Part shown: positions 1 to 64,000 of the stretch, one piece after another
Layout of the letters: every line of letters begins with the position of its first letter
How positions within the stretch are numbered: the first letter of the stretch is position 1
DNA from: Cellvibrionales bacterium
Lineage (GTDB): Bacteria; Pseudomonadota; Gammaproteobacteria; Pseudomonadales; JAHEIH01
Direction of reading: 5' to 3'
NCBI GenBank assembly: GCA_024639455.1
Contig: JAHEIH010000011.1
Location: 1 to 64,000, forward strand
Length of the DNA: 64,000 nt
Position numbers and translations under genes: made by a program
Notes under the pieces: model-generated
The model's database searches: none
Seen by the model: the letters and a program-made list of their open reading frames with translations, nothing else
Told to the model about the DNA's origin: nothing

Positions 1-157
1 TGGCTTCGTTTACTTCCAGGCCAGCATACTTGCTACGCCAGTTGTAGAACGTGCCGGACGAGATGCTTAGATGTCGGCAGATGTCGTCCACTTTGGCTCC
101 GGCCTCGTGTTCCTTGATCGCCTTAATGATCTGTTCTTCGCTGTAACGCTTCTTCGT
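1..157 (-). CDS. IS3-family transposase OrfA, partial, unusual start
   Basis: The reading frame gives KKRYSEEQIIKAIKEHEAG followed by a helix-turn-helix ending in SSGTFYNWRSKYAG, the classic IS3-family OrfA N-terminus (DNA-binding subunit; the DDE domain would be in OrfB, outside the window). In this frame a TAA stop lies about eight codons upstream and no ATG, GTG, TTG or CTG intervenes. The codon where relatives have ATG is ACG (155-157). Either this copy has lost its start codon or it initiates at a rare codon. The 3' part is cut by the window edge. Confidence 0.8.
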
Positions 158-231
158 ATCGAGATCTCCATCCCTTTAGGTTAAATGGAAATCTCATCAA
201 GGTCATGGTCTAGTTTTTCGGGGTGAAGTCA
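1..231 (-). mobile_element. IS3-family insertion sequence, terminal part
   Basis: The segment holds the first part of an IS3-type transposase gene reading leftward out of the window. It ends at about 231 in a terminal sequence that reads, on the minus strand, TGACTTCACCCCGAAAAAC, which resembles an IS3-family inverted-repeat end. Only this end is present, so the element length and target duplication cannot be seen. It lies directly upstream of an EPS-type regulator, so it may have separated that regulator from genes to the left. Confidence 0.75.
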
Positions 232-292
232 CATGTAACACAATGTTTATAATGTTCACCCATTGAACAAATAGATAAATTTTACGTTGCAC

Positions 293-682
293 ATGCCGTG
301 CGGAAGCCTGCCCGTCTATAACATTCCCTCATCTCAAGACCCTATAAACACAGCCCAAGAAGAACTTCGACTACGTGTTATGCATGTACTTGAAGACAAC
401 CCAGAAGCCAGCCAGCGAGACATTGCCAAAGAGCTAGGTGTAAGCCTGGGCAGCGTGAACTTCTGCGTGAAGGCCTTGGTCGACATTGGGTTTGTGAAGC
501 TGAACAACTTCGTCAAATCTAATAAAAAGATGGGGTATGCCTACATCCTCACCCCAGAGGGTATGGGCGAGAAAGCGGCAATTATCGCCCGCTTTTTGAA
601 ACGCAAGATGAATGAATACGAAATGCTGCGAGAAGAGATCGAGCAGCTGAAGCGTGAGGTGTCGAATGATGATGCAGGTTGA
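293..682 (+). CDS. MarR-family EPS-associated transcriptional regulator
   Basis: This is a small DNA-binding protein of the EPS-associated MarR-type group, usually found beside exopolysaccharide or capsule loci. It has a winged helix-turn-helix (about residues 25-95: NPEASQRDIAKELGVSLGSV, then a wing ending YAYILTPEGMGEKA) and a C-terminal coiled-coil segment (MNEYEMLREEIEQLKREV). The ATG at 293 is preferred over a TTG at 287; neither has a clear ribosome-binding site, and no later ATG keeps the conserved helix upstream of the HTH. No EPS genes are in the window, so any target locus is probably left of the adjacent IS. Function is inferred from the family. Confidence 0.75.
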   Translation: MPCGSLPVYNIPSSQDPINTAQEELRLRVMHVLEDNPEASQRDIAKELGVSLGSVNFCVKALVDIGFVKLNNFVKSNKKMGYAYILTPEGMGEKAAIIARFLKRKMNEYEMLREEIEQLKREVSNDDAG

Positions 683-711
683 CAATTCCACCTATTGATA
701 TGATTGATCGA

Positions 712-751
712 TCAGGCATATGCTTGACATATGTCTGATTTCGGTTAGTAT
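712..751 (+). promoter_or_regulatory. vapBC promoter with palindromic operator
   Basis: Arms TCAGGCATATG (712-722) and CATATGTCTGA (728-738) form an inverted repeat with one mismatch and a 5-bp spacer. It covers a -35 TTGACA (724-729), followed after 16 bp by a -10-like TAGTAT (746-751). The layout fits autorepression by the VapB-VapC complex. Confidence 0.6.
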
Positions 752-783
752 TTAATAGTGAAGATATTAAATAGGTGAGTAAA

Positions 784-1014
784 ATGAAAACTGTGTCGAT
801 TTTTAAAAATGGCAAAAATCAGGCTATAAGACTACCAAAAGATATGGAATTTTCAGGTGTTTCAGAGCTAGAAATAATCAAGGTTGGTAGCAGCATAATA
901 TTAAAGCCGATTAGACCAAGTTGGATCTCTCTTGCTAATGTCGAAAGTACTGATGATGACTTTCTTCAAAAAAGAGAAGATGTCATTAGTGATGATGGAC
1001 GGTTTGTTTTGTGA
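784..1014 (+). CDS. VapB-type antitoxin (AbrB/SpoVT fold)
   Basis: The 76-residue protein begins MKTVSIFKNGKNQAIRLPKD, the swapped-hairpin AbrB-like DNA-binding domain of VapB antitoxins. The C-terminal tail should wrap the toxin. A GTG at 775 could add three residues, but ATG 784 sits 8-12 bases after AGGTGAG and matches family length. Its stop overlaps the toxin start by four bases (GTGA), typical of translationally coupled toxin-antitoxin pairs. The module is visibly AT-rich compared with the genes further right, which suggests acquisition by transfer. Confidence 0.85.
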   Translation: MKTVSIFKNGKNQAIRLPKDMEFSGVSELEIIKVGSSIILKPIRPSWISLANVESTDDDFLQKREDVISDDGRFVL

Positions 1015-1430
1015 AAAAGCTAGATTACATGCTAGATACGTGTATCTGTAGCTTCATCATGCGTGAAAATCCGATATCTGTTCTTGAAATGTTGCAAGAA
1101 AAAGTTCAGCGGCAACACAAAATTATTATTTCGGCTATTACATATTCTGAAATGCGCTTTGGCGAGATAGGGGAAAAATCATCACCAAAGCATGCAGTAA
1201 TGGTCAGAGAGTTTTTGTCTAGAATAGATGATGTTCTACCATGGGATAGAGATGCTGTAGATGTAACAACAGAAATTAAACGATACTTATCAAATAATGG
1301 TGAAAACATCGGTATTAATGATACAGCAATAGCTGGTCATGCCATCGCAACAAACTCAATTCTGGTTACAAATAATACAAGAGAGTTTAGTCGGGTGCCT
1401 GGCTTGAACTATGAAGACTGGGTTCACTAG
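1011..1430 (+). CDS. VapC-type PIN-domain ribonuclease toxin
   Basis: The 139-residue PIN-domain protein is a predicted Mg2+-dependent endoribonuclease that would cleave tRNA or rRNA when VapB is degraded. Acidic PIN residues are visible: D9 in YMLDTC, E47 in SEMRFGE and D104 in GINDTAIAGHA, with N121 in VTNNTREF. Length and motifs are normal, so the toxin looks intact. It starts at a GTG that overlaps the vapB stop. The substrate cannot be told from sequence. Confidence 0.9.
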   Translation: MKKLDYMLDTCICSFIMRENPISVLEMLQEKVQRQHKIIISAITYSEMRFGEIGEKSSPKHAVMVREFLSRIDDVLPWDRDAVDVTTEIKRYLSNNGENIGINDTAIAGHAIATNSILVTNNTREFSRVPGLNYEDWVH

Positions 1431-1540
1431 ACGAAGGTGTTGTGCATCTTGAAAGCATGCTCGCGATAATGGGCCTTATCGCCTTCAATTAGTGTTTTGA
1501 AAATGTTGCAGTTGAGCAATCTTTAATTCCAAAAAATTTT

Positions 1541-1645
1541 AGAGGCAGTTGTGATTGACCGAGTACAGCAACAACTAACATCCCCCATTACATTGTTCCA
1601 TCCTCTACCTGGAGCAATGGCTGAATAAAAAATAGCCAGTGCTGT
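1541..1645 (-). pseudogene. Scar of a deleted parE-type toxin-antitoxin module
   Basis: Bases 1541-1578 closely match the last codons of the intact parE gene at about 3409-3447, including GTTGTGATTG and the ACAACTAA end. Bases 1585-1645 match the region upstream of that module at about 4030-4092, including CTGAATAAAAAA and ATAGCCAGTG. The intact module between those landmarks (about 580 bp) is absent here. The simplest reading is that a related module once stood here and was lost by internal deletion. Apart from this scar, 1431-1708 holds nothing recognisable except the upstream region of the ABC-F gene. Confidence 0.55.
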
Positions 1646-1708
1646 CGACCCCGTCTATGTAAATCCCTATAATGCGCGTCTCATTCGTACTTCTCTCTGG
1701 ATTTCCTC

Positions 1709-3316
1709 TTGATTACTACCGCAAATATCACCATGCAGTTTGGTCCCAAACCGCTGTTCGAAAACATTTCTGCTAAATTTGGTAACGGCAATCGCTACGG
1801 GCTGATTGGAGCCAATGGCTGTGGTAAGTCAACCTTTATGAAGATCTTGAGTGGTGAGCTGGCGCCGACGTCGGGTAATATTTCTTATTCGCCGGGTTGC
1901 ACGTTGGGTACTTTGAGCCAGGATCAATTTGCCTATGAAGCCTATTCAGTCATCGATGCGGTGATTATGGGCAACACGCGCCTTTGGGCGGTGAAGCAAG
2001 AGCGTGATCGTATTTATGCGTTGCCAAACATGAGCGAAGACGAAGGCATGGCGGTGGCTGAGTTGGAAGTGGAATTTGCTGAGCTGGATGGCTACAGCGC
2101 AGAAAGCCGCGCCGGTGAGATTTTGTTGGAAGCGGGCATTCCTGAAGAATACCATTTTGGCTTAATGAGCCAAGTGGCGCCGGGTTTAAAAGTGCGTGTG
2201 CTGTTGGCGCAGGCGTTGTTTTCCGACCCCGATGTGTTGCTACTCGACGAGCCGACCAACAACCTCGACATCGACACCATTAGTTGGTTGGCAGGGGTGT
2301 TAAGCCAGCGTAAGTGCACTATGGTGATCATTTCACACGACCGTCACTTCTTAAACGCGGTATGTACCCACATGGCCGATATCGACTACGGCGAATTGCG
2401 CATTTACCCGGGCAACTACGAAGCCTATCACGCGGCATCGTCGTTGATTCAAGAGCAGTTACACGCGGAAAATGCCAAGAAAAGCGCTGAAATTGCTGAA
2501 CTGCAAGATTTCGTGAATCGCTTTGGTGCCAATGCCTCTAAAGCCAAGCAAGCTAGCTCACGCGCTAAGCGCATGGAAAAAATTACCCTCGACGAGGTAA
2601 AACCCTCCAGCCGTCGCAGCCCATGGTTGCGTTATCAGCAACATAAAAAATTACATCGCCAGGCGCTGGTGTTAGAAAATTTAGCCCACGGCTATGAAGG
2701 CGATGACATTCTGTTCAGTGGCGTAGAAATGATCTTAGAAGCTGGCGCGCGCTTGGCGGTGATTGGCGAGAACGGCGCGGGTAAGTCGACCTTTATTCGC
2801 TGTTTGATCGACGAATTACAGCCAAAGAACGGGGTGATTAAGTGGTCTGAAAACGCCGCGTTTGGTTATTGCCCGCAGGATACCTCCACCCACTTTGATT
2901 CAGATATGACCCTGTTTGAGTGGATGTCGCAGTGGCGTTTGCCCAAGCACGATGACTTGGCCGTACGCGGTATGTTAGGGCGCATTTTATTTTCCGCTGA
3001 CGACCTCAACAAAAAAGTGCGTGTGTGCTCTGGCGGTGAAAAGAATCGCTTGTTGTTTGGCAAGTTGATGATGCTTGAAATTAACGTGCTGATCATGGAT
3101 GAGCCCACCAACCACCTAGATATGGAGTCGATTGAGGCGCTGAATAAGGCCTTAGATTTGTGGGATGGTACCTTGATTTTTGTGAGCCACGACCGTGAGT
3201 TTGTGTCTTCGCTGGCCACTCGGGTGTTAGATATTCGTGCTGATGGGGCGGTGGATTTTCAGGGGACGTATGACGAGTACCTTGCCGAGCGCATGCAACA
3301 GGCGGCGGTGGCTTAG
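1709..3316 (+). CDS. ybiT: ABC-F family ATPase, YbiT-like
   Basis: This 535-residue soluble protein has two ABC ATPase domains and no membrane segments, the mark of ABC-F factors that act on the ribosome. Walker A motifs are GANGCGKST (about residues 34-42) and GENGAGKST (about 353-361). Walker B motifs are [15 protein letters not shown] and [15 protein letters not shown]; the second signature is CSGGEKNR. The linker between domains contains a charged helix pair ending [15 protein letters not shown]. Wording throughout is closest to E. coli YbiT. The start is a TTG at 1709 ([12 protein letters not shown]), matching the YbiT N-terminus. The exact ribosomal role is inferred from the family. Confidence 0.93.
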
Positions 3317-3335
3317 TTAGCTCTGCTGTTTCTTA

Positions 3336-3393
3336 CAATTCTATCTAATAAACGCTTGTGGGACGTCAACGCCAAGCGATGGCGTTGTCAGCA
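3336..3393 (+). repeat. Intergenic palindromic repeat, copy 1
   Basis: The block ATTCTATCTAATAAACGC then TGTGGGACGTCAACGC and GCGATGGCGTT recurs with few changes at 4943-5003. AACGCCA and TGGCGTT form a small hairpin. Both copies lie beside toxin-antitoxin modules, and the GTGGGA start links it to the REP-like family elsewhere in the window. Confidence 0.6.
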
Positions 3394-3396
3394 TTA

Positions 3397-3687
3397 TTAC
3401 AAATGGTTTTGAGGGAGTTGTGATTGGCCAAGTACCGCGACAACTAAAATGAAGCCGTCTTCTTTTATAAAGTAAGCCGTATGTTTACCTACAGGAAAGT
3501 AAAAACCGTTTGGGTAAATTTCATCACAATTTCGGCCTAAGGTAGGGTTTTCCGCAAGCATTTGAAATGCTGACAATAAAGTGTCTTTGTAGATGCTCCA
3601 TTGCTTTTCAGAAAAATTATTGACGGTATAGCTTTTTATTTTTTGCAAATGCCCCTGTGCTAGCCGACTTAACTTGTATTGATTCAT
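3397..3687 (-). CDS. ParE/RelE-superfamily toxin
   Basis: The 96-residue protein has the compact RelE/ParE fold pattern: an N-terminal helical pair (YKLSRLAQGHLQKIKSYTV), a central NPTLGRNCDEIYPNGFY strand region, and the terminal strand FILVVAVLGQSQLPQNHL. ParE members poison gyrase while RelE members cleave mRNA; wording here favours the ParE side, but the target is not provable. It lies 13 bp downstream of a Phd-type antitoxin gene on the same strand. Length is normal and no lesion is visible. Confidence 0.85.
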   Translation of the reverse strand: MNQYKLSRLAQGHLQKIKSYTVNNFSEKQWSIYKDTLLSAFQMLAENPTLGRNCDEIYPNGFYFPVGKHTAYFIKEDGFILVVAVLGQSQLPQNHL

Positions 3688-3700
3688 CTGCTACCACTGA

Positions 3701-3943
3701 TTAAAGAGCGTTTAAAAAATCTTCACCATCTACCACATCGCCCTGTGCCAAATCTTGTTTTGATGACTCGAAACAATGTTTAAGGTAGTCAGCTTTCATT
3801 GCTTCTAGTTCCTCGTAATCTCTAATAGACATGACAACCACGGCATCTTTATTATTTTTGCTAATTTTTATAGGCTCGCGTTGGGCGTTTAGGAGTAGTT
3901 CTCCAAAATTACGCTTGGCGTCATTGGCTGTTAATGTTTGCAT
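3701..3943 (-). CDS. Phd/YefM-family antitoxin
   Basis: The protein MQTLTANDAKRNFGELLLNA and onward carries the Phd/YefM N-terminal DNA-binding fold, ending in the DYEELEAMKADYLK helix. The residual C-terminus would bind the toxin. The longer frame could begin at 3970, but the ATG at 3943 has GGAG 10 bases upstream and matches the family start. The upstream DNA holds TAGGCCTA (about 3979-3986) and inverted arms GCACAAAA and TTTTGTGC (3990-4031), plausible operator sites. It forms a two-gene unit with the adjacent ParE-type toxin. Confidence 0.85.
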   Translation of the reverse strand: MQTLTANDAKRNFGELLLNAQREPIKISKNNKDAVVVMSIRDYEELEAMKADYLKHCFESSKQDLAQGDVVDGEDFLNAL

Positions 3944-3975
3944 GAACAAGCTCCAAATATTTAAAGGCACCTAGC

Positions 3976-4031
3976 ATAGTAGGCCTATCGCACAAAATGA
4001 TCAATGTGATTAAATCGTGCGATTTTTGTGC
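3976..4031 (-). promoter_or_regulatory. Putative operator of the phd-parE module
   Basis: The palindrome TAGGCCTA lies just upstream of the antitoxin gene. Inverted arms GCACAAAA and TTTTGTGC lie further out, with ATCGTGCGAT between. Autoregulation by antitoxin-toxin complexes is the family rule; the exact binding site is inferred. Confidence 0.4.
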
Positions 4032-4081
4032 CCATTGTATTCTTCCATCGTGTTGCTACAACTCAGACTGAATAAAAAAAT

Positions 4082-4168
4082 AGCCAGTGTTGTGGCGCAC
4101 GCTGCGCGTGGCAACCCACAGGTTCGTCGCCGTTTGCACGCGACCACTTCCCGCATGGCGACATCCTC
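4082..4168 (+). repeat. REP-like repeat, diverged composite copy
   Basis: The stretch contains GCACGCTGCGCGTGGCAACC, a CCCACAG block and then GTCGCCGTTTGCACGC. The same order recurs at 4999-5063. GCACGC and GCGTGG-type arms can pair, and the GTTTGCACGC part equals hairpin C of the intact REP-like elements at 16422, 30437 and 31056. Confidence 0.55.
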
Positions 4169-4244
4169 CTCCAAAAACTGTCCTTTTTGACAGTCGCTAT
4201 ACATTCCTCAGTGGTTAAAATCATTGTAGTTGTCTAAATATCAT

Positions 4245-4268
4245 CAATGTATATACTTGTGTGTATAT
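4245..4268 (+). promoter_or_regulatory. Repeated TGTATATA motif upstream of vapB
   Basis: TGTATATA occurs twice with a 14-bp period (4246-4253 and 4260-4267) immediately before the second vapB gene. Such repeats fit an antitoxin operator overlapping the promoter. No clear -35/-10 pair could be fixed. Confidence 0.35.
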
Positions 4269-4282
4269 ATTTGAGGTGTGGT

Positions 4283-4510
4283 ATGGAAGCAAAAATATTT
4301 CAGTCAGGTAATAGTCAGGCAGTTCGTATTCCTAAGGAATTTAGGTTTGAAGGGACCACGGTGGAAATCTTCAAACGCGGTGACGAGGTGATCTTAAAAC
4401 CTAGGGCTAAAAATCTTGGCGTTGCCTTTAAACTGTTGGCGCAAATGCCAGACGATTTTATGGGCGAGGGCAGGGCAGACGATCAACCGCAGGAACGCGA
4501 AGGGTTTTAA
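4283..4510 (+). CDS. VapB-type antitoxin, second module
   Basis: The 75-residue AbrB/SpoVT-fold protein begins MEAKIFQSGNSQAVRIPKEF, the standard VapB DNA-binding start, with VILKPR closing the fold. The longer frame opens at 4247, but ATG 4283 follows GAGGTG at a good distance and fits family length. The gene ends two bases before the GTG start of its toxin. It differs clearly from the first VapB (784-1014), so the modules are not recent duplicates. Confidence 0.87.
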   Translation: MEAKIFQSGNSQAVRIPKEFRFEGTTVEIFKRGDEVILKPRAKNLGVAFKLLAQMPDDFMGEGRADDQPQEREGF

Positions 4511-4512
4511 CG

Positions 4513-4908
4513 GTGTTTTTGCTCGATACGAATATCTGCATTTACATCATCAAGCAAAAGCCGCCATCGGTATTGGAAAAGTTTCAGACACTACAGGTAG
4601 GCAGTGTCGCCATGTCGATGGTGACATTTGGTGAGTTGCAGTATGGGGCCAAACGCAGTAATAACTCAGCAAAAGCGTTAGATATCCTTCAGGAATTGAC
4701 GGCTTATATTCCGGTATTGTCTATGGCTGCATCGGTGGCGGGTGAATATGCTGATATTCGTGCTGGTTTGGCGTCTAAAGGTCAAATGATAGGGAATAAT
4801 GATCTTTGGATTGCTGCGCATGCGAGAGATCTGGGTGATACCTTGGTGTCGAATAACCTCAAAGAATTTGAGCGGGTGCCAGGGCTGCAATTAGAGAGCT
4901 GGGTGTAG
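4513..4908 (+). CDS. VapC-type PIN-domain ribonuclease toxin, second module
   Basis: This 131-residue PIN protein resembles the VapC/MvpA group that cuts initiator tRNA in enterobacteria, though that substrate is only an inference here. Catalytic acidic residues are visible: D5 in FLLDTNICI, E41 in FGELQYG and D97 in GNNDLWIAAHA, with paired asparagines in LVSNNLKEF. The start is GTG, two bases after the vapB stop. Nothing appears missing, so the module is probably functional. Confidence 0.9.
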   Translation: MFLLDTNICIYIIKQKPPSVLEKFQTLQVGSVAMSMVTFGELQYGAKRSNNSAKALDILQELTAYIPVLSMAASVAGEYADIRAGLASKGQMIGNNDLWIAAHARDLGDTLVSNNLKEFERVPGLQLESWV

Positions 4909-4914
4909 CTGCTC

Positions 4915-5063
4915 ATCGCCGTTTGCACACAAACGCTTCCCACATTCTATCTACTAAATCCCTGTGGGACGTCAACGCGAGGCGATGGCGTTAGTAATGT
5001 TTCGCACGCAGCGCGTGGCAACCCACAGTTCATAGCCGTTTACACGCAACCTCTTCCTACACC
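4915..5063 (+). repeat. REP-like repeat cluster, three adjoining partial units
   Basis: In order: a right-half unit (CGCCGTTTGCACACAAACGC then TTCCCACA), a copy of the 3336 repeat (CTGTGGGACGTCAACGC and GCGATGGCGTT), and a copy of the 4082 unit (GCACGCAGCGCGTGGCAACC, CCCACAG, GCCGTTTACACGCAACC). The last unit runs into the 3' end of the DUF1501 gene. The arrangement suggests a longer ancestral element that later broke into parts. Confidence 0.55.
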
Positions 5064-6403
5064 AATCCCATATCTATCTGATTAAACGCTTTAGCGTTGG
5101 GGAAGATGGTTATTTCATCCTCGTCCTGCAGCCCTAACCAGCGGGTCAGGTTACTGGCGTATTGTTCGACAGAGAATTGTGGGATGGTCATATTTTCATA
5201 TTCATCTTCTGAACCGACTTCTAAGGATGGCACGCGGCCGATGATCTGCCCGCCATTGACCGGTTCGCCCATCACAAATTGATGCCCGCCCCAGCCGTGG
5301 TCTGTGCCGTCACCGTTGATAGACATGGTTCTTCCAAATTCTGATTGGGTGAAGCTGACGACATTGTGTTGGCAGCCGCGGTTGGTCATGTCTGCCTGGA
5401 AACCGGCCATGCACTTGGCGAGGTCGCCGATCAGTTTGGGGTGCAGGTTGGCTTGGTCGTCGTGGGTATCAAACCCGCCCATGCTGACAAAGTAGATCTG
5501 TCGGGCGTGGCCGATTTGTGGAACGGCTTGGATGAGGCGCGCCACCATCTTGAGCTGGGTCTCTAGGTATTGGCCGTGGCTGGTTTGTACGCCATAGGCG
5601 CTGCTGTTTTCGGGGATCTGGCCTAGTACTTGCCCCAGGGTAACGGTGTTGTCGAGGGCGGTTTGCATCTTGTCGGCGGCGGCTTTGCCAAGCGGGTTGT
5701 TTTCCATGTCGTACAGGAAGCTAAAGAAATCGTAGGCCGGCGCTAGGCTGTAATCGCTATTTTGTAGTCCGTCGACATGCTCGGGGGTGGTGCGGTTGCT
5801 GTTCATAGCAAAGCACTGGGTGAATTGTCCGCTCATAAAGTCGTTGTCGCCGGCCATGCTAAACGCACAGGGCATGGGGTTGTATTGGTACTTTAGTAAT
5901 ACGTCGGCCAGACGTCCGCCCCAGCCAGTAGTGATACGGGGAGAATGGCCAGCGCACATCCACAGTTTTTGTTGGTCGTTGTGAGACGCCACGCGGGGAA
6001 CCACAAGCTCAGGGTTGTTAATCAAATCTGCCTTGCTGACGGGCTGCATTAATGGCCCCACGTTGCTCACCAGGGCCAGTTGATTGGCGTGGAATAGATC
6101 CACCAAGGGCTGGCAAGCCCGTGGCATAGACACTTGGGTGCCTTGAAGGGGCAACAGCTGATCAGGTGGATAGGCAAGGTGCTGCCGTAGATTTTGGTAG
6201 TTGGCAAAACCGGCGGGATCGTTGGGCACTAGTAGGCTTAACGAATCGTTGCCGCCGTGCAGGTATATGCACACTAGGGCTTTGTAGTCTGGAAAGTCTG
6301 AACTGGCGCCATTGCCGGTTTCAACGGCTTGGGCGACGCTATTGTTGGCGGCTACCGCTCCAGCACTAGCCAGTAACGATTTAAGTAGGGTGCGACGTTT
6401 CAT
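5057..6403 (-). CDS. DUF1501 family exported protein, copy A
   Basis: This 448-residue protein belongs to DUF1501, a group related to the alkaline-phosphatase/sulfatase superfamily. Residues 1-26 form a Tat-like signal (MKRRTLLKSLLASAGAVAAN, then an AQA cleavage region). Family blocks seen are YKALVCIYLHGGNDSLSLLVP, SHNDQQKLWMCAGHSP, SMGGFDTHDDQ and GTDHGWGGHQFVMG, with histidines and aspartates that could bind metal. It starts 9 bp after the DUF1800 gene on the same strand with GGAG upstream, so the two are one operon. The biochemical activity of this pair is not known to me. A paralogous operon lies at 9414-12643. Confidence 0.88.
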   Translation of the reverse strand: MKRRTLLKSLLASAGAVAANNSVAQAVETGNGASSDFPDYKALVCIYLHGGNDSLSLLVPNDPAGFANYQNLRQHLAYPPDQLLPLQGTQVSMPRACQPLVDLFHANQLALVSNVGPLMQPVSKADLINNPELVVPRVASHNDQQKLWMCAGHSPRITTGWGGRLADVLLKYQYNPMPCAFSMAGDNDFMSGQFTQCFAMNSNRTTPEHVDGLQNSDYSLAPAYDFFSFLYDMENNPLGKAAADKMQTALDNTVTLGQVLGQIPENSSAYGVQTSHGQYLETQLKMVARLIQAVPQIGHARQIYFVSMGGFDTHDDQANLHPKLIGDLAKCMAGFQADMTNRGCQHNVVSFTQSEFGRTMSINGDGTDHGWGGHQFVMGEPVNGGQIIGRVPSLEVGSEDEYENMTIPQFSVEQYASNLTRWLGLQDEDEITIFPNAKAFNQIDMGLV

Positions 6404-6412
6404 GGCTGCTCC

Positions 6413-8554
6413 TTAGCGCTGCAAGGCATATTGGGGGGATTGGCGAATTAAGGTAATCAGCTTTCCGATGCCGATTTCTACCTCGTACCAATTGGGGTGA
6501 TTCAGGTGCCACACCAGTTTTTCGCTCATGTATTGTCTGAGCACATTTTTGTAGGCCTCGGTCATACGTCCTTCTAATAAATACACATTCATATCTTCTA
6601 GCATCAGTTCGGGGTCTTGCTGATACAGCGCCACCCAGTCGCTGATATTTGCAATGGGGATGGTCGGGTTAAGGGTGAAACCCCAGGCCGCTTCTATACG
6701 TGTCACTTGTTCTGGGCTGGTGTACCACAGGGTGATGTTTTCCATAGCGTTGTTGTCCATCACCAAGTTGTTGGCGCTTAGGGTGGTGATTTCTGGGGCT
6801 ACTAAATGTTGGCTGCGCAGTGCGCTGGTGCTGTCGCTCGGCTTGTAAAAATTGAATACCGACGGTGAATACTGTGCCCGCTGCGAAAACCCGAGGTGGG
6901 CCATGCGGTAGGTACCACTTTTGGTGGTGGCCTTGGCCAAACGCAAATAGTGGCTGGCGTTCAAGATGGGTTCGCGAATCTTGCCAAAGTACTGGGCCTG
7001 CTGTGCCACCGGTGCGCGCGCCTCGCTGTCGAATAAGATGGCTTGTAGCACAGATTTCATGTCACCGCGCACACCGGTGCCATTGTCGTTAAACACCGCG
7101 GCTACCCGGGCAATGTAGTCTGGCGACGGGTTGCTGGTGACCAGGTGCTGAATCAAATGGTAACTAATGAAGGGCGCCAAGTTAGGGTGGTTGAATAGGC
7201 TGTCTAAGGCCAGCGTTAAATCCGCTTCAGCGCCTTGATTGGGCGGCAGGTAATAACCACGCAGTAGTTTTTTAGGGCCCGGTTCGTGGCGTTCTTCCAC
7301 CGCGACCATGGGGGACTGCATGTCCCAAATTTCGCAGCATTGGTAGTGTTGCCACTGCCAGTTGGCGTCGGTGGTGCCTTGTACGTGCCAGCCGGTGAAG
7401 ACCTTGGCGTATTCGCGAATGGTGGCGGGGGTGTACGTTTCTAACTCGCGGCCGTTGGCGTTGGTTTGCACGCTGCCGTCTTGGTTAAGCAGTACCGTAC
7501 CCAGCGTGAATAGCTGCATGACTTCGCGGGCAAAGTTTTCATCGGGGCGAATGTTACGCGCGGGGTCGCTTTTTTCGTTGCCCATCATGTTTAGGTATTT
7601 ACCCATCACCGGATGCTTGGTGACGTTCTCAAGCAAGTCTCTAAAGTTACCAAAGGCGCCGTTGGCTAACACGTCCATGTAGTGTTGGTAGGCTTGGCGT
7701 TCGCCGCCCGCCGCGGCTTTGACGGACACCACAAAGATCTGGCTCAAGCTGAAGGCCACACGATGGCGTAGCTGATCCGGCGCGTTTATCACCATGCCCC
7801 AAAAGGTTTCTTCAGCGGGGAAAATGCCGGCTTTATTCAGTGTGGGGTCGGCAGCAACAAAAGCGTTAAACGCGTCTTGGTAAGAGGTGGCCGGGAGGTT
7901 GAACTGCTCTTCCAGCCAGGCATCGGCCCCCATGCTCATAAGTATGTCGGTATCGCTGCGGGTTACCCCAAAGGTGGCTTGGTTGAGCAGCCTGATGGCA
8001 TCGATATTGTCGATCAGCGTGTGCTGCGGTACTACGCCAGGCGCCCAGTAAGGATGGGGCTCGGGCATGGGGTAGTTGGCATACTGCGTGACGGTTCGGG
8101 TCTGCGGGAATTCGGGGTCGGCCACGCTCATGGTTATCATGTAGGCGCCTTCAACATCGGGGGTGTAGCTGATGTCAGCGCCGTTGATTTCCAGTACAGC
8201 TTGGCTGTTAAATGGCGCGCTTAACGACCAAGTAACATCGCCCAATGCGCCGTCGGGGTCCATGCTGCCCGCCCCTGAAATAGAGGTACCATCGCCGGCC
8301 AGTATGTCGGTGTTGTACTGCAAAGTGATCGCCGGTGCTTGGTTAATCAGCGGGTCGGCGTTGTCGCCCAGGCCGTCACCGTCGGCATCGGCCCATTCGG
8401 TGGGGTCTTTAGGGAAGGCGTCATCGGCGTTGAGGTAGCCATCTTTGTCCCAATCCGGGCCGCCGCCTTTGTCGCCATTTTTTGGGGCGGCGTCTGCCAA
8501 CGGAATAAGGCTGCACACTATGGCGCTAAGGAATAGCGTCCTAACGTGGTTCAT
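6413..8554 (-). CDS. DUF1800 family exported protein with Ca-binding-type repeats, copy A
   Basis: The protein starts MNHVRTLFLSAIVCSLIPLADA, a Sec signal; ATG 8554 is chosen over 8581 because GAGGGAG lies nine bases upstream. Residues after the signal (DWDKDGYLNADDAFP, then DADGDGLGDNADP) are thrombospondin type-3-like calcium loops. A Cadherin/PKD-like beta domain follows, and the rest is DUF1800: RLLNQATFGVT, RHRVAFSLSQIFVVS, NEKSDPARNIRPDENFAREV and NPSPDYIARVAAVFNDNG. It is the first gene of the DUF1800-DUF1501 operon. Export and a surface or periplasmic location are likely; the function of DUF1800 is unknown to me. Confidence 0.87.
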   Translation of the reverse strand: MNHVRTLFLSAIVCSLIPLADAAPKNGDKGGGPDWDKDGYLNADDAFPKDPTEWADADGDGLGDNADPLINQAPAITLQYNTDILAGDGTSISGAGSMDPDGALGDVTWSLSAPFNSQAVLEINGADISYTPDVEGAYMITMSVADPEFPQTRTVTQYANYPMPEPHPYWAPGVVPQHTLIDNIDAIRLLNQATFGVTRSDTDILMSMGADAWLEEQFNLPATSYQDAFNAFVAADPTLNKAGIFPAEETFWGMVINAPDQLRHRVAFSLSQIFVVSVKAAAGGERQAYQHYMDVLANGAFGNFRDLLENVTKHPVMGKYLNMMGNEKSDPARNIRPDENFAREVMQLFTLGTVLLNQDGSVQTNANGRELETYTPATIREYAKVFTGWHVQGTTDANWQWQHYQCCEIWDMQSPMVAVEERHEPGPKKLLRGYYLPPNQGAEADLTLALDSLFNHPNLAPFISYHLIQHLVTSNPSPDYIARVAAVFNDNGTGVRGDMKSVLQAILFDSEARAPVAQQAQYFGKIREPILNASHYLRLAKATTKSGTYRMAHLGFSQRAQYSPSVFNFYKPSDSTSALRSQHLVAPEITTLSANNLVMDNNAMENITLWYTSPEQVTRIEAAWGFTLNPTIPIANISDWVALYQQDPELMLEDMNVYLLEGRMTEAYKNVLRQYMSEKLVWHLNHPNWYEVEIGIGKLITLIRQSPQYALQR

Positions 8555-8660
8555 GGTGTAACTCCCTCTGGGTGAATTCAACGCGCTGGCGTTATAGCGT
8601 GCGTACTAGCGACGCATTGCGCACATAGTAATGGCATACAGAAGGAGTGTGGGGCTAATA

Positions 8661-8684
8661 ACCCTGCAAGGCGGGGTGCAGGGT
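8661..8684. other. Strong hairpin between divergent units
   Basis: Perfect 8-base arms ACCCTGCA and TGCAGGGT flank an 8-base loop, followed on the plus strand by TTGTTTATTG. It could be a weak terminator or a 5'-leader hairpin of the DUF1800 operon, which starts to its left. The T-run is poor, so its role is open. The rest of 8555-8809 shows nothing beyond the higBA operator. Confidence 0.4.
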
Positions 8685-8788
8685 TTGTTTATTGTTCATG
8701 GGGGACGATGTTTCAGTTATTTCTGGCCTTGATGTCAGTATTCCTTGTGGTTGGCCAATTTACAATAACACTAATACGTATTTGACGG

Positions 8789-8807
8789 TGTAACCTAAGG
8801 GGTTACA
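8789..8807 (+). promoter_or_regulatory. higBA operator palindrome
   Basis: Perfect arms TGTAACC (8789-8795) and GGTTACA (8801-8807) with a 5-bp spacer end two bases before the higB ATG. The position is typical for a HigA binding site that blocks transcription of its own operon. Confidence 0.65.
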
Positions 8808-8809
8808 AT

Positions 8810-9092
8810 ATGATTGTTAGTTTTAAACACAAAGGCCTTGAAAAGTTTTACCGCACAGGAAATATTTCAGGTATTCAAGCTAAACACGCTAAGAGATTGA
8901 GGCTTATTCTCTCTAATCTTGACGTCGCTGAGTGAGTGCGTTGAGGCTATGGATTTACCGGACTTGCGCTTACATTCTCTAGTCGGTCAGCGCCAAGGCA
9001 CTTGGTCGGTCACAGTCAATGGTCATTGGCGTGTGACATTTTACTTTGTGGGTAAAGATGCCCATGTTGTTAATTATGAGGATGACCATTAA
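8810..9092 (+). pseudogene. higB: HigB-type toxin, frameshifted by a 4-bp duplication
   Basis: The frame from ATG 8810 reads MIVSFKHKGLEKFYRTGN and QAKHAKRLRLIL, the HigB N-terminus, then stops at TGA 8933-8935. The remainder (EAMDLPDLRLHSLVGQRQG, WSVTVNGHWRVTF and VVNYEDDH) continues in another frame to the TAA at 9090-9092. The break is at GAGTGAGT (8930-8937). Removing one GAGT restores a continuous HigB of normal length (DVAECVEAMDLP), so a tandem 4-bp duplication is the evident lesion. The toxin would be an mRNA-cutting RelE-fold protein if intact. The stop overlaps the higA ATG. Confidence 0.88.
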
Positions 9093-9400
9093 TGAGTATG
9101 CATTGTCCTGCTCATCCAGGTGAAATACTAAAAGACTTGCTGTTAGATCCATTAGGGTTAACGGTCACTTGCGTCGCCGATCATTTGGCGGTGAGCCGAA
9201 AGACATTGTCTAAAATTATTAATGGTCGTGGTCCAATCACAGCGGAAATGGCCGTCAGGTTAGAAGGGGTGTTTTCACAGCCGTCGGCGGAGCACTGGCT
9301 AAAATTACAAGGCGCTTATGACCTTTGGCAGATGCGAAAGGTGGCTGAAGCGCTTGCTGTTATGCCATTGGGTAGAAACTCTATGGGAGGCATGTCGTAA
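9092..9400 (+). CDS. higA: HigA-type XRE antitoxin
   Basis: This 102-residue helix-turn-helix protein has the HigA wording HPGEILKDLLLDPLGLTV, then HLAVSRKTLSKIINGRGPIT and a dimer helix WLKLQGAYDLWQMRK. It overlaps the higB stop codon by one base (TAATG). Intact HigA with a broken toxin leaves an orphan repressor that could still bind the palindrome at 8789-8807. Its last codons and TAA stop lie inside a REP-like hairpin (9383-9412), so the natural C-terminus may have been altered by that insertion (terminal residues GGMS). Confidence 0.9.
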   Translation: MSMHCPAHPGEILKDLLLDPLGLTVTCVADHLAVSRKTLSKIINGRGPITAEMAVRLEGVFSQPSAEHWLKLQGAYDLWQMRKVAEALAVMPLGRNSMGGMS

Positions 9401-9412
9401 GACATGGCGACA
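9383..9412 (+). repeat. REP-like element, left half, overlapping the higA stop
   Basis: ATGGGAGG followed by CATGTCGTAAGACATG and GCGACA matches the left arm and hairpin A of the intact REP-like elements. The higA TAA stop is in the loop of this hairpin. Hairpins B and C are missing. Confidence 0.75.
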
Positions 9413-9413
9413 T

Positions 9414-10799
9414 TTAGCTATTCCTTAAAAAACCTATATCTGCGGTGTTAAAGTTGCGCAAATTCGGGAAGGTTTCGGCGATTTGTGTGGCACTCAACCC
9501 ATACCAGCCAGCCAAGGTTGCGGCCATTTGATCCATGCTGGTGGTGGGAATAATGCGTCCTTCGCCAATATCATCGACACTACCGATGGCCAGTTCCGGC
9601 AAGGCGCCATAAATGCGGCCACCATTCACTGCGCCGCCCATGATCATTTGATGGCTGCCCCAGCCGTGGTCGGTGCCGTCGCCATTGCTGGTGAGCGTGC
9701 GGCCAAAGTCGCTGGCGGTAAACGTGGTCACGTTGTCTTGCACGCCCATGGCTTCAGTCGCGCTGTAAAAGGAACTAAGCGCGTGATTGAGTTCGGCCAT
9801 AAGCGCGGGGTGGCGGTTAACTTGGTCGCCGTGGGTGTCGTAATCGCCGATGCCAATGAAGAACGTTTGTCGTTTCATGCCAAGCTCATCGCGGGCGGCG
9901 ATCAAGTGGGCGACGGTCTGTAGCATTTGCGCTAACCGGCTACTGGTATCGAAGGTGGCATCGGGCGCGGGCACGGCGTCTAGCACAGTGGTCAGTTCCA
10001 CGCCCAAATCGATTGAACGGCGTTGGGTCTTAGCAAACTCGGTACTAAATAAATGGCTTTGTGATTGCGCTAGCAAGGCGTTGTAAGCGCGATTGCGGTT
10101 CACTGCCCAGGCCTCGGTATTTTGTGGCTGTAGATGCCAATAGCTACTTACGCCACCAGCATTCATGGCATAAGGCGATTGCAAGCCACCGCGCTGCCAT
10201 AAGTTGTCGCCGCTCATGGAAATGCCCATGGCAAGGTTGTTATGCGCGTTCGCCTCTTGCATCAGGTCGGCCATGCGACTGGCCCAGCCTTGCTGTCGTT
10301 TGCTGTTTTGCAGGCTCATCACAAAGTTTTGTTGATCATTATGGGAGAACAACTGTGGTGGCAGTGCCACGCGGTTATTGCGGTAGTCGGCCTGTGTGGT
10401 GGGCTCGATCAACGTGCCAACATTGGCCAGTAGCGCCATCTTACCTTGGTGAAACAGGTCCTGCAGGTTGCCCATTTCGGGGGCTAGGCCCACCTCAGTT
10501 GCCACACTATTCAGCGGGTTTAACGCGAGCAGTTGATCTTGGGGGCGAGCAAATTCGCGCCGTGTAGCCGCATAAGTCGAATAACTGTCGTTGGCGCGCG
10601 GTATAAGCATATTAAAGGCATCGTTGCCGCCATATAGGAAAACACAGACGAGCGCTTTGTAGTCGGTCGCGGTGCTCGTTTGAGCGTGGGCTACGTTCAA
10701 TTGGGTATGCATTGAAAGTAAGCTGGCACTGCCCACACTAGCTAGCAGTGATCGTTTCAAGAATTCGCGGCGCTGATGTAATGGCGATAACTTTTTCAT
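9414..10799 (-). CDS. DUF1501 family Tat-exported protein, copy B
   Basis: This 461-residue paralogue of the protein at 5057-6403 has a clear twin-arginine signal (QRREFLKRSLLASVG, cleavage near AHAQT). Family blocks are YKALVCVFLYGGNDAFNMLIP, SHNDQQNFVMSLQ, GIGDYDTHGDQVNRHPALM and GTDHGWGSHQMIMGGAVNGG. It follows its DUF1800 partner by 8 bp in the same order as copy A. The two DUF1501 proteins are clearly diverged, so the duplication is old or one pair was acquired. Activity is unknown; the HGGND/YGGND and THD/THG motifs suggest a metal site of the alkaline-phosphatase type. Confidence 0.88.
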   Translation of the reverse strand: MKKLSPLHQRREFLKRSLLASVGSASLLSMHTQLNVAHAQTSTATDYKALVCVFLYGGNDAFNMLIPRANDSYSTYAATRREFARPQDQLLALNPLNSVATEVGLAPEMGNLQDLFHQGKMALLANVGTLIEPTTQADYRNNRVALPPQLFSHNDQQNFVMSLQNSKRQQGWASRMADLMQEANAHNNLAMGISMSGDNLWQRGGLQSPYAMNAGGVSSYWHLQPQNTEAWAVNRNRAYNALLAQSQSHLFSTEFAKTQRRSIDLGVELTTVLDAVPAPDATFDTSSRLAQMLQTVAHLIAARDELGMKRQTFFIGIGDYDTHGDQVNRHPALMAELNHALSSFYSATEAMGVQDNVTTFTASDFGRTLTSNGDGTDHGWGSHQMIMGGAVNGGRIYGALPELAIGSVDDIGEGRIIPTTSMDQMAATLAGWYGLSATQIAETFPNLRNFNTADIGFLRNS

Positions 10800-10807
10800 A
10801 ACGATTC

Positions 10808-12643
10808 CTAGCGCTGCACAGCAAATTCTGGTGATAACCAGGTCAGATAGACCGCTTCCGCCACGCGATAGAGCCGCGCTTGTGCGCTGCTGCTATCGTA
10901 GGGCTCGATGTGTTCAAACAGGGTGTCACGCATGCCATCGCTCATCTGTCCATTGAGCATCAGCACGCTAATGTGGTCCAGAAGATCCTGGCTTTGGCGG
11001 GCTAATGCGGCCTCGTCGTCAAAGTCGGCGCGTAGGCAGCCCACCGCAGAGTTGTAGTCTTCGCGTTCTAGGCAGTCGTCGTACAGAAAATCATAGGCAT
11101 TGAACACCATATTGCCCCCCCAATTGGTGATGGCGGTGATGTTTTTCTCGTTCAAGATTTGCAGCTCGGGGGCTACCACGCTGTCGTCATCAAATGTGTT
11201 GGCAGGGTGAAAATCTGGCCGGAAGAAGTTAAAGACCGAGGGGGAACCATACAAGCGTTGCCCCATGTCGATACTGGGCCATAAAAAGCGCAGCGTATCG
11301 ACGCGCACGCTGCCGTCTTCATTGAGGGGGGTGTCGCTGTAAACGTCGAAGGCACGCATTAACGCGGTAACTTTTAACACAGGTTCTTTTAGCTTGCCGT
11401 AGGTGTTGTCGGCAAAGGTATCGCTGCGGCGGGCTTCGGGGTCGAGCAAAATGGCTTTCACCACCGCGGCCAAATCGCCTTTTTCACCGCTACCATTGTC
11501 GTTAAACACCTCGCTAACGCGCGCCACATAGTCTGGGCTGGGGTTGCTTGTCACCAACCGTTGTATCAGTTGCTTGCTCACGAATGGCGCGACGTTGGCG
11601 TGGGCAAACACGTTATCTAGCGCTTGGGTCAGGTCTTGTTGGGCGGTTTGATCGGCAGGCGTGATTTCGCCATTTAACAGTGTTTTGGAGGCTTTCTCAT
11701 GAAATTCTTCGATGGGTTTCATGGGGACGATATCACTGGTCGCATTGGGCCACTGAAACCACCAGTTGTCAGCGTTACCGTATATCCAGCCGGTGAACAC
11801 ACTGGCAAAGGCTTTGATGATGTCTTGGTTATAGGTGGGGATGGTATTGCCATCGGCATCTAATGTGGGGGTGCCGTCGTTATTGAGTTCGACCAAGCCA
11901 ATGGTAAACAGCTGCATCATTTCGCGGGCGTAGTTTTCATCGGGGCGAATATTGCGGCTGGGGTCGGCTTTTTCGTTGCGCACCATACTTAGGTATTCGC
12001 CCATCATGGGGTTAGTGGTGACCGCTTCTAATAGGTCGCGGTAGTTGCCAAAGGCGTGTTCAGCCATAACGTCGTGATAGTTAGCGATACCGCGTGTATC
12101 GTTGTAGAGCGCATCTGATAGCTCTGAAATCACAAAGATTTGGCTCAAGGCGAAGGCGACCCGTTGGCGCAGTTGGTCGTCACCGCGCACCAAGTTTTCC
12201 CACAGCACATCGCTTAAAAACATCTGCTTGCGCCATACCACCTCAAAATCGAAGTTGGTTTCATCGCTAGGTGTGAGCCCCACGAGGCGCATGCGGGCGT
12301 CGAGTTGCGCGCGGGTTTTGCGCCTGGGTAGCGCTATTTGGCGATCAATCCAGTCGTCAAAATTGGCCTCGTTTTCGACGAGCTCGAGGATATCGCTTTC
12401 GGTGGGGCCAAAGGTGGCTTGCGTTAGAAAACGTGTGACATTGAGGGTGATAGTTTCGTTGTGCAAATCGCGTAATGTGACCGGCTCTGGCGCTGGATCT
12501 GGCGGTGGCGCAGGGGTCGAAGGAGGCGCTGGGCTAGGCGTTGGGCTAGGTGTTGGAGTTGGCGTAGTATCATTGCCGCCGCCACCGCAGCTTACGGTGA
12601 GCATCGCCAAACCACCAAATAATAAAGATCTAACAATCATCAT
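10808..12643 (-). CDS. DUF1800 family lipoprotein, copy B
   Basis: The likely start at 12643 gives MMIVRSLLFGGLAMLTVSCG, a lipoprotein signal with a Cys in the lipobox; starts at 12700 or 12670 are possible and no ribosome site decides. A proline-threonine linker (TPTPTPSPTPSP) follows and would span away from the membrane. The DUF1800 body shows RFLTQATFGPTESD, RQRVAFALSQIFVIS, NEKADPSRNIRPDENYAREM and NPSPDYVARVSEVFNDNG. It lacks the calcium-loop region of copy A. It is upstream of, and probably cotranscribed with, the DUF1501 gene at 9414-10799. Confidence 0.87.
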   Translation of the reverse strand: MMIVRSLLFGGLAMLTVSCGGGGNDTTPTPTPSPTPSPAPPSTPAPPPDPAPEPVTLRDLHNETITLNVTRFLTQATFGPTESDILELVENEANFDDWIDRQIALPRRKTRAQLDARMRLVGLTPSDETNFDFEVVWRKQMFLSDVLWENLVRGDDQLRQRVAFALSQIFVISELSDALYNDTRGIANYHDVMAEHAFGNYRDLLEAVTTNPMMGEYLSMVRNEKADPSRNIRPDENYAREMMQLFTIGLVELNNDGTPTLDADGNTIPTYNQDIIKAFASVFTGWIYGNADNWWFQWPNATSDIVPMKPIEEFHEKASKTLLNGEITPADQTAQQDLTQALDNVFAHANVAPFVSKQLIQRLVTSNPSPDYVARVSEVFNDNGSGEKGDLAAVVKAILLDPEARRSDTFADNTYGKLKEPVLKVTALMRAFDVYSDTPLNEDGSVRVDTLRFLWPSIDMGQRLYGSPSVFNFFRPDFHPANTFDDDSVVAPELQILNEKNITAITNWGGNMVFNAYDFLYDDCLEREDYNSAVGCLRADFDDEAALARQSQDLLDHISVLMLNGQMSDGMRDTLFEHIEPYDSSSAQARLYRVAEAVYLTWLSPEFAVQR

Positions 12644-12749
12644 TTTAATGCCACTAGTTTTTTCAATCATTCTATGGCAAAGCGACCAAGTATCAAGCAA
12701 GATTTATTCAAGTTGTGAAAGCCATCACAAACCGCATGAGACCCTCTGT

Positions 12750-13376
12750 TTATTCCAACGAGCTTTCTAATAAGCGGGATAAGTCGCCATCAAAACGTTG
12801 GCCGCTACTCATCTCTACCTTAACCAACATTGGGCCGCTTGTGGTTAGCTTTTCAAGCTGCAGAGGATCTGGAAAAAAGTTGTTGTTATACGTCATGGTG
12901 CCCATGGGCTCGAAGGTGGCATCATTAAAATCTGTGAGAGCGTGATAAAGCGCTCGGTAGTGGCGGTATAAGGTATTTCTGTGGTCTCCATGCGGTGTGG
13001 GCGAACACAAGGCTGTGAGTACATGATGGTTAATGGCAAAATGTTTCACTACATTTCCGCAATTCCCCGCGGCGAGTGCCTCTGGTGAAATTAACAGGCT
13101 GTGTATAATGTGCATGGCCTGCGGGTCGAGAAGACGACGCAGGTGATCACGGCGTGTTACTTGGATGTTTAATACATCGGCACGAATCTCCCAATAACAA
13201 TTCACCTTGTACCAATGGTCGGCGTGCTCTCCCTGCCTTAAAGCACGCCCCACCCGTGAAAGCGTGAGATGCACATCCGTGAGGCAAAGCGTGATCTGTG
13301 CATCTTCGATGAATTCCGGGGCATCCGGCTGAATAATAAATTGCAGTATTGCGTTTAAATTAGCGTTATTGTGCAT
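12750..13376 (-). CDS. Unknown 208-residue protein, operon partner of the XRE-membrane regulator
   Basis: I do not recognise this family. The protein is soluble-looking, without a signal peptide or membrane segment, and rich in histidine (KHFAINHHVLTAL, PTPHGDHRNTLYRHYRALYH). The C-terminal third contains TFEPMGTMTYNNNFFPDP and then LVKVEMSSGQRFDGDLSRLL. It begins 7 bp after the stop of the XRE-family membrane protein, so the two are probably cotranscribed. The histidine pattern might hint at metal or cofactor binding, but that is speculation. Confidence 0.6.
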   Translation of the reverse strand: MHNNANLNAILQFIIQPDAPEFIEDAQITLCLTDVHLTLSRVGRALRQGEHADHWYKVNCYWEIRADVLNIQVTRRDHLRRLLDPQAMHIIHSLLISPEALAAGNCGNVVKHFAINHHVLTALCSPTPHGDHRNTLYRHYRALYHALTDFNDATFEPMGTMTYNNNFFPDPLQLEKLTTSGPMLVKVEMSSGQRFDGDLSRLLESSLE

Positions 13377-13383
13377 GTCATTA

Positions 13384-14352
13384 TTAATTCTTCGCTAGCA
13401 ACTTCGCCAACCCCACGACACCGCCAAATGCCACCGCCCCCACCGGAAAGATGATCCAGGTGACGCCCCAGTTCATGGTCCATAAGCTCCAGCCTAAGTA
13501 AATGGCCACCAATAAAGGCCAGTACACCCCAGCAAGTCTTTCGGCGCGTTTGGTATCATCGCTTTTACCCGCGTCCATGTCGCCGCCTTGTAGTAAAAAC
13601 ACCACGGCATCGCGGTGAGCGCTGGTGGGGATCACATATTGCAGCCCGGTGGCGACTAGCCACAGTAACAACACCAATGCCAAGAAAATCGCGCTGCTGC
13701 CCATCCCGAGTAAAGCGGCGATCAGAAGCGGGGCTGCGCATAACACGAAAAGTGAAATCCCCATGGTCAGTTGTTTTTGAATCTCTGGTCGTTGTTCGCG
13801 TTGAATAGTGGTGAGTTCTTCTTTAAGTGCTGGGCTCAAGGAAAACGGTGCGCTGGGCAATGCAGGGGCTTGCAACTGTTGTGCGGCGATGAAGCACTTA
13901 ACACCTTTTGCCACCATGCCTAAAATGGCGACGAGGCCAAACACGAGGGCCAGCGACATGGGTAACGTGTCGGGCAGTGCATGATTGAGGGCGAGCATGG
14001 CAAATAACGCTGATGGCGCCATCACGCACCAGCGAACACCGCGGGTAATCAGCGCCGCTTCATCGATTTTGTAGCCGACGTAGTTTTGCGCAATACCGCG
14101 CTCACAAAGCGTGTTGACGTCGGTGGTCGTGTCTTCGGCGATAGGTTGTCCGCCGGATTTGGCGTCAAGTAGGGCATCGGTGGTCACCTGAAAAGCTTCC
14201 GCGAGCTTGAGGATGTGTTCGATATCGGGGGTGCTTTGCCCGCTTTCCCACTTAGACACCGACTGGCGCGATACGCCTACTTGTGCGGCCAGTGCCTCTT
14301 GCGACCAACCTGCTTGTTTACGACATTTAATGATATTGTCTGCCAATGCCAT
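13384..14352 (-). CDS. XRE-family HTH protein with a membrane domain
   Basis: Residues 1-62 form a Cro/C1-type helix-turn-helix (CRKQAGWSQEALAAQVGVSR, QSVSKWESGQSTPDIEHILK). From about residue 107 there are roughly six hydrophobic segments in three pairs (near 107-150, 198-241 and 275-317). Membrane-tethered XRE proteins of this build are common, but their signals are mostly unknown. The domain order suggests a transcription factor that senses a membrane or envelope state. It is first in a two-gene operon with an unknown protein. The start at 14352 (MALADNIIKCRK) has GGAG upstream. Confidence 0.8.
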   Translation of the reverse strand: MALADNIIKCRKQAGWSQEALAAQVGVSRQSVSKWESGQSTPDIEHILKLAEAFQVTTDALLDAKSGGQPIAEDTTTDVNTLCERGIAQNYVGYKIDEAALITRGVRWCVMAPSALFAMLALNHALPDTLPMSLALVFGLVAILGMVAKGVKCFIAAQQLQAPALPSAPFSLSPALKEELTTIQREQRPEIQKQLTMGISLFVLCAAPLLIAALLGMGSSAIFLALVLLLWLVATGLQYVIPTSAHRDAVVFLLQGGDMDAGKSDDTKRAERLAGVYWPLLVAIYLGWSLWTMNWGVTWIIFPVGAVAFGGVVGLAKLLAKN

Positions 14353-14511
14353 GGGGCTATCTCCTTCGGGTCACGTATCGTAGTAGCCTATGAAATGCAT
14401 CGGTTGCGGACTACCAAGTGGAGCAGGCAGCGTGTCAACCAATGGTTGCTATTGCAGTATAAACTATTCATTTATATATTTATTTAAAGATTCTGGCGAA
14501 GGGTTTGCCGC

Positions 14512-14943
14512 ATGAAAAAATTATGTATTGCGCTGTTGTTATTGGTCGTAACACCTGTATGGGCTGATGATGTGAAAGATTTAACAGCTATGTTGGAGAC
14601 CTTCCTCGCGGGTGTTGACCAGGTCGAAGCACACGATAACTTCTGGGCGGAAGAGTTGGTGTACACCTCATCGCGCGGTATACGCACCACCAAGACGGCT
14701 ATCCTGCATGGCATGCGCCAAACGAAAGAGACCGCCTACAGCCCAACCTACGGAGCAGAAGATATCGATATTCGTATTTATGGCGATACCGCTGTGATGG
14801 CGTTTACCTTGGTGGCCAATAGGCCAGCGTACGGCGATCAGCCAGCCGGCGTGCAGCACTATTTAAATACCGGCACGTTATTAAAACGAGAGGGGCGTTG
14901 GCAGGTCGTGGCCTGGCAGGCGACGGTCAAAGCCAGTGAATAA
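14512..14943 (+). CDS. Exported SnoaL/DUF4440-type (NTF2-like) protein
   Basis: The 143-residue protein begins with a signal peptide (MKKLCIALLLLVVTPVWA). The mature part has NTF2-like cone-fold wording: a helix (LTAMLETFLAGVDQVEAHDN), FWAEELVYTSSRG, IRIYGDTAVMAFTLVANRPA and the closing strand GRWQVVAWQATV. Such proteins bind small molecules or act as isomerase-like enzymes, and function varies widely. Its stop lies inside the first codons of the downstream lipoprotein gene (8-bp overlap), so the two are translationally linked and may act together in the periplasm. Confidence 0.75.
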   Translation: MKKLCIALLLLVVTPVWADDVKDLTAMLETFLAGVDQVEAHDNFWAEELVYTSSRGIRTTKTAILHGMRQTKETAYSPTYGAEDIDIRIYGDTAVMAFTLVANRPAYGDQPAGVQHYLNTGTLLKREGRWQVVAWQATVKASE

Positions 14944-15985
14944 GGCTTACGGGTTATTATTATTCGCGCTACTTTGGGGGTGTTCCGAGCAGACTGCTGA
15001 TGTTTCCGAATCTTGTTCAACGGGGCCTGAGTTTTCGACCTATTGCGGTTTTCAAAACCCTGAGGATTTGGCGCTTACGCCGGATGGGCGTTATTTGATT
15101 GTCTCTGAATTCGGAGGTATGTCGCCGCTCTCTGAGATGACCCCTGGGGTATTAAGTCTGTTTGATCTTGAGCGAGAGGTCAAACGGCCTTTGCCCATTG
15201 CCATTAAAGATAAGGCTTGGGGACGTCCGTCATGCGACCGCTCAGAATCTCAAGTGCTGAATCCGCACGGTATCGATATTGTGCAGCGAGATGATGGGCT
15301 TTGGCAGTTAGCGGTGGTCAGCCACTTGCCCCACGAGAGCGTGGAGTTTTTTGAGTTATCGGAGGCAGAACCATGGCGCTTGTATTGGCGGGGCTGTGTT
15401 GAATCGGCGCCTTATTATTTTAACGATGTTGCCCTGACTTCGGCCGGTGAAGTGTATGCCACGCATATGTTTGACCGCGACACCTCGATGGCCTCGGTAC
15501 TGTGGTATGTGTTGTCGGGTGCGAACAGCGGGCAGGTCGTGCATTGGCAACCTGCAGTAGGTTTTACCGAGTTACCTTTTACGGCGGGGTCGTTTCCCAA
15601 CGGTATCGCCTACCATGCACCAACGCAGCGGTTGGTGGTGAACTACAACACCGGGGATAAGACTGTCTTATTTGATCTACGTTCTGAGAAGGCATTGGCC
15701 TCTTATGAGCATAACTCGCCCGACAATGTGGTGATTCGCGATGGGGCTGTGTGGGTGGCCAACCACGACCATGCGGCGTTAAAAACCTTGGCCTGTAGTG
15801 GCCAAGCGAATTGCCCGTTACCATTTTCTATTAACAAACTGTCGATCGATAACTTATCGCTGTTGACGTCATTCCCATTTAACAGTGATGAGTTTGGCGT
15901 GGGTACCGTTGGTTTGGCTGTGGGGAATTCGTTGTGGATTGGGTCTTACCATGCAGATCGTTTGGGGCGAGCAGCATTAAAATAA
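14936..15985 (+). CDS. Beta-propeller lipoprotein, SMP-30/gluconolactonase-like
   Basis: The GTG start at 14936 gives MNKAYGLLLFALLWGCSEQT, a lipoprotein signal with Cys16. The rest shows propeller-type blade repeats: NPEDLALTPDGRYLIVSEFG, NPHGIDIVQRDDG, FNDVALTSAGEVYATHMF, FPNGIAYHAPTQRLVVNYN and SPDNVVIRDGAVWVANHD. The pattern resembles SMP-30/arylesterase-like six-bladed lactonases. A metal-binding N in NDVALT and D in SPDNVV are suggestive only. It overlaps the NTF2-like gene upstream, and both gene products are predicted to be exported. The substrate is unknown. Confidence 0.7.
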   Translation: MNKAYGLLLFALLWGCSEQTADVSESCSTGPEFSTYCGFQNPEDLALTPDGRYLIVSEFGGMSPLSEMTPGVLSLFDLEREVKRPLPIAIKDKAWGRPSCDRSESQVLNPHGIDIVQRDDGLWQLAVVSHLPHESVEFFELSEAEPWRLYWRGCVESAPYYFNDVALTSAGEVYATHMFDRDTSMASVLWYVLSGANSGQVVHWQPAVGFTELPFTAGSFPNGIAYHAPTQRLVVNYNTGDKTVLFDLRSEKALASYEHNSPDNVVIRDGAVWVANHDHAALKTLACSGQANCPLPFSINKLSIDNLSLLTSFPFNSDEFGVGTVGLAVGNSLWIGSYHADRLGRAALK

Positions 15986-15998
15986 GCGGTAGATGGAG

Positions 15999-16337
15999 TC
16001 ATTGTTGCTGGTCTTCCAACCACCTAACTTCCACGCCTAGCTGATGGAGTTTTTCAACTTGCTGTTCTGTGAGCTGCAATGCTTGTTCAGAAAACCCAAC
16101 CACGACATCAACCTGGTGTTTTTGACACAGGGCAGTTAACTCACTGGGGTATTTTAGTGGTGCCCCATGTAACTGAGTTTTGTGATTCCATGGCTCTTCG
16201 TCGATAAAAGCTAGAATGTGGTAGGTGCCTTGCTTTAACCATTCTTCGGCCAACTGGTAATGCTCGAAATCGGTGCCGAGGACAATGACATTGGTTTTGG
16301 GCGGTTTAGCAAACAGTTGGCGCAGTATTTTTAGCAT
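15999..16337 (-). CDS. Small Rossmann-like protein related to nucleotide-sugar epimerase N-domains
   Basis: The 112-residue protein has a Rossmann-type beginning (TNVIVLGTDFEHYQLAEEWL) and resembles the nucleotide-binding first domain of sugar epimerases/dehydratases of the FlaA1/CapD kind. The pattern continues with HILAFIDEEPW, LHGAPLKYPSEL and VDVVVGFSE. There is no catalytic domain, so it may be a stand-alone sensing or regulatory domain. It ends 14 bp from the convergent propeller gene. A REP-like pair separates its 5' end from the PLP-enzyme gene. Confidence 0.55.
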   Translation of the reverse strand: MLKILRQLFAKPPKTNVIVLGTDFEHYQLAEEWLKQGTYHILAFIDEEPWNHKTQLHGAPLKYPSELTALCQKHQVDVVVGFSEQALQLTEQQVEKLHQLGVEVRWLEDQQQ

Positions 16338-16354
16338 GTTTTATTTTACCTTCC

Positions 16355-16397
16355 CTGTGGGAGGCATGTCGAAGACATGGCGATTGTCGCCGTTTGC
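16355..16397 (+). repeat. REP-like element, truncated on the right
   Basis: CTGTGGGAGG, hairpin A CATGTCGAAGACATG, hairpin B GCGATTGTCGC and the left arm of hairpin C (CGTTTGC) are present; the right arm of C and the closing arm are lost. It lies in tandem with the fuller copy that starts 25 bp further on. Confidence 0.8.
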
Positions 16398-16421
16398 AAT
16401 CCAGCGCCACCTTCTTACCCG

Positions 16422-16484
16422 CTGTGGGAGGCATGTCGAAGACATGGCGATTGTCGCCGTTTGCACGCAAACGACTCCTACAAG
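16422..16484 (+). repeat. REP-like cloverleaf element, near-complete
   Basis: In order: CTGTGGGAGG, hairpin A CATGTCGAAGACATG, hairpin B GCGATTGTCGC, hairpin C CGTTTGCACGCAAACG and a decayed closing arm ACTCCTACAAG. The closing arm contains the TAG stop (16478-16480) of the minus-strand PLP-enzyme gene, so the repeat overlaps the end of that gene. Confidence 0.85.
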
Positions 16485-17671
16485 GCGCCCTGCGCTTGGT
16501 TGTGTAGAATTTCCGCCACCGTCGTGCCCGTTACACCCTCAAAAATTCCTTTGGCGGTGGCACCTTCGGTATTGATGATAAGCACCCGCGATTGATCGTC
16601 GATGCCCATATCACCAAGGTTACCCAACATTGCACAGCGGTTTAGCAGAGCTAACCCTGCGACTCCAGACTCGCCGGCCACAATTGGCATATCGCCATGG
16701 CTACCTTGTGCCAGTTGGCGCACCGCCTGTTCTGCATCGCTGTCTTCAATGAGCGCAAAATAATCGATACTTTCAGCCATAAACGCCCAAGCGATAGGCG
16801 ATGTTTCGCCGCAGGCTAGCCCGGCCATGAACGAATCTACGCTGCCGGTGGCGGCCATAGGTTGGCCGGCTATAGCGCTTTGAAAGAGGCAGTCGGCTTG
16901 TGTGGGTTCGGCCACAATCATCGTCGGGCGATGGGCGCCGTGGTGCTCCCAATAATAACTGGCCACCCCAGCAGCCAGCGCGCCCACGCCACCTTGCAAT
17001 ATCACATGGGTAGGAGGGGCGGGGCACTGTACCATGGCTTCCATGGCGATCACTGCGTAACCTTGCATCACATCCAGAGGAATCGTTTGATAGCCGTCAT
17101 AGGAGGTATCGGACACTACCGTCCAGCCGTTCATATTGGCGAGCTGCTTTGCCTCTCGCACAGAGTCGTCGTAGTTGCCAGATACGCGCACAATGTTGGC
17201 TCCGTATTTGGCGATGGCATCTTCGCGCTCTTGGCTGACGTGGGCGTGCAAGACAATGGTGCACGGGCAGCCGGCGGATTGTGCAGCCGCGGCGAGGGCT
17301 CGGCCGTGGTTGCCGTCGGTGGCGGTGATCACGCTAAAGGAAGCCAGCAAATCGCAGTACTCGCCTTGTAGAATGCGTTCTGAATGCAGTTCGGGGTGGT
17401 GTTTTTTGATCAAGTTCACCAGTGCATTCGGCGCACCGAGGGCCTTAAAACTATCTAGGCTTGAGCGTTTTGACTCGTCTTTAATCCATAGGGCGCCAAC
17501 GCCCAGGGCTGTGGCGGTATTGGGCATGTCCCAGATGGGCGTCTGTAGTGGGTTGATCAGTGGCCAAGATTTAAGCTGCTGCCAACACTGTTGCACCATC
17601 TGCATGTTTAGCATGGCTTTTAGCCGAGGGGGGTAGTCAGCGCGCTGGGCGTTTCTATTGGCGGTTAACAT
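16478..17671 (-). CDS. PLP-dependent diaminopropionate ammonia-lyase-like enzyme
   Basis: This 397-residue fold-type II PLP enzyme would deaminate an amino acid to a keto acid. The Schiff-base lysine is in SLDSFKALGAPNAL, and other blocks are TATDGNHGRALAAAAQ, THVILQGGVGALAAGVASYY and AGESGVAGLALLNRC, ending in NTEGATAKGIF. The wording is closest to YgeX/DpaL 2,3-diaminopropionate ammonia-lyase; threonine dehydratase-like activity is possible. The start at 17671 (MLTANRNAQRADYPPR) has AGGAAA upstream. It stands alone, with a REP-like element across its 3' end. Confidence 0.8.
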   Translation of the reverse strand: MLTANRNAQRADYPPRLKAMLNMQMVQQCWQQLKSWPLINPLQTPIWDMPNTATALGVGALWIKDESKRSSLDSFKALGAPNALVNLIKKHHPELHSERILQGEYCDLLASFSVITATDGNHGRALAAAAQSAGCPCTIVLHAHVSQEREDAIAKYGANIVRVSGNYDDSVREAKQLANMNGWTVVSDTSYDGYQTIPLDVMQGYAVIAMEAMVQCPAPPTHVILQGGVGALAAGVASYYWEHHGAHRPTMIVAEPTQADCLFQSAIAGQPMAATGSVDSFMAGLACGETSPIAWAFMAESIDYFALIEDSDAEQAVRQLAQGSHGDMPIVAGESGVAGLALLNRCAMLGNLGDMGIDDQSRVLIINTEGATAKGIFEGVTGTTVAEILHNQAQGAL

Positions 17672-17697
17672 GGTGGTTTCCTTTTTCTAGGAAAATT

Positions 17698-18525
17698 CTA
17701 ACCGGCTTTCACCATCAGCGCTTCAATATCTTCAATCATATCCGTCAGGCGACGCCTTACTTTGTCCTTTTGGGTATCGCTCGCGCGTTGCCAAAGGGCT
17801 TGGTAAAGGGTGATACGGTCTTGCATGGCGGCCATTCTCACTTGCGTTAGCTGCAGGCCCTCGGGGGTGGCGAGCGGCTCAGCAATCAGAGCGGCAAAGT
17901 CGCTGGTAAAGTTTTCATGGGAACGATTGAGCAGTGACGCTGTTAATTTGGCCTGAAATGCTCGGTGTGCCGCTACGGTGATATCAGTTCTGTCGGGGTG
18001 TTGTTGCGCGAAAGTTTCAACCATCGCTGTTTGATCATTCGATAATTTGCCCAACCAGCGGGAGATGCCTTTGTGCGCGTCTTTGCTGTGTTCTGCCGGG
18101 CTGTCGGCTTCCTTTAGACGGTCCTGGTTGGCGTCGGCCATGGCGTTCGCGATTTCATCAACTTGTTCATCGCTCAGCGTAAGCGCCATATCGGTGAGTG
18201 CAGGTGTAGCTTGTTGAATCAGTATCTGCCAGCGTTGGCGCAGGGCACCTAAATGATCGATTAAAAAATCGGCGTCCAATTCTGAATTGTCGAGGTGTTC
18301 ATGTAATTCAACCAGCAAGCGATGATATTCCGGAAGCTCGTGTTGGCGATGCCAGTGATGAATGTCTCTAAGATGCGCTTGGTAGCGCTTTTTTTGTGCT
18401 CGGTCGAGGCTAATGAAGTCGTCCACGTACCAGGGGGAAATCATGTCGAGGTTGTTGTAGACGAATTTGGCGCCGCAGCCAGTAAGCAGCGTCAGCGTGA
18501 GAATAGCCAGTAATAATCGCTTCAT
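17698..18525 (-). CDS. DUF6279-type lipoprotein
   Basis: The 275-residue protein has a lipoprotein signal (MKRLLLAILTLTLLTGCG, Cys17) and then KFVYNNLDMISPWYVDDFIS, the hallmark start of the DUF6279 family. The rest is nearly all helical and charged. Members are envelope lipoproteins of Gammaproteobacteria with no known activity. It ends 26 bp before the start of the PLP-enzyme gene, with the same orientation, but a shared role is not evident. Confidence 0.8.
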   Translation of the reverse strand: MKRLLLAILTLTLLTGCGAKFVYNNLDMISPWYVDDFISLDRAQKKRYQAHLRDIHHWHRQHELPEYHRLLVELHEHLDNSELDADFLIDHLGALRQRWQILIQQATPALTDMALTLSDEQVDEIANAMADANQDRLKEADSPAEHSKDAHKGISRWLGKLSNDQTAMVETFAQQHPDRTDITVAAHRAFQAKLTASLLNRSHENFTSDFAALIAEPLATPEGLQLTQVRMAAMQDRITLYQALWQRASDTQKDKVRRRLTDMIEDIEALMVKAG

Positions 18526-18695
18526 TTTTGCGTCTTCGCGCCTTTATTAAGATATGAATAGTTATACGTTACCAATATAACCATTGTCTTAAGCTAACAA
18601 AAACTGATCGGCGATTATTTTAAATAATACTTATTTATACGATCGCAAATTGTCCTATAAATAACTAACACCCTCTGCCGATATACTTCATAACT

Positions 18696-19235
18696 ATGAT
18701 TGACACCACCTTAAACGATACTCGCCGCCATCGGCTCGCGATGGGTTTAACTGTCGCCTGGCTAGCTACGGTGGCGTTGGGGTTTTGGTGGTTTAGCGCA
18801 CGCTTCATCGTGCCGTTTAGCGAAACACTAGTGAATTTCGACAGCGCTGGCCTTCAAGTTGCTGCGCCGCGTGTTGAACAGTTAACGGTGGTGGCGATGA
18901 TCGATCAGGATTGCGCCTGCTCTGGCTTTGCCGAGGGCCACTGGCAAGATCTGCAGCAGCGGCATGCCAGTGTGGTATTTGAACGGGCCGAGGCGGGTAA
19001 CCGTTGGTCATTTTTATTAGACATGGTGCCAACGTCCCCCGCGGTTGCGGTGTGGGATGCGGCGGGTCAACTGCGTTATTTCGGGCCGTTTAGTGGCGGT
19101 GCGTTTTGCGGCAGTGGCGATGATTATGTGGCGATGGCATTGGAGGCGATCGCGACGGAAGAGTACTTCCAGTGGATCAATCAGGATGCGGTAGGCTGTT
19201 TTTGCCAGCGCGGCGCGCTGGGTGAGGAGACGTAA
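18696..19235 (+). CDS. DUF6436-type membrane-anchored thioredoxin-like protein
   Basis: The 179-residue protein has one N-terminal membrane anchor (about residues 12-30). The periplasmic domain has a thioredoxin-like look: [20 protein letters not shown] with a CxC pair, then [20 protein letters not shown] and a C-terminal CFC pair. This matches DUF6436. A redox or metal-thiol role is plausible but unproven. It overlaps the region of the MCP start by spacing only: the chemoreceptor ATG follows one base after its stop, so the two genes are coupled. Confidence 0.7.
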
Positions 19236-19236
19236 A

Positions 19237-20742
19237 ATGTCAGAGTTAAGTGGTGTCAAAAAGGCCATGCAGCAACACTATGCCGAAGCCGACAAGATCA
19301 TGCTTATGATTAATGTGGGTCTTTTGGTGTATGCCCTAGCCCTCGCCGGTTGGCACAGTACCTGGGGCGCGGCGATCGTTATCGGTGGGCTTACCCTGGC
19401 GGCCGCAGGCGGTGTATACAGTTTAGTGAGTGGCAGTATGCTGAGCCGGGCGATGATGGGCGCTTCGTTCATGGTGATGACGGCGCTACATATTCACCAA
19501 GCTCATGGCATGATCGAATTCCACTTTGGGGTGTTTGTCTTACTGGCGATTCTGCTTTATTACCGCGACTGGGTTCCACTGGTGGCAGCGGCGGGCACCA
19601 TTGCCGTGCACCATTTAGCCTTTTTTTACCTGCAATCGCAGGGGTCTTCCATTTTCGTGATCGATGATCTGGCTAAGGGCTGGGGCATTATCTTTTTGCA
19701 CGCCGGCTACGTGGTGGTGGAAACCGGCATTTTGTTGGTATTGGCGCGTAATTTGAAAGCCTACGCCGTGCAGTCGATGGAAGTGACCGCGGTTATTGAT
19801 GCGATGCTACAGGACGGCTGTGTTGACTTGACCATCCGCACAAGCGAAAACACCGAGTTGTTGCAGCGCTTTAACCGCTTTACTTCTGAGGTGGCAACGC
19901 TGTCGCGCCATACCAAAAAAGCGGCCGAAAGTCTGACCAAAGAGGGCGATTCACTGGGAAGCTTGACCGCGAAAATGAACCAAGCCGCGGATGTGCAGCA
20001 GCGTGAAACCAACATGATTGCCAGTGCAGTGGAGCAATTGCTGTCGGCGATTAGCGAGGTGAGTAGCAACACTGAACAAACTGCGCATTCAGCGCGAGAA
20101 GCGGATCAAAATGCCCGTAAGACAAGTACTGTGAGCGAGGAAACCCAGCGTGATGTCGAACATTTGGCCAGCGAGATCGACGCTGCAGCAAAAACCATCG
20201 AGCAATTGAACAAGCAAACTGAGAACATTGGCCAAGTACTCGATGTTATCCGTGGTGTCGCTGAGCAAACCAACTTACTCGCCCTTAATGCGGCTATTGA
20301 GGCGGCGCGTGCAGGCGATCAGGGCAGAGGCTTTGCGGTGGTGGCGGATGAGGTGCGCACCTTAGCGCAACGCACCCAGCAATCGACCGAGGAGATTGAC
20401 GAGATGATCGCCTCTTTGCAAAAAAATAGTCATGCTGCCGTGAAAGCCATTGAAAAGAGCCGCAATGACGCTCAGGCCTGTGCAAAAAACACTGAAGCCT
20501 CTCTTTCCTTGATTCGCAATACCAGCAAGGAATTACAAACAATTAGTCAAATGACCGAGGTGATCGCAACCGCGGCCTCAGAGCAGGCTCATGTGATTCA
20601 AGAGGTGCAGAAAAACTTGGTGGCCGTGGCAGAAAGTAGCCACAACATGGCCGAAGATACCTCCGTGGCTGAGCGGGCGAGCGAGTTTTTGCGTAACCTG
20701 TCGCGTGAAATGGTGGGCTATACCAAGCGCTTCCGCGTTTAA
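19237..20742 (+). CDS. Methyl-accepting chemotaxis protein with a multi-pass membrane sensor
   Basis: This chemoreceptor signals to CheA/CheW. The ATG at 19237 ([15 protein letters not shown]) follows GAGGAG, so the longer frame from 19222 is not used. About six hydrophobic segments fill residues 22-185 and replace the usual periplasmic sensor. They carry histidines in [26 protein letters not shown] and [13 protein letters not shown]. The cytoplasmic tip is canonical: [20 protein letters not shown] and [20 protein letters not shown]. There are no PAS or HAMP domains I can name. The histidines in membrane segments suggest heme or metal sensing (inference). Confidence 0.88.
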
Positions 20743-20767
20743 TATTTTATCGCACTCTTTACAAGTT

Positions 20768-20840
20768 GCCTCCTACACAATCGATTATCCGATGTAGGAG
20801 GTTTCTCAAAGAGATGGCGATACATTTAAGCGCTATCGCC
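20768..20840 (+). repeat. REP-like element, diverged copy
   Basis: TGTAGGAGG at 20793 is followed by TCTCAAAGAGA and ATGGCGA, then GCTATCGCC. An inverted CCTCCTACA lies just upstream (20769-20777) and pairs with it. Hairpin A here is the CTC/GAG variant. Confidence 0.65.
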
Positions 20841-20859
20841 ATAACTTCAGTCTCGCCGG

Positions 20860-20893
20860 TTGTGGGAGGCATCTCAAAGAGATGGCGACTTCA
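20860..20893 (+). repeat. REP-like element, left half, variant hairpin A
   Basis: TTGTGGGAGG is followed by CATCTCAAAGAGATG and GCGA. Compared with CATGTC/GACATG in other copies, one base pair of the stem is changed on both sides (G-C to C-G), so pairing is kept. Confidence 0.75.
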
Positions 20894-20971
20894 CAAATAC
20901 CACGTCCTTGCTGCCATGTGCTTCACAACCATCTATACTCGACCTAATAAAAACCACAAAGAGACACGTTA

Positions 20972-22033
20972 GTGCAGCCCACTTTGGATTCTTCGTCAAC
21001 GACTGATGCGCTTGAGCATCTTTCCGGTAAAGAAACGCGCGAAATCGTCACGCCCTATGCGTTTGGTGTTTCCCCCGATCTTTTTGGGAAAAAACTGGCT
21101 ACCCCCACAAGGCGTGCCGTAGCGCAAATTATCGACCTGAGTTTGGTAGCACTTTTAAGTAACGCCAATGCTCTTTTTCTAGGTTTTTTCGTGGCGCTGA
21201 CATTTTTTCGTGCTGGGCAGCGAATGTCTTTACGTGGTGAATTGACCATTACTCGTCGCGTACTTCGCTTATTGGCCGCGATATTACTTTTCTGGGTGAC
21301 TTTCTCATTGGTGCAGTTATACAACGCGGCTCAAGACACCGATGGCATCGAGATCGTTGGTGAGGAGAAAGCCGGCCCTGTGCTCACCATGGTGCAGAGA
21401 TTTGCCCTCAATGGCTGTGAAGCAGAGCAACAATGCCTAAACAACGTGGCGTCCCAATTTGGTGAGGCCATGGGTGAAACGACTACGACGCGTGAAGAAG
21501 CGTTATCTGCCTTGGGGGAATTACTTGAGGGGCGAGGGCTAAGTGAAGAGCAGCGGGCAACCTATCACGCTACCTTTATGCAGGCTTTTGACAACGCTCA
21601 TGGTGCACTGATTGCTCCCATGGAACCGTTAGAAGCCAAACAAGACATTGAGATCGACAGCGCGGCAGAACGCGATGTGCCCCCACCTGAGGCCATGTCC
21701 GCGGTCGATCAAGAATACAGTGTTGTTAAATGGATCAAAGGTATTTTCTCAGATCTTGGGCTCGGCTTTGGCTGGGCAGCACTTTATTACAGTGTATTTA
21801 CTGCCTGGTGGCAGGGGCATACGCCAGGAAAACGGTTAGTTAATATTAAAGTGCTCAAATTAGATGGCAGTGCGTTAACGTTGTGGGAAAGCTTTGGTCG
21901 TTATGGGGGGTATGGCGCCGGTTTGGCAACCGGTTTATTGGGGTACATACAGATTTATTGGGACGCTAATCGACAGGCTATTCAGGACAAAATCTCAGAA
22001 ACTCTGGTGATCTACGATGAAAATCACAGCTAA
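20972..22033 (+). CDS. RDD-family membrane protein with a large soluble insertion
   Basis: The GTG start at 20972 gives a 353-residue protein. An RDD-like beginning (KKLATPTRRAVAQIIDLSLV) leads into membrane segments near residues 50-110. About 130 polar residues follow (TDGIEIVGEEKAGPVLTMVQ to about 245), and then a membrane segment with the second RDD block WWQGHTPGKRLVNIKVLKLD. RDD proteins are poorly understood and have been proposed as ion exchangers. The insertion between the two halves is unusual in length. It converges with the broken sulP gene, the two overlapping by about four bases at the 3' ends. Confidence 0.75.
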   Translation: MQPTLDSSSTTDALEHLSGKETREIVTPYAFGVSPDLFGKKLATPTRRAVAQIIDLSLVALLSNANALFLGFFVALTFFRAGQRMSLRGELTITRRVLRLLAAILLFWVTFSLVQLYNAAQDTDGIEIVGEEKAGPVLTMVQRFALNGCEAEQQCLNNVASQFGEAMGETTTTREEALSALGELLEGRGLSEEQRATYHATFMQAFDNAHGALIAPMEPLEAKQDIEIDSAAERDVPPPEAMSAVDQEYSVVKWIKGIFSDLGLGFGWAALYYSVFTAWWQGHTPGKRLVNIKVLKLDGSALTLWESFGRYGGYGAGLATGLLGYIQIYWDANRQAIQDKISETLVIYDENHS

Positions 22034-23580
22034 TTCTTCGCGATGACGCCTAACATTTTTAGTTCAGCCTCGGCCTGTTGAGACATGCCAATAAAAACCA
22101 CCTGCATGCCTTTTTGCTTGGCGCGTTTGACAATGCCTTCAATCATCAGCGCGGTAGAAAGGCCTATGAGTGCTGCTGTACTCACATCGATCAGAAGGGC
22201 GTGTTTACCGGGGTATTATTTCATCAGTTTTTTCAACGAGCGATCGGTGCCGTAGCACATTGGACCACTGATCTTAAGCAACAATGCACCGCCGTTATAG
22301 AACATTAATTCATCGCGTTCATTGTCATTTAAGGGGATATTGTCATCGCTACCATCGGTCAAAATGACCGAGCCTAGCTGCATTTCGGATAGTTTATCGA
22401 TAATGACCATGTTCTTGATAAATACCCCAACAAACACGGCGGTAATCAGGTCGACCCAAACCGTAAGAAAAAGTACCACTAACATCAGTGCGACCGGGAA
22501 ACGCGGCATTTTGTGCAGTCTGCGTATAAAGGGCCAGTCAATGATGTCAAAACCTACTTTGAGCAAGATACCAGCAAGCACGGCAATGGGTATTTGGCTG
22601 AAGATAAATCCAAAGCCAAGCGCAATAGCAATAGCAAGAATAATCAGCGAGTGCACCACGCCAGACAAGGGTGTATTCCCTCCTGCGCGAATATTGACAA
22701 GGGTGCGCATTGTGGCGCCTGCGCCAGGTAGACCGCCAATCATGCCAGCCACCATGTTACCTAGGCCCTGTCCAATCAGTTCTCGGTCGGAATCATGTTC
22801 TTGACCGGTCACGTTATCCGCCACCAAAGAGGTGAGCAAAGAGTCGATCGCCCCCAATAACGCCAACATGATGGCCCCGAGCAAGACGTCTTTAAAAGCG
22901 GTAAGTTGCAGCTCTGGCCAATGCCATTCGGGCAAACCGCTCGGGATGTGCCCAATCATGGGGTAACTGTCATTTGGCAAGGTATAAAACGCAGCGACAC
23001 TGACCGTAAGCATAGCGGCTATCGCAGAGGGAATAATCCGCTGCCACCGACTCGGCTAAAAGATTAAAAGCAGGAGAGTTAACACGCCCATTAAGGCGTT
23101 GGCCATTGACATATTGGTTATTTGACCAGGTAAGGCCAGCAGTGCCATGGGAACATTACCACTTGCGCTGTGCCCTAGAAGCGGTGCGAGTTGTAGTACG
23201 ATAATAATAACCCCGATACCGCTCATAAACCCTGAGATGACAGGGTAGGGCACCATAATGATGTACTTTCCTAGCTTTAATGCCCCCATGGCCATTTGAA
23301 TGCATCCAGCCAACATCACCGCGGTAAAAGCGAGTGCGAGTCCGTTATCTGGGTAGTAGGTAAGAAATTGAGCAATAATCCCTGTCATGACGACAGTCAT
23401 GGGGCCTGTAGGTCCCGAAATTTGCGCGGCTGTGCCGCCAAAAATGGCCGCAAAAATGCCCACAATAGCCGCGCCATAAAGTCCTGCCAATGGGCCAAGT
23501 CCGGATGAGATCCCAAAGGCGAGCGCTAGGGGCAGGGCGATAACCGCGGCCGTTAGGCCACCAAATAGGTTGCCACGCAT
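22030..23580 (-). pseudogene. SulP-family anion transporter with two in-frame stops
   Basis: The frame encodes a SulP permease with a C-terminal STAS domain. It begins MRGNLFGGLTAAVIALPLAL, with GGTAAQISGPTGPMTVVMTG further on. A TAG at 23056-23058 stops it after MGVLTLLLLIF. The same frame continues as PSRWQRIIPSAIAAMLTVSV and GLPGAGATMRTLVNIRAGG to a TAA at 22216-22218 within the STAS domain (after DRSLKKLMK). It then runs on as YPGKHALLIDVSTAALIGLS to TAG 22030-22032. There is no frameshift. Upstream, codons 23583-23622 read as a conserved-looking leader beginning with ATA where an ATG is expected. It looks like a recently silenced transporter gene. Confidence 0.85.
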
Positions 23581-23739
23581 GTCCGTGGAAAAATCTTTGA
23601 AAGAGTAAGGGCTTAATTTTATGGCAATATTTTTATGTAATAGTGAATGAGATTAGCACACTTGCCAGCGAGATGTGCAAGGTGGCTCGCAATGGCAATT
23701 CTGTAGTGGAGCCCGCTTTATATTTTTGGATGGGCTGTA

Positions 23740-24459
23740 TTAGAGCACGATGCCCATGGCCGCGAGTTCTTTCTCAACGGTGCCACGCCAATCCCTATTA
23801 GCGGCTGGGCTGGCCGGAGAGGGATGCAGTATACGATTGACGGCAATGCTCTCTCCAACCACCCGCTTGGCGGCCGCCTCAGCAAATCCTCCGACGCCAA
23901 TAATTCGTTGAGGTTTTAGCGTCGAGATAATATTGGCTAACATTTCATCGCAGAGACGATATATCGCCTCGCGCTCTGACTTCGACAGTTTGTCGGGGGT
24001 GATGTTGCGTCCTGTGTCTGCCATAAAGACCAAGGGACAGTAATTGTGCACGTAAAAGCGCGCAAAGAAGTTTTCCGCTGCTCCAAACCGATCCTTAGCC
24101 CACGACCACACACGCTGTCCACTGACTTCACTGCGTGTACAGGCAAACCCTTCGATAGGGCGTTTGGGATGGACATTGTCGGGTTGATTGACCTCGCCCG
24201 TCACACCCATCCAGTCGCGCACATGCTCAATCTCACCAAAAGGTACCCCGGTTTGCGCCATCCCGAAAGGTCCTGGGTTCATCCCTAGAAATAATGCTTC
24301 TGCGCCTGGTGTCGCATATTTCTCCACATATAAACGATGTGGTCGATGGGCGTATTCTAAGGGGTTGTATACGTGAGTGACAGGCGCGTCAAAGTGCAGT
24401 TGATTTAGTAAATAACTGGCATGTTGTTCAGCAGCAAGGATGTCTTGGGCGGTATTCAT
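23740..24459 (-). CDS. SMUG1-type uracil-DNA glycosylase
   Basis: This 239-residue enzyme should remove uracil and oxidised pyrimidines from DNA to start base-excision repair. The active-site block LGMNPGPFGMAQTGVPFGE (about 58-76) matches that of animal SMUG1 as I recall it. Other SMUG1 signatures follow: HPKRPIEGFACTRSEVSG, FFARFYVHNYCPLVFMA and the DNA-intercalating HPSPASPAANRDW (about 212). Length is normal for bacterial SMUG1. The start at 24459 gives MNTAQDILAAEQHASYLL. It stands alone between sulP and acs. Bacterial SMUG1 genes are known but scattered, so lateral spread is possible. Confidence 0.9.
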   Translation of the reverse strand: MNTAQDILAAEQHASYLLNQLHFDAPVTHVYNPLEYAHRPHRLYVEKYATPGAEALFLGMNPGPFGMAQTGVPFGEIEHVRDWMGVTGEVNQPDNVHPKRPIEGFACTRSEVSGQRVWSWAKDRFGAAENFFARFYVHNYCPLVFMADTGRNITPDKLSKSEREAIYRLCDEMLANIISTLKPQRIIGVGGFAEAAAKRVVGESIAVNRILHPSPASPAANRDWRGTVEKELAAMGIVL

Positions 24460-24517
24460 ACGCGCATGATAATGGAGATTGCCGCATTTGTGTACGTAAT
24501 GGTTTTAAAGATAGGTT

Positions 24518-24543
24518 TGTCGCGATCTCTGTGAGATGCCTTT
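24518..24543 (-). repeat. REP-like element remnant
   Basis: On the minus strand it reads AGGCATCTCACAGAGATCGC, matching the CTC/GAG form of hairpin A and its flanks. The other hairpins are missing. Confidence 0.5.
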
Positions 24544-24551
24544 TTGGGGCA

Positions 24552-24575
24552 TAAAAAAAGCCTCCGAAGAGGCCT
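24552..24575 (-). terminator. Rho-independent terminator of acs
   Basis: On the minus strand GGCCTC and GAGGC-type arms around TTCG are followed by TTTTTTTA, about 20 bp after the acs stop. Confidence 0.85.
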
Positions 24576-24591
24576 TAACGGGTGCAAGGGG

Positions 24592-26529
24592 TTATTTATT
24601 CATGCGGTTGTCGATCAAGTTGTCGACCACCGAAGGATCGGCCAGGGTTGAGGTATCGCCCAAGCTATCAACTTCGTTGGCAGCGACTTTGCGCAGAATG
24701 CGGCGCATAATCTTGCCCGAACGGGTTTTGGGTAGGCCCGGTGCCCACTGAATCATGTCAGGCTTGGCGATGGGGCCAATTTCTTTGACACACATTTTTA
24801 CCAGTTCGGCGCGCAGTTCTTCGCTTTCCTCCACGCCGTTCATCAACGTGACGTAGGCGTAGATGCCCTGACCTTTAATGTCGTGTGGGTAGCCCACAAC
24901 GGCGGCTTCTGCCACGGCGTCGTGCAATACCAGTGCGCTTTCAATTTCGGCAGTACCCATACGGTGACCGGATACGTTCAATACGTCGTCCACACGACCG
25001 GTGATCCAGTAGTAACCGTCTTCGTCGCGACGTGCACCGTCACCGGTGAAGTAGTAGCCTTTGTAGGTCGAGAAGTAGGTGTCGATCATGCGCTGGTGAT
25101 CGCCGTATACGCTGCGGATCTGGCTGGGCCAAGACGCTTTAATACACAGGTTACCTTCGCAGGCACCTTCCAGAACGTTGCCTTCGTTGTCGACCAGTTC
25201 CAACTGTACGCCGAAGAAGGGTTTACAGGCTGAGCCGGGTTTCAATGCGGTAGCGCCGGGCAGAGGTGTGATCATGTGCGCACCGGTTTCGGTTTGCCAC
25301 CAGGTGTCCACGATGGGGCACTGCTCGTTGCCCACTACGTGGTAGTACCACTCCCATGCTTCGGGGTTGATAGGCTCGCCCACGGTGCCCAACAGGCGCA
25401 GTGATTGGCGTGAGGTCTTGGTGACGAAGTCGTTGCCAGCACCCATCAGTGCGCGAATCGCGGTGGGGGCGGTGTAGAACGTGGCCACGTTGTGCTTGTC
25501 GATCACCTGCCAGCAGCGCGAAGCATCGGGGTAGGTGGGCACGCCTTCAAACATCAGGCTGATGGCGCCGTTGGCCAAGGGGCCGTAAACAATGTACGAG
25601 TGACCGGTGATCCAGCCGATGTCAGCGGTACACCAATACACTTCGCCGTCTTTGTAGTCGAAGGTGTATTTGTGGGTCATCGCCGCCTGTAACAGGTAGC
25701 CACCGGTGGTGTGCAATACGCCTTTTGGCTTACCGGTCGAACCTGAGGTGTACAGGATGAACAGCGGATCTTCGGCATTCATCGGCTCAGCGGGGCAGTT
25801 GTCATCCACGGTTTCGGCGATGTTGTGGTACCACACATCGCGGCCTTCGCTCCACGCGATGTCGCCACCCGTGCGTTCAACCACCAAACAGGTGTGTACA
25901 TTGGGGCACTGTGCCATAGCGATGTCTGCATTGGCCTTCAATGGCACCGCTTTGCCACCGCGCACGCCTTCATCTGCGGTAATGACAATTTGGCAGTCCG
26001 AATCCAGAATACGATCCTTTAACGCTTCGGGCGAGAATCCACCAAACACGATGGAATGCACGGCGCCGATGCGGGTGCAGGCCAGCATGGCATAAGCGGC
26101 TTCAAGAATCATGGGCATATAAATACACACGCGATCGCCGCGTTTAACGCCCCGTGCTTTCAAAATATTGGCGAAATTGCAGACCTTGCTGTAAAGCTCG
26201 TTGTAAGTAATTGAGGTGTCGTCTTCTGGGTCGTCACCTTCCCAGATCAGTGCCACTTGCTCGCCGCGGGTGGCAAGGTGGCGGTCTAAGCAGTTCACCG
26301 AGACGTTGATCTGGCCGTCTTCAAACCAGGCGGCTTGGCCATTCTCAAAATCGTATTCGCATACTTTGGTAAAGGGTTTTTCCCAGCTCAGGAAGGCGTT
26401 GGCTTGTTCTGTCCAGAAACCGTCGGTATCTTCCACCGAGCGCTGGTACATGGCATCGTAGGTGGCTGCATCGATGTGAGTATTGGCCGCAAAGGCAGCG
26501 GGGACGGGGTAGACTTTGACTTCAGACAT
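24592..26529 (-). CDS. acs: Acetyl-CoA synthetase (AMP-forming)
   Basis: The 645-residue enzyme activates acetate to acetyl-CoA through acetyl-AMP in the cytoplasm. ANL-superfamily motifs are complete: [20 protein letters not shown] (P-loop), [18 protein letters not shown] and [20 protein letters not shown]. The C-terminal [15 protein letters not shown] contains the catalytic and regulatory lysine that is acetylated in relatives. It begins [20 protein letters not shown] at 26529, with GGAAAC upstream. A terminator follows. The crp/vfr gene lies about 700 bp away and CRP control of acs is common, but I could not identify a convincing CRP site. Confidence 0.96.
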
Positions 26530-26690
26530 GGGCGTTTCCTGTGCTGTATTTTTCGAATGTAGAGCGATAACTCGTTTGCAGCTTAGGATAATAGCCTGTG
26601 TGGCAGGGGGATTCTATAGTCTCTAGACTAAAGTCGTAAGCGAGAAAAGTCAGTATTGGTGCGGCTTTGCGCCGCACCGCGCTAATGTGA

Positions 26691-27104
26691 TTACGCCAGC
26701 TCGACAATCTCGTAGCTGTGGGTCACTTCAACACCGGCATTACCCATGGTGATGGATGCTGAGCAGTATTTCTCTGCGGAAAGCTCCACGGCACGCTTTA
26801 CTTGGGTGTCTTTAATACCGCGACCGGTCACCACAAAGTGCAGGTGAATCTTGGTAAACAGGGCGGGTACGGCGTCAACGCGCTCAGCGCTCAGTTCGCA
26901 GCGGCAGTCCACCACGTTTTGGCGCCCCTTTTGTAGCATGCCCATCACGTCGATGGATGAGCAACCACCCACGCCCAACAACAGCATTTCCATCGGGCGA
27001 ATACCCAGACTGCCTTCGCCGGCACCGTCCATCACAACTGAGTGCATCGAGCCCGATTCGCCCACAAAACGTTTTTCATCTATCCAGCGCACGGTGGCTT
27101 GCAT
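26691..27104 (-). CDS. OsmC/Ohr-family protein
   Basis: This 137-residue OsmC-like protein belongs to a group of thiol peroxidases or thiol-binding proteins. It starts MQATVRWIDEKRFVGESGSM at 27104, where GGGAGA lies upstream; the frame upstream to 27173 is not needed. The fold's first cysteine is in LLGVGGCSSIDVMGML and the second is in SAEKYCSASITMGNAG, so the cysteine pair is present. It is divergent from crp/vfr, an arrangement seen in Pseudomonas. The physiological substrate is not known. Confidence 0.87.
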   Translation of the reverse strand: MQATVRWIDEKRFVGESGSMHSVVMDGAGEGSLGIRPMEMLLLGVGGCSSIDVMGMLQKGRQNVVDCRCELSAERVDAVPALFTKIHLHFVVTGRGIKDTQVKRAVELSAEKYCSASITMGNAGVEVTHSYEIVELA

Positions 27105-27247
27105 AGTGTTCTCCCAATTGGTCAATGTTTCAATGGCGGCTACTGTAGCAAAAAAGGTCGCCCAGTGCTGCACGCATTAGCAGGAAGTTGATTTATACCC
27201 ATTTGTCATCTACATAAAGAGTACTTATTACCAAAATGGAGAAGGAC

Positions 27248-27883
27248 ATGAGCGTCATCGAGAGGGGAATCCCCGGCGCCGAGTTAAAGGAATTTTTTGC
27301 CGCTTGCCACCAACGCAGTTATCCCGCTAAAGCGACTATTATTCATGCGGGCGACGAGGGCGATTCGCTTTATTACATCGTTGACGGCTCGGTCACGGTG
27401 TATGTCGAAGACGATGACGGCCACGAAATCATTGTGTCTTATCTTAACAAGGGGGAGTTCTTCGGAGAAATGGGCTTGTTTGAAGGCCAAGACACCCGCA
27501 GCGCAAATATCCGCGCCAAAACTGCCTGTAAACTGGCAGAAATCAGTTATACCCGCTTCAATCAATTCAGTTTGACGCATCCTGCCGTACTGCTTGAACT
27601 GTGCGCTCAGTTGACCGAACGTCTGCGCCGTACTACCCAAAAAGTCAGCGATCTTGCCTTTGTGGACGTCACCGGCCGCATCGCGTCGACCCTGATCGAT
27701 CTGTGTAAACAACCCGACGCCATGACTCACCCCGATGGGATGCAGATACGTATTACGCGTCAGGAGATTGGTCGCATTGTGGGGTGTTCGCGGGAGATGG
27801 CTGGCAAGGTCCTGAAATCACTCGAAGATCAAGACCTCATCAGCGTTAGCGGCAAGACAATTGTGGTCTTTAATACCCGCTAG
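27248..27883 (+). CDS. crp: CRP/Vfr-type cAMP-responsive regulator
   Basis: This global regulator has an N-terminal cyclic-nucleotide domain and a C-terminal HTH. The cAMP pocket block [20 protein letters not shown] contains the GE and RS contacts. The dimer helix carries [20 protein letters not shown], and the recognition region is [20 protein letters not shown]. Start 27248 ([17 protein letters not shown]) follows GGAGAAGG; the ATG at 27236 is less likely. The placement next to trpC and an osmC-like gene matches Pseudomonas vfr. It may control acs, transport and chemotaxis genes, but binding sites were not identified. Confidence 0.93.
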
Positions 27884-28674
27884 AAGAAAAGATCGTGCAG
27901 TTTAGCGCCGGGGTTCTCGGCGCGCATAAACGCTTCGCCCACCAAAAAGGCGTGGACATCGTGGCCGCGCATGGCACCAACGTCATCACTGGTTAAAATA
28001 CCGCTTTCTGTCACCACGATGCGATCGTCCGGAATACTGTCTAGCAAGCTGTAGGTGACATCCAACGACACCTCAAAGGTGTGCAAATTGCGGTTGTTGA
28101 TGCCCACCAGGGGGACCGGCAAACGCAGGGTGCGGTGCAGTTCTTCCTCGTCGTGCACTTCAATCAATACATCCATGCCCAACTCGGTGGCCAGGTGGTA
28201 CATGTCTTCCATGCGGCTTTGTTCGAGTGCAGAGGCAATCAGAAGAATGCAATCAGCGTCCATCGCGCGGGCTTCGTAGACGTGGTAGTCGTTGATCAGG
28301 AAATCTTTGCGGATGACCGGCAGCGAGCACGCTGCACGGGCTTGTTGTAGGTATTCAGTCGCGCCTTGGAAAAACTGCTCATCGGTCAGTACCGACAAAC
28401 AAGCCGCGCCACCCTCTTGGTAACTAGCGGCGATATCGGCCGGCACAAAGTGCTCGCGGATGACACCTTTACTGGGCGAAGCCTTCTTGATTTCAGCGAT
28501 CACACCCGCCTGCCCCGCATCAATTTTGCTACGCAGGGCGTTCACAAAACCGCGGCACTCTGGCTTATCTGCCGAGCGGTCGCGAAGTTCAGCAAGGCTG
28601 ACTTTGCGGCTGTTCACATCGATCTCGAGTTGTTTGTGGTCGAGAATTGTCTTCAGAATGGTGGGTGTGTTCAT
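27880..28674 (-). CDS. trpC: Indole-3-glycerol phosphate synthase
   Basis: The 264-residue TIM-barrel enzyme catalyses the fourth step of tryptophan synthesis, closing the indole ring. Motifs are [19 protein letters not shown] (catalytic lysines), [68 protein letters not shown] and [12 protein letters not shown]. It is last in the trpG-trpD-trpC run and overlaps the trpD stop by four bases (ATGA), so it is translationally coupled. It converges with crp, the two overlapping by four bases. Confidence 0.96.
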
Positions 28675-29693
28675 TGGGCGTATTGGCTTGAAAGTTCGGC
28701 CAGTTCACGCATCTTTTGGAGGGCGCGACCACTGGCTAAGGTTTGTTGGGCGAGGGCGACGCCAGCGGCGAGACTCTCAGCGATATCGGCAGCGTAGAGT
28801 GCTGCACCAGCATTCAAGGCGACTATGTCGGCGGCGGGGCAAACCTCACCGGCCAACACGCGCTCGATTAACGCTAGGCTTTCAGTAGCATTGACTACCA
28901 CTAAGTCATCTAAGCTGTGGCGCTCTATGCCGAAATCTTCGGGGCTTACGGTGTATTCAGAAATGGCGCCGTTGTGAAGTTCAACCACTGTAGAGGGGGC
29001 GGCGATGCTGAGTTCGTCGAGGCCGTCTTGCGAGTGGACAACGAGCACATGCTGGCTACCTAGGCTTTGCAATACTTCAGCCAAGGGGCGGCATAAGGCA
29101 GCATCGTACACGCCGAGTAGTTGGTGTTTTACCCCGGCGGGATTAGTCAGTGGGCCGAGCACGTTGAAAATGGTGCGCACGCTCAATTCACGGCGCGGTC
29201 CAATGGCATATTTCATCGCGCTGTGGTGATTCACCGCGAACATAAATCCCACGCCGACTTGTTCAATACAGGTCGCGACTTGTTCTGAATTCAGTGCCAA
29301 GTTCACGCCGGCGGCTTCCAATAAATCGGCGGCGCCGCTAGAAGAACTGACCGAGCGGTTACCGTGTTTGGCCACGTGGGCACCCGCCGCAGCGGCGACA
29401 AAGGTCGAGGCGGTAGAGACGTTGAAAATGCTAGCACCATCACCACCGGTACCGACGATGTCGACCGCGTTGGGAATGTTGATATGCACCGGCGAGGCCA
29501 ATTCGCGCATCACACTAGCCGCCGCGGCGATCTCGTCGACGCTTTCGCCCTTCATACGCAGAGCGACTAACAAGCCTGCAATTTGTGGGTCGCTCGCACC
29601 GCCAGTCATCACTTGGTGCATCACCGCATGCATGTCTTCGCGGCTTAGGGATTGGCCTTCGAGCAAGACGCCAATAGCTGCTTTGATATCCAT
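28671..29693 (-). CDS. trpD: Anthranilate phosphoribosyltransferase
   Basis: The 340-residue enzyme joins anthranilate to PRPP, the second step of the tryptophan branch. The PRPP loop is [20 protein letters not shown] and the anthranilate region shows [20 protein letters not shown] and [20 protein letters not shown]. Length is standard. It starts at 29693, one base after the trpG stop, and overlaps trpC by four bases. PRPP needed here could come from the PRPP synthetase-like gene elsewhere in the window or from a separate prs. Confidence 0.96.
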
Positions 29694-29694
29694 A

Positions 29695-30273
29695 TTAGCC
29701 TCGCAAAAAGTTTTCCAGCAGGTCGTGGCCGTGTTGGGTCAGGATCGATTCCGGGTGGAACTGTACACCGTGAATATCGAGTTCGCGGTGGCGCACACCC
29801 ATGATCTCTTCGATGCTGCCATCGGCATTTTCCGTCCAAGCGGTAACTTCTAAACAATCCGGTAAGCTCTCTTGCTCGATCACCAAACTGTGGTAGCGGG
29901 TGGCGGTAAAAGGATTCGATAGCCCTTTAAACACACTGGTATCGTTGTGAAAAACCGGCGAGGTTTTGCCGTGCATCACTTGCTTGGCGCGAATGATCTT
30001 GCCGCCGAAGGCTTGACCGATGCTCTGGTGACCCAAGCAGATGCCCAATAGGGGAATCTTTCCGGCGAAGTGCTGAATAGCCGCGATCGAGATGCCCGCT
30101 TCGTTGGGGGTGCATGGGCCGGGAGAAACGACAATTTTCTCGGGGGCTAGCGCTTCGATCTGTTCGATGGTGATCTCGTCGTTGCGCACCACTTTGACGT
30201 CGGCGTTAAGCTCACCGAGGTATTGCACCACGTTGTAGGTGAAAGAGTCGTAATTGTCGATCATTAACAGCAT
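29695..30273 (-). CDS. trpG: Anthranilate synthase glutamine amidotransferase component
   Basis: This class I glutamine amidotransferase supplies ammonia to TrpE, which is not in the window. Catalytic Cys is in [18 protein letters not shown] and the His/Glu pair is in [15 protein letters not shown], with the oxyanion block [13 protein letters not shown]. The ATG at 30273 ([20 protein letters not shown]) is chosen over a TTG at 30282. It is first in the trpGDC operon, with a promoter at 30321-30348. In many bacteria the same subunit also serves p-aminobenzoate synthase. Confidence 0.95.
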
Positions 30274-30320
30274 GGCTGACAAAATCCTTAGAAGCGCAGG
30301 CGCGTTTAACCAAAGCGCGC

Positions 30321-30348
30321 ATCATAGCACAACTTGGCCGGCTGTCAG
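30321..30348 (-). promoter_or_regulatory. Likely sigma-70 promoter of trpGDC
   Basis: On the minus strand CTGACA (30343-30348) and TATGAT (30321-30326) are separated by 16 bp, 50-70 bp upstream of the trpG ATG. No leader peptide with tandem tryptophan codons was seen. Confidence 0.55.
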
Positions 30349-30368
30349 GAGTAATGGAACTATGATTG

Positions 30369-30420
30369 ATGTGGGAGAAATGTCGAATTGTCGCAGTTTG
30401 CAAGCAAACGCCTCCTACAT
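30369..30420 (+). repeat. REP-like element with collapsed hairpin A
   Basis: ATGTGGGAG and CTCCTACAT form the closing stem, and hairpin C (GTTTGCAAGCAAAC) is intact. The hairpin A and B region has shrunk to AAATGTCGAATTGTCGCA. Confidence 0.8.
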
Positions 30421-30436
30421 TATTACGGTTACGCAC

Positions 30437-30498
30437 CTGTGGGAGGCATGTCGGAGACATGGCGAACTGTCGCCGTTTCGTTGAAACGCCTCCCACGG
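30437..30498 (+). repeat. REP-like cloverleaf element, complete
   Basis: The closing stem is CTGTGGGAGG with CCTCCCACGG. Hairpin A is CATGTCGGAGACATG, hairpin B GCGAACTGTCGC and hairpin C CGTTTCGTTGAAACG. Hairpin C differs from other copies in both strands of the stem yet still pairs. It lies about 80 bp upstream of the RAYT gene. Confidence 0.9.
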
Positions 30499-30579
30499 TA
30501 GGCCAAAATCGCCTGCTACACCTCAGGCCAGCGGTCTAAATATCCTCCTTGATACACACTTTAAAGAAGGAGGAAGATT

Positions 30580-31029
30580 ATGAAAACCTACGGCTATTCT
30601 GCCCTTCGCAAAGGTAGAGTTTCACTACTCAATCACATATACCATATCAGTTTTTTTACTCAACAAAGGCGCCCATTTTTCCATGATCTATTTATTGCAC
30701 GATACTTGATCAACGCCATGCAAAGACAATCAAAATACTACCAAACAATATGCTTTGTCGTCATGCCTGATCATGTACATTGGCTATTTCAGCTGACGAC
30801 TACTGAGGTCACCATCAGCGAGATCATTCGCAGAACAAAAACATCTACAAGTAAATACTTCAAAAAGAATTATTCGGGTAGGTTGTGGCAAGAAGGTTTT
30901 TATGACCGAGCGTTAAGAAAAGAGGACGATATCGTCAAAATAGCTAGATATATAATTGCAAACCCAGTTCGTGCAAAGTTAGTTTCGAAAGTTGGTATGA
31001 ACAGTCACTGGGATGCCATCTTTTTTTGA
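30580..31029 (+). CDS. REP-associated tyrosine transposase (RAYT)
   Basis: This 149-residue single-strand HUH-type nuclease is related to IS200/IS605 TnpA. The HUH motif is VVMPDHVHWLFQL (H65, H67) and the likely catalytic tyrosine is Y124 in ARYIIANPVRAKLV. The RAYT family typically mobilises or maintains REP repeats rather than itself forming an insertion sequence. A strong GGAGG precedes the ATG. It sits between complete REP-like elements at 30437 and 31056, both in the same orientation. The gene is noticeably more AT-rich than its neighbours. Confidence 0.92.
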   Translation: MKTYGYSALRKGRVSLLNHIYHISFFTQQRRPFFHDLFIARYLINAMQRQSKYYQTICFVVMPDHVHWLFQLTTTEVTISEIIRRTKTSTSKYFKKNYSGRLWQEGFYDRALRKEDDIVKIARYIIANPVRAKLVSKVGMNSHWDAIFF

Positions 31030-31055
31030 TAGGCGAAGTGTCGCTGATCCACCGC

Positions 31056-31140
31056 CTGTGGGAGGCATGTCGTAGACATGGCGAACTGTCGCCGTTTGCA
31101 AGCAAACGCCTCCCACAGTGGGGCGCAAACGCCTCCTGCA
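31056..31140 (+). repeat. REP-like cloverleaf element, perfect copy, plus a half unit
   Basis: At 31056-31118 the stem CTGTGGGAGG/CCTCCCACAG closes three hairpins: CATGTCGTAGACATG, GCGAACTGTCGC and CGTTTGCAAGCAAACG. Every junction base is paired. A right-half unit (GCAAACGCCTCCTGCA) follows to 31140. It lies 26 bp after the RAYT stop. Confidence 0.92.
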
Positions 31141-31146
31141 TTGGGG

Positions 31147-31890
31147 CTAGACTCTAAATGGATACCCCTTGCGATCGAGGCGGCGCAGAATACCGGGCCA
31201 GGCGATATCTCCCCCCAGCGCTTTGGTGGCTTGTTCGGCCATCTGCTGTGCGCCCGCCAGAATGGGTTCGGGGACTTTGTTGAGCGCGGCGCCGCCGGAT
31301 TGTGCCAACAGTTGAATTTCACAGGCGCGCTGTAAGAAATACATTTGCACAAAGGCGTCAGAGACAGTTTCACCCACGGTTAACAGGCCGTGATTGCGTA
31401 GGATGAAGGCCTTGTTAGTACCTAAATCATCAACTAGGCGGGGCTTTTCTTCGTCACGCAGGGCAACGCCTTCGTAGTCGTGATAGCTTAGGCCAATAAA
31501 CGGCAGCAGTGATTGCTGTGAAATAGGCAGTAGGCCGTCGCTTTGACAAGATACGGCGACCCCGGCGTTGGTATGCAGGTGTAACACGCATTTAGCATCG
31601 TCGCGCGCCTCGTGGATGGCACTGTGAATGGTAAAGCCCGCAGGGTTGATGTCGTAGGGCGAATCGTCTAGTTTATTGCCGTCTAGGTCGATTTTTACCA
31701 GGCTCGAGGCGGTGATTTCGTCGAACATCATGCCGTACGGGTTGATAAGGAAATGCTCTGTGCCTGGAACTTTGGCAGTAATGTGGGTAAATACCAGGTC
31801 GTCCCAGCCGTAATCGGCAACGATGTTATAGCACGCGGCAAGGTCAACGCGAACCTGCCATTCCTCAGCGCTGAAATCTTCTTTAGCCAT
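31147..31890 (-). CDS. Class II aldolase/adducin-family protein
   Basis: The 247-residue protein has the L-fuculose-phosphate-aldolase fold. Metal-binding histidine blocks are CVLHLHTNAGVAVSCQSDG and AFILRNHGLLTVGETVSDA, and the N-terminal part has YGWDDLVFTHITAKVPGTEH. Such proteins may be aldolases, decarboxylases or non-catalytic. The start at 31890 gives MAKEDFSAEEWQVRVDLAAC after GGAGAAA. It stands alone, with a REP cluster at its 3' side. The substrate is not predicted. Confidence 0.85.
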   Translation of the reverse strand: MAKEDFSAEEWQVRVDLAACYNIVADYGWDDLVFTHITAKVPGTEHFLINPYGMMFDEITASSLVKIDLDGNKLDDSPYDINPAGFTIHSAIHEARDDAKCVLHLHTNAGVAVSCQSDGLLPISQQSLLPFIGLSYHDYEGVALRDEEKPRLVDDLGTNKAFILRNHGLLTVGETVSDAFVQMYFLQRACEIQLLAQSGGAALNKVPEPILAGAQQMAEQATKALGGDIAWPGILRRLDRKGYPFRV

Positions 31891-32049
31891 GTTTTTCTCC
31901 TTATTTTGTAGTGGACGAAACTCTATACCTGCCCTGTGATTAGCGTGATATCAAATTGCGCCAGCGGGGATGCTCTCCTGATCGTTTGGTGGGTGTTCAG
32001 CGTGCATGCGAGGGTTTACAATACAGCCCAAATAATGGGTACTCAATAT

Positions 32050-33192
32050 ATGACCGAAGACATCTACAGCGATATTCGCCCCTACTATGACAATGAAGTC
32101 CCCGACGTGATCGAGCGCTTGAGTAACGACAGCGAGTTATGTAAGGTCATTGCACGCTACAAGTTCCCGCGCGCCTGGTGGTTGGTTGTGCCGATTATAG
32201 GCATGGTGTTGCGCCGTCGTTTGGCTCACATTAAATCCGTAGCAGATGTACAGCACTATGTCGCTAAGTACATGGAGCATATGATAAATTACACCACCGA
32301 TGGGCTCAGTGTCAGTGGGTTAGAAAAACTCGACAAACAACAAGCCTATCTGTTTGTAAGTAACCACCGCGATATTGCTATGGACCCGGCGCTAACAAAC
32401 ATGAGTTTGCATCGTCATGGCATGAATACCGTGCGCATCGCCATTGGCGACAATCTGCTGACGAAAAACTTCGTATCGGATCTGATGCGAATCAATAAGA
32501 GCTTCTTAGTGCGTCGTTCAATCAAGGGTAAAGCCCTTTTTCGTGCCTTGAAAACCCTGTCTAGCTATATCAAACACTCTGTCGATACTGGCCACTCGGT
32601 GTGGATCGCCCAGCGCGAAGGCCGCGCAAAAGATGGTCTTGATGCCACTGACCCGACCATTATCAAGATGTTCGATATGGCTCGAGCCAAGGGCGATGAT
32701 TTTGCCGAATATATTCAGAGTTTGCGCATGGTGCCACTGTCGATTGCCTATGAGTGGGATCCCTGTGACATGATGAAGGCTAGCGAGTTGGCAGCCAAAG
32801 CTCAGTCGGGTGCATACAATAAAGCTGAAGGCGAAGACGTCACCAGTATTGCCAAGGGCATTGCCGGCTTCAAAGGGCGTATCCACCTGCATTTTGGTGA
32901 GGTGTTGAATGCGAACTTTGAGAGTGCCGATCAAGTGGCCACCGCGATGGACGATAGCGTGATTGGCCACTATCACTTGTTCCACAGCAATTGGTTGGCC
33001 TACCGCGAACTACATGGAGACGGCGCGGATCATTTATTTAATGGTCAAGTGGTTAGAGCCAAGACCCGCACTGAATTTGAGCGGCGTAAGGCGGCCTGTA
33101 CATCAGAGCAGTTACCGTATTGGTTGGCGCAATACGCCAACCCCGTGGTGGCTCGCTTAGCGCACGATAGCGCACGAGACAGTGCGGCGTGA
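32050..33192 (+). CDS. 1-acyl-glycerol-3-phosphate acyltransferase-like protein
   Basis: The protein has the PlsC-type motif set: block I with NHRDIAMDPALT (HX4D) and a later QREGRAKDG block, together with FGEVLN near the end. This fits transfer of an acyl chain to a glycerolipid or related acceptor at the inner membrane. The start is uncertain; ATG 32050 (MTEDIYSDIRPYYDNEVPD) gives a normal N-terminus, while the frame stays open to about 31936. Its stop overlaps dinG by four bases. The length is greater than that of a simple PlsC, so the acceptor may differ. Confidence 0.8.
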   Translation: MTEDIYSDIRPYYDNEVPDVIERLSNDSELCKVIARYKFPRAWWLVVPIIGMVLRRRLAHIKSVADVQHYVAKYMEHMINYTTDGLSVSGLEKLDKQQAYLFVSNHRDIAMDPALTNMSLHRHGMNTVRIAIGDNLLTKNFVSDLMRINKSFLVRRSIKGKALFRALKTLSSYIKHSVDTGHSVWIAQREGRAKDGLDATDPTIIKMFDMARAKGDDFAEYIQSLRMVPLSIAYEWDPCDMMKASELAAKAQSGAYNKAEGEDVTSIAKGIAGFKGRIHLHFGEVLNANFESADQVATAMDDSVIGHYHLFHSNWLAYRELHGDGADHLFNGQVVRAKTRTEFERRKAACTSEQLPYWLAQYANPVVARLAHDSARDSAA

Positions 33193-35303
33193 GTGGACTC
33201 GGTAGCGATTTAAAGCAACGTATACAGGGCGCCTACAGTCAAATGCTCAGCGCCAAGGAACTGCGTCCCAGGCGCGGCCAAAAACTGATGATTGCCGACA
33301 TTGCCCGCACGTTGGCCAATATCGAGACCGATATTGAAGGAAAGCGCATAGGCGATAAGCACATTTGTGTGGTCGAAGCCGGCACGGGTACGGGTAAAAC
33401 CATCGCCTACTTTTTATCGGCCATACCCGTGGCGCAAATGCTCGACAAAAAATTGGTCATCGCCACCGCTACTGTGGCGCTGCAGGAGCAGATCGTCCAC
33501 AAGGATCTGCCCGACATCCTGATCAATAGTGGTTTGCAGTTTAATTACACCCTAGCCAAGGGCCGAAGTCGATACGTTTGCCTACACAAGCTTGATCACA
33601 TTTTACGTGAGTTCGATGCCGATAGCGCCATTATCCCGCTATATCCTGATGAGATGCCTCAGGTAAGTAACGAGGCAGTGGAATTGTACCGCGAATTGCT
33701 GAATGGCTTAGCCGCCGATACTTGGGACGGCGATCGCGATGCGTGGCCGAGCACTATCGACGATAGCGCCTGGCAGCCGTTGACCTCAGACCGCAACCAA
33801 TGTTCCGGGCGCAAGTGTCCCCACGTGAATAACTGCAGCTTTTATAAGGCGCGCGATGGCCTCGACAAGGTGGACGTCATCGTCGCTAACCACGACTTAG
33901 TGCTGTCAGATCTCGCTCTGGGGGGCGGGGCAATTCTAAGCGAGCCTGAAGAAACGATTTATATCTTCGACGAAGGCCATCACCTGCCTGACAAAACCCT
34001 CAACCACTTTAGTTACCGCGGCCGTATCGATGCCGCTAAGCGCTGGGCAGAACAAGCCGAAAAATCCCTCGCTGGGATGCAAAAAGACTGTGGGGAAAGC
34101 GGTGAAATTCAGCGTCAGTTAGAACGTATTGTTGGCCCGCTGGATGAAGCCCGCGCGATGATGTCGCCGCTGATGACATTGGTTGCCAGTATTTGCGAGC
34201 GCGCCGATGGTAGCCACTACCGTTTGCCTCACGGCATTGTGCCCGACGCCCTGGTAGATATGGCTGTTGATCTTGAGGGATTGTTCGAACGCGTGGCGGC
34301 TGGCTTAGACGGCATCAGTAAAGAATTGAACTTGGCCCTAGAAGACCACCCGGATATTTTGCGCGACGCCGCCGAAGCGTGGTATCCCGTGATCGGTCTA
34401 CTGCAGGCGAGGGCAGAGTCCTACGCGTCATTGTGGCGTGAATATGCGCGCCCTGAAAAGCCTGGTGATACGCCGCAAGCGCGCTGGATTAATATTGTGG
34501 AATCGCCCGCTGGGGTCGATTTTGAATTGGCCTGTAGTCCGATCTTGGCATCCGAAAATCTGATGGCCAATCTGTGGTCACGCTGCTTTGGCGCGGTGCT
34601 AACATCGGCCACCTTAACGGCACTGGGGCGTTTCGACCGTTTCATGATGCGCGCAGGCACACCTGCCGATGCTAGCTACAGTGTGGTACCCAGCCCTTTT
34701 AATTACAGCGCGGCGGTGCTCAGTGTGCCTAAGCTCGCTTGCGAGCCCCAGGACAACGAAGGCCATAACCAAGCTATTGTCGATTTTCTTCAGGCCCTGG
34801 CGGATGACGAAAAGGGCATTCTGGTGTTGTTTTCATCGTGGCGACAAATGCAGGATGTCTACCAAGGGCTAGATAGTACTTGGCGCCGTGATGTCACCAT
34901 GCAAGGGGATTACGCCAAACACGAAATCCTTCGTCGCCATCGCGAAACCATTGATGGCGGTGAGCGCAGTGTGTTGTTTGGTTTGGCGAGTTTTGCCGAG
35001 GGGGTGGATTTACCGGGTGACTATTGTTGCCACGTGGTGATCGCTAAGATTCCCTTTGCGGTGCCCGACGACCCAGTAGAGGCGAGCCTCGCTGAGTGGG
35101 TGGAGGCCCGTGGTGGCAACGCGTTTATGGAAATTTCGGTACCCGATGCGGCCTTGAAGTTGGTGCAAGCCGCGGGGCGTTTGCTACGTTCAGAAAGCGA
35201 TAGCGGTACGATAAGTTTGCTCGATAAGCGCGTCGTGACGCGCCGCTACGGCCGCAGTATTCTTGATTCATTGCCGCCTTTTACGCGTCAAATAACTCGC
35301 TAA
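33189..35303 (+). CDS. dinG: DinG-family ATP-dependent DNA helicase
   Basis: This 704-residue superfamily 2 helicase resolves DNA and R-loop structures with 5'-to-3' polarity in relatives. Walker A is VVEAGTGTGKTIAYFLSAIP and the DEAH-box variant is IYIFDEGHHLPDK. Four cysteines for an iron-sulfur cluster are visible in SRYVCLHKL and NQCSGRKCPHVNNCSFYKA. C-terminal helicase motifs include LVLFSSWRQM, FAEGVDLPGDYC and KLVQAAGRLLRSE. GTG 33189 overlaps the acyltransferase stop, so they are coupled. It converges with the PRPP synthetase-like gene with a 4-bp overlap. Confidence 0.93.
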   Translation: MSGLGSDLKQRIQGAYSQMLSAKELRPRRGQKLMIADIARTLANIETDIEGKRIGDKHICVVEAGTGTGKTIAYFLSAIPVAQMLDKKLVIATATVALQEQIVHKDLPDILINSGLQFNYTLAKGRSRYVCLHKLDHILREFDADSAIIPLYPDEMPQVSNEAVELYRELLNGLAADTWDGDRDAWPSTIDDSAWQPLTSDRNQCSGRKCPHVNNCSFYKARDGLDKVDVIVANHDLVLSDLALGGGAILSEPEETIYIFDEGHHLPDKTLNHFSYRGRIDAAKRWAEQAEKSLAGMQKDCGESGEIQRQLERIVGPLDEARAMMSPLMTLVASICERADGSHYRLPHGIVPDALVDMAVDLEGLFERVAAGLDGISKELNLALEDHPDILRDAAEAWYPVIGLLQARAESYASLWREYARPEKPGDTPQARWINIVESPAGVDFELACSPILASENLMANLWSRCFGAVLTSATLTALGRFDRFMMRAGTPADASYSVVPSPFNYSAAVLSVPKLACEPQDNEGHNQAIVDFLQALADDEKGILVLFSSWRQMQDVYQGLDSTWRRDVTMQGDYAKHEILRRHRETIDGGERSVLFGLASFAEGVDLPGDYCCHVVIAKIPFAVPDDPVEASLAEWVEARGGNAFMEISVPDAALKLVQAAGRLLRSESDSGTISLLDKRVVTRRYGRSILDSLPPFTRQITR

Positions 35304-36175
35304 ATTTCTGCGTTAATCGCCGCCGCGAGTGGCACGGCTAAAGAGATCGAATTGCTTGCCTCCAATACACTGTCGCAACTCCACAATGCAGCAATGTTGT
35401 TGTCGGCAATCAATTCCCGCGCACCGGGTGCTAGCAGGGCATGGGTGCAGGCAATGGCGACACGCGCGGCGCCGCGAGCCTGAGCGAGTTTTGCTGCTTC
35501 AATGGCCGTGTGTGCGCTACTAACAATATCGTCCACAATCACCACGTCGCGCCCGCTGAGGTCAAAAGCCGGTAAGTCGACAATGACATCGCGATCGCCG
35601 CGTCGGGTTTTGTTGGCGATGGTGTACTGTAATCCTGCACTGGTTGCCGCTTGCGCCACCCATTGTTCAGATTCACTGTCGGGGCCGATCAATACAGCGT
35701 TAGGGTACTGCGTCGCCACAAACGCCGCGATGGTGGTTGAGGCGATGATATTGCAAGCGATGCCTTTGTGTACTGCCTCGCTGAGGTGGTCGATACGGTG
35801 AAGGTGGGCGTCGACGGTAAATATCCCGTCGAAGGTATCGGCCAATAAACCACCAATGATGCCTTGGCTAATGGCTTGGCCGGGTTCAAATTCCATGTCT
35901 TGGCGCATGTAACATAGGTAGGGTGCCACCAACATCACGCGTTTGGCACCAAGACGGCGCGCGGTGTGGGCGGCGAGGATGATCTCCACTAATTTGGTAT
36001 TGGGTTGATCGAGGGTCTGGCAGATTAGGACATTATCTGACAGTGGTTTCGGCAGGGTCAGACAGCTTTCACCGTCCGGAAAACGGTGCCGAATGATCTG
36101 TTGGGCGGGGCAGTTTAAAGCGCTGGCAAGCGCTTGGGCGGGCCCTGAATAATCCTCAAAATACAAAATCTGCAT
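35300..36175 (-). CDS. Class III-like ribose-phosphate pyrophosphokinase
   Basis: This 291-residue PRPP synthetase-type protein begins [20 protein letters not shown] at 36175, inside the end of the upstream gene (20-bp overlap). The ATP loop is [20 protein letters not shown], like archaeal-type enzymes, and the PRPP loop is [32 protein letters not shown] supplies the catalytic His region. Being third in an operon with a phytochrome-like protein and an NMP-phosphorylase-type enzyme, it may recycle ribose phosphates. Whether it makes PRPP or acts on ribose 1,5-bisphosphate is unproven. Confidence 0.8.
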
Positions 36176-37697
36176 GGCGTTTCTCGGCGCTGATGACATA
36201 ACCGCTGTGTTGTCCTGCCCAGTGGGTGGCAAAACTAAAATCGGCTTGGAATTCGGCGTGTATGCGATACAACACATCGCCACTGACCACACTGTCGCCG
36301 ACCTTCTTCAGCACGTCAACCCCTGCCCCCTTATCCATGGGGGCGCCGGCAAGGCGGGCGATTTTCGCTAGACAGAAATTATCTATTTCTGTCACTACAC
36401 CATCGCATGGGGCGAAGATTTCCTGCGTTAAATGACCGGGCTGTAATGTCGCTGGCTGGCGCCCCTGGGCGTCGATAATGGCATTGAACTTAGCTAGCGC
36501 GCGCCCGCTGTCAAGGATGTCGCGCGCCACGTCATAGCCACAGCCACCGCGTATGTCGGGGTCGAGTTCAAGAATGAGACCGGCTAACTGAAGCGATTTT
36601 TCACGTAGGTCGCGCGGCGCTTCTGGGGCGTTAGAAAGTACTTGCAGGACATCGCGTGCCTCGAGTACGGGCCCGATGCCACGGCCGATAGGCTGGCTGC
36701 CATCAGTGATTACCACTTGCAGGTCGAGCCCCAGTTGGTCGCCGACATATTCAAACAACTTGCGCAGTTGCATGGCTTCTCGCGATGAGCTGACTTTGGC
36801 TGATTTGCCGATCGGTATATCGATCAGTAAATGGGTCGCGCCGCAGGCGATTTTTTTGGACAGTATGGAGGCAATCATTTGCCCAGGTGAATCAATTTCC
36901 AGCGGGCGTTCTACGGAAATAAGAATGTCGTCCACTGGCGCCAGTTTGGCCTTGCCGCCCCAGGCTAAGCAGCCGCGTTGAGCGTGTACGATGGCGTGTA
37001 ACTGCTGTGGGTCAAGGTCAACCGTGGCAAACACTTCCATGGTGTCGGCCGTACCGGCGGGTGAGGTAATGGCGCGGCTGGATGTTTTGGGAAATAGTAG
37101 ACCGTGTGCAGCGACGATGGGTACCACCACCATGGTAGTGCGGTTGCCTGGGATACCACCAATACAGTGTTTGTCGACCACCATCTCTTCTTCCCAGTCA
37201 AGGCTGTGGCCGGAATCTACCATAGCGCGAGTCAGTGAGAGAATTTCGTCGCGGTCGAGGCCGGCGTCGGCGGCGCTAACCAAGAAGGCGGCGATTTCGG
37301 GCTTCGAGTAGCGATTATCGGCGATGTCTCGCACGATGGCGGTAATTTGGGTTTGGTCGAGGCGTTGCCCCTTCATTTTTTGTCGTACAAAGTGCATCGA
37401 ACTGGGAGGTACCGCATGACTCAAGCGAACTTCGCTGCCTTCGTCGACACCAAACTGCGCGAAACACTGTTCGGAAAGTCCAACTTCGCAGGGAGTGACA
37501 ATGCTGTCGTCGTCGACCACATTTAGCACGGCGAGTATACGTTTGCCGTCGAGTTGAATTTCAACCTTGCTCAAGGCTTGGAATCCTTCGGCGCGGTAGG
37601 CTTCGCAGCGTCGATTAAGGTAGGCGACGTTTTCGTGGTAGGTATCTATCGCCACCCGTTTCAGCGCTAGTTGCGTCGTTGCCGTCTCGTTCATCAT
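36156..37697 (-). CDS. Thymidine phosphorylase/AMP phosphorylase-type enzyme
   Basis: This 513-residue enzyme has an extra N-terminal domain (about 90 residues) seen in archaeal AMP phosphorylases and in their bacterial homologues annotated as type II thymidine phosphorylase. Key blocks are [68 protein letters not shown] and the C-terminal [16 protein letters not shown]. The reaction would be phosphorolysis of a nucleoside or nucleoside monophosphate, giving a base and (deoxy)ribose phosphate or ribose 1,5-bisphosphate. It starts 5 bp after the phytochrome-like gene and overlaps the PRPP synthetase gene. Substrate cannot be decided from sequence. Confidence 0.83.
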
Positions 37698-37702
37698 CGG
37701 GC

Positions 37703-39685
37703 TTAGGCCATACTATCCAGCACCGTTTGGTAAAGATCGGCGGCTAAAATGGGGCGAGTAATAAATGAGAATACCGTGTTCTTACCGGGATTTTGCAGTG
37801 GTTTGCGATTGCAAATAGCGATGATGGCCGTGGCGGGGTGGTTGCGCTTAATAGAGTCGATCATACTGTGCCAAGGCAGGGTGGCATGGTCGGTGGCTAA
37901 AAAGATGATATCGTATTGCTTGTTGTTCAAGAAGGCGTCTAGTTGGTTAGGATTGGGTGGCATTTCGCTAATGATTTCGGCCTCTTTTAAGAGGTCTTCA
38001 AGGTGAGATGCACTCAAAAAATCACTTTCTACAATGAGCACGGAGGGTTTCTTTTCACTCACTTTTAGCGTGTTTTTTAAGGTGCGTTCGGCTAAATTTG
38101 CCCCCGAAATCTGCGCGCGTGATTCGCTACTTTGCGAAGTCAACGAATGGCTACTAGCAATGAGCTCGCTATCACCGTAGTCCGAGCTCGAGCGACGTTG
38201 CATGTTCCCTAACAGGCTATTTAATCCATTCACTAACCGCTGAAAAATATCGATGTCGACCCTTTCCCAGGGTTTGGCGTGGTGCTTTACTTCCTCTTTC
38301 CACGCCTGGAAAGACCCCCTTGCTGTGAGGCGCTTTATACCACTCACTTCATCTATTTCGACGGGCTTTTGGGGATCGCCGGCCCATGTTACCAGTTCGA
38401 CCTCTTCACGACGGAAAATAGCGATATAGCTGTTACCCTGAATAATAGGAAGCGCCATAAAGCCACTTAAGCGCACGGTCTTGTAGGGCTCTTGTATATA
38501 AAAAGCGGCGTTGTCATTTTGTACCGTCAGTACCTGAATGCCTTGGCTAGAATTTTGCAGTTGGCTATTTTCAGGGCACAACCCCGCACGGAATATCTTG
38601 TCTTCGGTCACCACGGCGGCGCCGCAACAAGGAATAATTTTTAGCAGTAGCTTGGAAAGATTAGCAAATCCGCTCGTGGGATCTCCGCTGCGTTGTAATT
38701 CATCTAAAAAGTCATCTACGTAATTACTTTGCAATATGAAGGTATTGCGGGAACTTATATCCCGATTGACCATAATTTGCTTACCCGCCCAATCAAGAAA
38801 GGTGCGGCAAAGTAAGCGATTCTTTGGTGTGATGTTCTTAGGCTTGTGATGCCAGGCAATGACCATTGCCCAAAGCGTTTTTTTATGCGTTAGCGTGAGT
38901 GCTAGCTTGGCGTAAACTCCGACATTGAGGTAGTAGCGATTACACATTGGCGCCAGGCTACGCAAACGAGACTGCGACAGGTCGATATCGCCAGGGGCAA
39001 TGCTTTCTTTAAAGCACACTAATGGCATAGGCTGATAGTCAATATCTGGGACATAGACCATGTCGTGTAGTTGGAGATTGCGACGCGCGGGGTCTGGGGT
39101 ATCTGTGCGAGGAAAGCGTTTGTCGAGAAAGCTTGGGAAGTGCCCATTGCTCGCTTCGTCAACGGTCTGCATGGTGCCATCGGGTTTAACAATAATGAAT
39201 TGCACAATATCGAAGTCGATTAAATCGCGAATGGTATTGACCACCACCTGGCGAATGTCGGCTTCTTGCTCAAAAGAGGCGACACGTTCTTGAAGGCGTC
39301 GCGTTTCCTGCAGCAGTTGCAATGGGTTCTCGCGTGTCGCTTCAAGCGGCCCAAAAACGCGCTCAATATCTAACACGATATGCTCCTCGCTTATATTGTT
39401 ATAGACATCGATAACAACGCGGTTAGCAAGGTTGAAACGGTCGACATAGCCTCCGGTGTGAGCGCGTAATTGCAGCAACAAATCGGCGGGTAAGAGGCTG
39501 ATAATATCAGCGGGGTATCTCCCGCTCATATCTAGGTAGTCGCAGATATGTTCTGCACAGGCCACCAGGTCAAAGTTGCGTCGATCCAGTACTATGACCG
39601 CGCCGTGCGGCATGACTGCGCCAGGAAATCGAATCTCTTCATGATCACAGGCGGTTGTGTCGATAATGTTTGTGGCATTTTGCAT
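37703..39685 (-). CDS. Degenerate bacteriophytochrome-like protein with pseudo-receiver, no kinase
   Basis: This 660-residue protein has PAS-GAF-PHY architecture. The N-terminal [19 protein letters not shown] retains the biliverdin-binding Cys (C13). In the GAF domain the PASDIP motif is altered to PRTDTPD (D195 kept), and the His that contacts the chromophore is replaced by C248 in [16 protein letters not shown]279-280 in VIAWHHKPK remains. The PHY tongue keeps WAGDP but has ARGSF in place of PRxSF. There is no HisKA/HWE or catalytic ATPase domain. The last 110 residues look like a receiver ([25 protein letters not shown]) but the phosphate-acceptor Asp is missing (IIFLATDHA). It is first of a three-gene operon. 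Confidence 0.85.
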
Positions 39686-39774
39686 GAATTAGTACATATC
39701 TTTGTAGCCGTGTATTGATAATATTTTGTGCCGTTTAAGAATAGCCGATGAATGGTAAATGTGGAGGGGTTTTG

Positions 39775-39810
39775 CAAAAAAAAACCAGCACCTACAATGA
39801 GATGCTGGTT
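39775..39810 (-). terminator. Rho-independent terminator after nrdB
   Basis: On the minus strand AACCAGCA and TGCTGGTT arms (39783-39790, 39803-39810) are followed by a long T run. A second GC-rich hairpin (CCGCAGCG with CGCTGCGG, about 39825-39852) precedes it. Confidence 0.85.
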
Positions 39811-39865
39811 TTAAGAAAGCCCCGCAGCGTAAAACCTAAGTCGCGCTGCGGCGGTGCTTAAACAG

Positions 39866-41140
39866 TTAGTCCCAGCTCAATGCACCACCTGTCTGGTACT
39901 CGAGCACGCGCGTTTCGAAAAAGTTCTTCTCTTTGCGCAGATCCATGATTTCAGACATCCAAGGGAAGGGGTTTTGTACACCGGCAAACTGCTCGGGCAG
40001 ACCCACTTGGGTCAAGCGGCGGTTGGCGATGAACTGCAAGTATTCTTCCATCATGGCGGCATTCATGCCCAATACACCGCGAGGCATGGTGTCGCGCGCG
40101 TATTCTATTTCCAGTTGGGCACCTTCCAAGATCATTTGGGTGACTTCTGCCTTGAACTCAGGCGTCCACAGGTGAGGGTTCTCCAGTTTGATCTGGTTAA
40201 TGACGTCGATACCGAAGTTTAGGTGCATCGACTCATCACGCAAGATGTATTGGAACTGCTCGGCAACGCCGGTCATCTTGTTGCGACGACCCATCGACAG
40301 GATCTGAGTGAAGCCGCAATAGAAGAAAATACCCTCGGTGACGCAGTAGAAACCGATCAGGTTGCGCAGCATTTCTTGGTCGGCTTCGGGGGTGCCAGTC
40401 TGGAAGTTGGGGTCAGACAGTGCCTTGGTGTGCGAAATTGACCAGGTCGCTTTCTTCGCGATGGCTGGCACTTCGCGGTACATGTTGAACACTTCGCCCT
40501 CGTCCATGCCCAGTGACTCTACACAGTATTGGTAGGCGTGGGTGTGGATCGCTTCTTCGAAGGCCTGGCGCAGAATGTACTGGCGACACTCGGGGTTGGT
40601 GACCAAGCGGTAAATAGCCAATACCAGGTTATTTGCTACCAAGCTATCGGCGGTAGAGAAATAACCCAGTGAGCGCATTACGATCTTGCGCTCGTCTTCT
40701 GTCAGGCCATCTTTAGATTTCCACAGCGCCACGTCTTTCGACATATTGATTTCTTGTGGCATCCAGTGGTTAGCACAACCGTCGATGTACTTTTGCCATG
40801 CCCAGTCATATTTGAAAGGCACCAATTGGTTCAAGTCTGCGCGGCAGTTGATCATGCGTTTTTGGTCAACTTGAATACGCTCAGCGCCCATTTCCAGCTC
40901 TTCTAAGCCAGTGCTGACGTCCATGTTTTGGGTCGCTTCGATGGCGCGTGCCACGTTGTCAGTGGCGCTGCTGCTCGGCGTAGATTTGGCTGCCGGTGCG
41001 GGTGCCGCTGCAACAGTGGGTGCAGGTGCCGCTTCTGCTACTGGTGCAGGGGCGGGTTCAGCCACTTTTTCAGCGGCCTTCTTGACCACGGGGGCAGGGG
41101 TCTCGACAACATCTGTATCGTATTCATCCCAACTCAACAT
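39866..41140 (-). CDS. nrdB: Ribonucleotide reductase class Ia, small subunit
   Basis: The 424-residue R2 protein holds the di-iron tyrosyl-radical cofactor. Metal-ligand blocks are [20 protein letters not shown] and [17 protein letters not shown], with [20 protein letters not shown] and [18 protein letters not shown] around. The C-terminal tail [11 protein letters not shown] is the R1-docking peptide. An extra N-terminal segment [17 protein letters not shown] has the same LSWD and is joined by a low-complexity Ala/Pro linker to the body, as in Pseudomonas NrdB. It lies 57 bp after nrdA and ends in a terminator. Confidence 0.95.
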
Positions 41141-41197
41141 AGGTATTTCCCTCTTTTATTACGTTTTTGTTGGCGGCTGGTGGCCGCCTCCGTGTGA

Positions 41198-44080
41198 TTA
41201 TTGGCAAGCTTCGCAATCTGGATCGTCGATTGAACATGCCTTAGGTACTTCTGCCGGTCCGGCCGCCTCCATCGCAGGGGCTGCTGCACCGCTTGATACC
41301 GCGTTCAATTTATTGCTGCTAACGGTCGATTTCTCGGTCGACGTCGCCGCCAATGCGCGCAGGTAGTAAGTGGTCTTAAGACCGCTCAACCACGCCATGC
41401 GGTAAGTGATGTCTAATTTCTTACCGTTCGCACCGGCGATGTAAAGGTTCAACGATTGCGCCTGGTCGATCCACTTCTGGCGACGGCTGGCCGCTTCTAC
41501 AATCCAGCGGGGCTCGATCTCAAACGCGGTGGCGTACTGGGCTTTCAGGTCGGCCGGAATACGGTCGATTTCCTGTACGCTGCCCTCGTAGTATTTCAGG
41601 TCGTTGACCATCACGTTGTCCCACAAGCCGCGCGCTTTCAGATCGCGAACCAGATAGGGGTTAACTACGGTGAACTCGCCCGAAAGGTTCGATTTCACGT
41701 ACAGGTTTTGGTACGTGGGCTCAATTGATTGCGATACGCCGGTAATGTTGGCAATGGTCGCTGTCGGTGCGATCGCCATCACGTTAGAGTTGCGCATGCC
41801 TTGAGATTTAACCTTCTGACGCAGTGTTTCCCAATCCAGAGTCTGTGACTCGTCGATTTGCAGGAAGTCGGCACCACGGTTGTCGCGCAAGATGCGCAGT
41901 GAATCCAGTGGCAGAATGCCTTGGCTCCACAGCGAACCGTCGTAGCTTGAGTAGCGGCCACGCTCAGCGGCTAGGTCGCTAGATGCGCTGATGGCGTAGT
42001 AGCTGATGGCTTCCATTGAGCGATCAGCAAATTCAACGGCTTCAGCACTGCTGTAGGCGATGTCCATTTTGTACAATGCGTCTTGGAAGCCCATGAGGCC
42101 CAGACCCACTGGACGGTGACGCATATTTGATTGACGCGCCGCTTCTACTGCGTAGTAGTTGATGTCGATCACGTTGTCGAGCATGCGAACAGCGGTGTCG
42201 ATGGTTTTGCGCAGTTTCACTTGGTCGAGCTGACCTTCGACGACGTGTTGTGCCAAGTTGACCGAGCCCAGGTTGCACACAGCGATTTCGTCACCGGCGG
42301 TGGTGTTCAGTGTGATCTCGGTGCACAAGTTCGATGAGTGAACCACGCCAACGTGCTGCTGCGGGCTACGCAGGTTGCAGCTGTCTTTGAAGGTGATCCA
42401 AGGGTGGCCTGTTTCAAATATCATGCCGAGCATTTTGCGCCACAGATCCGCGGCGTAAATGCGTTTGAAGAGTGGCATTTCGCCAGTTTCACACATGCGC
42501 TCGTACTCTTCATAGCGCTTCTCAAATGCTGCGCCAGTCAAATCATGCAGATCTGGTGCATCGCTAGGTGAGAATAAGGTCCACTCGCTGTTCTGGAAGA
42601 CGCGCTTCATGAATAGGTCAGGAATCCAGTTAGCGGTGTTCATGTCGTGGGTGCGACGGCGGTCGTCACCGGTATTTTTACGCAGTTCGAGGAATTCCTC
42701 GATATCCATGTGCCAGGTTTCCAAGTAGGCGCATACCGCGCCTTTGCGCTTACCGCCTTGGTTAACGGCTACCGCGGTGTCGTTGGCCACTTTCAAGAAT
42801 GGAACAACGCCCTGTGAACGGCCGTTAGTGCCTTTGATATAAGCGCCCAGTGAACGTACGGGGGTCCAGTCGTTGCCCAGGCCACCTGCCCATTTTGACA
42901 GCATGGCGTTGTCTTGGACCGCGCCGTAGATACCGTGTAAGTCATCGGGTACGGTGGTCAGATAGCAAGACGACAGCTGTGGGCGCTTAGTGCCTGCGTT
43001 AAACAGAGTAGGCGTTGAGCTCATGTAGTCGAATGATGACAACAAGTTATAGAACTCAATGGCGCGTTCGTTGCGATTGGGTTCTTCGATGGCCAAACCC
43101 ATGGCAACACGCATGAAGAACACCTGTGGCAGTTCGATGCGGACTTCGTCGCTGGTGTGGATGAAGTAGCGATCGTACAGGGTTTGGAAACCCAGATAGG
43201 CGAACTGGTTGTCACGGTCGGCTTGCAGGGCGGCACCCAGCATGTCGAGATCATAACTATTTAGGTTTTCCGCCAGCAGTTCCAATTCAATACCCTTGGC
43301 GATGTAAGCTTTCAGCGCTTCGGGGTAGTAAGTGTGCATGTCTGACTGAGTGGCCGAGTCGGCGATGCCCAAGTAGCTCAGTGCCTCGGCGCGCAATTTG
43401 TCCGCCAACAGGCGCGCGGTCACGTAGCTGTAGTTGGGCTCTTGCTCAACCAAGGTACGGGCAGTAATCACAAGAGAGGTGTTGACTTCTTCACTGGTGA
43501 TGCCATCGTACAAGTTCTTTTGTGCCTCGGCCAAAATCTTCTCGACTGACACGTTTTCTAAATCACGGCACGCTTCAACCACCAGCGTTTCCATACGGCC
43601 CAGATCTAATGGCTGACGTGTGCCATCGGGCAGGGTCATGTTGATGGTCGGATGTAGATTGTCGCTAGGTGCGCTTGTGCTGCGCTGTTGACGACGCGAT
43701 TCACGGTAGATGACGTAGTCGCGAGCCACTTTGTGCTCGCCGGCGCGCATCAGCGCCAATTCTACTTGGTCTTGGATTTCTTCGATGTGCACGGTGCCGC
43801 CCGAAGGCATGCGGCGTTTGAAAGTTGCAAACACTTGTTGTGCCAACGTTTTAACGGTGTCGTGCACACGAGATGACGCGGCTGCTGTGCCACCTTCAAC
43901 CGCCAAGAACGCCTTGGTCATGGCCACGGTGATCTTGCTTTCGTCGAAGGGTACTACCGTACCGTTGCGCTTGATGACACGCATTTGGCCGGGGGCGGTG
44001 ATTGTTGCATCTTGGGAGGGCTGCTGACTGCCAGCAGGCGCACTTCCTTGGGTCGCAGGCGATTCCATCTCAGTGTACAT
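41198..44080 (-). CDS. nrdA: Ribonucleotide reductase class Ia, large subunit
   Basis: This 960-residue R1 subunit reduces ribonucleoside diphosphates to deoxy forms. Residues about 33-125 form an ATP-cone (MRVIKRNGTVVPFDESKITV) and a second cone-like domain follows at about 150-240. Catalytic cysteine and radical-site blocks include SSCYLTTVPDDLHGIYG, NLCTEITLNTTAGDEIAVCN, VGLGLMGFQDALYKMDIAYS and MAIAPTATIANITGVSQSIE. The C-terminal CSIDDPDCEACQ carries the redox cysteine pair. Two cones are common in pseudomonad enzymes. Expression is probably set by the region 44184-44452. Confidence 0.95.
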   Translation of the reverse strand: MYTEMESPATQGSAPAGSQQPSQDATITAPGQMRVIKRNGTVVPFDESKITVAMTKAFLAVEGGTAAASSRVHDTVKTLAQQVFATFKRRMPSGGTVHIEEIQDQVELALMRAGEHKVARDYVIYRESRRQQRSTSAPSDNLHPTINMTLPDGTRQPLDLGRMETLVVEACRDLENVSVEKILAEAQKNLYDGITSEEVNTSLVITARTLVEQEPNYSYVTARLLADKLRAEALSYLGIADSATQSDMHTYYPEALKAYIAKGIELELLAENLNSYDLDMLGAALQADRDNQFAYLGFQTLYDRYFIHTSDEVRIELPQVFFMRVAMGLAIEEPNRNERAIEFYNLLSSFDYMSSTPTLFNAGTKRPQLSSCYLTTVPDDLHGIYGAVQDNAMLSKWAGGLGNDWTPVRSLGAYIKGTNGRSQGVVPFLKVANDTAVAVNQGGKRKGAVCAYLETWHMDIEEFLELRKNTGDDRRRTHDMNTANWIPDLFMKRVFQNSEWTLFSPSDAPDLHDLTGAAFEKRYEEYERMCETGEMPLFKRIYAADLWRKMLGMIFETGHPWITFKDSCNLRSPQQHVGVVHSSNLCTEITLNTTAGDEIAVCNLGSVNLAQHVVEGQLDQVKLRKTIDTAVRMLDNVIDINYYAVEAARQSNMRHRPVGLGLMGFQDALYKMDIAYSSAEAVEFADRSMEAISYYAISASSDLAAERGRYSSYDGSLWSQGILPLDSLRILRDNRGADFLQIDESQTLDWETLRQKVKSQGMRNSNVMAIAPTATIANITGVSQSIEPTYQNLYVKSNLSGEFTVVNPYLVRDLKARGLWDNVMVNDLKYYEGSVQEIDRIPADLKAQYATAFEIEPRWIVEAASRRQKWIDQAQSLNLYIAGANGKKLDITYRMAWLSGLKTTYYLRALAATSTEKSTVSSNKLNAVSSGAAAPAMEAAGPAEVPKACSIDDPDCEACQ

Positions 44081-44183
44081 AACGTTAATTCCTATTGTGT
44101 TGGCGGTTTATCTTGTGGCGCTTGCCTAGTTTGGCGCGAGTGCAAACTAGAGCTTATTATTCTAGTAACGCCGTCTGGCTCAA

Positions 44184-44199
44184 ACCCTATATATTGGGT
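44184..44199. promoter_or_regulatory. NrdR-box-like palindrome in the nrdA leader
   Basis: ACCCTATATATTGGGT is near-palindromic with a TATATA core like NrdR boxes. It lies just downstream of a possible second promoter (minus-strand TTGCAT, 17 bp, TATCTT). It has no visible partner box at the usual spacing. Confidence 0.45.
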
Positions 44200-44280
44200 C
44201 TCGTCAGATTCGAGATACAAGATAATGCGGTTTTGCCGCTAATGCAATAGAGCAAGTCTGCGTGTAAAAGGTGGAAAAAC

Positions 44281-44289
44281 TGTGGATAA
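44281..44289 (-). promoter_or_regulatory. Consensus DnaA box in the nrdA leader
   Basis: The minus strand reads TTATCCACA, the perfect DnaA-box consensus. E. coli nrdAB is controlled by DnaA bound near its promoter, so the site may link dNTP supply to replication. It is single, with no cluster around it. Confidence 0.6.
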
Positions 44290-44378
44290 CTAGCAATGTG
44301 GGTAAGTACTAACACGGTAGCCCTTTTGTGGGCTTTATATTAGAAAATGAGGCAGTTTTTTTGTTTATAAACGATTTT

Positions 44379-44406
44379 GTTATATCGCGAAAAAAATAGG
44401 CAACAA
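44379..44406 (-). promoter_or_regulatory. Likely nrdA promoter abutting an NrdR box
   Basis: On the minus strand TTGTTG (44401-44406) and TATAAC (44379-44384) are 16 bp apart. The -35 touches the NrdR-like box at 44406-44421. The start point would leave a leader of roughly 290 nt before the nrdA ATG. Confidence 0.5.
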
Positions 44407-44452
44407 CACAAAATATAGTGGTTTCCGATTCGATTTTTTCTATCTATTGTGT
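44406..44452. promoter_or_regulatory. Tandem NrdR boxes upstream of nrdAB
   Basis: ACACAAAATATAGTGG (44406-44421) and TTTCTATCTATTGTGT (44437-44452) start exactly 31 bp apart, which is the spacing known for paired NrdR boxes (three helical turns). They lie just before the argF stop and just upstream of the predicted nrdA promoter. NrdR represses RNR genes when dATP is high. Confidence 0.7.
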
Positions 44453-44460
44453 CTTGTTCC

Positions 44461-45366
44461 CTAGGCCTTGAGCAAGAACTCCATCAGCGCTTTCTGGGCG
44501 TGCAGGCGATTCTCCGCCTCATCCCACACCACTGAGTAGGGGGCGTCCAGTGTATCCTCGGCGATTTCCATGCCGCGGTAGGCGGGCAGGCAGTGCATGA
44601 AAATAGCATCGCTAGCGGCGCGGCTCATCAGTTCATCGTTGACCTGATAGCCGGAAAACGCCTTCATACGCTCGGCTTTTTCGTCTTCCTGACCCATCGA
44701 TGCCCAGGTATCCGTCACCACCAAATCGGCACCCTGGACCGCGACCCTTGGATCGGTGGTCATTTGGATGCGGCCGGCGTTGTCTTCCACGAGTTGTGCA
44801 TCGGGGCGATAGCCGTCGGGGCAGGCGATGGCGAGTTCGAAATCAAACTGACGCGCCGCATTAATATATGAGTGGCACATGTTGTTGCCATCACCGACCC
44901 AAGCAACGCGTTTGCCCTGAATACTGCCACGGTGTTCTACAAAGGTTTGCACATCCGCTAGCAATTGGCAGGGGTGGTAGACGTCGGTTAGCGCATTAAT
45001 GACAGGGACTGTAGAGTATTTGGCAAACGCTTCCACGGTGCTGTGGGCAAAGGTGCGAATCATGACGATGTCGACCATCGACGAAATCACCTTGGCGGAA
45101 TCAGAAATTGGCTCGCCGCGACCCAGTTGGGTATCGCGAGGCGAAAGGAACATGGCGTGGCCGCCAAACTGTGCGAAACCTGCCTCGAACGACACACGCG
45201 TGCGGGTGGATGATTTTTCAAAGATCATACCCAATACATGGTTAGGGAACATGGCGTGATCGATGCGCTGCTTCTGCATGGCTTTCAGTTCAATCGCACG
45301 CGCGATGATGTTCTGTAGCTCTAAAGGTGAGCAGTCTAACAATGATAAAAAGTGCCGTGTTGCCAT
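44461..45366 (-). CDS. argF: Ornithine carbamoyltransferase
   Basis: The enzyme makes citrulline from ornithine and carbamoyl phosphate in arginine synthesis. The carbamoyl-phosphate motif is [19 protein letters not shown], with [49 protein letters not shown] and [10 protein letters not shown]. The ATG at 45366 gives [20 protein letters not shown] and follows GGGAAG; an upstream TTG at 45387 is not needed. Upstream lies a terminator-like hairpin, a possible leader control element. The gene precedes the nrd regulatory region on the same strand. Confidence 0.94.
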
Positions 45367-45417
45367 GGTGTATGTCTTCCCTTGCACTGCCCGTGAATTG
45401 TCTTGGTGGCGGGCGCT

Positions 45418-45447
45418 AAAAACGCAAAAGGGCAGCGATAGCTGCCC
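45418..45447 (-). terminator. Terminator-like hairpin in the argF leader
   Basis: On the minus strand GGGCAGC and GCTGCCC (7-bp stem, TATC loop, 45430-45447) are followed by CTTTTGCGTTTTT. It lies about 50 bp upstream of argF and just downstream of a possible promoter (TATACT near 45460). No gene upstream on this strand needs a terminator, so it may be an attenuator. Confidence 0.5.
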
Positions 45448-45586
45448 GACGAGACCTGAGTATAATCGGCCTTTAACAAAAATGGAAATAGTGATCGCGT
45501 TGACGATTTATTTGCGATGGGCAGCGAAATTTTGTCGTGAAACGTATATCATAGCGCCACTTTGATTTACTGATAGGTTTTGTACT

Positions 45587-45904
45587 ATGGATACCCTGGA
45601 TACTATCAAGCAACAAATTGCTGAAAACCCCGTACTTATTTACATGAAAGGTTCGCCTAACCAGCCCCAGTGTGGTTTCTCACAGCGCGCTACTCAGGCC
45701 CTGATGGCTTGCGGTCAACGTTTTGCTTATGTCGATATTCTGTCTAACCCCGACATTCGTTCAGAACTTCCCAAATACGCCAATTGGCCTACTTTTCCCC
45801 AGTTGTGGGTAGCCGGTGAGCTGGTGGGTGGTTGCGATATCATCACTGAAATGTATGAAAACGGTGAGCTGCAAGAGCTGATCAATGCTACGGTCGCTGA
45901 ATAA
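45587..45904 (+). CDS. grxD: Monothiol glutaredoxin, Grx4/GrxD type
   Basis: This 105-residue glutaredoxin binds glutathione-ligated [2Fe-2S] clusters and delivers iron-sulfur units. The active site is the monothiol QCGFSQRATQAL, preceded by VLIYMKGSPNQPQ, and the glutathione-binding region is NWPTFPQLWVAGELVGGCDI. Length is right for the single-domain form. It is divergent from argF. The start ATG 45587 follows GATAGG. Its neighbours are unrelated, so it is probably transcribed alone. Confidence 0.95.
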   Translation: MDTLDTIKQQIAENPVLIYMKGSPNQPQCGFSQRATQALMACGQRFAYVDILSNPDIRSELPKYANWPTFPQLWVAGELVGGCDIITEMYENGELQELINATVAE

Positions 45905-45919
45905 GCCTACGCAAGCAAT

Positions 45920-45949
45920 AAAAAAGGGCGCCAGTGGCGCCCAAAAAAA
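45920..45949 (-). terminator. Rho-independent terminator of the fasciclin gene
   Basis: Perfect arms GGGCGCC and GGCGCCC (45926-45932, 45936-45942) are followed on the minus strand by TTTTTT. On the plus strand A-runs follow, so it serves the minus-strand gene. Confidence 0.85.
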
Positions 45950-45969
45950 TGACCATTCGGTGAGAATGT

Positions 45970-47814
45970 TTACGGTAGGGTAACATCTCCAACAATCACC
46001 GCATCGATGACATGGACAATGCCGTTAGAGGCATAAATATCGGTCACCGTAATATTGGCGCCGCCAATGGTCAGCATACCACTAGTTACAGCAATATCCA
46101 GCATCGCGTCGCTTGCCATAGTGGCCTGCATGCCATTCAACGAATAGGCCGTAGGTGAATCCACCGCCGCACCGGCGATTACGTGTTGCAGTAAAATGGC
46201 GGTGAGGGTGTCGGTATCCGCTAAGATGGCATCCAATGTGTCGCTGGGAATGGCCGCGAATGCATCGTTAGTGGGGGCGAACACGGTAAAGGTAGCAGTT
46301 TCATCGGCTAACGTGTCGACCAAATCTGCTGCAGTCAGCGCCGCAACGAGCGTTGAGAAGTTCTCGTCACTGGCCGCTAATGCGGCAATGCTCAGGGCTT
46401 GAGTGTCGGGATCGGGATCCGCAGGTGGCATCAAAACCGCATCGATGACGTGTACCACACCGTTTGCCGCTTCAATATCAACCACGGTGACCATGGCGTT
46501 ATTTATGAAGACCGCTCCGTCGACCACGCTAATACCGACCGAATCGCCATTGGCCATTTCAACAGTCGTGCCCGCTGCTGCAACCGCGGCGGTTGAATCT
46601 ATATCAGCACCCACTGCGTGGTAGAGCAAAATATCGCTTAAGGTATCGGTATCAGCCAATAACGCATTGATTGTTTCTTCGCCCACGGCAGCAAACGCCG
46701 CGTCGGTGGGAGCAAACAGCGTAAAAGTCGCTGTATCATCGTCTAATGCTGCATCCAAACCGGTAGCTTCAAGGGCTGCCTGGAGTGTATTGTGGTCGGC
46801 ACTCATTGTGACGATTTCTGCAATGTTGTAAGTCACTTCCGGTAGTTCAAGATCCCCCACAATGACAGTATCGATCACGTGTGCAATACCATTGGAGGCA
46901 TAGGTGTCCACCTCCGTAATAGTGGCTCCACCAATGGTAAGCATGCGATCCATGAGTGCGATATCTAGCATCGCTTCATTGGCCATGGTAGCTTGTGCGC
47001 CATTGAGAGAAAAAGCGGTAGGTGAATCAACTGCGGCGCCCACGATAACGTGCTGAAGCAAGATCTGAGTCAGCAATTCGGTATCGGCTAAGATCGCTGT
47101 AAGCAAGCGATCGGGAATTTTAGCAAAGGCCTCATTGGTCGGTGCAAAGACGGTGAAAGTACCATCGGTATCCGCTAACGTATCTGCCAAGCCTGCCGCC
47201 TGCAGCGCTGTTACCAAAGTAGAAAAATTAGGATCGCCAATCGCCAATTCTGTCAGCGTCATCATGCTGGTATCGGGGTCTGGCATCGCTGGTGGCAACA
47301 ACACGGTATCTATCACGTGTATTACACCATTGCTAGCTTCTACATCGACCACCGTGACCATAGCGTTGTTGATGTAAACACTACCACTCATAGTGCTGAC
47401 ACCTACGCTCTGACCATTGGCCATTTCAACCGTGCTGCCCGCTGCACCAACAGCGGCGGTAGAGTTGATTTCGCTGCCCGCCACCACGTGGTAGAGCAAA
47501 ATATTGCTCAGTGCGTCGATGTCAGCGAGCAAGGCATTGATGGTGTCTTCGCCCAGTGCCTCAAATGCTGCATTGGTCGGTGCAAACACCGTAAAGGTTG
47601 ATGATTCGTCAGCCAACGTACTGCCCAAGCCCGCTGACTGTACGGCGGTATACAGTGTCGAAAGGCTCTGGCTGTCACGCACAATTTCGGCAACATTGAA
47701 CGTAGGTGGCGTGCCATTCACATTTTCGGAGACAGCTTTATTATCGCTACCTCCGCAAGCAACCAGTGCGGTTGCAAATAGGGCAATAATTGCCAATTTT
47801 AATCGGTGTAGCAT
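45970..47814 (-). CDS. Lipoprotein with four fasciclin (FAS1) domains
   Basis: The 614-residue protein has a lipoprotein signal (MLHRLKLAIIALFATALVAC, Cys20). Four FAS1 domains follow, each with the TFTVFAPTNAAF-type H1 box and an HVIDTV-type H2 box, at about 41-170, 185-320, 330-470 and 485-614. Domains 1 and 3 share NALLAD and VVDVEA-type wording. Domains 2 and 4 share SPTAFSLNGAQATM and ITEVDTYASNG-type wording, so an A-B pair was duplicated as a unit. FAS1 proteins mediate adhesion and surface contact; surface anchoring is inferred. Confidence 0.92.
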   Translation of the reverse strand: MLHRLKLAIIALFATALVACGGSDNKAVSENVNGTPPTFNVAEIVRDSQSLSTLYTAVQSAGLGSTLADESSTFTVFAPTNAAFEALGEDTINALLADIDALSNILLYHVVAGSEINSTAAVGAAGSTVEMANGQSVGVSTMSGSVYINNAMVTVVDVEASNGVIHVIDTVLLPPAMPDPDTSMMTLTELAIGDPNFSTLVTALQAAGLADTLADTDGTFTVFAPTNEAFAKIPDRLLTAILADTELLTQILLQHVIVGAAVDSPTAFSLNGAQATMANEAMLDIALMDRMLTIGGATITEVDTYASNGIAHVIDTVIVGDLELPEVTYNIAEIVTMSADHNTLQAALEATGLDAALDDDTATFTLFAPTDAAFAAVGEETINALLADTDTLSDILLYHAVGADIDSTAAVAAAGTTVEMANGDSVGISVVDGAVFINNAMVTVVDIEAANGVVHVIDAVLMPPADPDPDTQALSIAALAASDENFSTLVAALTAADLVDTLADETATFTVFAPTNDAFAAIPSDTLDAILADTDTLTAILLQHVIAGAAVDSPTAYSLNGMQATMASDAMLDIAVTSGMLTIGGANITVTDIYASNGIVHVIDAVIVGDVTLP

Positions 47815-48134
47815 GAGGTATCTCTCCTTTTAATTCCGTGTAAAGCATATACGACGGCAAAATTTCGAAAGGTTGCACGCCACATAAAAAGCATTAGGCC
47901 GTACGCATAATTTTTAAGGTGTTGATAATAATATGTTTTTTATTTTTTTATTTCTTTTTTGAATAAGTCATTGAGTGATACTGTTGAATAGAGATATAGG
48001 AATGGCGTGATTTGAATGTGTCTATTCGATTATATGGAAAGATAAGTGGTTAAACGTTCTAAAAGTTATGGCTGTTTTTTGTGTCTTGTCGGGTGTTCAG
48101 GCCTGATTCATACTTCATCAGTAAAGTGGCGTTC
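47815..48134. other. Gene-free stretch between fasciclin and PepSY genes
   Basis: About 320 bp are AT-rich with T-runs near 47935-47960 that could bend DNA or host divergent promoters. I find no coding frame, terminator or repeat in it. The T-rich part lies upstream of both divergent genes. Confidence 0.4.
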
Positions 48135-48434
48135 ATGAGTGGAAAAATTATGCAAATCGTTTTTTTGGCATTCAGTCTCTGGCTGATGGCGGTGAGCGTT
48201 GTGGCGCAGCCTGTTGATCAGGTGATCAGCAATTTAGAACGTCAGTACAACGCCAAGGTTATCTCGGTGCAGGAACGCCGCGGTGGCCTGCGGGTGCGGT
48301 TACTGCAGCACAATGGAGTCGTGAAAACCATCAATTACCGTCCGGAGGGGTGGCGTCCGCCCAGCCGGCCTCGTGTTGGTGAAGCTCGTCGCGAACTAGA
48401 TGGAAAGCCATACCCAGAGAGAAGAGACAACTAA
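48135..48434 (+). CDS. Small exported PepSY-like protein
   Basis: The roughly 99-residue protein has a signal peptide (MQIVFLAFSLWLMAVSVVAQ). Its mature part, VDQVISNLERQYNAKVISVQ then GGLRVRLLQHNGVVKTINY, resembles a PepSY domain. PepSY proteins beside two-component genes often modulate the sensor. The start may be ATG 48135 or 48150. It ends 2 bp before the response regulator gene, so it is in that operon. Confidence 0.7.
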   Translation: MSGKIMQIVFLAFSLWLMAVSVVAQPVDQVISNLERQYNAKVISVQERRGGLRVRLLQHNGVVKTINYRPEGWRPPSRPRVGEARRELDGKPYPERRDN

Positions 48435-48436
48435 AT

Positions 48437-49111
48437 ATGCGGGTATTGATAGTAGAAGATGACCAAGCACTGGCAGAACAAGTTCAACATCAATTGAAAG
48501 CGTCTGGCTTTGCGGTCGATGTTGCCCACGATGGCCGCGAAGGACTTTTTTTAGGCGGTGAGTATGACTACGACGCTGCGATCATTGATCTAGGCTTACC
48601 GCTGTTAAGTGGTATGGAATTGATCCAAGCGCTGCGTGCCAAGCAGCGCCGTTTTCCTATTATTGTGCTGACAGCGCGCGGTCACTGGCAGGACAAAGTG
48701 GAGGGGTTAGAGGCGGGCGCTGACGACTACGTGGTCAAACCATTCGATTTCCCTGAGTTGAAAGCGCGTCTGCAGGCGGTCATTCGCCGCGCGGCGGGTT
48801 TTACACGCGCCGTGTTGGCTTTTGATGATCTCGCTATCGATACTCACACCCAGCAGGTGACGCTCGCCGGGGAGCGCTTAACGTTGACCAGTTTCGAGTA
48901 CAACACCTTGCTGTATTTTGCTCACCACCCCGGCAAAGTTATCTCCAAGGCCGAGTTGACCGACCACCTTTACGATCAAGACTTCGATCGTGACAGCAAC
49001 GTGATCGAAGTGTTTGTTGGTCGCCTGCGTAAGAAAATTGACCCCGACGGGCAGCGCAAACCTATCTCAACACTTCGCGGGCAGGGCTATCGCTTTGAGC
49101 TTCAATCTTAG
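48437..49111 (+). CDS. OmpR-family response regulator, PhoP/QseB-like
   Basis: The 224-residue regulator has a receiver (MRVLIVEDDQALAEQVQHQL, phospho-Asp in YDAAIIDLGLPLLSGMEL, Lys in DYVVKPFDF) and a winged-helix DNA-binding domain (LTLTSFEYNTLLYFAHHPGK, ending in [15 protein letters not shown]). It is the middle gene of a PepSY, regulator and kinase operon. The kinase start overlaps its 3' end by 17 bp. The wording resembles PhoP/QseB/TctD types; the stimulus is not identified. Confidence 0.93.
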   Translation: MRVLIVEDDQALAEQVQHQLKASGFAVDVAHDGREGLFLGGEYDYDAAIIDLGLPLLSGMELIQALRAKQRRFPIIVLTARGHWQDKVEGLEAGADDYVVKPFDFPELKARLQAVIRRAAGFTRAVLAFDDLAIDTHTQQVTLAGERLTLTSFEYNTLLYFAHHPGKVISKAELTDHLYDQDFDRDSNVIEVFVGRLRKKIDPDGQRKPISTLRGQGYRFELQS

Positions 49112-50459
49112 GCAGTGGTCGATCAACCGTCGCCTAATTGTGGCGGGCTTATTCCTTATTCCGCTTTCGCTAATGGTGTTGGGCATTGGCTACTTCATCG
49201 CCGTTAATAACTCTGCGCAAGTAGCGCAGCGACAGTATATGCAGTTGGCGGTGTACTGGTTGTTAGGTAATGCAGATATAACGCCGCAAGGAAACGTGGA
49301 AATGGGAGCATTGATTGAAGAGCCTCGGCTTACAACGCCGCATTCCGGTTTCTATGCAGTGATTTCTGATGTGGAAGGCACCATCTTTTGGCGTTCGTCT
49401 TCGGCGGTGGCGATGACGTTCGACAATTTAGCCACTGACCTCAATATGACGCCTTTTGGCGAAGATGCCTACCAAAGCCAGCCCGGCAAGATTGCCCATT
49501 ACCGTCGCCCGGTACGCTGGGAAATGATGAGCGGCGAGCAGTTCGCCTTGGTCTTCCATGTGTTTGAAGAAGGCAACTGGGTGCGCGATCGCTTAGCGAC
49601 GCATCGTGGCGTACTGCGGGCGAGCTACATCGCCACGACCATTATTCTCCTCGTCGTATTGCTGCTTATTGTACGCTGGGGGTTGCGGCCATTGAAGTCG
49701 GTGGTGGCACAGCTACAGCGTGTAGAGAAGGGCCAAAGCGAGCAAATCAGTGGCGACTACCCGGCCGAGCTCGATGATCTGATTGGTGCCATTAATCGTC
49801 TATTGCGCAACGAAAAACAACAGCGCGAACGCTATCGCACCGCTCAGTCAGACCTGGCCCACAGCTTAAAAACCCCGCTGTCGGTGTTGCGTAATGACAC
49901 CCAAAAACTCACCGGGGAAGCTCGCACGAGCGCCGAAAAGGCCATTGCTCGTATGCAGGAAATTATTGATTACCAACTACAGCGCGCCGTCATTCAAAGC
50001 TCAGATAGCTTGGCAAAGCAGCGGGTTGATGTCTATGAATTAGCCCAGCGTGTGTTGCAGGGGCTCGGCAAGGTGTATATCGAACGTGACCTCGATATGC
50101 AGGTAGTGGGTGCCCAGCAGTGGGTCAGCGGTGACAAGCGCGACCTGTTGGAGTTGATTGGCAACCTCTCCGACAACGCCTGTAAGGCGGCTGTTTCAAC
50201 AGTGCAGATATCTATCGGTAAGCAGGGTGGCCGTGTGTTGCTGTCTGTGGAGGATGATGGTCCCGGTATTGATCCATCGATGTTGGAACAGATAACCCAG
50301 CGTGGCCAACGCGCCGACCAGTACGACAGTGGTCATGGCATTGGGCTGGCAATGGTGGCCGAAATTGTGGCCAGTATGAAGGGAGAAATGACGTTGCAAC
50401 AGAGCGCCTTGGGAGGGGCACGGTTCGATGTGTCGCTGCCGTGCCCCAGTGAAGACTAG
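49095..50459 (+). CDS. Sensor histidine kinase, PhoQ-like
   Basis: The kinase probably starts at TTG 49095 ([20 protein letters not shown]), overlapping the regulator gene; the open frame goes back to 49014, but that part is shadow. Two membrane segments (about 16-36 and 177-199) enclose a periplasmic sensor of about 140 residues. Catalytic parts are [17 protein letters not shown] (phosphoacceptor His), [12 protein letters not shown] and [17 protein letters not shown] with [15 protein letters not shown]. The sensor domain does not show PhoQ acid patches that I could verify. It pairs with the upstream response regulator. Confidence 0.9.
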
Positions 50460-52114
50460 GATTTAAAGTCGCGCCAGTACTTGTTGACCTCTTCTTTCAT
50501 CTCTTTGCGCAGTAGCAAGATACCCAGAAGGTTGGGTAGTGTCATTACCACTACCGTGACCGCGGCGAGGTTCCAGATCAGCGTGGTATCTGAGAACGAT
50601 GCCCAGAAGAAACCCGCAACATACACAATGCGGTAACCAGTGACGGATTTGGGGCCGAACAAGAAGGTCATGGCGCGGTCACCGTAGTAAGACCAAGCGA
50701 TCGCGGTTGAGAAGGCAAACAGTAAAAGACCAATAGCCACCAAATAGCGACCGGCTTCACCCAAGAAACCACGCGTAAACGCTTCAGCGGTCAGTTCGGC
50801 GGAGTGAATCAACGACTTGCCGGAGACCAAAATTCGATTGTCGACCAGTTGGCCGTCTTTCACTTCAATCGATCCATTGAAGGGAGTAATAGCGCTCACA
50901 TCAAAGCGTACGTTTTCGGCAATTGAGCGCGCATTAATCACCGTAAAATCGTTTTGAGCGGCTTTAGCTTCGGCGATATCTAGCTTGCCGTTGTAGGCTT
51001 TTACTGTCGATGGCCCTGTGCCGTTGATAAACGCCGAGAGCTCTTTTACGTGCTCGGGGTTAGCGTCGTCGTAAACCCCTTGCACGATCATCATGTCGCT
51101 GCGTTGGAAGTTGTTGTCAAACTTCTCAGTCCATACCCCCGATGAAAGAATCACCAAGCCCGTGATGGTGCAGATAATGATGGTATCGATGAAGGGCTCA
51201 AGGATGGAGACCATGCCTTCAGAGACGGGCTCGTGGGCGCGCGCTGAAGCGTGAGCGATGGGCGCGGAGCCCTGGCCTGCCTCGTTAGAAAACAGGCCTC
51301 GGCCAACCCCTTTGTTAAAGGCATACGCAAAGCTGGCGCCCAAGAAACCGCCCACCGCCGATGAGCCGGTGAAGGCATCGGAAAAAATAGAGACAAATGA
51401 AGGACCGATATTTTCGATGTTGTATAAGATCACGCTGAGGGCGCCGATGATATAAATCACCGACATGGTGGGTACCAAACGGGACGTCACTAAAGCGATA
51501 CGCTTGATTCCACCAATAATGACTAGGGCCAACAGAATCGCTAGCACGCCGCCGGTGAGGGCATGAGGTATTTCGAAGGTCGCATTCATCGCTTGGGCGA
51601 TGTTGTTAATTTGTGGCAGGCTGCCCGTACCGAATGAAGACGCCACGGTGGCTAGGGCAAACAGCACCGCCATCCATTTCATGTTTAAGCCCTTGGCCAT
51701 GTAATACATGGGACCGCCAGCCATGCTGCCGTCAGCGGTTTTTTCACGGTATTTGTGCGACAGAGTGACTTCGACAAACTTGGTGGTCATACCCATGAAG
51801 GCCGTCATCCACATCCAAAATAGTGCAGCGGGACCGCCTATGTGAAGCGCCAGTGCGACACCGCCGATATTGCCGGTGCCCACCGTGCCAGAAAGCGCCG
51901 TGGTCAAAGCTTGGAAGTGAGAGGTGTCACCTTCGTCACCCTTTTGATCGTACTTACCTCGCACCACTTTCCACGCGTGGCCGAAATAGCGAATTTGCGG
52001 GAAGCCCAAGTACAGGGTGAAGAATAAACCGGTCCCTAGTAACACGTAAGGAAACCAAACGGCAGAACCTAAAAAGCTGTCGATTAGCAGAAAAAAGTCA
52101 TTGAGAGCGTCCAT
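50456..52114 (-). CDS. AGCS-family sodium:alanine symporter
   Basis: This 552-residue multi-pass protein takes up alanine or related amino acids with Na+. AGCS signatures include [52 protein letters not shown] and [16 protein letters not shown] segment of about 100 polar residues lies in the middle (about 325-425: [13 protein letters not shown] to [14 protein letters not shown]), longer than in typical members, probably an extra periplasmic loop. The start is ATG 52114 ([14 protein letters not shown]) after GGGAT. It converges with the kinase gene with a 4-bp overlap. Confidence 0.9.
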
Positions 52115-52234
52115 CACTATCCCTATCTATTTGTTGTTCTCCAATGCGAGTGTAAACCACCCTGCAAAACTCACCAAGCTCAGCAACCGGTCTAGCGCTG
52201 CCATCGTATACATCGTTAACAAAAGGAGTTTGCT

Positions 52235-52594
52235 ATGACATCTACTCTCTACTACGACGGACAATGCCCACTCTGCAGCAAAGAAATCAAACTATTGCGC
52301 ACGATACAACGCGGTGGCCTAGCTTTTGAAGACATCCATCAGCTGAAGGATTACACCGAGGAAAGCCGTGAAAAGATGCTTAAAATGCTGCATCTCAGGG
52401 ACAGTGATGGTAACTGGTATATTGGGGCCGATGCCACCGTCATGGCGTGGTCGTTTACGCGCTTTGGCGGGTTGTTCAAGCCGCTGCGCTGGCCTGTTAT
52501 CGGTAGCATTGTTGATGTCTTTTATAGCGCTTGGGCGCGTCGTCGCTACTACAAGCTCTATCATTGTGGTGCTTGTCAGGCTGTGGAAAGGTGA
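52235..52594 (+). CDS. DCC-family thiol-disulfide oxidoreductase-like protein
   Basis: The 119-residue protein has the DCC motif near its start (YYDGQCPLCSKEIKLL) with a CPxC-type pair. Later blocks are AFEDIHQL, WYIGADATVMAWSFTRFGG and a terminal YHCGACQA with another cysteine pair. DCC/DUF393 proteins are thioredoxin-like with unknown partners. AAAGGAG lies seven bases before the ATG. Its stop overlaps the SDR gene by four bases (GTGA), so the genes are coupled. Confidence 0.85.
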   Translation: MTSTLYYDGQCPLCSKEIKLLRTIQRGGLAFEDIHQLKDYTEESREKMLKMLHLRDSDGNWYIGADATVMAWSFTRFGGLFKPLRWPVIGSIVDVFYSAWARRRYYKLYHCGACQAVER

Positions 52595-53298
52595 GGGTGT
52601 TGGTCGTTGGTGGCAGTGGGGGTATTGGCGCTGCGTTTGTTGAGTTGTTGTGTCAACGTGACGACGTCAGCGATATTCTGGCCACCTTTCGTCTCCATGA
52701 ACCGACATTTTTTCATTCCAAGGTAAACTGGATTTCACTCGATCCTTGCAGTGATAGTGACGTAGCTAAGCTTTGCGCCAATGCGGGTCAACTTGACTGG
52801 GTGATTAATGCGGTGGGTATGCTGCACAGCGACAGCCATGGTCCAGAAAAAACCATTAAGCGCTTCGACGCTGACTTTATGCTACAGAATATGCAGGCAA
52901 ACACTGTCCCGACTTTATTGTTGGCCAAGTATCTAGACAAGAATTTGAAGGGCGTTGTTAACGCCAAGTTTGCTACAGTGTCTGCCAAAGTCGGCAGTAT
53001 CACCGACAATCAACTCGGTGGGTGGGTGAGTTATCGCGCCTCTAAAGCTGCATTGAATATGGCGCTTAAAACCATCGCCATTGAGTGGCGCATGCGCCTG
53101 CCGCAAGTGTGTGTGGCGGCACTTCATCCTGGTACGACTGACACGGCCTTGTCGAAACCTTTTCAGGCCAACGTGCCACAAGGTAAGTTGTTCACACCGG
53201 CCTATTCTGCGCATTGTATGTTGCAAGTGTTAGATACAAAAACGCCCGAACAAAGCGGGCGTTTTTGGAACTGGGATGGCAGTGAGTTGCCCTGGTGA
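52591..53298 (+). CDS. SDR-family oxidoreductase
   Basis: This 235-residue protein is a short-chain dehydrogenase/reductase related to the C-factor (CsgA) type. The start is GTG 52591 (VRVLVVGGSGGIGAAFVELL), where the Gly-rich NAD(P) loop begins immediately, so the longer frame to 52531 is not used. The catalytic SxxxYxxxK is in GGWVSYRASKAALNMALKTI. The 3' coding region contains a strong terminator hairpin (53238-53266) used by the convergent symporter gene. Substrate unknown. Confidence 0.87.
   Translation: MRVLVVGGSGGIGAAFVELLCQRDDVSDILATFRLHEPTFFHSKVNWISLDPCSDSDVAKLCANAGQLDWVINAVGMLHSDSHGPEKTIKRFDADFMLQNMQANTVPTLLLAKYLDKNLKGVVNAKFATVSAKVGSITDNQLGGWVSYRASKAALNMALKTIAIEWRMRLPQVCVAALHPGTTDTALSKPFQANVPQGKLFTPAYSAHCMLQVLDTKTPEQSGRFWNWDGSELPW
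53238..53266. terminator. Bidirectional-type terminator within the SDR coding region
   Basis: Arms AAAAACGCCCG (53238-53248) and CGGGCGTTTTT (53256-53266) form a perfect 11-bp hairpin with T runs on both strands. On the minus strand it lies about 40 bp after the symporter stop. On the plus strand it lies before the SDR stop (53296-53298), inside codons for DTKTPEQSGRF. Confidence 0.8.
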
Positions 53299-53302
53299 TG
53301 GC

Positions 53303-54859
53303 TTACCACCAGGTCGCGTAAAGCGCTACCAGCATCACCCCTACGGCTACAGCCGAGATGTTAAAGCCGCTAGTGGTGCTAAAGTCGATATCACCCAAGT
53401 GCACTGCACCCGCCTGGGCCCGGTTTTCTCGCAATGAGATCAATACCGCAATCGCAACGCAGCTCAAAAAGACGATACCCACGCGATCGATGAAGGGCAG
53501 TTCGGGCAGTAGCATCTTGAAGGCAAACGATAATACGGCTGAACCGATGGCCGCGATGAGCGCGCCGTTGGCAGTGGTCTTTTCCCAGAACATACCCAAA
53601 AAGAAGATCACACAAATACCCGGGGTAAAGAAGCCTGTGAATTCTTGAATGTACTGGAAGGCTTGATCAAAACTCCCCAACAGCGGTTTGGCGGTAAGCA
53701 TGGCTACAACCATAGCGACGATAGCGACGACACGCCCGGTGATCACGGGGTTACCACCAATGTGCTTCATGTTTAGCGATGGGTGAATGTCCATGGTAAA
53801 CAAAGTAGAAATGCTGTTCACCATCGACGCCAGTGATGACACAATGGCAGCCAGCAGCGCCGCAAATACCAGGCCCTTGATACCTTCAGGCAGCATGGTC
53901 ATGGCCGTGGGGTAAGCCTGGTCGGGGCTGCTCAAGTCACTGTTTAACACGAATAGCGCCAAGCCGGGTAACACCACCACGATAGGCATGAACATCTTCA
54001 AAAACGCCGCAAACACGATACCCTTTTGGGCTTCCTGTAGGCTTTTGGCACCCAGGGCGCGCTGAATAATGTATTGGTTAAAGCCCCAGTAAGACAGGTT
54101 CATGATCCACATGCCGCCAATTAATACTGAAATGCCGGGCAGGCTCATGTAGTGCTCGTTGTCGGGGCTCAAAATCATGTCGAATTTTTCGGGCGCTTTT
54201 TGCTGCAGAATGTCAAACCCTGCCATTATGCCTGCGCCTTCAGACACCCTATCGAGCATCAGATAGGCGATCATCACGCCGCCCATAACCAACAAAACCA
54301 CCTGGATAATGTCGGTAAATGCAACCGCTTTTAAACCACCGTAAAGCGAGTAGGCGAGCGCAAATGCGCCGAGGATAATCAGTCCGTACATCAGGTCAAA
54401 ACCGCCGACGGTGTGCAGGGCTTGAGCGCCAAGCCAAAGGATCGACGTTAAGTTCACGAAAATATACACGCCGAGCCAGAAGATCGCCATAACGATGCGC
54501 ACGCGGTGGTCGTACCGTTGTTCTAGGAACTGCGGCATGGTGTATATGCCGCGCTTGAGGAAGATAGGCAGCAAGTATTTGCCAACGATGATCAGCGTTA
54601 ACGCTGCCATCCATTCGTAAGAAGCAATCGCCAGCCCCATGGCGTAACCGGAGCCGGACATGCCGATGATTTGCTCAGCCGAAATATTGGCGGCAATGAG
54701 TGAGGCGCCAATCGCCCACCAAGGAAGGGATTTACCCGCCAAAAAGTAATCGCTGGCATCCTTGTGGTGGTCGCCTTTTTCCATTGAGACCCATTGGGCC
54801 AGTAAAAACAACGCCACCGCGTAAATGGCGACGATGCTATAGTCGAGCGTGCTCAGCAT
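53303..54859 (-). CDS. SSS-family sodium:sugar symporter, vSGLT-like
   Basis: The 518-residue symporter has about 14 membrane segments and is close to the Vibrio Na+/galactose transporter in wording. Na+ site and sugar-site blocks are SLIAANISAEQIIGMSGSGY, YSLYGGLKAVAFTDIIQVV, MNLSYWGFNQYIIQRALGAK and VFAALLAAIVSSLASMVNSI. The start is ATG 54859 (MLSTLDYSIVAIYAVALFLL). The sugar cannot be fixed. It converges with the SDR gene 4 bp apart and uses a terminator placed within that gene. Confidence 0.92.
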   Translation of the reverse strand: MLSTLDYSIVAIYAVALFLLAQWVSMEKGDHHKDASDYFLAGKSLPWWAIGASLIAANISAEQIIGMSGSGYAMGLAIASYEWMAALTLIIVGKYLLPIFLKRGIYTMPQFLEQRYDHRVRIVMAIFWLGVYIFVNLTSILWLGAQALHTVGGFDLMYGLIILGAFALAYSLYGGLKAVAFTDIIQVVLLVMGGVMIAYLMLDRVSEGAGIMAGFDILQQKAPEKFDMILSPDNEHYMSLPGISVLIGGMWIMNLSYWGFNQYIIQRALGAKSLQEAQKGIVFAAFLKMFMPIVVVLPGLALFVLNSDLSSPDQAYPTAMTMLPEGIKGLVFAALLAAIVSSLASMVNSISTLFTMDIHPSLNMKHIGGNPVITGRVVAIVAMVVAMLTAKPLLGSFDQAFQYIQEFTGFFTPGICVIFFLGMFWEKTTANGALIAAIGSAVLSFAFKMLLPELPFIDRVGIVFLSCVAIAVLISLRENRAQAGAVHLGDIDFSTTSGFNISAVAVGVMLVALYATWW

Positions 54860-55051
54860 AGTGAATTCCTATCAAAATAAATGGAGAACATTATCAGACA
54901 TGTCCAGAATGACAAACCCAAATGACGATAAAAAGGGCTTAAAGCGCATTATTCGTGTGTTAGGCATTTATGGGCGAAAAATTTTTTATTTTTAACGACT
55001 GATTTCCAAGCAATTTCGCATGATCTGTACTAAATTTGTTACATTAATTCA

Positions 55052-57619
55052 ATGAGAGTATTTGCCGTGACTGCAGCGACTGACAACCAAGCTATCGATC
55101 TTACCAACTGTGACCGTGAGCCCATCCATTTGCTTGGAAGGGTGCAATCTTTTGGGGCAATAATGGTGCTCACCAGTGATTGGATTGTGATCAATGCCTC
55201 CACTAATTTAGGTGAATTATCCAACAGCGATCCTGAGTTACTCATTGGTGAATTGGCCAATAGCATTATGCATCCCGACGCGATGCGTCGACTGCGTGAT
55301 GCTTTAGGTAACATGGGCGATAATGATCATTCCGAGCGTCTATTTAATTTGCAGTTATTTGCAAGAAGTAGCGATTGTTTTGATTGTGCCATGCATTTCA
55401 ATGATGATCGTTTAATTTTAGAAATAGAGCCTACAGGCCAGCATGTGCCTGCACTCAACTTGCAGACCCTACGTAAGGCCTTGCGTGAAATTTGTGCTAG
55501 TGACAATTTACAAGCGTTTTATGACATCGCAACGCAACATCTTGCCACATTGTTGGGTTTTGATCGTGTCATGCTGTATCAGTTTCACGCCGACGATAGT
55601 GGCGAAGTGATTGCGGAGACGCGAACTGCCAATGTCGATTCGTTTATCGGTCTGCGCTATCCAGCGTCCGACATTCCCAAGCAGGCGCGCGCACTTTATG
55701 TGCGCAACTTGACTCGTATCATTACGGATGTCGCTGATGAGGGCGTGCCGTTTGTTCAGGCGGAAGAGATCGACCTGTCGATGAGCACGCTGCGGACTGT
55801 CTCACCAATACATGTCGAATATCTTAAAAACATGGGCGTCGCCTCGTCCATGTCGGTATCTATCGTGATCGAGGGTAAATTGTGGGGCTTGTTTGCTTGC
55901 CATCATTACAGCGGCGCCCATTTTGTTTCATTAGAACAGCGCTCCATCGCCGAGGTATTTGCCGAATCTTTCGCCATGGAGTTAAGTTCGCGTCTCGGTC
56001 GCATGCAGCAGGTTGATTTAAATGTAACCAAGAGCTTGCATTTGAAAATGATGTCAACCCTTAATGCGGAAGATAGCGTTTTCGAAAACTTGAAGCAGCA
56101 TTTAGCCAGTATCAAAAGTCTTATTCGTTCAGATGCGCTTGTGTTAAAGGTAGATCAAGAGGTCTCGGCGGCGGGTGATCCTTTGTCTGCTGAAGATCTT
56201 GGACTAATCGCTAACCGCCTCAACAGACTTGGTCCAGACGATTTAGTTGTGACAGACAATTTGTCCCATTTTTCGCAGTTTGCCAGTCTAGGCGAGCGCT
56301 TCGCTGGATTGCTGGCAATCCCTATATCGCGCCGCCCCCGCGACTATTTAATCTTCCTTCGCAAAGAAGAGCCCTACCAAGTTAATTGGGCTGGCAACCC
56401 CGAAAAACCCGTTGAGTTGGGGCCAAATGGCAGTCGATTAACACCCCGTAAGAGCTTTGAAACCTGGTCTGAGTTGCGCCGGGGGTACAGTGCGCCATGG
56501 AGCTACCATGATCGCGCCATTGCCACCCAGATCAAAAATACCCTGCTAGAAGTGATGGTGCGCAATATTGACGAGCGCGATCGCTCGACCCGTGCGGCGC
56601 GCGAACAACAAGACATCTTAATTCATGAGTTGAATCACCGCGTGCGTAATATACTAGGGCTTATTGGCTCAGTGGTATCTCAAACTGCTGGCTCTGTGAA
56701 GGACGTCGAAGAGTTCCGCCACGTGCTAGGCGGCCGTATTCATGCTTTGGCCGATGCGCAAAATCAACTGACGGAGTCAAATTGGAGCTTTTCACCATTG
56801 CGCCGTTTACTTGATGTGACGCTTAGCCCCTATGCCAGTTCCCAGGCGCGGTTAGAGATAGAGGGAGAGGATGTGCTGTTGTCGCCTAAATCCTTTACCA
56901 CTATGTCACTGGTGTTTCACGAATTAGCCACCAACGCTATGAAATACGGCGCACTTGGTCGAACTGGCGGAGAAATCAACATTAGCTGGCAATTGCATGA
57001 TGACCACACCTTAGCTTTGCAGTGGGTAGAGCGTGGTGTGGTCATTGAAAGCATGCCGGAGCGGCGAGGGTTTGGTTCGGTGATTATTCAGCGTTCCATC
57101 CCCTATGATCTTGGGGGTGAGGCAGACATTTCGTATCAGCGTGATGGTATGTCAGCTCGCTTCACCATACCCGCGCAATATATTGGACAAGATTCAAAAG
57201 GTAATAATGCGACATTAAATCGTAGCGCTGTAGTCAAGGATGCCACTAAACCAGGCAAGAATCCTTCAATGCAATCAGTGATGGTTTTAGAAGACAATAT
57301 GATCATCGGTCTTGATTTAGAACAAACGGTAAAAGACCTCGGCTTTGGTGCTGTTTACACAGCCGCAAGCGTTAGAGAGGCGATGTCTATCCTTGATAAG
57401 CAGGACATTGATTTTGCTATCCTAGATATCAACCTAGGCAATGAAACTAGTTTCAAGGTAGCTAAGCGCATGAAGGAAGACGGCCAGCCCTTTCTATTTC
57501 TTACGGGGTACAACGAACTTCGTCAGGATGCTATGTCAGACTTTGGAGATATTCCGGTGGTGTCTAAGCCACTTCAAAAATCTGCCTTGCAAAAACATCT
57601 AAATGGTTTAGTGGGATAA
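55052..57619 (+). CDS. bphP: Bacteriophytochrome: PAS-GAF-PHY-HWE kinase-receiver
   Basis: This 855-residue red/far-red light sensor binds biliverdin. The chromophore Cys is C20 in LTNCDREPIHLLGR. GAF motifs are intact: PASDIP (D207), SPIHVEYLKNMGV (H254) and LFACHHYSG. The PHY tongue has WAGNP and PRKSFETW. The kinase is HWE type, with the acceptor H525 in ILIHELNHRVRNILGLIGSV and an N-box FHELATNAMKYGALG. A C-terminal receiver carries D792 in FAILDINLGNETSF and K in VVSKPLQ. ATG 55052 is used. A hybrid kinase and heme oxygenase lie convergently downstream, forming a light-sensing cassette. Confidence 0.95.
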   Translation: MRVFAVTAATDNQAIDLTNCDREPIHLLGRVQSFGAIMVLTSDWIVINASTNLGELSNSDPELLIGELANSIMHPDAMRRLRDALGNMGDNDHSERLFNLQLFARSSDCFDCAMHFNDDRLILEIEPTGQHVPALNLQTLRKALREICASDNLQAFYDIATQHLATLLGFDRVMLYQFHADDSGEVIAETRTANVDSFIGLRYPASDIPKQARALYVRNLTRIITDVADEGVPFVQAEEIDLSMSTLRTVSPIHVEYLKNMGVASSMSVSIVIEGKLWGLFACHHYSGAHFVSLEQRSIAEVFAESFAMELSSRLGRMQQVDLNVTKSLHLKMMSTLNAEDSVFENLKQHLASIKSLIRSDALVLKVDQEVSAAGDPLSAEDLGLIANRLNRLGPDDLVVTDNLSHFSQFASLGERFAGLLAIPISRRPRDYLIFLRKEEPYQVNWAGNPEKPVELGPNGSRLTPRKSFETWSELRRGYSAPWSYHDRAIATQIKNTLLEVMVRNIDERDRSTRAAREQQDILIHELNHRVRNILGLIGSVVSQTAGSVKDVEEFRHVLGGRIHALADAQNQLTESNWSFSPLRRLLDVTLSPYASSQARLEIEGEDVLLSPKSFTTMSLVFHELATNAMKYGALGRTGGEINISWQLHDDHTLALQWVERGVVIESMPERRGFGSVIIQRSIPYDLGGEADISYQRDGMSARFTIPAQYIGQDSKGNNATLNRSAVVKDATKPGKNPSMQSVMVLEDNMIIGLDLEQTVKDLGFGAVYTAASVREAMSILDKQDIDFAILDINLGNETSFKVAKRMKEDGQPFLFLTGYNELRQDAMSDFGDIPVVSKPLQKSALQKHLNGLVG

Positions 57620-57624
57620 CTGAT

Positions 57625-59742
57625 TTAACCTTTGTGGTTACTTAAAACGGAGTTAAGAGTAGCCGCAGTACCGCCCTTATTAAACCCAAAATGTTGGAAG
57701 GTGTTACGCAGAAGATCAGTTTCTATCGGCGATAAAGCCAAGATTTTTTCCTTGTAGCCCAGGCGACGCAAGCGTCGTGCAATGCGCAACTGGCTATATT
57801 CGTTTTGGCTGATATCTACAATCACATTGTCAATGCCTTTTAAGTCTTCAGCGCGAATCAATTGACTGTCCAGTACTGTGGTTTCAGTATGACTCAAACC
57901 TAGTTGATCTAGCATGTCATTGACCATATCAGTGGCGGTGTCATGCCGAGCAAGGTACATCAGAAAATTTTTCTTGGACGCTGTCGACTCAATAGATCGT
58001 GTTTCTTTTTCATAACCATCACGTTGTTGGCGCTCGACTAAATGCGTGATTAATCGCGCCGCCAAGATGTCAGTATTCACTGGTTTTTTAAGTATGGTGG
58101 TCATTCCGGCGTTTAAGCCCGCGATACTTTCATCATCGTCAAGTGCGGTTACCCCCAAAATTGGGTTGTTGTAATCGCGCTGTCTAAGAATTTTTGTGGC
58201 TTTTATGCCGTCTAATATAGGCATATTAAAATCCATAAAGACCGCGTCAAAATGGGTGTCACGCACCATATGCAGTGCTTGCTGCCCATTGTCGGCAAGT
58301 TGAATAAATGTAAAGCCCAAGTGTTGCAACTGCTTCTTAATGACTAACTGATTGACTTGGTTGTCGTCCACGCAAAGTATCTTAATGGCAGGGTTTTCAT
58401 GTAAAAAATCCTGCAATTGCTGGTATATTGACGCCGTGTCATCGTTTTCAGTGTGTGCTTGATCTTGCTGATTGCCGATAAACAGAAGCGTGGTTAGCTC
58501 ACTGGGAAGAATGGGTTTATTGAGAACCTTAAAATCGTGCCAATCAAAATCTAGCAGATCGTTACTTGCGGAGTGTTCGCGTACAATGATGATACGCTTT
58601 TTTTCGTCAAACAATAATTGTTTCAATTGGCTTAGATGTTCTCGTGCTATCATTTCATCAATGATGAAAGTTTGGTTGTTGCGACGAAGCGACAGATCGT
58701 CCCAAGCATTCAGACGCTGGCAATCGAACTTCCAATGTTGCAGGTACTGGTTGATGAGTTCGTAATCACTGCCGCGTTTAGAAAGAATCGTCACCGAGGT
58801 GCCGGGCAAGGCGGCATGCGAATCTCGTTGTTTTGCACACGAAAACTCAATGTCGAAAAACATAGTGGTGCCTTGGCCTAGCACTGATTTTATGTTTAGT
58901 GATGACGCCATTTTGTGCAAAATTTCGTTTGAAATATAAAGTCCTAGCCCCGCATTTGCTTCATTGCCAGACTGCGCACTATCCACCTGTGCGAAGGGCT
59001 GGATTAAACGATTAATGTCAGCGTCGCTAATGCCCATGCCCGTGTCTTCCACGGCAAAACGCAACTTCATTTGATCACTGTGTTGGTTAACTAGGCTAAC
59101 CCAAAGTTTAATGCTGCCGTGCGTGGTGTACTTTATGGCATTGGACAACAAGTTGTTGAGTATCTGTTGCATGCGCATACGGTCAAATTCGAGTTCCACG
59201 TCTAGCAGGCGAGGGTCTAGGTACAGGTTGAAATCCAAGCCCTTGTATTGAGCATTACCGGCGTGTAAGCACACGACATGTTCACAAGTATCCGCGATGC
59301 TATCGGTTTTAATCGTAAAGTTTAGTTCGTTATGTTTGGCTTTGGCGGCGTCGATGTTGTTGTTTAACACCATTAATAAGTTGTGTGCTGCCTTGCGAGA
59401 GATATCAAGGTGCGCCTTTATGCGGGCAGGGCTCTGTTCTTTTTCTATCATGTCGAGCATGCCGATAATGCCGTGCATAGGGGTGCGTACTTCATGGGCA
59501 AAATGGGAGAGCTGGGCTTGGTTGACGTCCGTTATGTTGAAACTTGCTAAGTGCTGTAAGTCTTCCATTTCTTTTCTAATGCCTCGGCTTTTGATGACAA
59601 ATTGCCATAAGCCTAAAGCGGCGCTCAGCATTGATACCATGACAAGTGGTTCAGCGATATGATTGGGTAAAAAATGCCCCGCAGTTGCCAATGCAAACGC
59701 ACACAACATGAGTAGCATTGGTGTGATTAGGCGCTTAAGCAT
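57625..59742 (-). CDS. Hybrid sensor kinase with one true and two pseudo receivers
   Basis: The 705-residue kinase has two N-terminal membrane segments (about 5-22 and 34-50) and no named sensor. The phosphoacceptor is H83 in LSHFAHEVRTPMHGIIGML, and the ATPase domain has LNNLLSNAIKYTTHGSIKLW and GLGLYISNEILHKM. A true receiver follows (ILCVDDNQVNQLVIKKQLQ, acceptor Asp in AVFMDFNMPILDG, Lys in TILKKPVN). Before it (about 315-425) and after it (about 600-705) are receiver-like regions without acceptor Asp. It overlaps the heme oxygenase gene by 16 bp and faces bphP across 5 bp. Confidence 0.85.
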   Translation of the reverse strand: MLKRLITPMLLMLCAFALATAGHFLPNHIAEPLVMVSMLSAALGLWQFVIKSRGIRKEMEDLQHLASFNITDVNQAQLSHFAHEVRTPMHGIIGMLDMIEKEQSPARIKAHLDISRKAAHNLLMVLNNNIDAAKAKHNELNFTIKTDSIADTCEHVVCLHAGNAQYKGLDFNLYLDPRLLDVELEFDRMRMQQILNNLLSNAIKYTTHGSIKLWVSLVNQHSDQMKLRFAVEDTGMGISDADINRLIQPFAQVDSAQSGNEANAGLGLYISNEILHKMASSLNIKSVLGQGTTMFFDIEFSCAKQRDSHAALPGTSVTILSKRGSDYELINQYLQHWKFDCQRLNAWDDLSLRRNNQTFIIDEMIAREHLSQLKQLLFDEKKRIIIVREHSASNDLLDFDWHDFKVLNKPILPSELTTLLFIGNQQDQAHTENDDTASIYQQLQDFLHENPAIKILCVDDNQVNQLVIKKQLQHLGFTFIQLADNGQQALHMVRDTHFDAVFMDFNMPILDGIKATKILRQRDYNNPILGVTALDDDESIAGLNAGMTTILKKPVNTDILAARLITHLVERQQRDGYEKETRSIESTASKKNFLMYLARHDTATDMVNDMLDQLGLSHTETTVLDSQLIRAEDLKGIDNVIVDISQNEYSQLRIARRLRRLGYKEKILALSPIETDLLRNTFQHFGFNKGGTAATLNSVLSNHKG

Positions 59743-60332
59743 ATATTCTCCCCTGAAGGGTCAGATTGTGCGCGTTCAACTTCAGCGATTAAGGTATTAA
59801 ACGCCCATTGAGCACCCTCAATCGCCTGCGCTAGATCTTCAGATGTTTGTAAATGTTGGTCCAGTAGGTTAAGGATTAGCTGCCAATGTTGGCGGGTGTT
59901 TTCACCATAGCATTGGTAGTAGCGGGTCACATCGTCGCGCTGCAATGCGCGGCTAACGCGCGGTCCTATGATGAGCCCGCCGAGTGTCGAGCCTTCGCAC
60001 ACGTAAAGCACACCGAGAGCGAATGCCCGGTTGATATTGGCAGGGAATTGCAGTTTTGCTTTTCGCAGCGTTTCGTAGTGGCCAAGTGACTTTAGGTCTT
60101 GCATGATCAATTCGGCTTTGTGGGGAACAAAAATTAGGTCAGCCCATGTGCCAAAACATGTGCTTTCAACAGCCGCAAACCAACCGCCCATTGTTGTCAT
60201 CGCAATGGTGTATTGGTCTACAGTAAGCGCAGGCGACAATAAAGATTGCATCATCTCTAAATGATCCAATCGATGGTGCAACGACGCTGTACATTGTTTT
60301 AATTGTTGATGTGAATCCATAATGTGCATCAT
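59727..60332 (-). CDS. bphO: Biliverdin-producing heme oxygenase (BphO/HemO type)
   Basis: The 201-residue enzyme opens heme to biliverdin, the phytochrome chromophore, releasing iron and CO. The proximal His lies in CTASLHHRLDHLEMM, and the heme-pocket helix is ALGVLYVCEGSTLGGLIIGP. Length and motifs fit bacterial phytochrome-linked heme oxygenase. The start may be 60332, or an ATG a few codons later, without a deciding ribosome site. It is the first gene of the minus-strand pair with the hybrid kinase, which faces bphP. The chromophore for both phytochromes could come from it. Confidence 0.88.
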   Translation of the reverse strand: MMHIMDSHQQLKQCTASLHHRLDHLEMMQSLLSPALTVDQYTIAMTTMGGWFAAVESTCFGTWADLIFVPHKAELIMQDLKSLGHYETLRKAKLQFPANINRAFALGVLYVCEGSTLGGLIIGPRVSRALQRDDVTRYYQCYGENTRQHWQLILNLLDQHLQTSEDLAQAIEGAQWAFNTLIAEVERAQSDPSGENICLSA

Positions 60333-60435
60333 GCTAGATTTACTTAAAGTATAGTGACAAATTTGTTACCTGGCATAGTTCTTACGATGTTAATTTCGAA
60401 TGGGAATCAGTTTTTTTAAAATATTTTGGAATATG

Positions 60436-61797
60436 TTAACTGGTGGGGATCACAGCAAGCTTTTGGGACATCAGGCGGCGCAATAAAAAGTAGCTTATGG
60501 TGGCCTGAATGGCATTGGCAAGCAGCGATAACTGCCAAAGATGGACGCTGGCAAATTCCGCGCTTTGCATCAAGCCATAAACGCCCAGGATGATAATGCT
60601 GATTCGACATAGTGAGCTGATAAAGGCAGGCCAAGTATTCCCTAGCCCCTGGTAGATACCATTGCATGACAAAATCACCACACTGGGCATAAAGGCGAAG
60701 CCGGTCCAGAATAGGTATTCAGCTCCAGTGGCGATGACGGGGACTTCCTGGGTGAAGAAGCGCATCATGTGCTCGCCAAAGATAATACAAAGTGCCCCTA
60801 GGCTGCCCAGTAACATCACATTCATTTTTAACAGGGTGGCTTGTATGTCGCGCACTCGTTGCGCCTGCCCTGCCCCAAAGTTTTGCCCGACGATGGCCGG
60901 TGCAGCGAAGGATAGCGCCAGCCCCGGCATGAGTAGGGACTGCATGACGCGCTGGCCAATACCAAAACCCGCTTGAGCATGGGCGCCAAAATCTTGTAGT
61001 GCCCAGTACACAATTGCCATGTAGCAAAACATCATCACAAACTCACCGCCGGCTGGCAGGCCTATTGCAATAACACGCTGCCAAGTACTGAACTTAGGTT
61101 TGAGTTTGTACAGGTCGATTTTTAGGAAAGAAGACGAGCGTTTGAAATAACGGGCCAGCAGCAAAAATCCGACGCCCGCTGCAATACTACTCGCCAAGCC
61201 GGCGCCTAGTACACCCAAGGCATGACCTGTTAACCAGCCACTAATTAACACAGGGGCTAACACAATATTGATCAGCACTGAAATGAGTTGTACTACCATG
61301 GTGGGTTTCACCACGCCGATACCACGCAGGCCGGCGATCATGACGGTCATGGCGAATTGTAAGGCCATATTAGGCAAGAACCACCAAAGATAAATACGGG
61401 CATTTTCCAAGGTGGCTTGGTCGTCGCTGAGAGTATTGATATATACGTCTGCAAAGCCATAGCCAAGCAACAATGTAATGAAGGCGAAGACGCCGCAAAG
61501 TAGCAACGCTTGATTAAAATCAGATTGCGCCTCGCCCGTCGCCTTGCGCCCCACGGCCTGAGAGATCAATGCCGTGACGCCAACATTAAAAATTTGCGTT
61601 AGCGCAATGATCAAGAAATTGAGATTGCCAGCAATACCCACGCCGGCGACCGCCGCGTCGCCCAAAGAAGAGACAAAATAAAGATCCACCACGAAGTAGA
61701 GGGTTTGCAACAACAGGCCAATGCCGATGGGAATCGCCATTTTGATCAACAACTGAGGTATTGGGCCCGAGGTGAGGTCGTGTTGGGCGCTGGTCAT
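60436..61797 (-). CDS. MATE-family multidrug efflux protein
   Basis: This 453-residue 12-segment protein uses Na+ or H+ gradients to export drugs. The start is placed at ATG 61797 (MTSAQHDLTSGPIPQLLIKM) because the upstream frame to 61935 is polar and lacks the family pattern. Conserved blocks are AIPIGIGLLLQTLYFVVDLY, VGVTALISQAVGRKATGEAQ and IVGQNFGAGQAQRVRDIQAT. The N-terminal half resembles NorM/DinF-like members. It stands alone next to the phytochrome cassette. The substrate is unknown. Confidence 0.87.
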   Translation of the reverse strand: MTSAQHDLTSGPIPQLLIKMAIPIGIGLLLQTLYFVVDLYFVSSLGDAAVAGVGIAGNLNFLIIALTQIFNVGVTALISQAVGRKATGEAQSDFNQALLLCGVFAFITLLLGYGFADVYINTLSDDQATLENARIYLWWFLPNMALQFAMTVMIAGLRGIGVVKPTMVVQLISVLINIVLAPVLISGWLTGHALGVLGAGLASSIAAGVGFLLLARYFKRSSSFLKIDLYKLKPKFSTWQRVIAIGLPAGGEFVMMFCYMAIVYWALQDFGAHAQAGFGIGQRVMQSLLMPGLALSFAAPAIVGQNFGAGQAQRVRDIQATLLKMNVMLLGSLGALCIIFGEHMMRFFTQEVPVIATGAEYLFWTGFAFMPSVVILSCNGIYQGLGNTWPAFISSLCRISIIILGVYGLMQSAEFASVHLWQLSLLANAIQATISYFLLRRLMSQKLAVIPTS

Positions 61798-61966
61798 CGT
61801 GATGTCTCGTAGGAAAAGGCGTACTCTACCATGACTAAGGCAGAATAAACGGGCCTCTTTATACTGTGATTTCTCGCCATTTCTGTACTTTTCTGTACTT
61901 TCCCCACAATAGTGTTTGGCAAGCTCGGATAACAAGCCTTAGCATCCTTATAACTCAAGGAGATTC

Positions 61967-63244
61967 ATGATGAAAAAGTTCTTGCTTTTGGCGGCTGCTG
62001 TGGCGGCTGTTAGTTATGCTAATAACACGCTCGCTATTGAGCCTTCGCTCGAGAAAAAGGTGATAGAGTGGCGCCGCCACCTTCATCAAAACCCTGAACT
62101 GAGTAATCGTGAATACAAAACCGCCGCCTATGTGGAAAACCATTTACGCAGTTTGGGCTTGGAGGTAGAAACAGGGGTGGCTCATACCGGCGTGGTGGCG
62201 ATACTGAAAGGTGCTAAACCAGGCCCAATGGTTGCGTTACGCGCCGATATGGATGCGCTGCCGGTCACCGAGCAAACCGGCTTGCCGTTTGCATCTAAAG
62301 TGACCACTACCTATCGCGGTCAAGAAACGGGTGTCATGCACGCCTGCGGTCACGATACCCACGTGGCCATTCTGATGGGTGTGGCGGAAGCCCTAACGAA
62401 ACAAAGAGAGCAGCTTCAGGGCGATGTGATGTTCATTTTTCAGCCCGCTGAAGAGGGGGCGCCCGAGGGAGAGGAGGGCGGCGCCGAGTTGATGCTGAAA
62501 GAAGGCTTGTTTACTAAGCGTAAGCCCGATGCTGTATTTGGTCTGCATATTACCTCATCACTGCCAGCGGGTTTTGCTGGGCTGCGTGCTGGGCCTCTAA
62601 TGGCCAGTGAAGACTCTTTTGAAATTACCCTGATGGGGCGTCAAACCCACGGATCGCGTCCTTGGAATGGCGTGGATCCGATTGTGGCTGCCGCACAGCT
62701 GATCAACGCTACACAGACCATTGTGTCGCGCCAAGTCGACGTTACAAAAGCGCCAGCTGTGGTGTCTTTTGGCGCGATTAAGGGGGGTATCCGCTCCAAT
62801 ATCATTCCCGATGAGGTGGAATTAATCGGTACCATCCGTACCTTTGATCAAGATATGCGTGCGGACATTAAACAACGTTTGGCAAAAACCGTGGATCTGG
62901 TGGCGCAAACCAACAATGCACAATCGCACCTGCATATCAATGAAGGCTATCCTGTCACCATGAATTCCCCTGAGCTAGTTGAAAAGTACACGCCTAGCCT
63001 ACAAAAGGTATTTGGTGAGCAGCGCGTTGTGACCACACCGTTGGTGACTGGGGCAGAGGACTTTTCCTATTATGCGCTGGAAGTCCCCGGTATCTTTTTC
63101 TTTTTGGGGGGGACCGCTGCTGGCATTGACCCCGAGCAAGCACCAAGTAATCATTCGCCTCGCTTCCAAATTGATGAAAGTGCCTTAGCGCTTGGGGTGG
63201 AAGCCTTGATTACCTTAACCTTGGATTATCAACAACAGCAATAG
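61967..63244 (+). CDS. Exported M20-family amidohydrolase
   Basis: This 425-residue zinc hydrolase resembles hippurate hydrolase/IAA-amino acid hydrolase. A signal peptide (MMKKFLLLAAAVAAVSYA) suggests a periplasmic enzyme. Metal ligands lie in GVMHACGHDTHVAILMGVAE (Cys and His), QPAEEGAPEGEEGGAELML (Glu pair) and FGLHITSSLPAGFAGL (His), with a last His near SNHSPRF. AAGGAG precedes the first ATG. It probably trims acylated amino acids or small peptides. It is divergent from the MATE gene. Confidence 0.92.
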   Translation: MMKKFLLLAAAVAAVSYANNTLAIEPSLEKKVIEWRRHLHQNPELSNREYKTAAYVENHLRSLGLEVETGVAHTGVVAILKGAKPGPMVALRADMDALPVTEQTGLPFASKVTTTYRGQETGVMHACGHDTHVAILMGVAEALTKQREQLQGDVMFIFQPAEEGAPEGEEGGAELMLKEGLFTKRKPDAVFGLHITSSLPAGFAGLRAGPLMASEDSFEITLMGRQTHGSRPWNGVDPIVAAAQLINATQTIVSRQVDVTKAPAVVSFGAIKGGIRSNIIPDEVELIGTIRTFDQDMRADIKQRLAKTVDLVAQTNNAQSHLHINEGYPVTMNSPELVEKYTPSLQKVFGEQRVVTTPLVTGAEDFSYYALEVPGIFFFLGGTAAGIDPEQAPSNHSPRFQIDESALALGVEALITLTLDYQQQQ

Positions 63245-63294
63245 GTTTTACGCACAGGACGCATAGCCTGTGCGGGATCCATACCACTAGACGA

Positions 63295-63483
63295 CTATTT
63301 TGGGGCGCTTTGGACGTAATAGCTGCCGTTGCTGTCGCGAACGATGGTGAACGACTTATTCTTTTCTAGGACCGACCACATTTGGCCTGGTTTGAGGTAG
63401 ATGTGGTCATGAAAGAACTCCAACAAATTGTTGGCTTCCAAGGCTTCCTGCAATGACGGATAAGTGGGTGAGTTTTCATCCAT
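63295..63483 (-). CDS. Small protein of unknown function
   Basis: The 62-residue frame (MDENSPTYPSLQEALEANNL, then LEFFHDHIYLKPGQMWSVLE) has GGAG nine bases before the ATG, and it looks like a real small gene. I do not recognise a family. It has no membrane segment or signal peptide. The charged helical start and the KSFTIVRDSNGSYYVQ strand region suggest a small folded domain. It ends about 50 bp from the amidohydrolase gene, on the opposite strand. Confidence 0.55.
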   Translation of the reverse strand: MDENSPTYPSLQEALEANNLLEFFHDHIYLKPGQMWSVLEKNKSFTIVRDSNGSYYVQSAPK

Positions 63484-63716
63484 GAAATAATCTCCTAAAG
63501 ATTAAATGTTAAGCTTTAGGCAGATGGATTGCAGTAATTCTTTAGTCTTAGGTGTTCATGTTGGATTCAGGCAGCTTCAGCCATAATCCACCCTAACAAT
63601 TTAAGGGAATGAAGCATGAATGCCTTGCTACTATACAACGCTTTTTTGGTGTAAACGTTTTTTGCAGGTTTGGTGGCTGTAGAGGCGGTGGCATGGGGAG
63701 AGGTTTAGGCATAAAA
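63484..63716. other. Gene-free stretch
   Basis: Only very short frames are found here, the longest with a ribosome-like GGGAATG at 63605 encoding about 12 residues. Nothing else was recognised in this stretch before the hairpin at 63717. Confidence 0.4.
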
Positions 63717-63734
63717 AAACCGCTTTCGCGGTTT
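63717..63734 (-). terminator. Hairpin-T terminator after the tRNA-like end
   Basis: Arms AAACCGC and GCGGTTT with a GAAA loop are followed on the minus strand by TTTT. It lies directly downstream of the tRNA-like 3' end, as a tRNA terminator would. Confidence 0.7.
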
Positions 63735-63739
63735 AATTA

Positions 63740-63768
63740 TGGTGCCCGGGGCCGATTACGAACTAGTG
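63740..63768 (-). tRNA. tRNA 3'-end remnant, Leu-like
   Basis: On the minus strand the sequence ends TTCGTAATC followed by GGCCCCGGGCACCA. The last 14 bases match the 3' acceptor end and CCA of tRNA-Leu genes as I recall them. The T-arm cannot pair fully and no 5' half is seen, so it is not a complete tRNA. A terminator follows. It looks like a left-over or duplicated 3' end, such as an attachment site of an integrative element. Confidence 0.45.
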
Positions 63769-63850
63769 TCCCGCTAAGACTTATATAGTATAAATATCAA
63801 TAATATATGCATGCCTTGTGTCCACTGGCATCCTGTAAAATCCATTGAAA

Positions 63851-63892
63851 TACCGTCCATAAAACGGTATCGTTTACGGTATCAGACGGTAC
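63851..63892. repeat. Repeated CGGTAY motifs, possible integrase arm sites
   Basis: CGGTAT at 63865 and 63877 and CGGTAC at 63887 lie in direct orientation with spacings of 12 and 10 bp. TACCGT at 63852-63857 is inverted. Such short repeats near a tRNA 3' end resemble recombinase binding sites. No integrase gene is present in the window. Confidence 0.4.
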
Positions 63893-63900
63893 AGGACAAC

Positions 63901-64000
63901 TGTAATCCCCCCGAAAATTCGGAGAGGTTTTGAGTAGAAAATTCCACTAAAATGAACGAAAGGAGTTTTCTATGAGAAAGTCACGCTACAGCGATAGCCA
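63901..64000 (+). mobile_element. IS3-family insertion sequence, left end
   Basis: TGTAATCCCCCCGAAAATTC at 63901 resembles an IS3-group terminal repeat and is followed by a transposase start at 63972. The rest is outside the window. The end sequence differs from that of the element at 1-231, so they are different IS types. Confidence 0.75.
63972..64000 (+). CDS. IS3-family transposase OrfA start, partial
   Basis: AAAGGAG precedes ATG 63972, and the visible codons give MRKSRYSDS, the usual start of an IS3-family OrfA helix-turn-helix. The gene is cut by the window end after nine codons. Confidence 0.8.

Follow-up and report, generated by a model that had tools for sequence, protein, structure and literature searches.

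A REP doublet beside a RAYT gene in a Cellvibrionales bacterium, predicted to fold into a cloverleaf as single-stranded DNA, belongs to a multicopy REP family

The 63-nt element at 31056-31118 of the window (the whole 64,000-nucleotide stretch of Cellvibrionales contig analysed) is very probably a REPIN, consisting of two inverted REPs of a family of about 59 copies that, of the genomes searched, only this one was seen to contain, with a likely cognate RAYT (REP-associated tyrosine transposase) gene lying between two such dimers in a REPtron. As part of the same reading, the cloverleaf shape of the element very probably forms when two inverted REPs with different arms, a short spacer and matching ends are joined.

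The sequence-only reading had proposed that the element folds into a perfect cloverleaf with no unpaired junction base, and the 63 letters located at window 31056-31118 matched its description. This fold was recovered as the DNA minimum, a closed stem and three hairpins with 0 unpaired junction bases and 11, 5, 5 and 5 base pairs per helix. The folding energy as ssDNA was -21.7 kcal/mol compared to -8.4 kcal/mol (sd 2.1) for dinucleotide shuffles (z = -6.36), with 0 of 200 shuffles folding as well. In the 59-nt core, the pairing register of the sequence-only reading is a branch-migrated neighbour (-18.4 vs -18.9 kcal/mol), and in fixed-structure scoring this copy was more stable as the cloverleaf (-18.4 kcal/mol) than as two separate REP hairpins (-9.1 kcal/mol). 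With RNA parameters the minimum (-35.9 kcal/mol; z = -6.6) was an elongated fold and not a cloverleaf, so that the thermodynamic check returned the proposed shape for DNA and a different one for RNA, and the term cloverleaf is valid under DNA parameters only. The cloverleaf therefore holds for this copy as a predicted DNA fold, and the element probably branches when single-stranded.

The element, recognized from folding and BLAST downstream of the RAYT gene, is composed of REP-a and an inverted REP-b, head-to-head (HH), and thus has the two inverted REPs and spacer of a REPIN or HH dimer. REP-a (31058-31084, + strand; 27 nt; GTGG-GA-GG-CATGTC.GTA.GACATG-GC-GA; model R1, 43.0 bits) is followed by the 4-nt spacer ACTG (31085-31088), which is the loop of the middle hairpin, and by REP-b (31089-31116, - strand; 28 nt; GTGG-GA-GG-CGTTTG.CTTG.CAAACG-GC-GA; model R1, 37.2 bits). 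The aligned unit reads GTRG-GA-x-y-[6-bp arm, 3-4 nt loop, arm]-y'-x'-GA. BLAST within the window returned similar elements at 30437-30496, 16422-16482, 16355-16411 and, in shortened form, 30369-30419, and the model located REPs in these. Upstream of the RAYT gene, an HH dimer with arms CATGTC and CGTTTC (30437-30496) comprises REP-a at 30439-30465 (+) and REP-b at 30470-30496 (-); a decayed HH dimer with a shortened a unit (30369-30419) retains a model-detected REP-b at 30391-30418 (-), separated by 20 nt from the REP-a of the next dimer. The stretch 16355-16482 contains two HH dimers, of which the first has a degenerate b unit (REPs at 16357-16383 +, 16424-16450 + and 16454-16481 -), and two REPs 41 nt apart were found by the model at 20794-20820 and 20862-20888 (both +). 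A single REP with the arm CATGTC (9383-9410, +), for which the model detected no partner, keeps the GGCGA end and retains the same inner parts of both ends, and a single REP-b with an unpaired A/C x pair lies at 4916-4943 (-). Judged from these sequences, the repeat unit is the single REP and not the 63-mer. At the end of the element there are also two 23-bp direct repeats that are 87% alike (window 31102-31147), and several 23-bp direct repeats of a shortened REP-b end occur in tandem on contig C22 (about 199.39-199.48k).

The RAYT gene adjacent to the element, which had been named from the letters alone, was confirmed as an intact gene with an open frame of 149 aa (30580-31029, + strand). 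Its product carries intact PDHVH and ARYIIANP motifs and an HWDA tail in an alignment with the RAYTs of relatives that was judged by eye (one row, L126, was ignored for its wrong reading frame); we take PDHVH to be the HUH motif and ARYIIANP to carry the catalytic tyrosine. The protein matched NF047646 with 119.2 bits (cutoff 80) and Pfam Y1_Tnp (PF01797), its sole PDB sequence match at E ≤ 0.01 was 4er8, a TnpArep (E = 2.5e-4), and the model match together with the HUH-Y1 motifs places it in the RAYT family. The dimers on either side of it sit between a likely trpG gene, the RAYT gene and an aldolase-like gene, the two outer genes being named presumptively, and mechanically called ORFs overlap these dimers. 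A second RAYT-like protein, 52% identical, is encoded on contig C10 (5585-6019), where repeats of another family (GTGGGTTGCAACGC.. and GTGGGACGTCAACGC..) lie on both sides of it; look-alikes of this second family (≤2 mismatches) occur in the window at 3358-3372, 4106-4119, 4964-4978 and 5013-5026. With dimer 30437-30496 and the decayed dimer 30369-30419 upstream and dimer 31056-31118 downstream, the RAYT gene has REPs on both sides, which is the REPtron layout described in the parts compared of PMC8266576, PMC2817692 and PMC6006769.

A covariance model of one unit detected at least 59 copies at E ≤ 1, and at least 57 at E ≤ 0.01, in the 2.88-Mb genome, with 150 of 739 first-look candidates scored. 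Twelve model matches lie on this 64-kb contig, which holds five of the 23 clusters compared to 2.2% of the bases; the binomial values for this clustering treat copies as independent. The identity of the element as REP-like, proposed from the sequence, is supported by its two REP units and by the 59 model matches of the unit family, and the copies show both the 5' GT(A/G)G head followed by a palindrome, the head by which REPs are defined in the available text of PMC3686654, and the presence of many copies per genome. Both GTGG and GTAG heads occur. In 36 relatives the REP model gave 0 matches at E ≤ 0.01 (at most 150 candidates scored per genome), and a RAYT protein match at E ≤ 0.001 was obtained in 18 of the 36. 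In the same-genus genome (G001), 38 residues of a RAYT end are encoded at the edge of a contig, and the short contig of its trpG-like match (2160 bases fetched) was without REP ends. For a copy with the arm CCTTTGC (C25:45590), no second copy within 3 mismatches was found. Two single REPs (C12:18886 and C22:226795) share the arm CTAGGTC/GACCTAG without a G.G mismatch and lie near a common flank, 'gaagaacaaggg'; they are perhaps a subfamily with a decayed partner. An identical tail-to-tail REP pair also occurs twice on contig C13 (48745 and 54962), 6.2 kb apart and within an identical stretch of several hundred bases, which suggests a local duplication.

Changes in the REP arms were compensated within the single unit. 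The first REP scan required stem pairing and gave 16 hits in the window compared to 4 in the window read backwards; 12 of its 58 hits were removed by eye before the first alignment (8 looked unrelated and 4 came from the 23-bp tandem on C22). The second alignment (A2; 44 sequences) includes 7 sites picked by eye from the 43 sites of an ends-only pattern and was largely selected for pairing, so that its counts lean towards pairing, and the ends-only pattern, in which the arms are unconstrained, provides the unbiased check. This pattern matched 43 sites compared to 25 in the backwards control. At least 5 of 6 arm pairs were Watson-Crick in 32 of the 43; among unique sites this held for 29 of 40, compared to a mean of 5.9 and a maximum of 12 for re-dealt arms. 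Fewer than 4 arm pairs were present in 9 of the 43 sites, below what the 25 control matches suggest for unrelated sites. The paired sites carry 13 distinct 5' arms. All 8 stem pairs change on both sides in A2, with a covariation score of 0.579 compared to 0.161 when shuffled and at most 0.113 when slid, and there was no excess of further pair types over shuffles (182 of 500 reach the count). The y pair was unpaired in 37 of 44 rows, mostly as a G.G mismatch, with C-G in 3, T-A in 3 and T-G in 1. On this comparative sequence evidence the REP arms are true helices, their stem held by compensatory change. The earlier claim that the arms pair is therefore supported, pairing being retained across 13 arm sequences and each of the 8 stem pairs changing on both sides. 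The outcome that had been named as fatal to the cloverleaf reading, an outer palindrome conserved alone with arms varying unpaired, is reversed: the arms vary with their pairing, while Watson-Crick pairs are lost in the outer stem and middle hairpin of 8 of 16 dimers.

Sixteen HH dimers with both units detected, with spacers of 3-12 nt, were available for comparison of partners (three with a degenerate unit, at window 16355 and 30369 and at C23:190, were left out). Sorted into classes by a second arm base of A or G, a definition made after inspection of the data, the two arms are one CAT-class and one CGT-class in 16 of 16 HH dimers. Tail-to-tail neighbours no more than 20 nt apart follow this in 13 of 13 cases, namely the six junctions of the array, the pair 30391/30439 and six more, two of which are C13 near-copies (second unit missed by the model). 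With the array counted once, C13 once and 30391/30439 omitted, 15 of 15 pairs were unlike, which has a probability of 2e-4 if equal classes pair at random and the pairs are taken as independent. Three tail-to-tail pairs 66-114 nt apart and two head-to-tail pairs 40-41 nt apart fall outside the neighbour counts; the head-to-tail pair 16357/16424 has two CAT-class arms. The array, a BIME on contig C9 (290884-291422), consists of seven REP dimers in tandem with 19-nt gaps; its b-arms switch among GTCAC, GTCTC and GTCA types and one a-arm has gone from ATGTC/GACAT to ATTTC/GAAAT, with pairing kept in nearly all. The unlike arms are most simply explained by descent from one a-b founder. A functional rule, by which self-pairing arms are free to change and the arms of close partners must differ, would give short hairpins in place of one 27-bp hairpin and so escape hairpin-cutting nucleases or offer the RAYT two separate feet, but we consider such a rule unlikely.

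Pairing between partners, in the closing stem and middle hairpin, showed no sign of being maintained. The DNA minimum was the closed three-hairpin form in 7 of the 16 HH dimers, and with fixed-structure scoring the cloverleaf was better in 7 and two REP hairpins in 9; with RNA parameters 8 were cloverleaf-like, three of them common to the 7 DNA ones. Eight of the 16 dimers (7 in the C9 tandem array and 1 on C29) contain a partner with x = A and x' = T, and, with 7 of the 16 dimers belonging to one tandem array, this x-pair evidence may represent one or two evolutionary events. In these dimers the pair is kept inside the REP, and the closing stem receives A.C and the middle hairpin a T.G wobble. 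Within REPs the x pair is thereby kept in 32 of 32 cells, whereas between REPs the closing stem and the middle hairpin each have a Watson-Crick pair at this position in 8 of 16 dimers. Watson-Crick cells amounted to 216 of 224 within REPs (x and arm, y omitted), 102 of 128 in the closing stem and 54 of 64 in the middle hairpin, and the between-REP total of 156 compares to a mean of 156.1 after partner shuffling, with 63% of shuffles reaching 156. Across the 16 dimers, compensation between partners was found neither in the outer stem nor in the middle hairpin. When a-type and b-type units were joined in silico with three native spacers, 288 of 546 joins gave a cloverleaf, 232 of 336 if x was G/C in both units and 56 of 210 if x was A/T in the a unit, and REPs joined to themselves gave 0 of 27. 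The cloverleaf thus follows from two inverted REPs with common ends and unlike arms; in these comparisons it looks like a by-product of paired REPs, and selection for this fold is unsupported.

The suggestion that the four-way fold is a functional or recognized unit accordingly found no support, only 7 of 16 complete HH dimers folding so as DNA and the outer stem and middle hairpin losing Watson-Crick pairing in 8 of 16 with no partner-specific matching. If the cloverleaf itself were the conserved substrate, with the RAYT or another protein recognizing a four-way branched single strand, one could point to the DNA minimum of this copy and 6 others of the 16, to the advantage of about 9 kcal/mol over two hairpins in this copy, and to close partners always being unlike-armed, so that a single long hairpin cannot form (0 of 27 homodimers joined in silico gave a cloverleaf). 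Near the RAYTs of other genomes, 11 of 72 detected HH dimers, at 6 of 26 loci, were also cloverleaf-like as DNA, 10 of the 11 with unlike arms (the label for same arms is crude, and 59 of 86 loci had no HH dimer in the scan), so that the shape is not peculiar to this genome. However, the cloverleaf is not the native minimum in 9 of 16 dimers, the x changes are compensated within the REP and not between REPs, unrelated REPs joined in silico form it as often (288 of 546), native partners show no specific matching, and known TnpAREP proteins cleave single-REP oligonucleotides in the portion of PMC8266576 compared, which makes recognition of the branched form very unlikely.

Also very unlikely is an intergenic RNA structure that acts as an mRNA stabilizer, attenuator or terminator. 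The RNA folding of the element is strong (z = -6.6), and according to the background section of PMC3686654 both E. coli and S. maltophilia have REPs that influence transcription and the stability of mRNA, but the RNA minimum of this copy is not a cloverleaf and only three of the eight RNA cloverleaf-like dimers belong to the DNA set. Within 30300-31200 there was no Rfam match at E ≤ 1 and no tRNA was found, and a consensus scan found no terminator-like site inside the element; a side effect of the element on transcripts may occur. A chance inverted repeat without a family, for which the only background is the 25 control matches of the ends-only pattern, is refuted by the 0 of 200 shuffles, the 59 model matches and arm pairing far above that of re-dealt arms.

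As a REPIN of a REP family with an adjoining RAYT, the element has a described counterpart for each main feature. REPINs were described in Pseudomonas fluorescens as inverted REP doublets predicted to form hairpins (PMC3116915, in part), and the present dimers resemble them in having inverted REPs with a spacer, a possibly extragenic position, many copies, an adjoining RAYT and predicted folding as ssDNA or mRNA. Unlike the GI doublet consensus given there, which is one long predicted hairpin, the doublets here have unlike arms and a 3-12 nt spacer and can therefore branch into three hairpins. The GTAG-tagged REPs in the sections of PMC3733652 compared share with this family a GTAG-type head, two unpaired bases, HH and TT dimers, heterodimers and spacers with complementary ends, as well as stems of mostly 6-9 bp with alternative complementary residues and an unpaired conserved tail as in GTAG-1/2. 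The GA after GTRG and the terminal GA correspond to the two bases after the head and the unpaired tail of the GTAG-1 type, although the tail is 3 bp there and GA or CGA here, depending on how the x pair is counted; the arm sequences also differ from those families, as does the G.G mismatch often present one base away from the foot of the stem. The same sections state that heterodimer preference has 'no obvious explanation'.

The REPtrons of Marinomonas sp. MWYL1 and E. coli (PMC8266576, in excerpt) likewise have tnpAREP flanked by REP/iREP pairs, with REP copies concentrated near the tnpAREP gene in Marinomonas, and in the excerpts of PMC2817692 three marine gammaproteobacteria show an accumulation of REPs around rayt genes. 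The present system differs from the former in stem, loop and tail. Cleavage in PMC8266576 was of single-REP oligonucleotides and used the REP strand, not its inverse; a complement swap of the upper stem or loop of the E. coli REP was tolerated, and in the S. maltophilia REP mismatches close to mid-stem impaired cleavage. E. coli TnpAREP tolerates no change of GTAG there, whereas this family has both GTGG and GTAG heads. The BIMEs of E. coli and Stenotrophomonas, as far as covered by the text of PMC2817692 and PMC6006769 compared, also contain inverted REP pairs, with changes in REPs that preserve the palindrome, and those of E. coli have alternating REP types; here the seven-dimer array on contig C9 is away from the RAYT, and the dimer at 31056-31118 stands outside any array. 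The word 'cloverleaf' has 0 occurrences in PMC3733652, PMC8266576 and PMC6006769, and no REPIN drawn with three hairpins was encountered in those parts of the open-licence REP/RAYT literature that were compared, which is not a claim that the shape is unpublished.

By analogy with the RAYT/TnpAREP literature, each REP would fold as a hairpin when single-stranded, and the RAYT would bind the GTRG foot and hairpin and cleave nearby, thereby moving or amplifying dimers or arrays. Most likely the RAYT recognizes each REP hairpin with its GTRG foot on the single strand and would spread dimers and arrays in this way; the cloverleaf may well form for this copy. A claim of a special four-way DNA structure is thus replaced by a well-resolved REP family with a likely RAYT. 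With few copies (59) and many compensated arms (13), the needs of the hairpin, namely pairing, the GTRG head and the GA tail, can be separated from the seemingly incidental outer stem and middle hairpin, and the preference for heterodimers is strict in this REP family.
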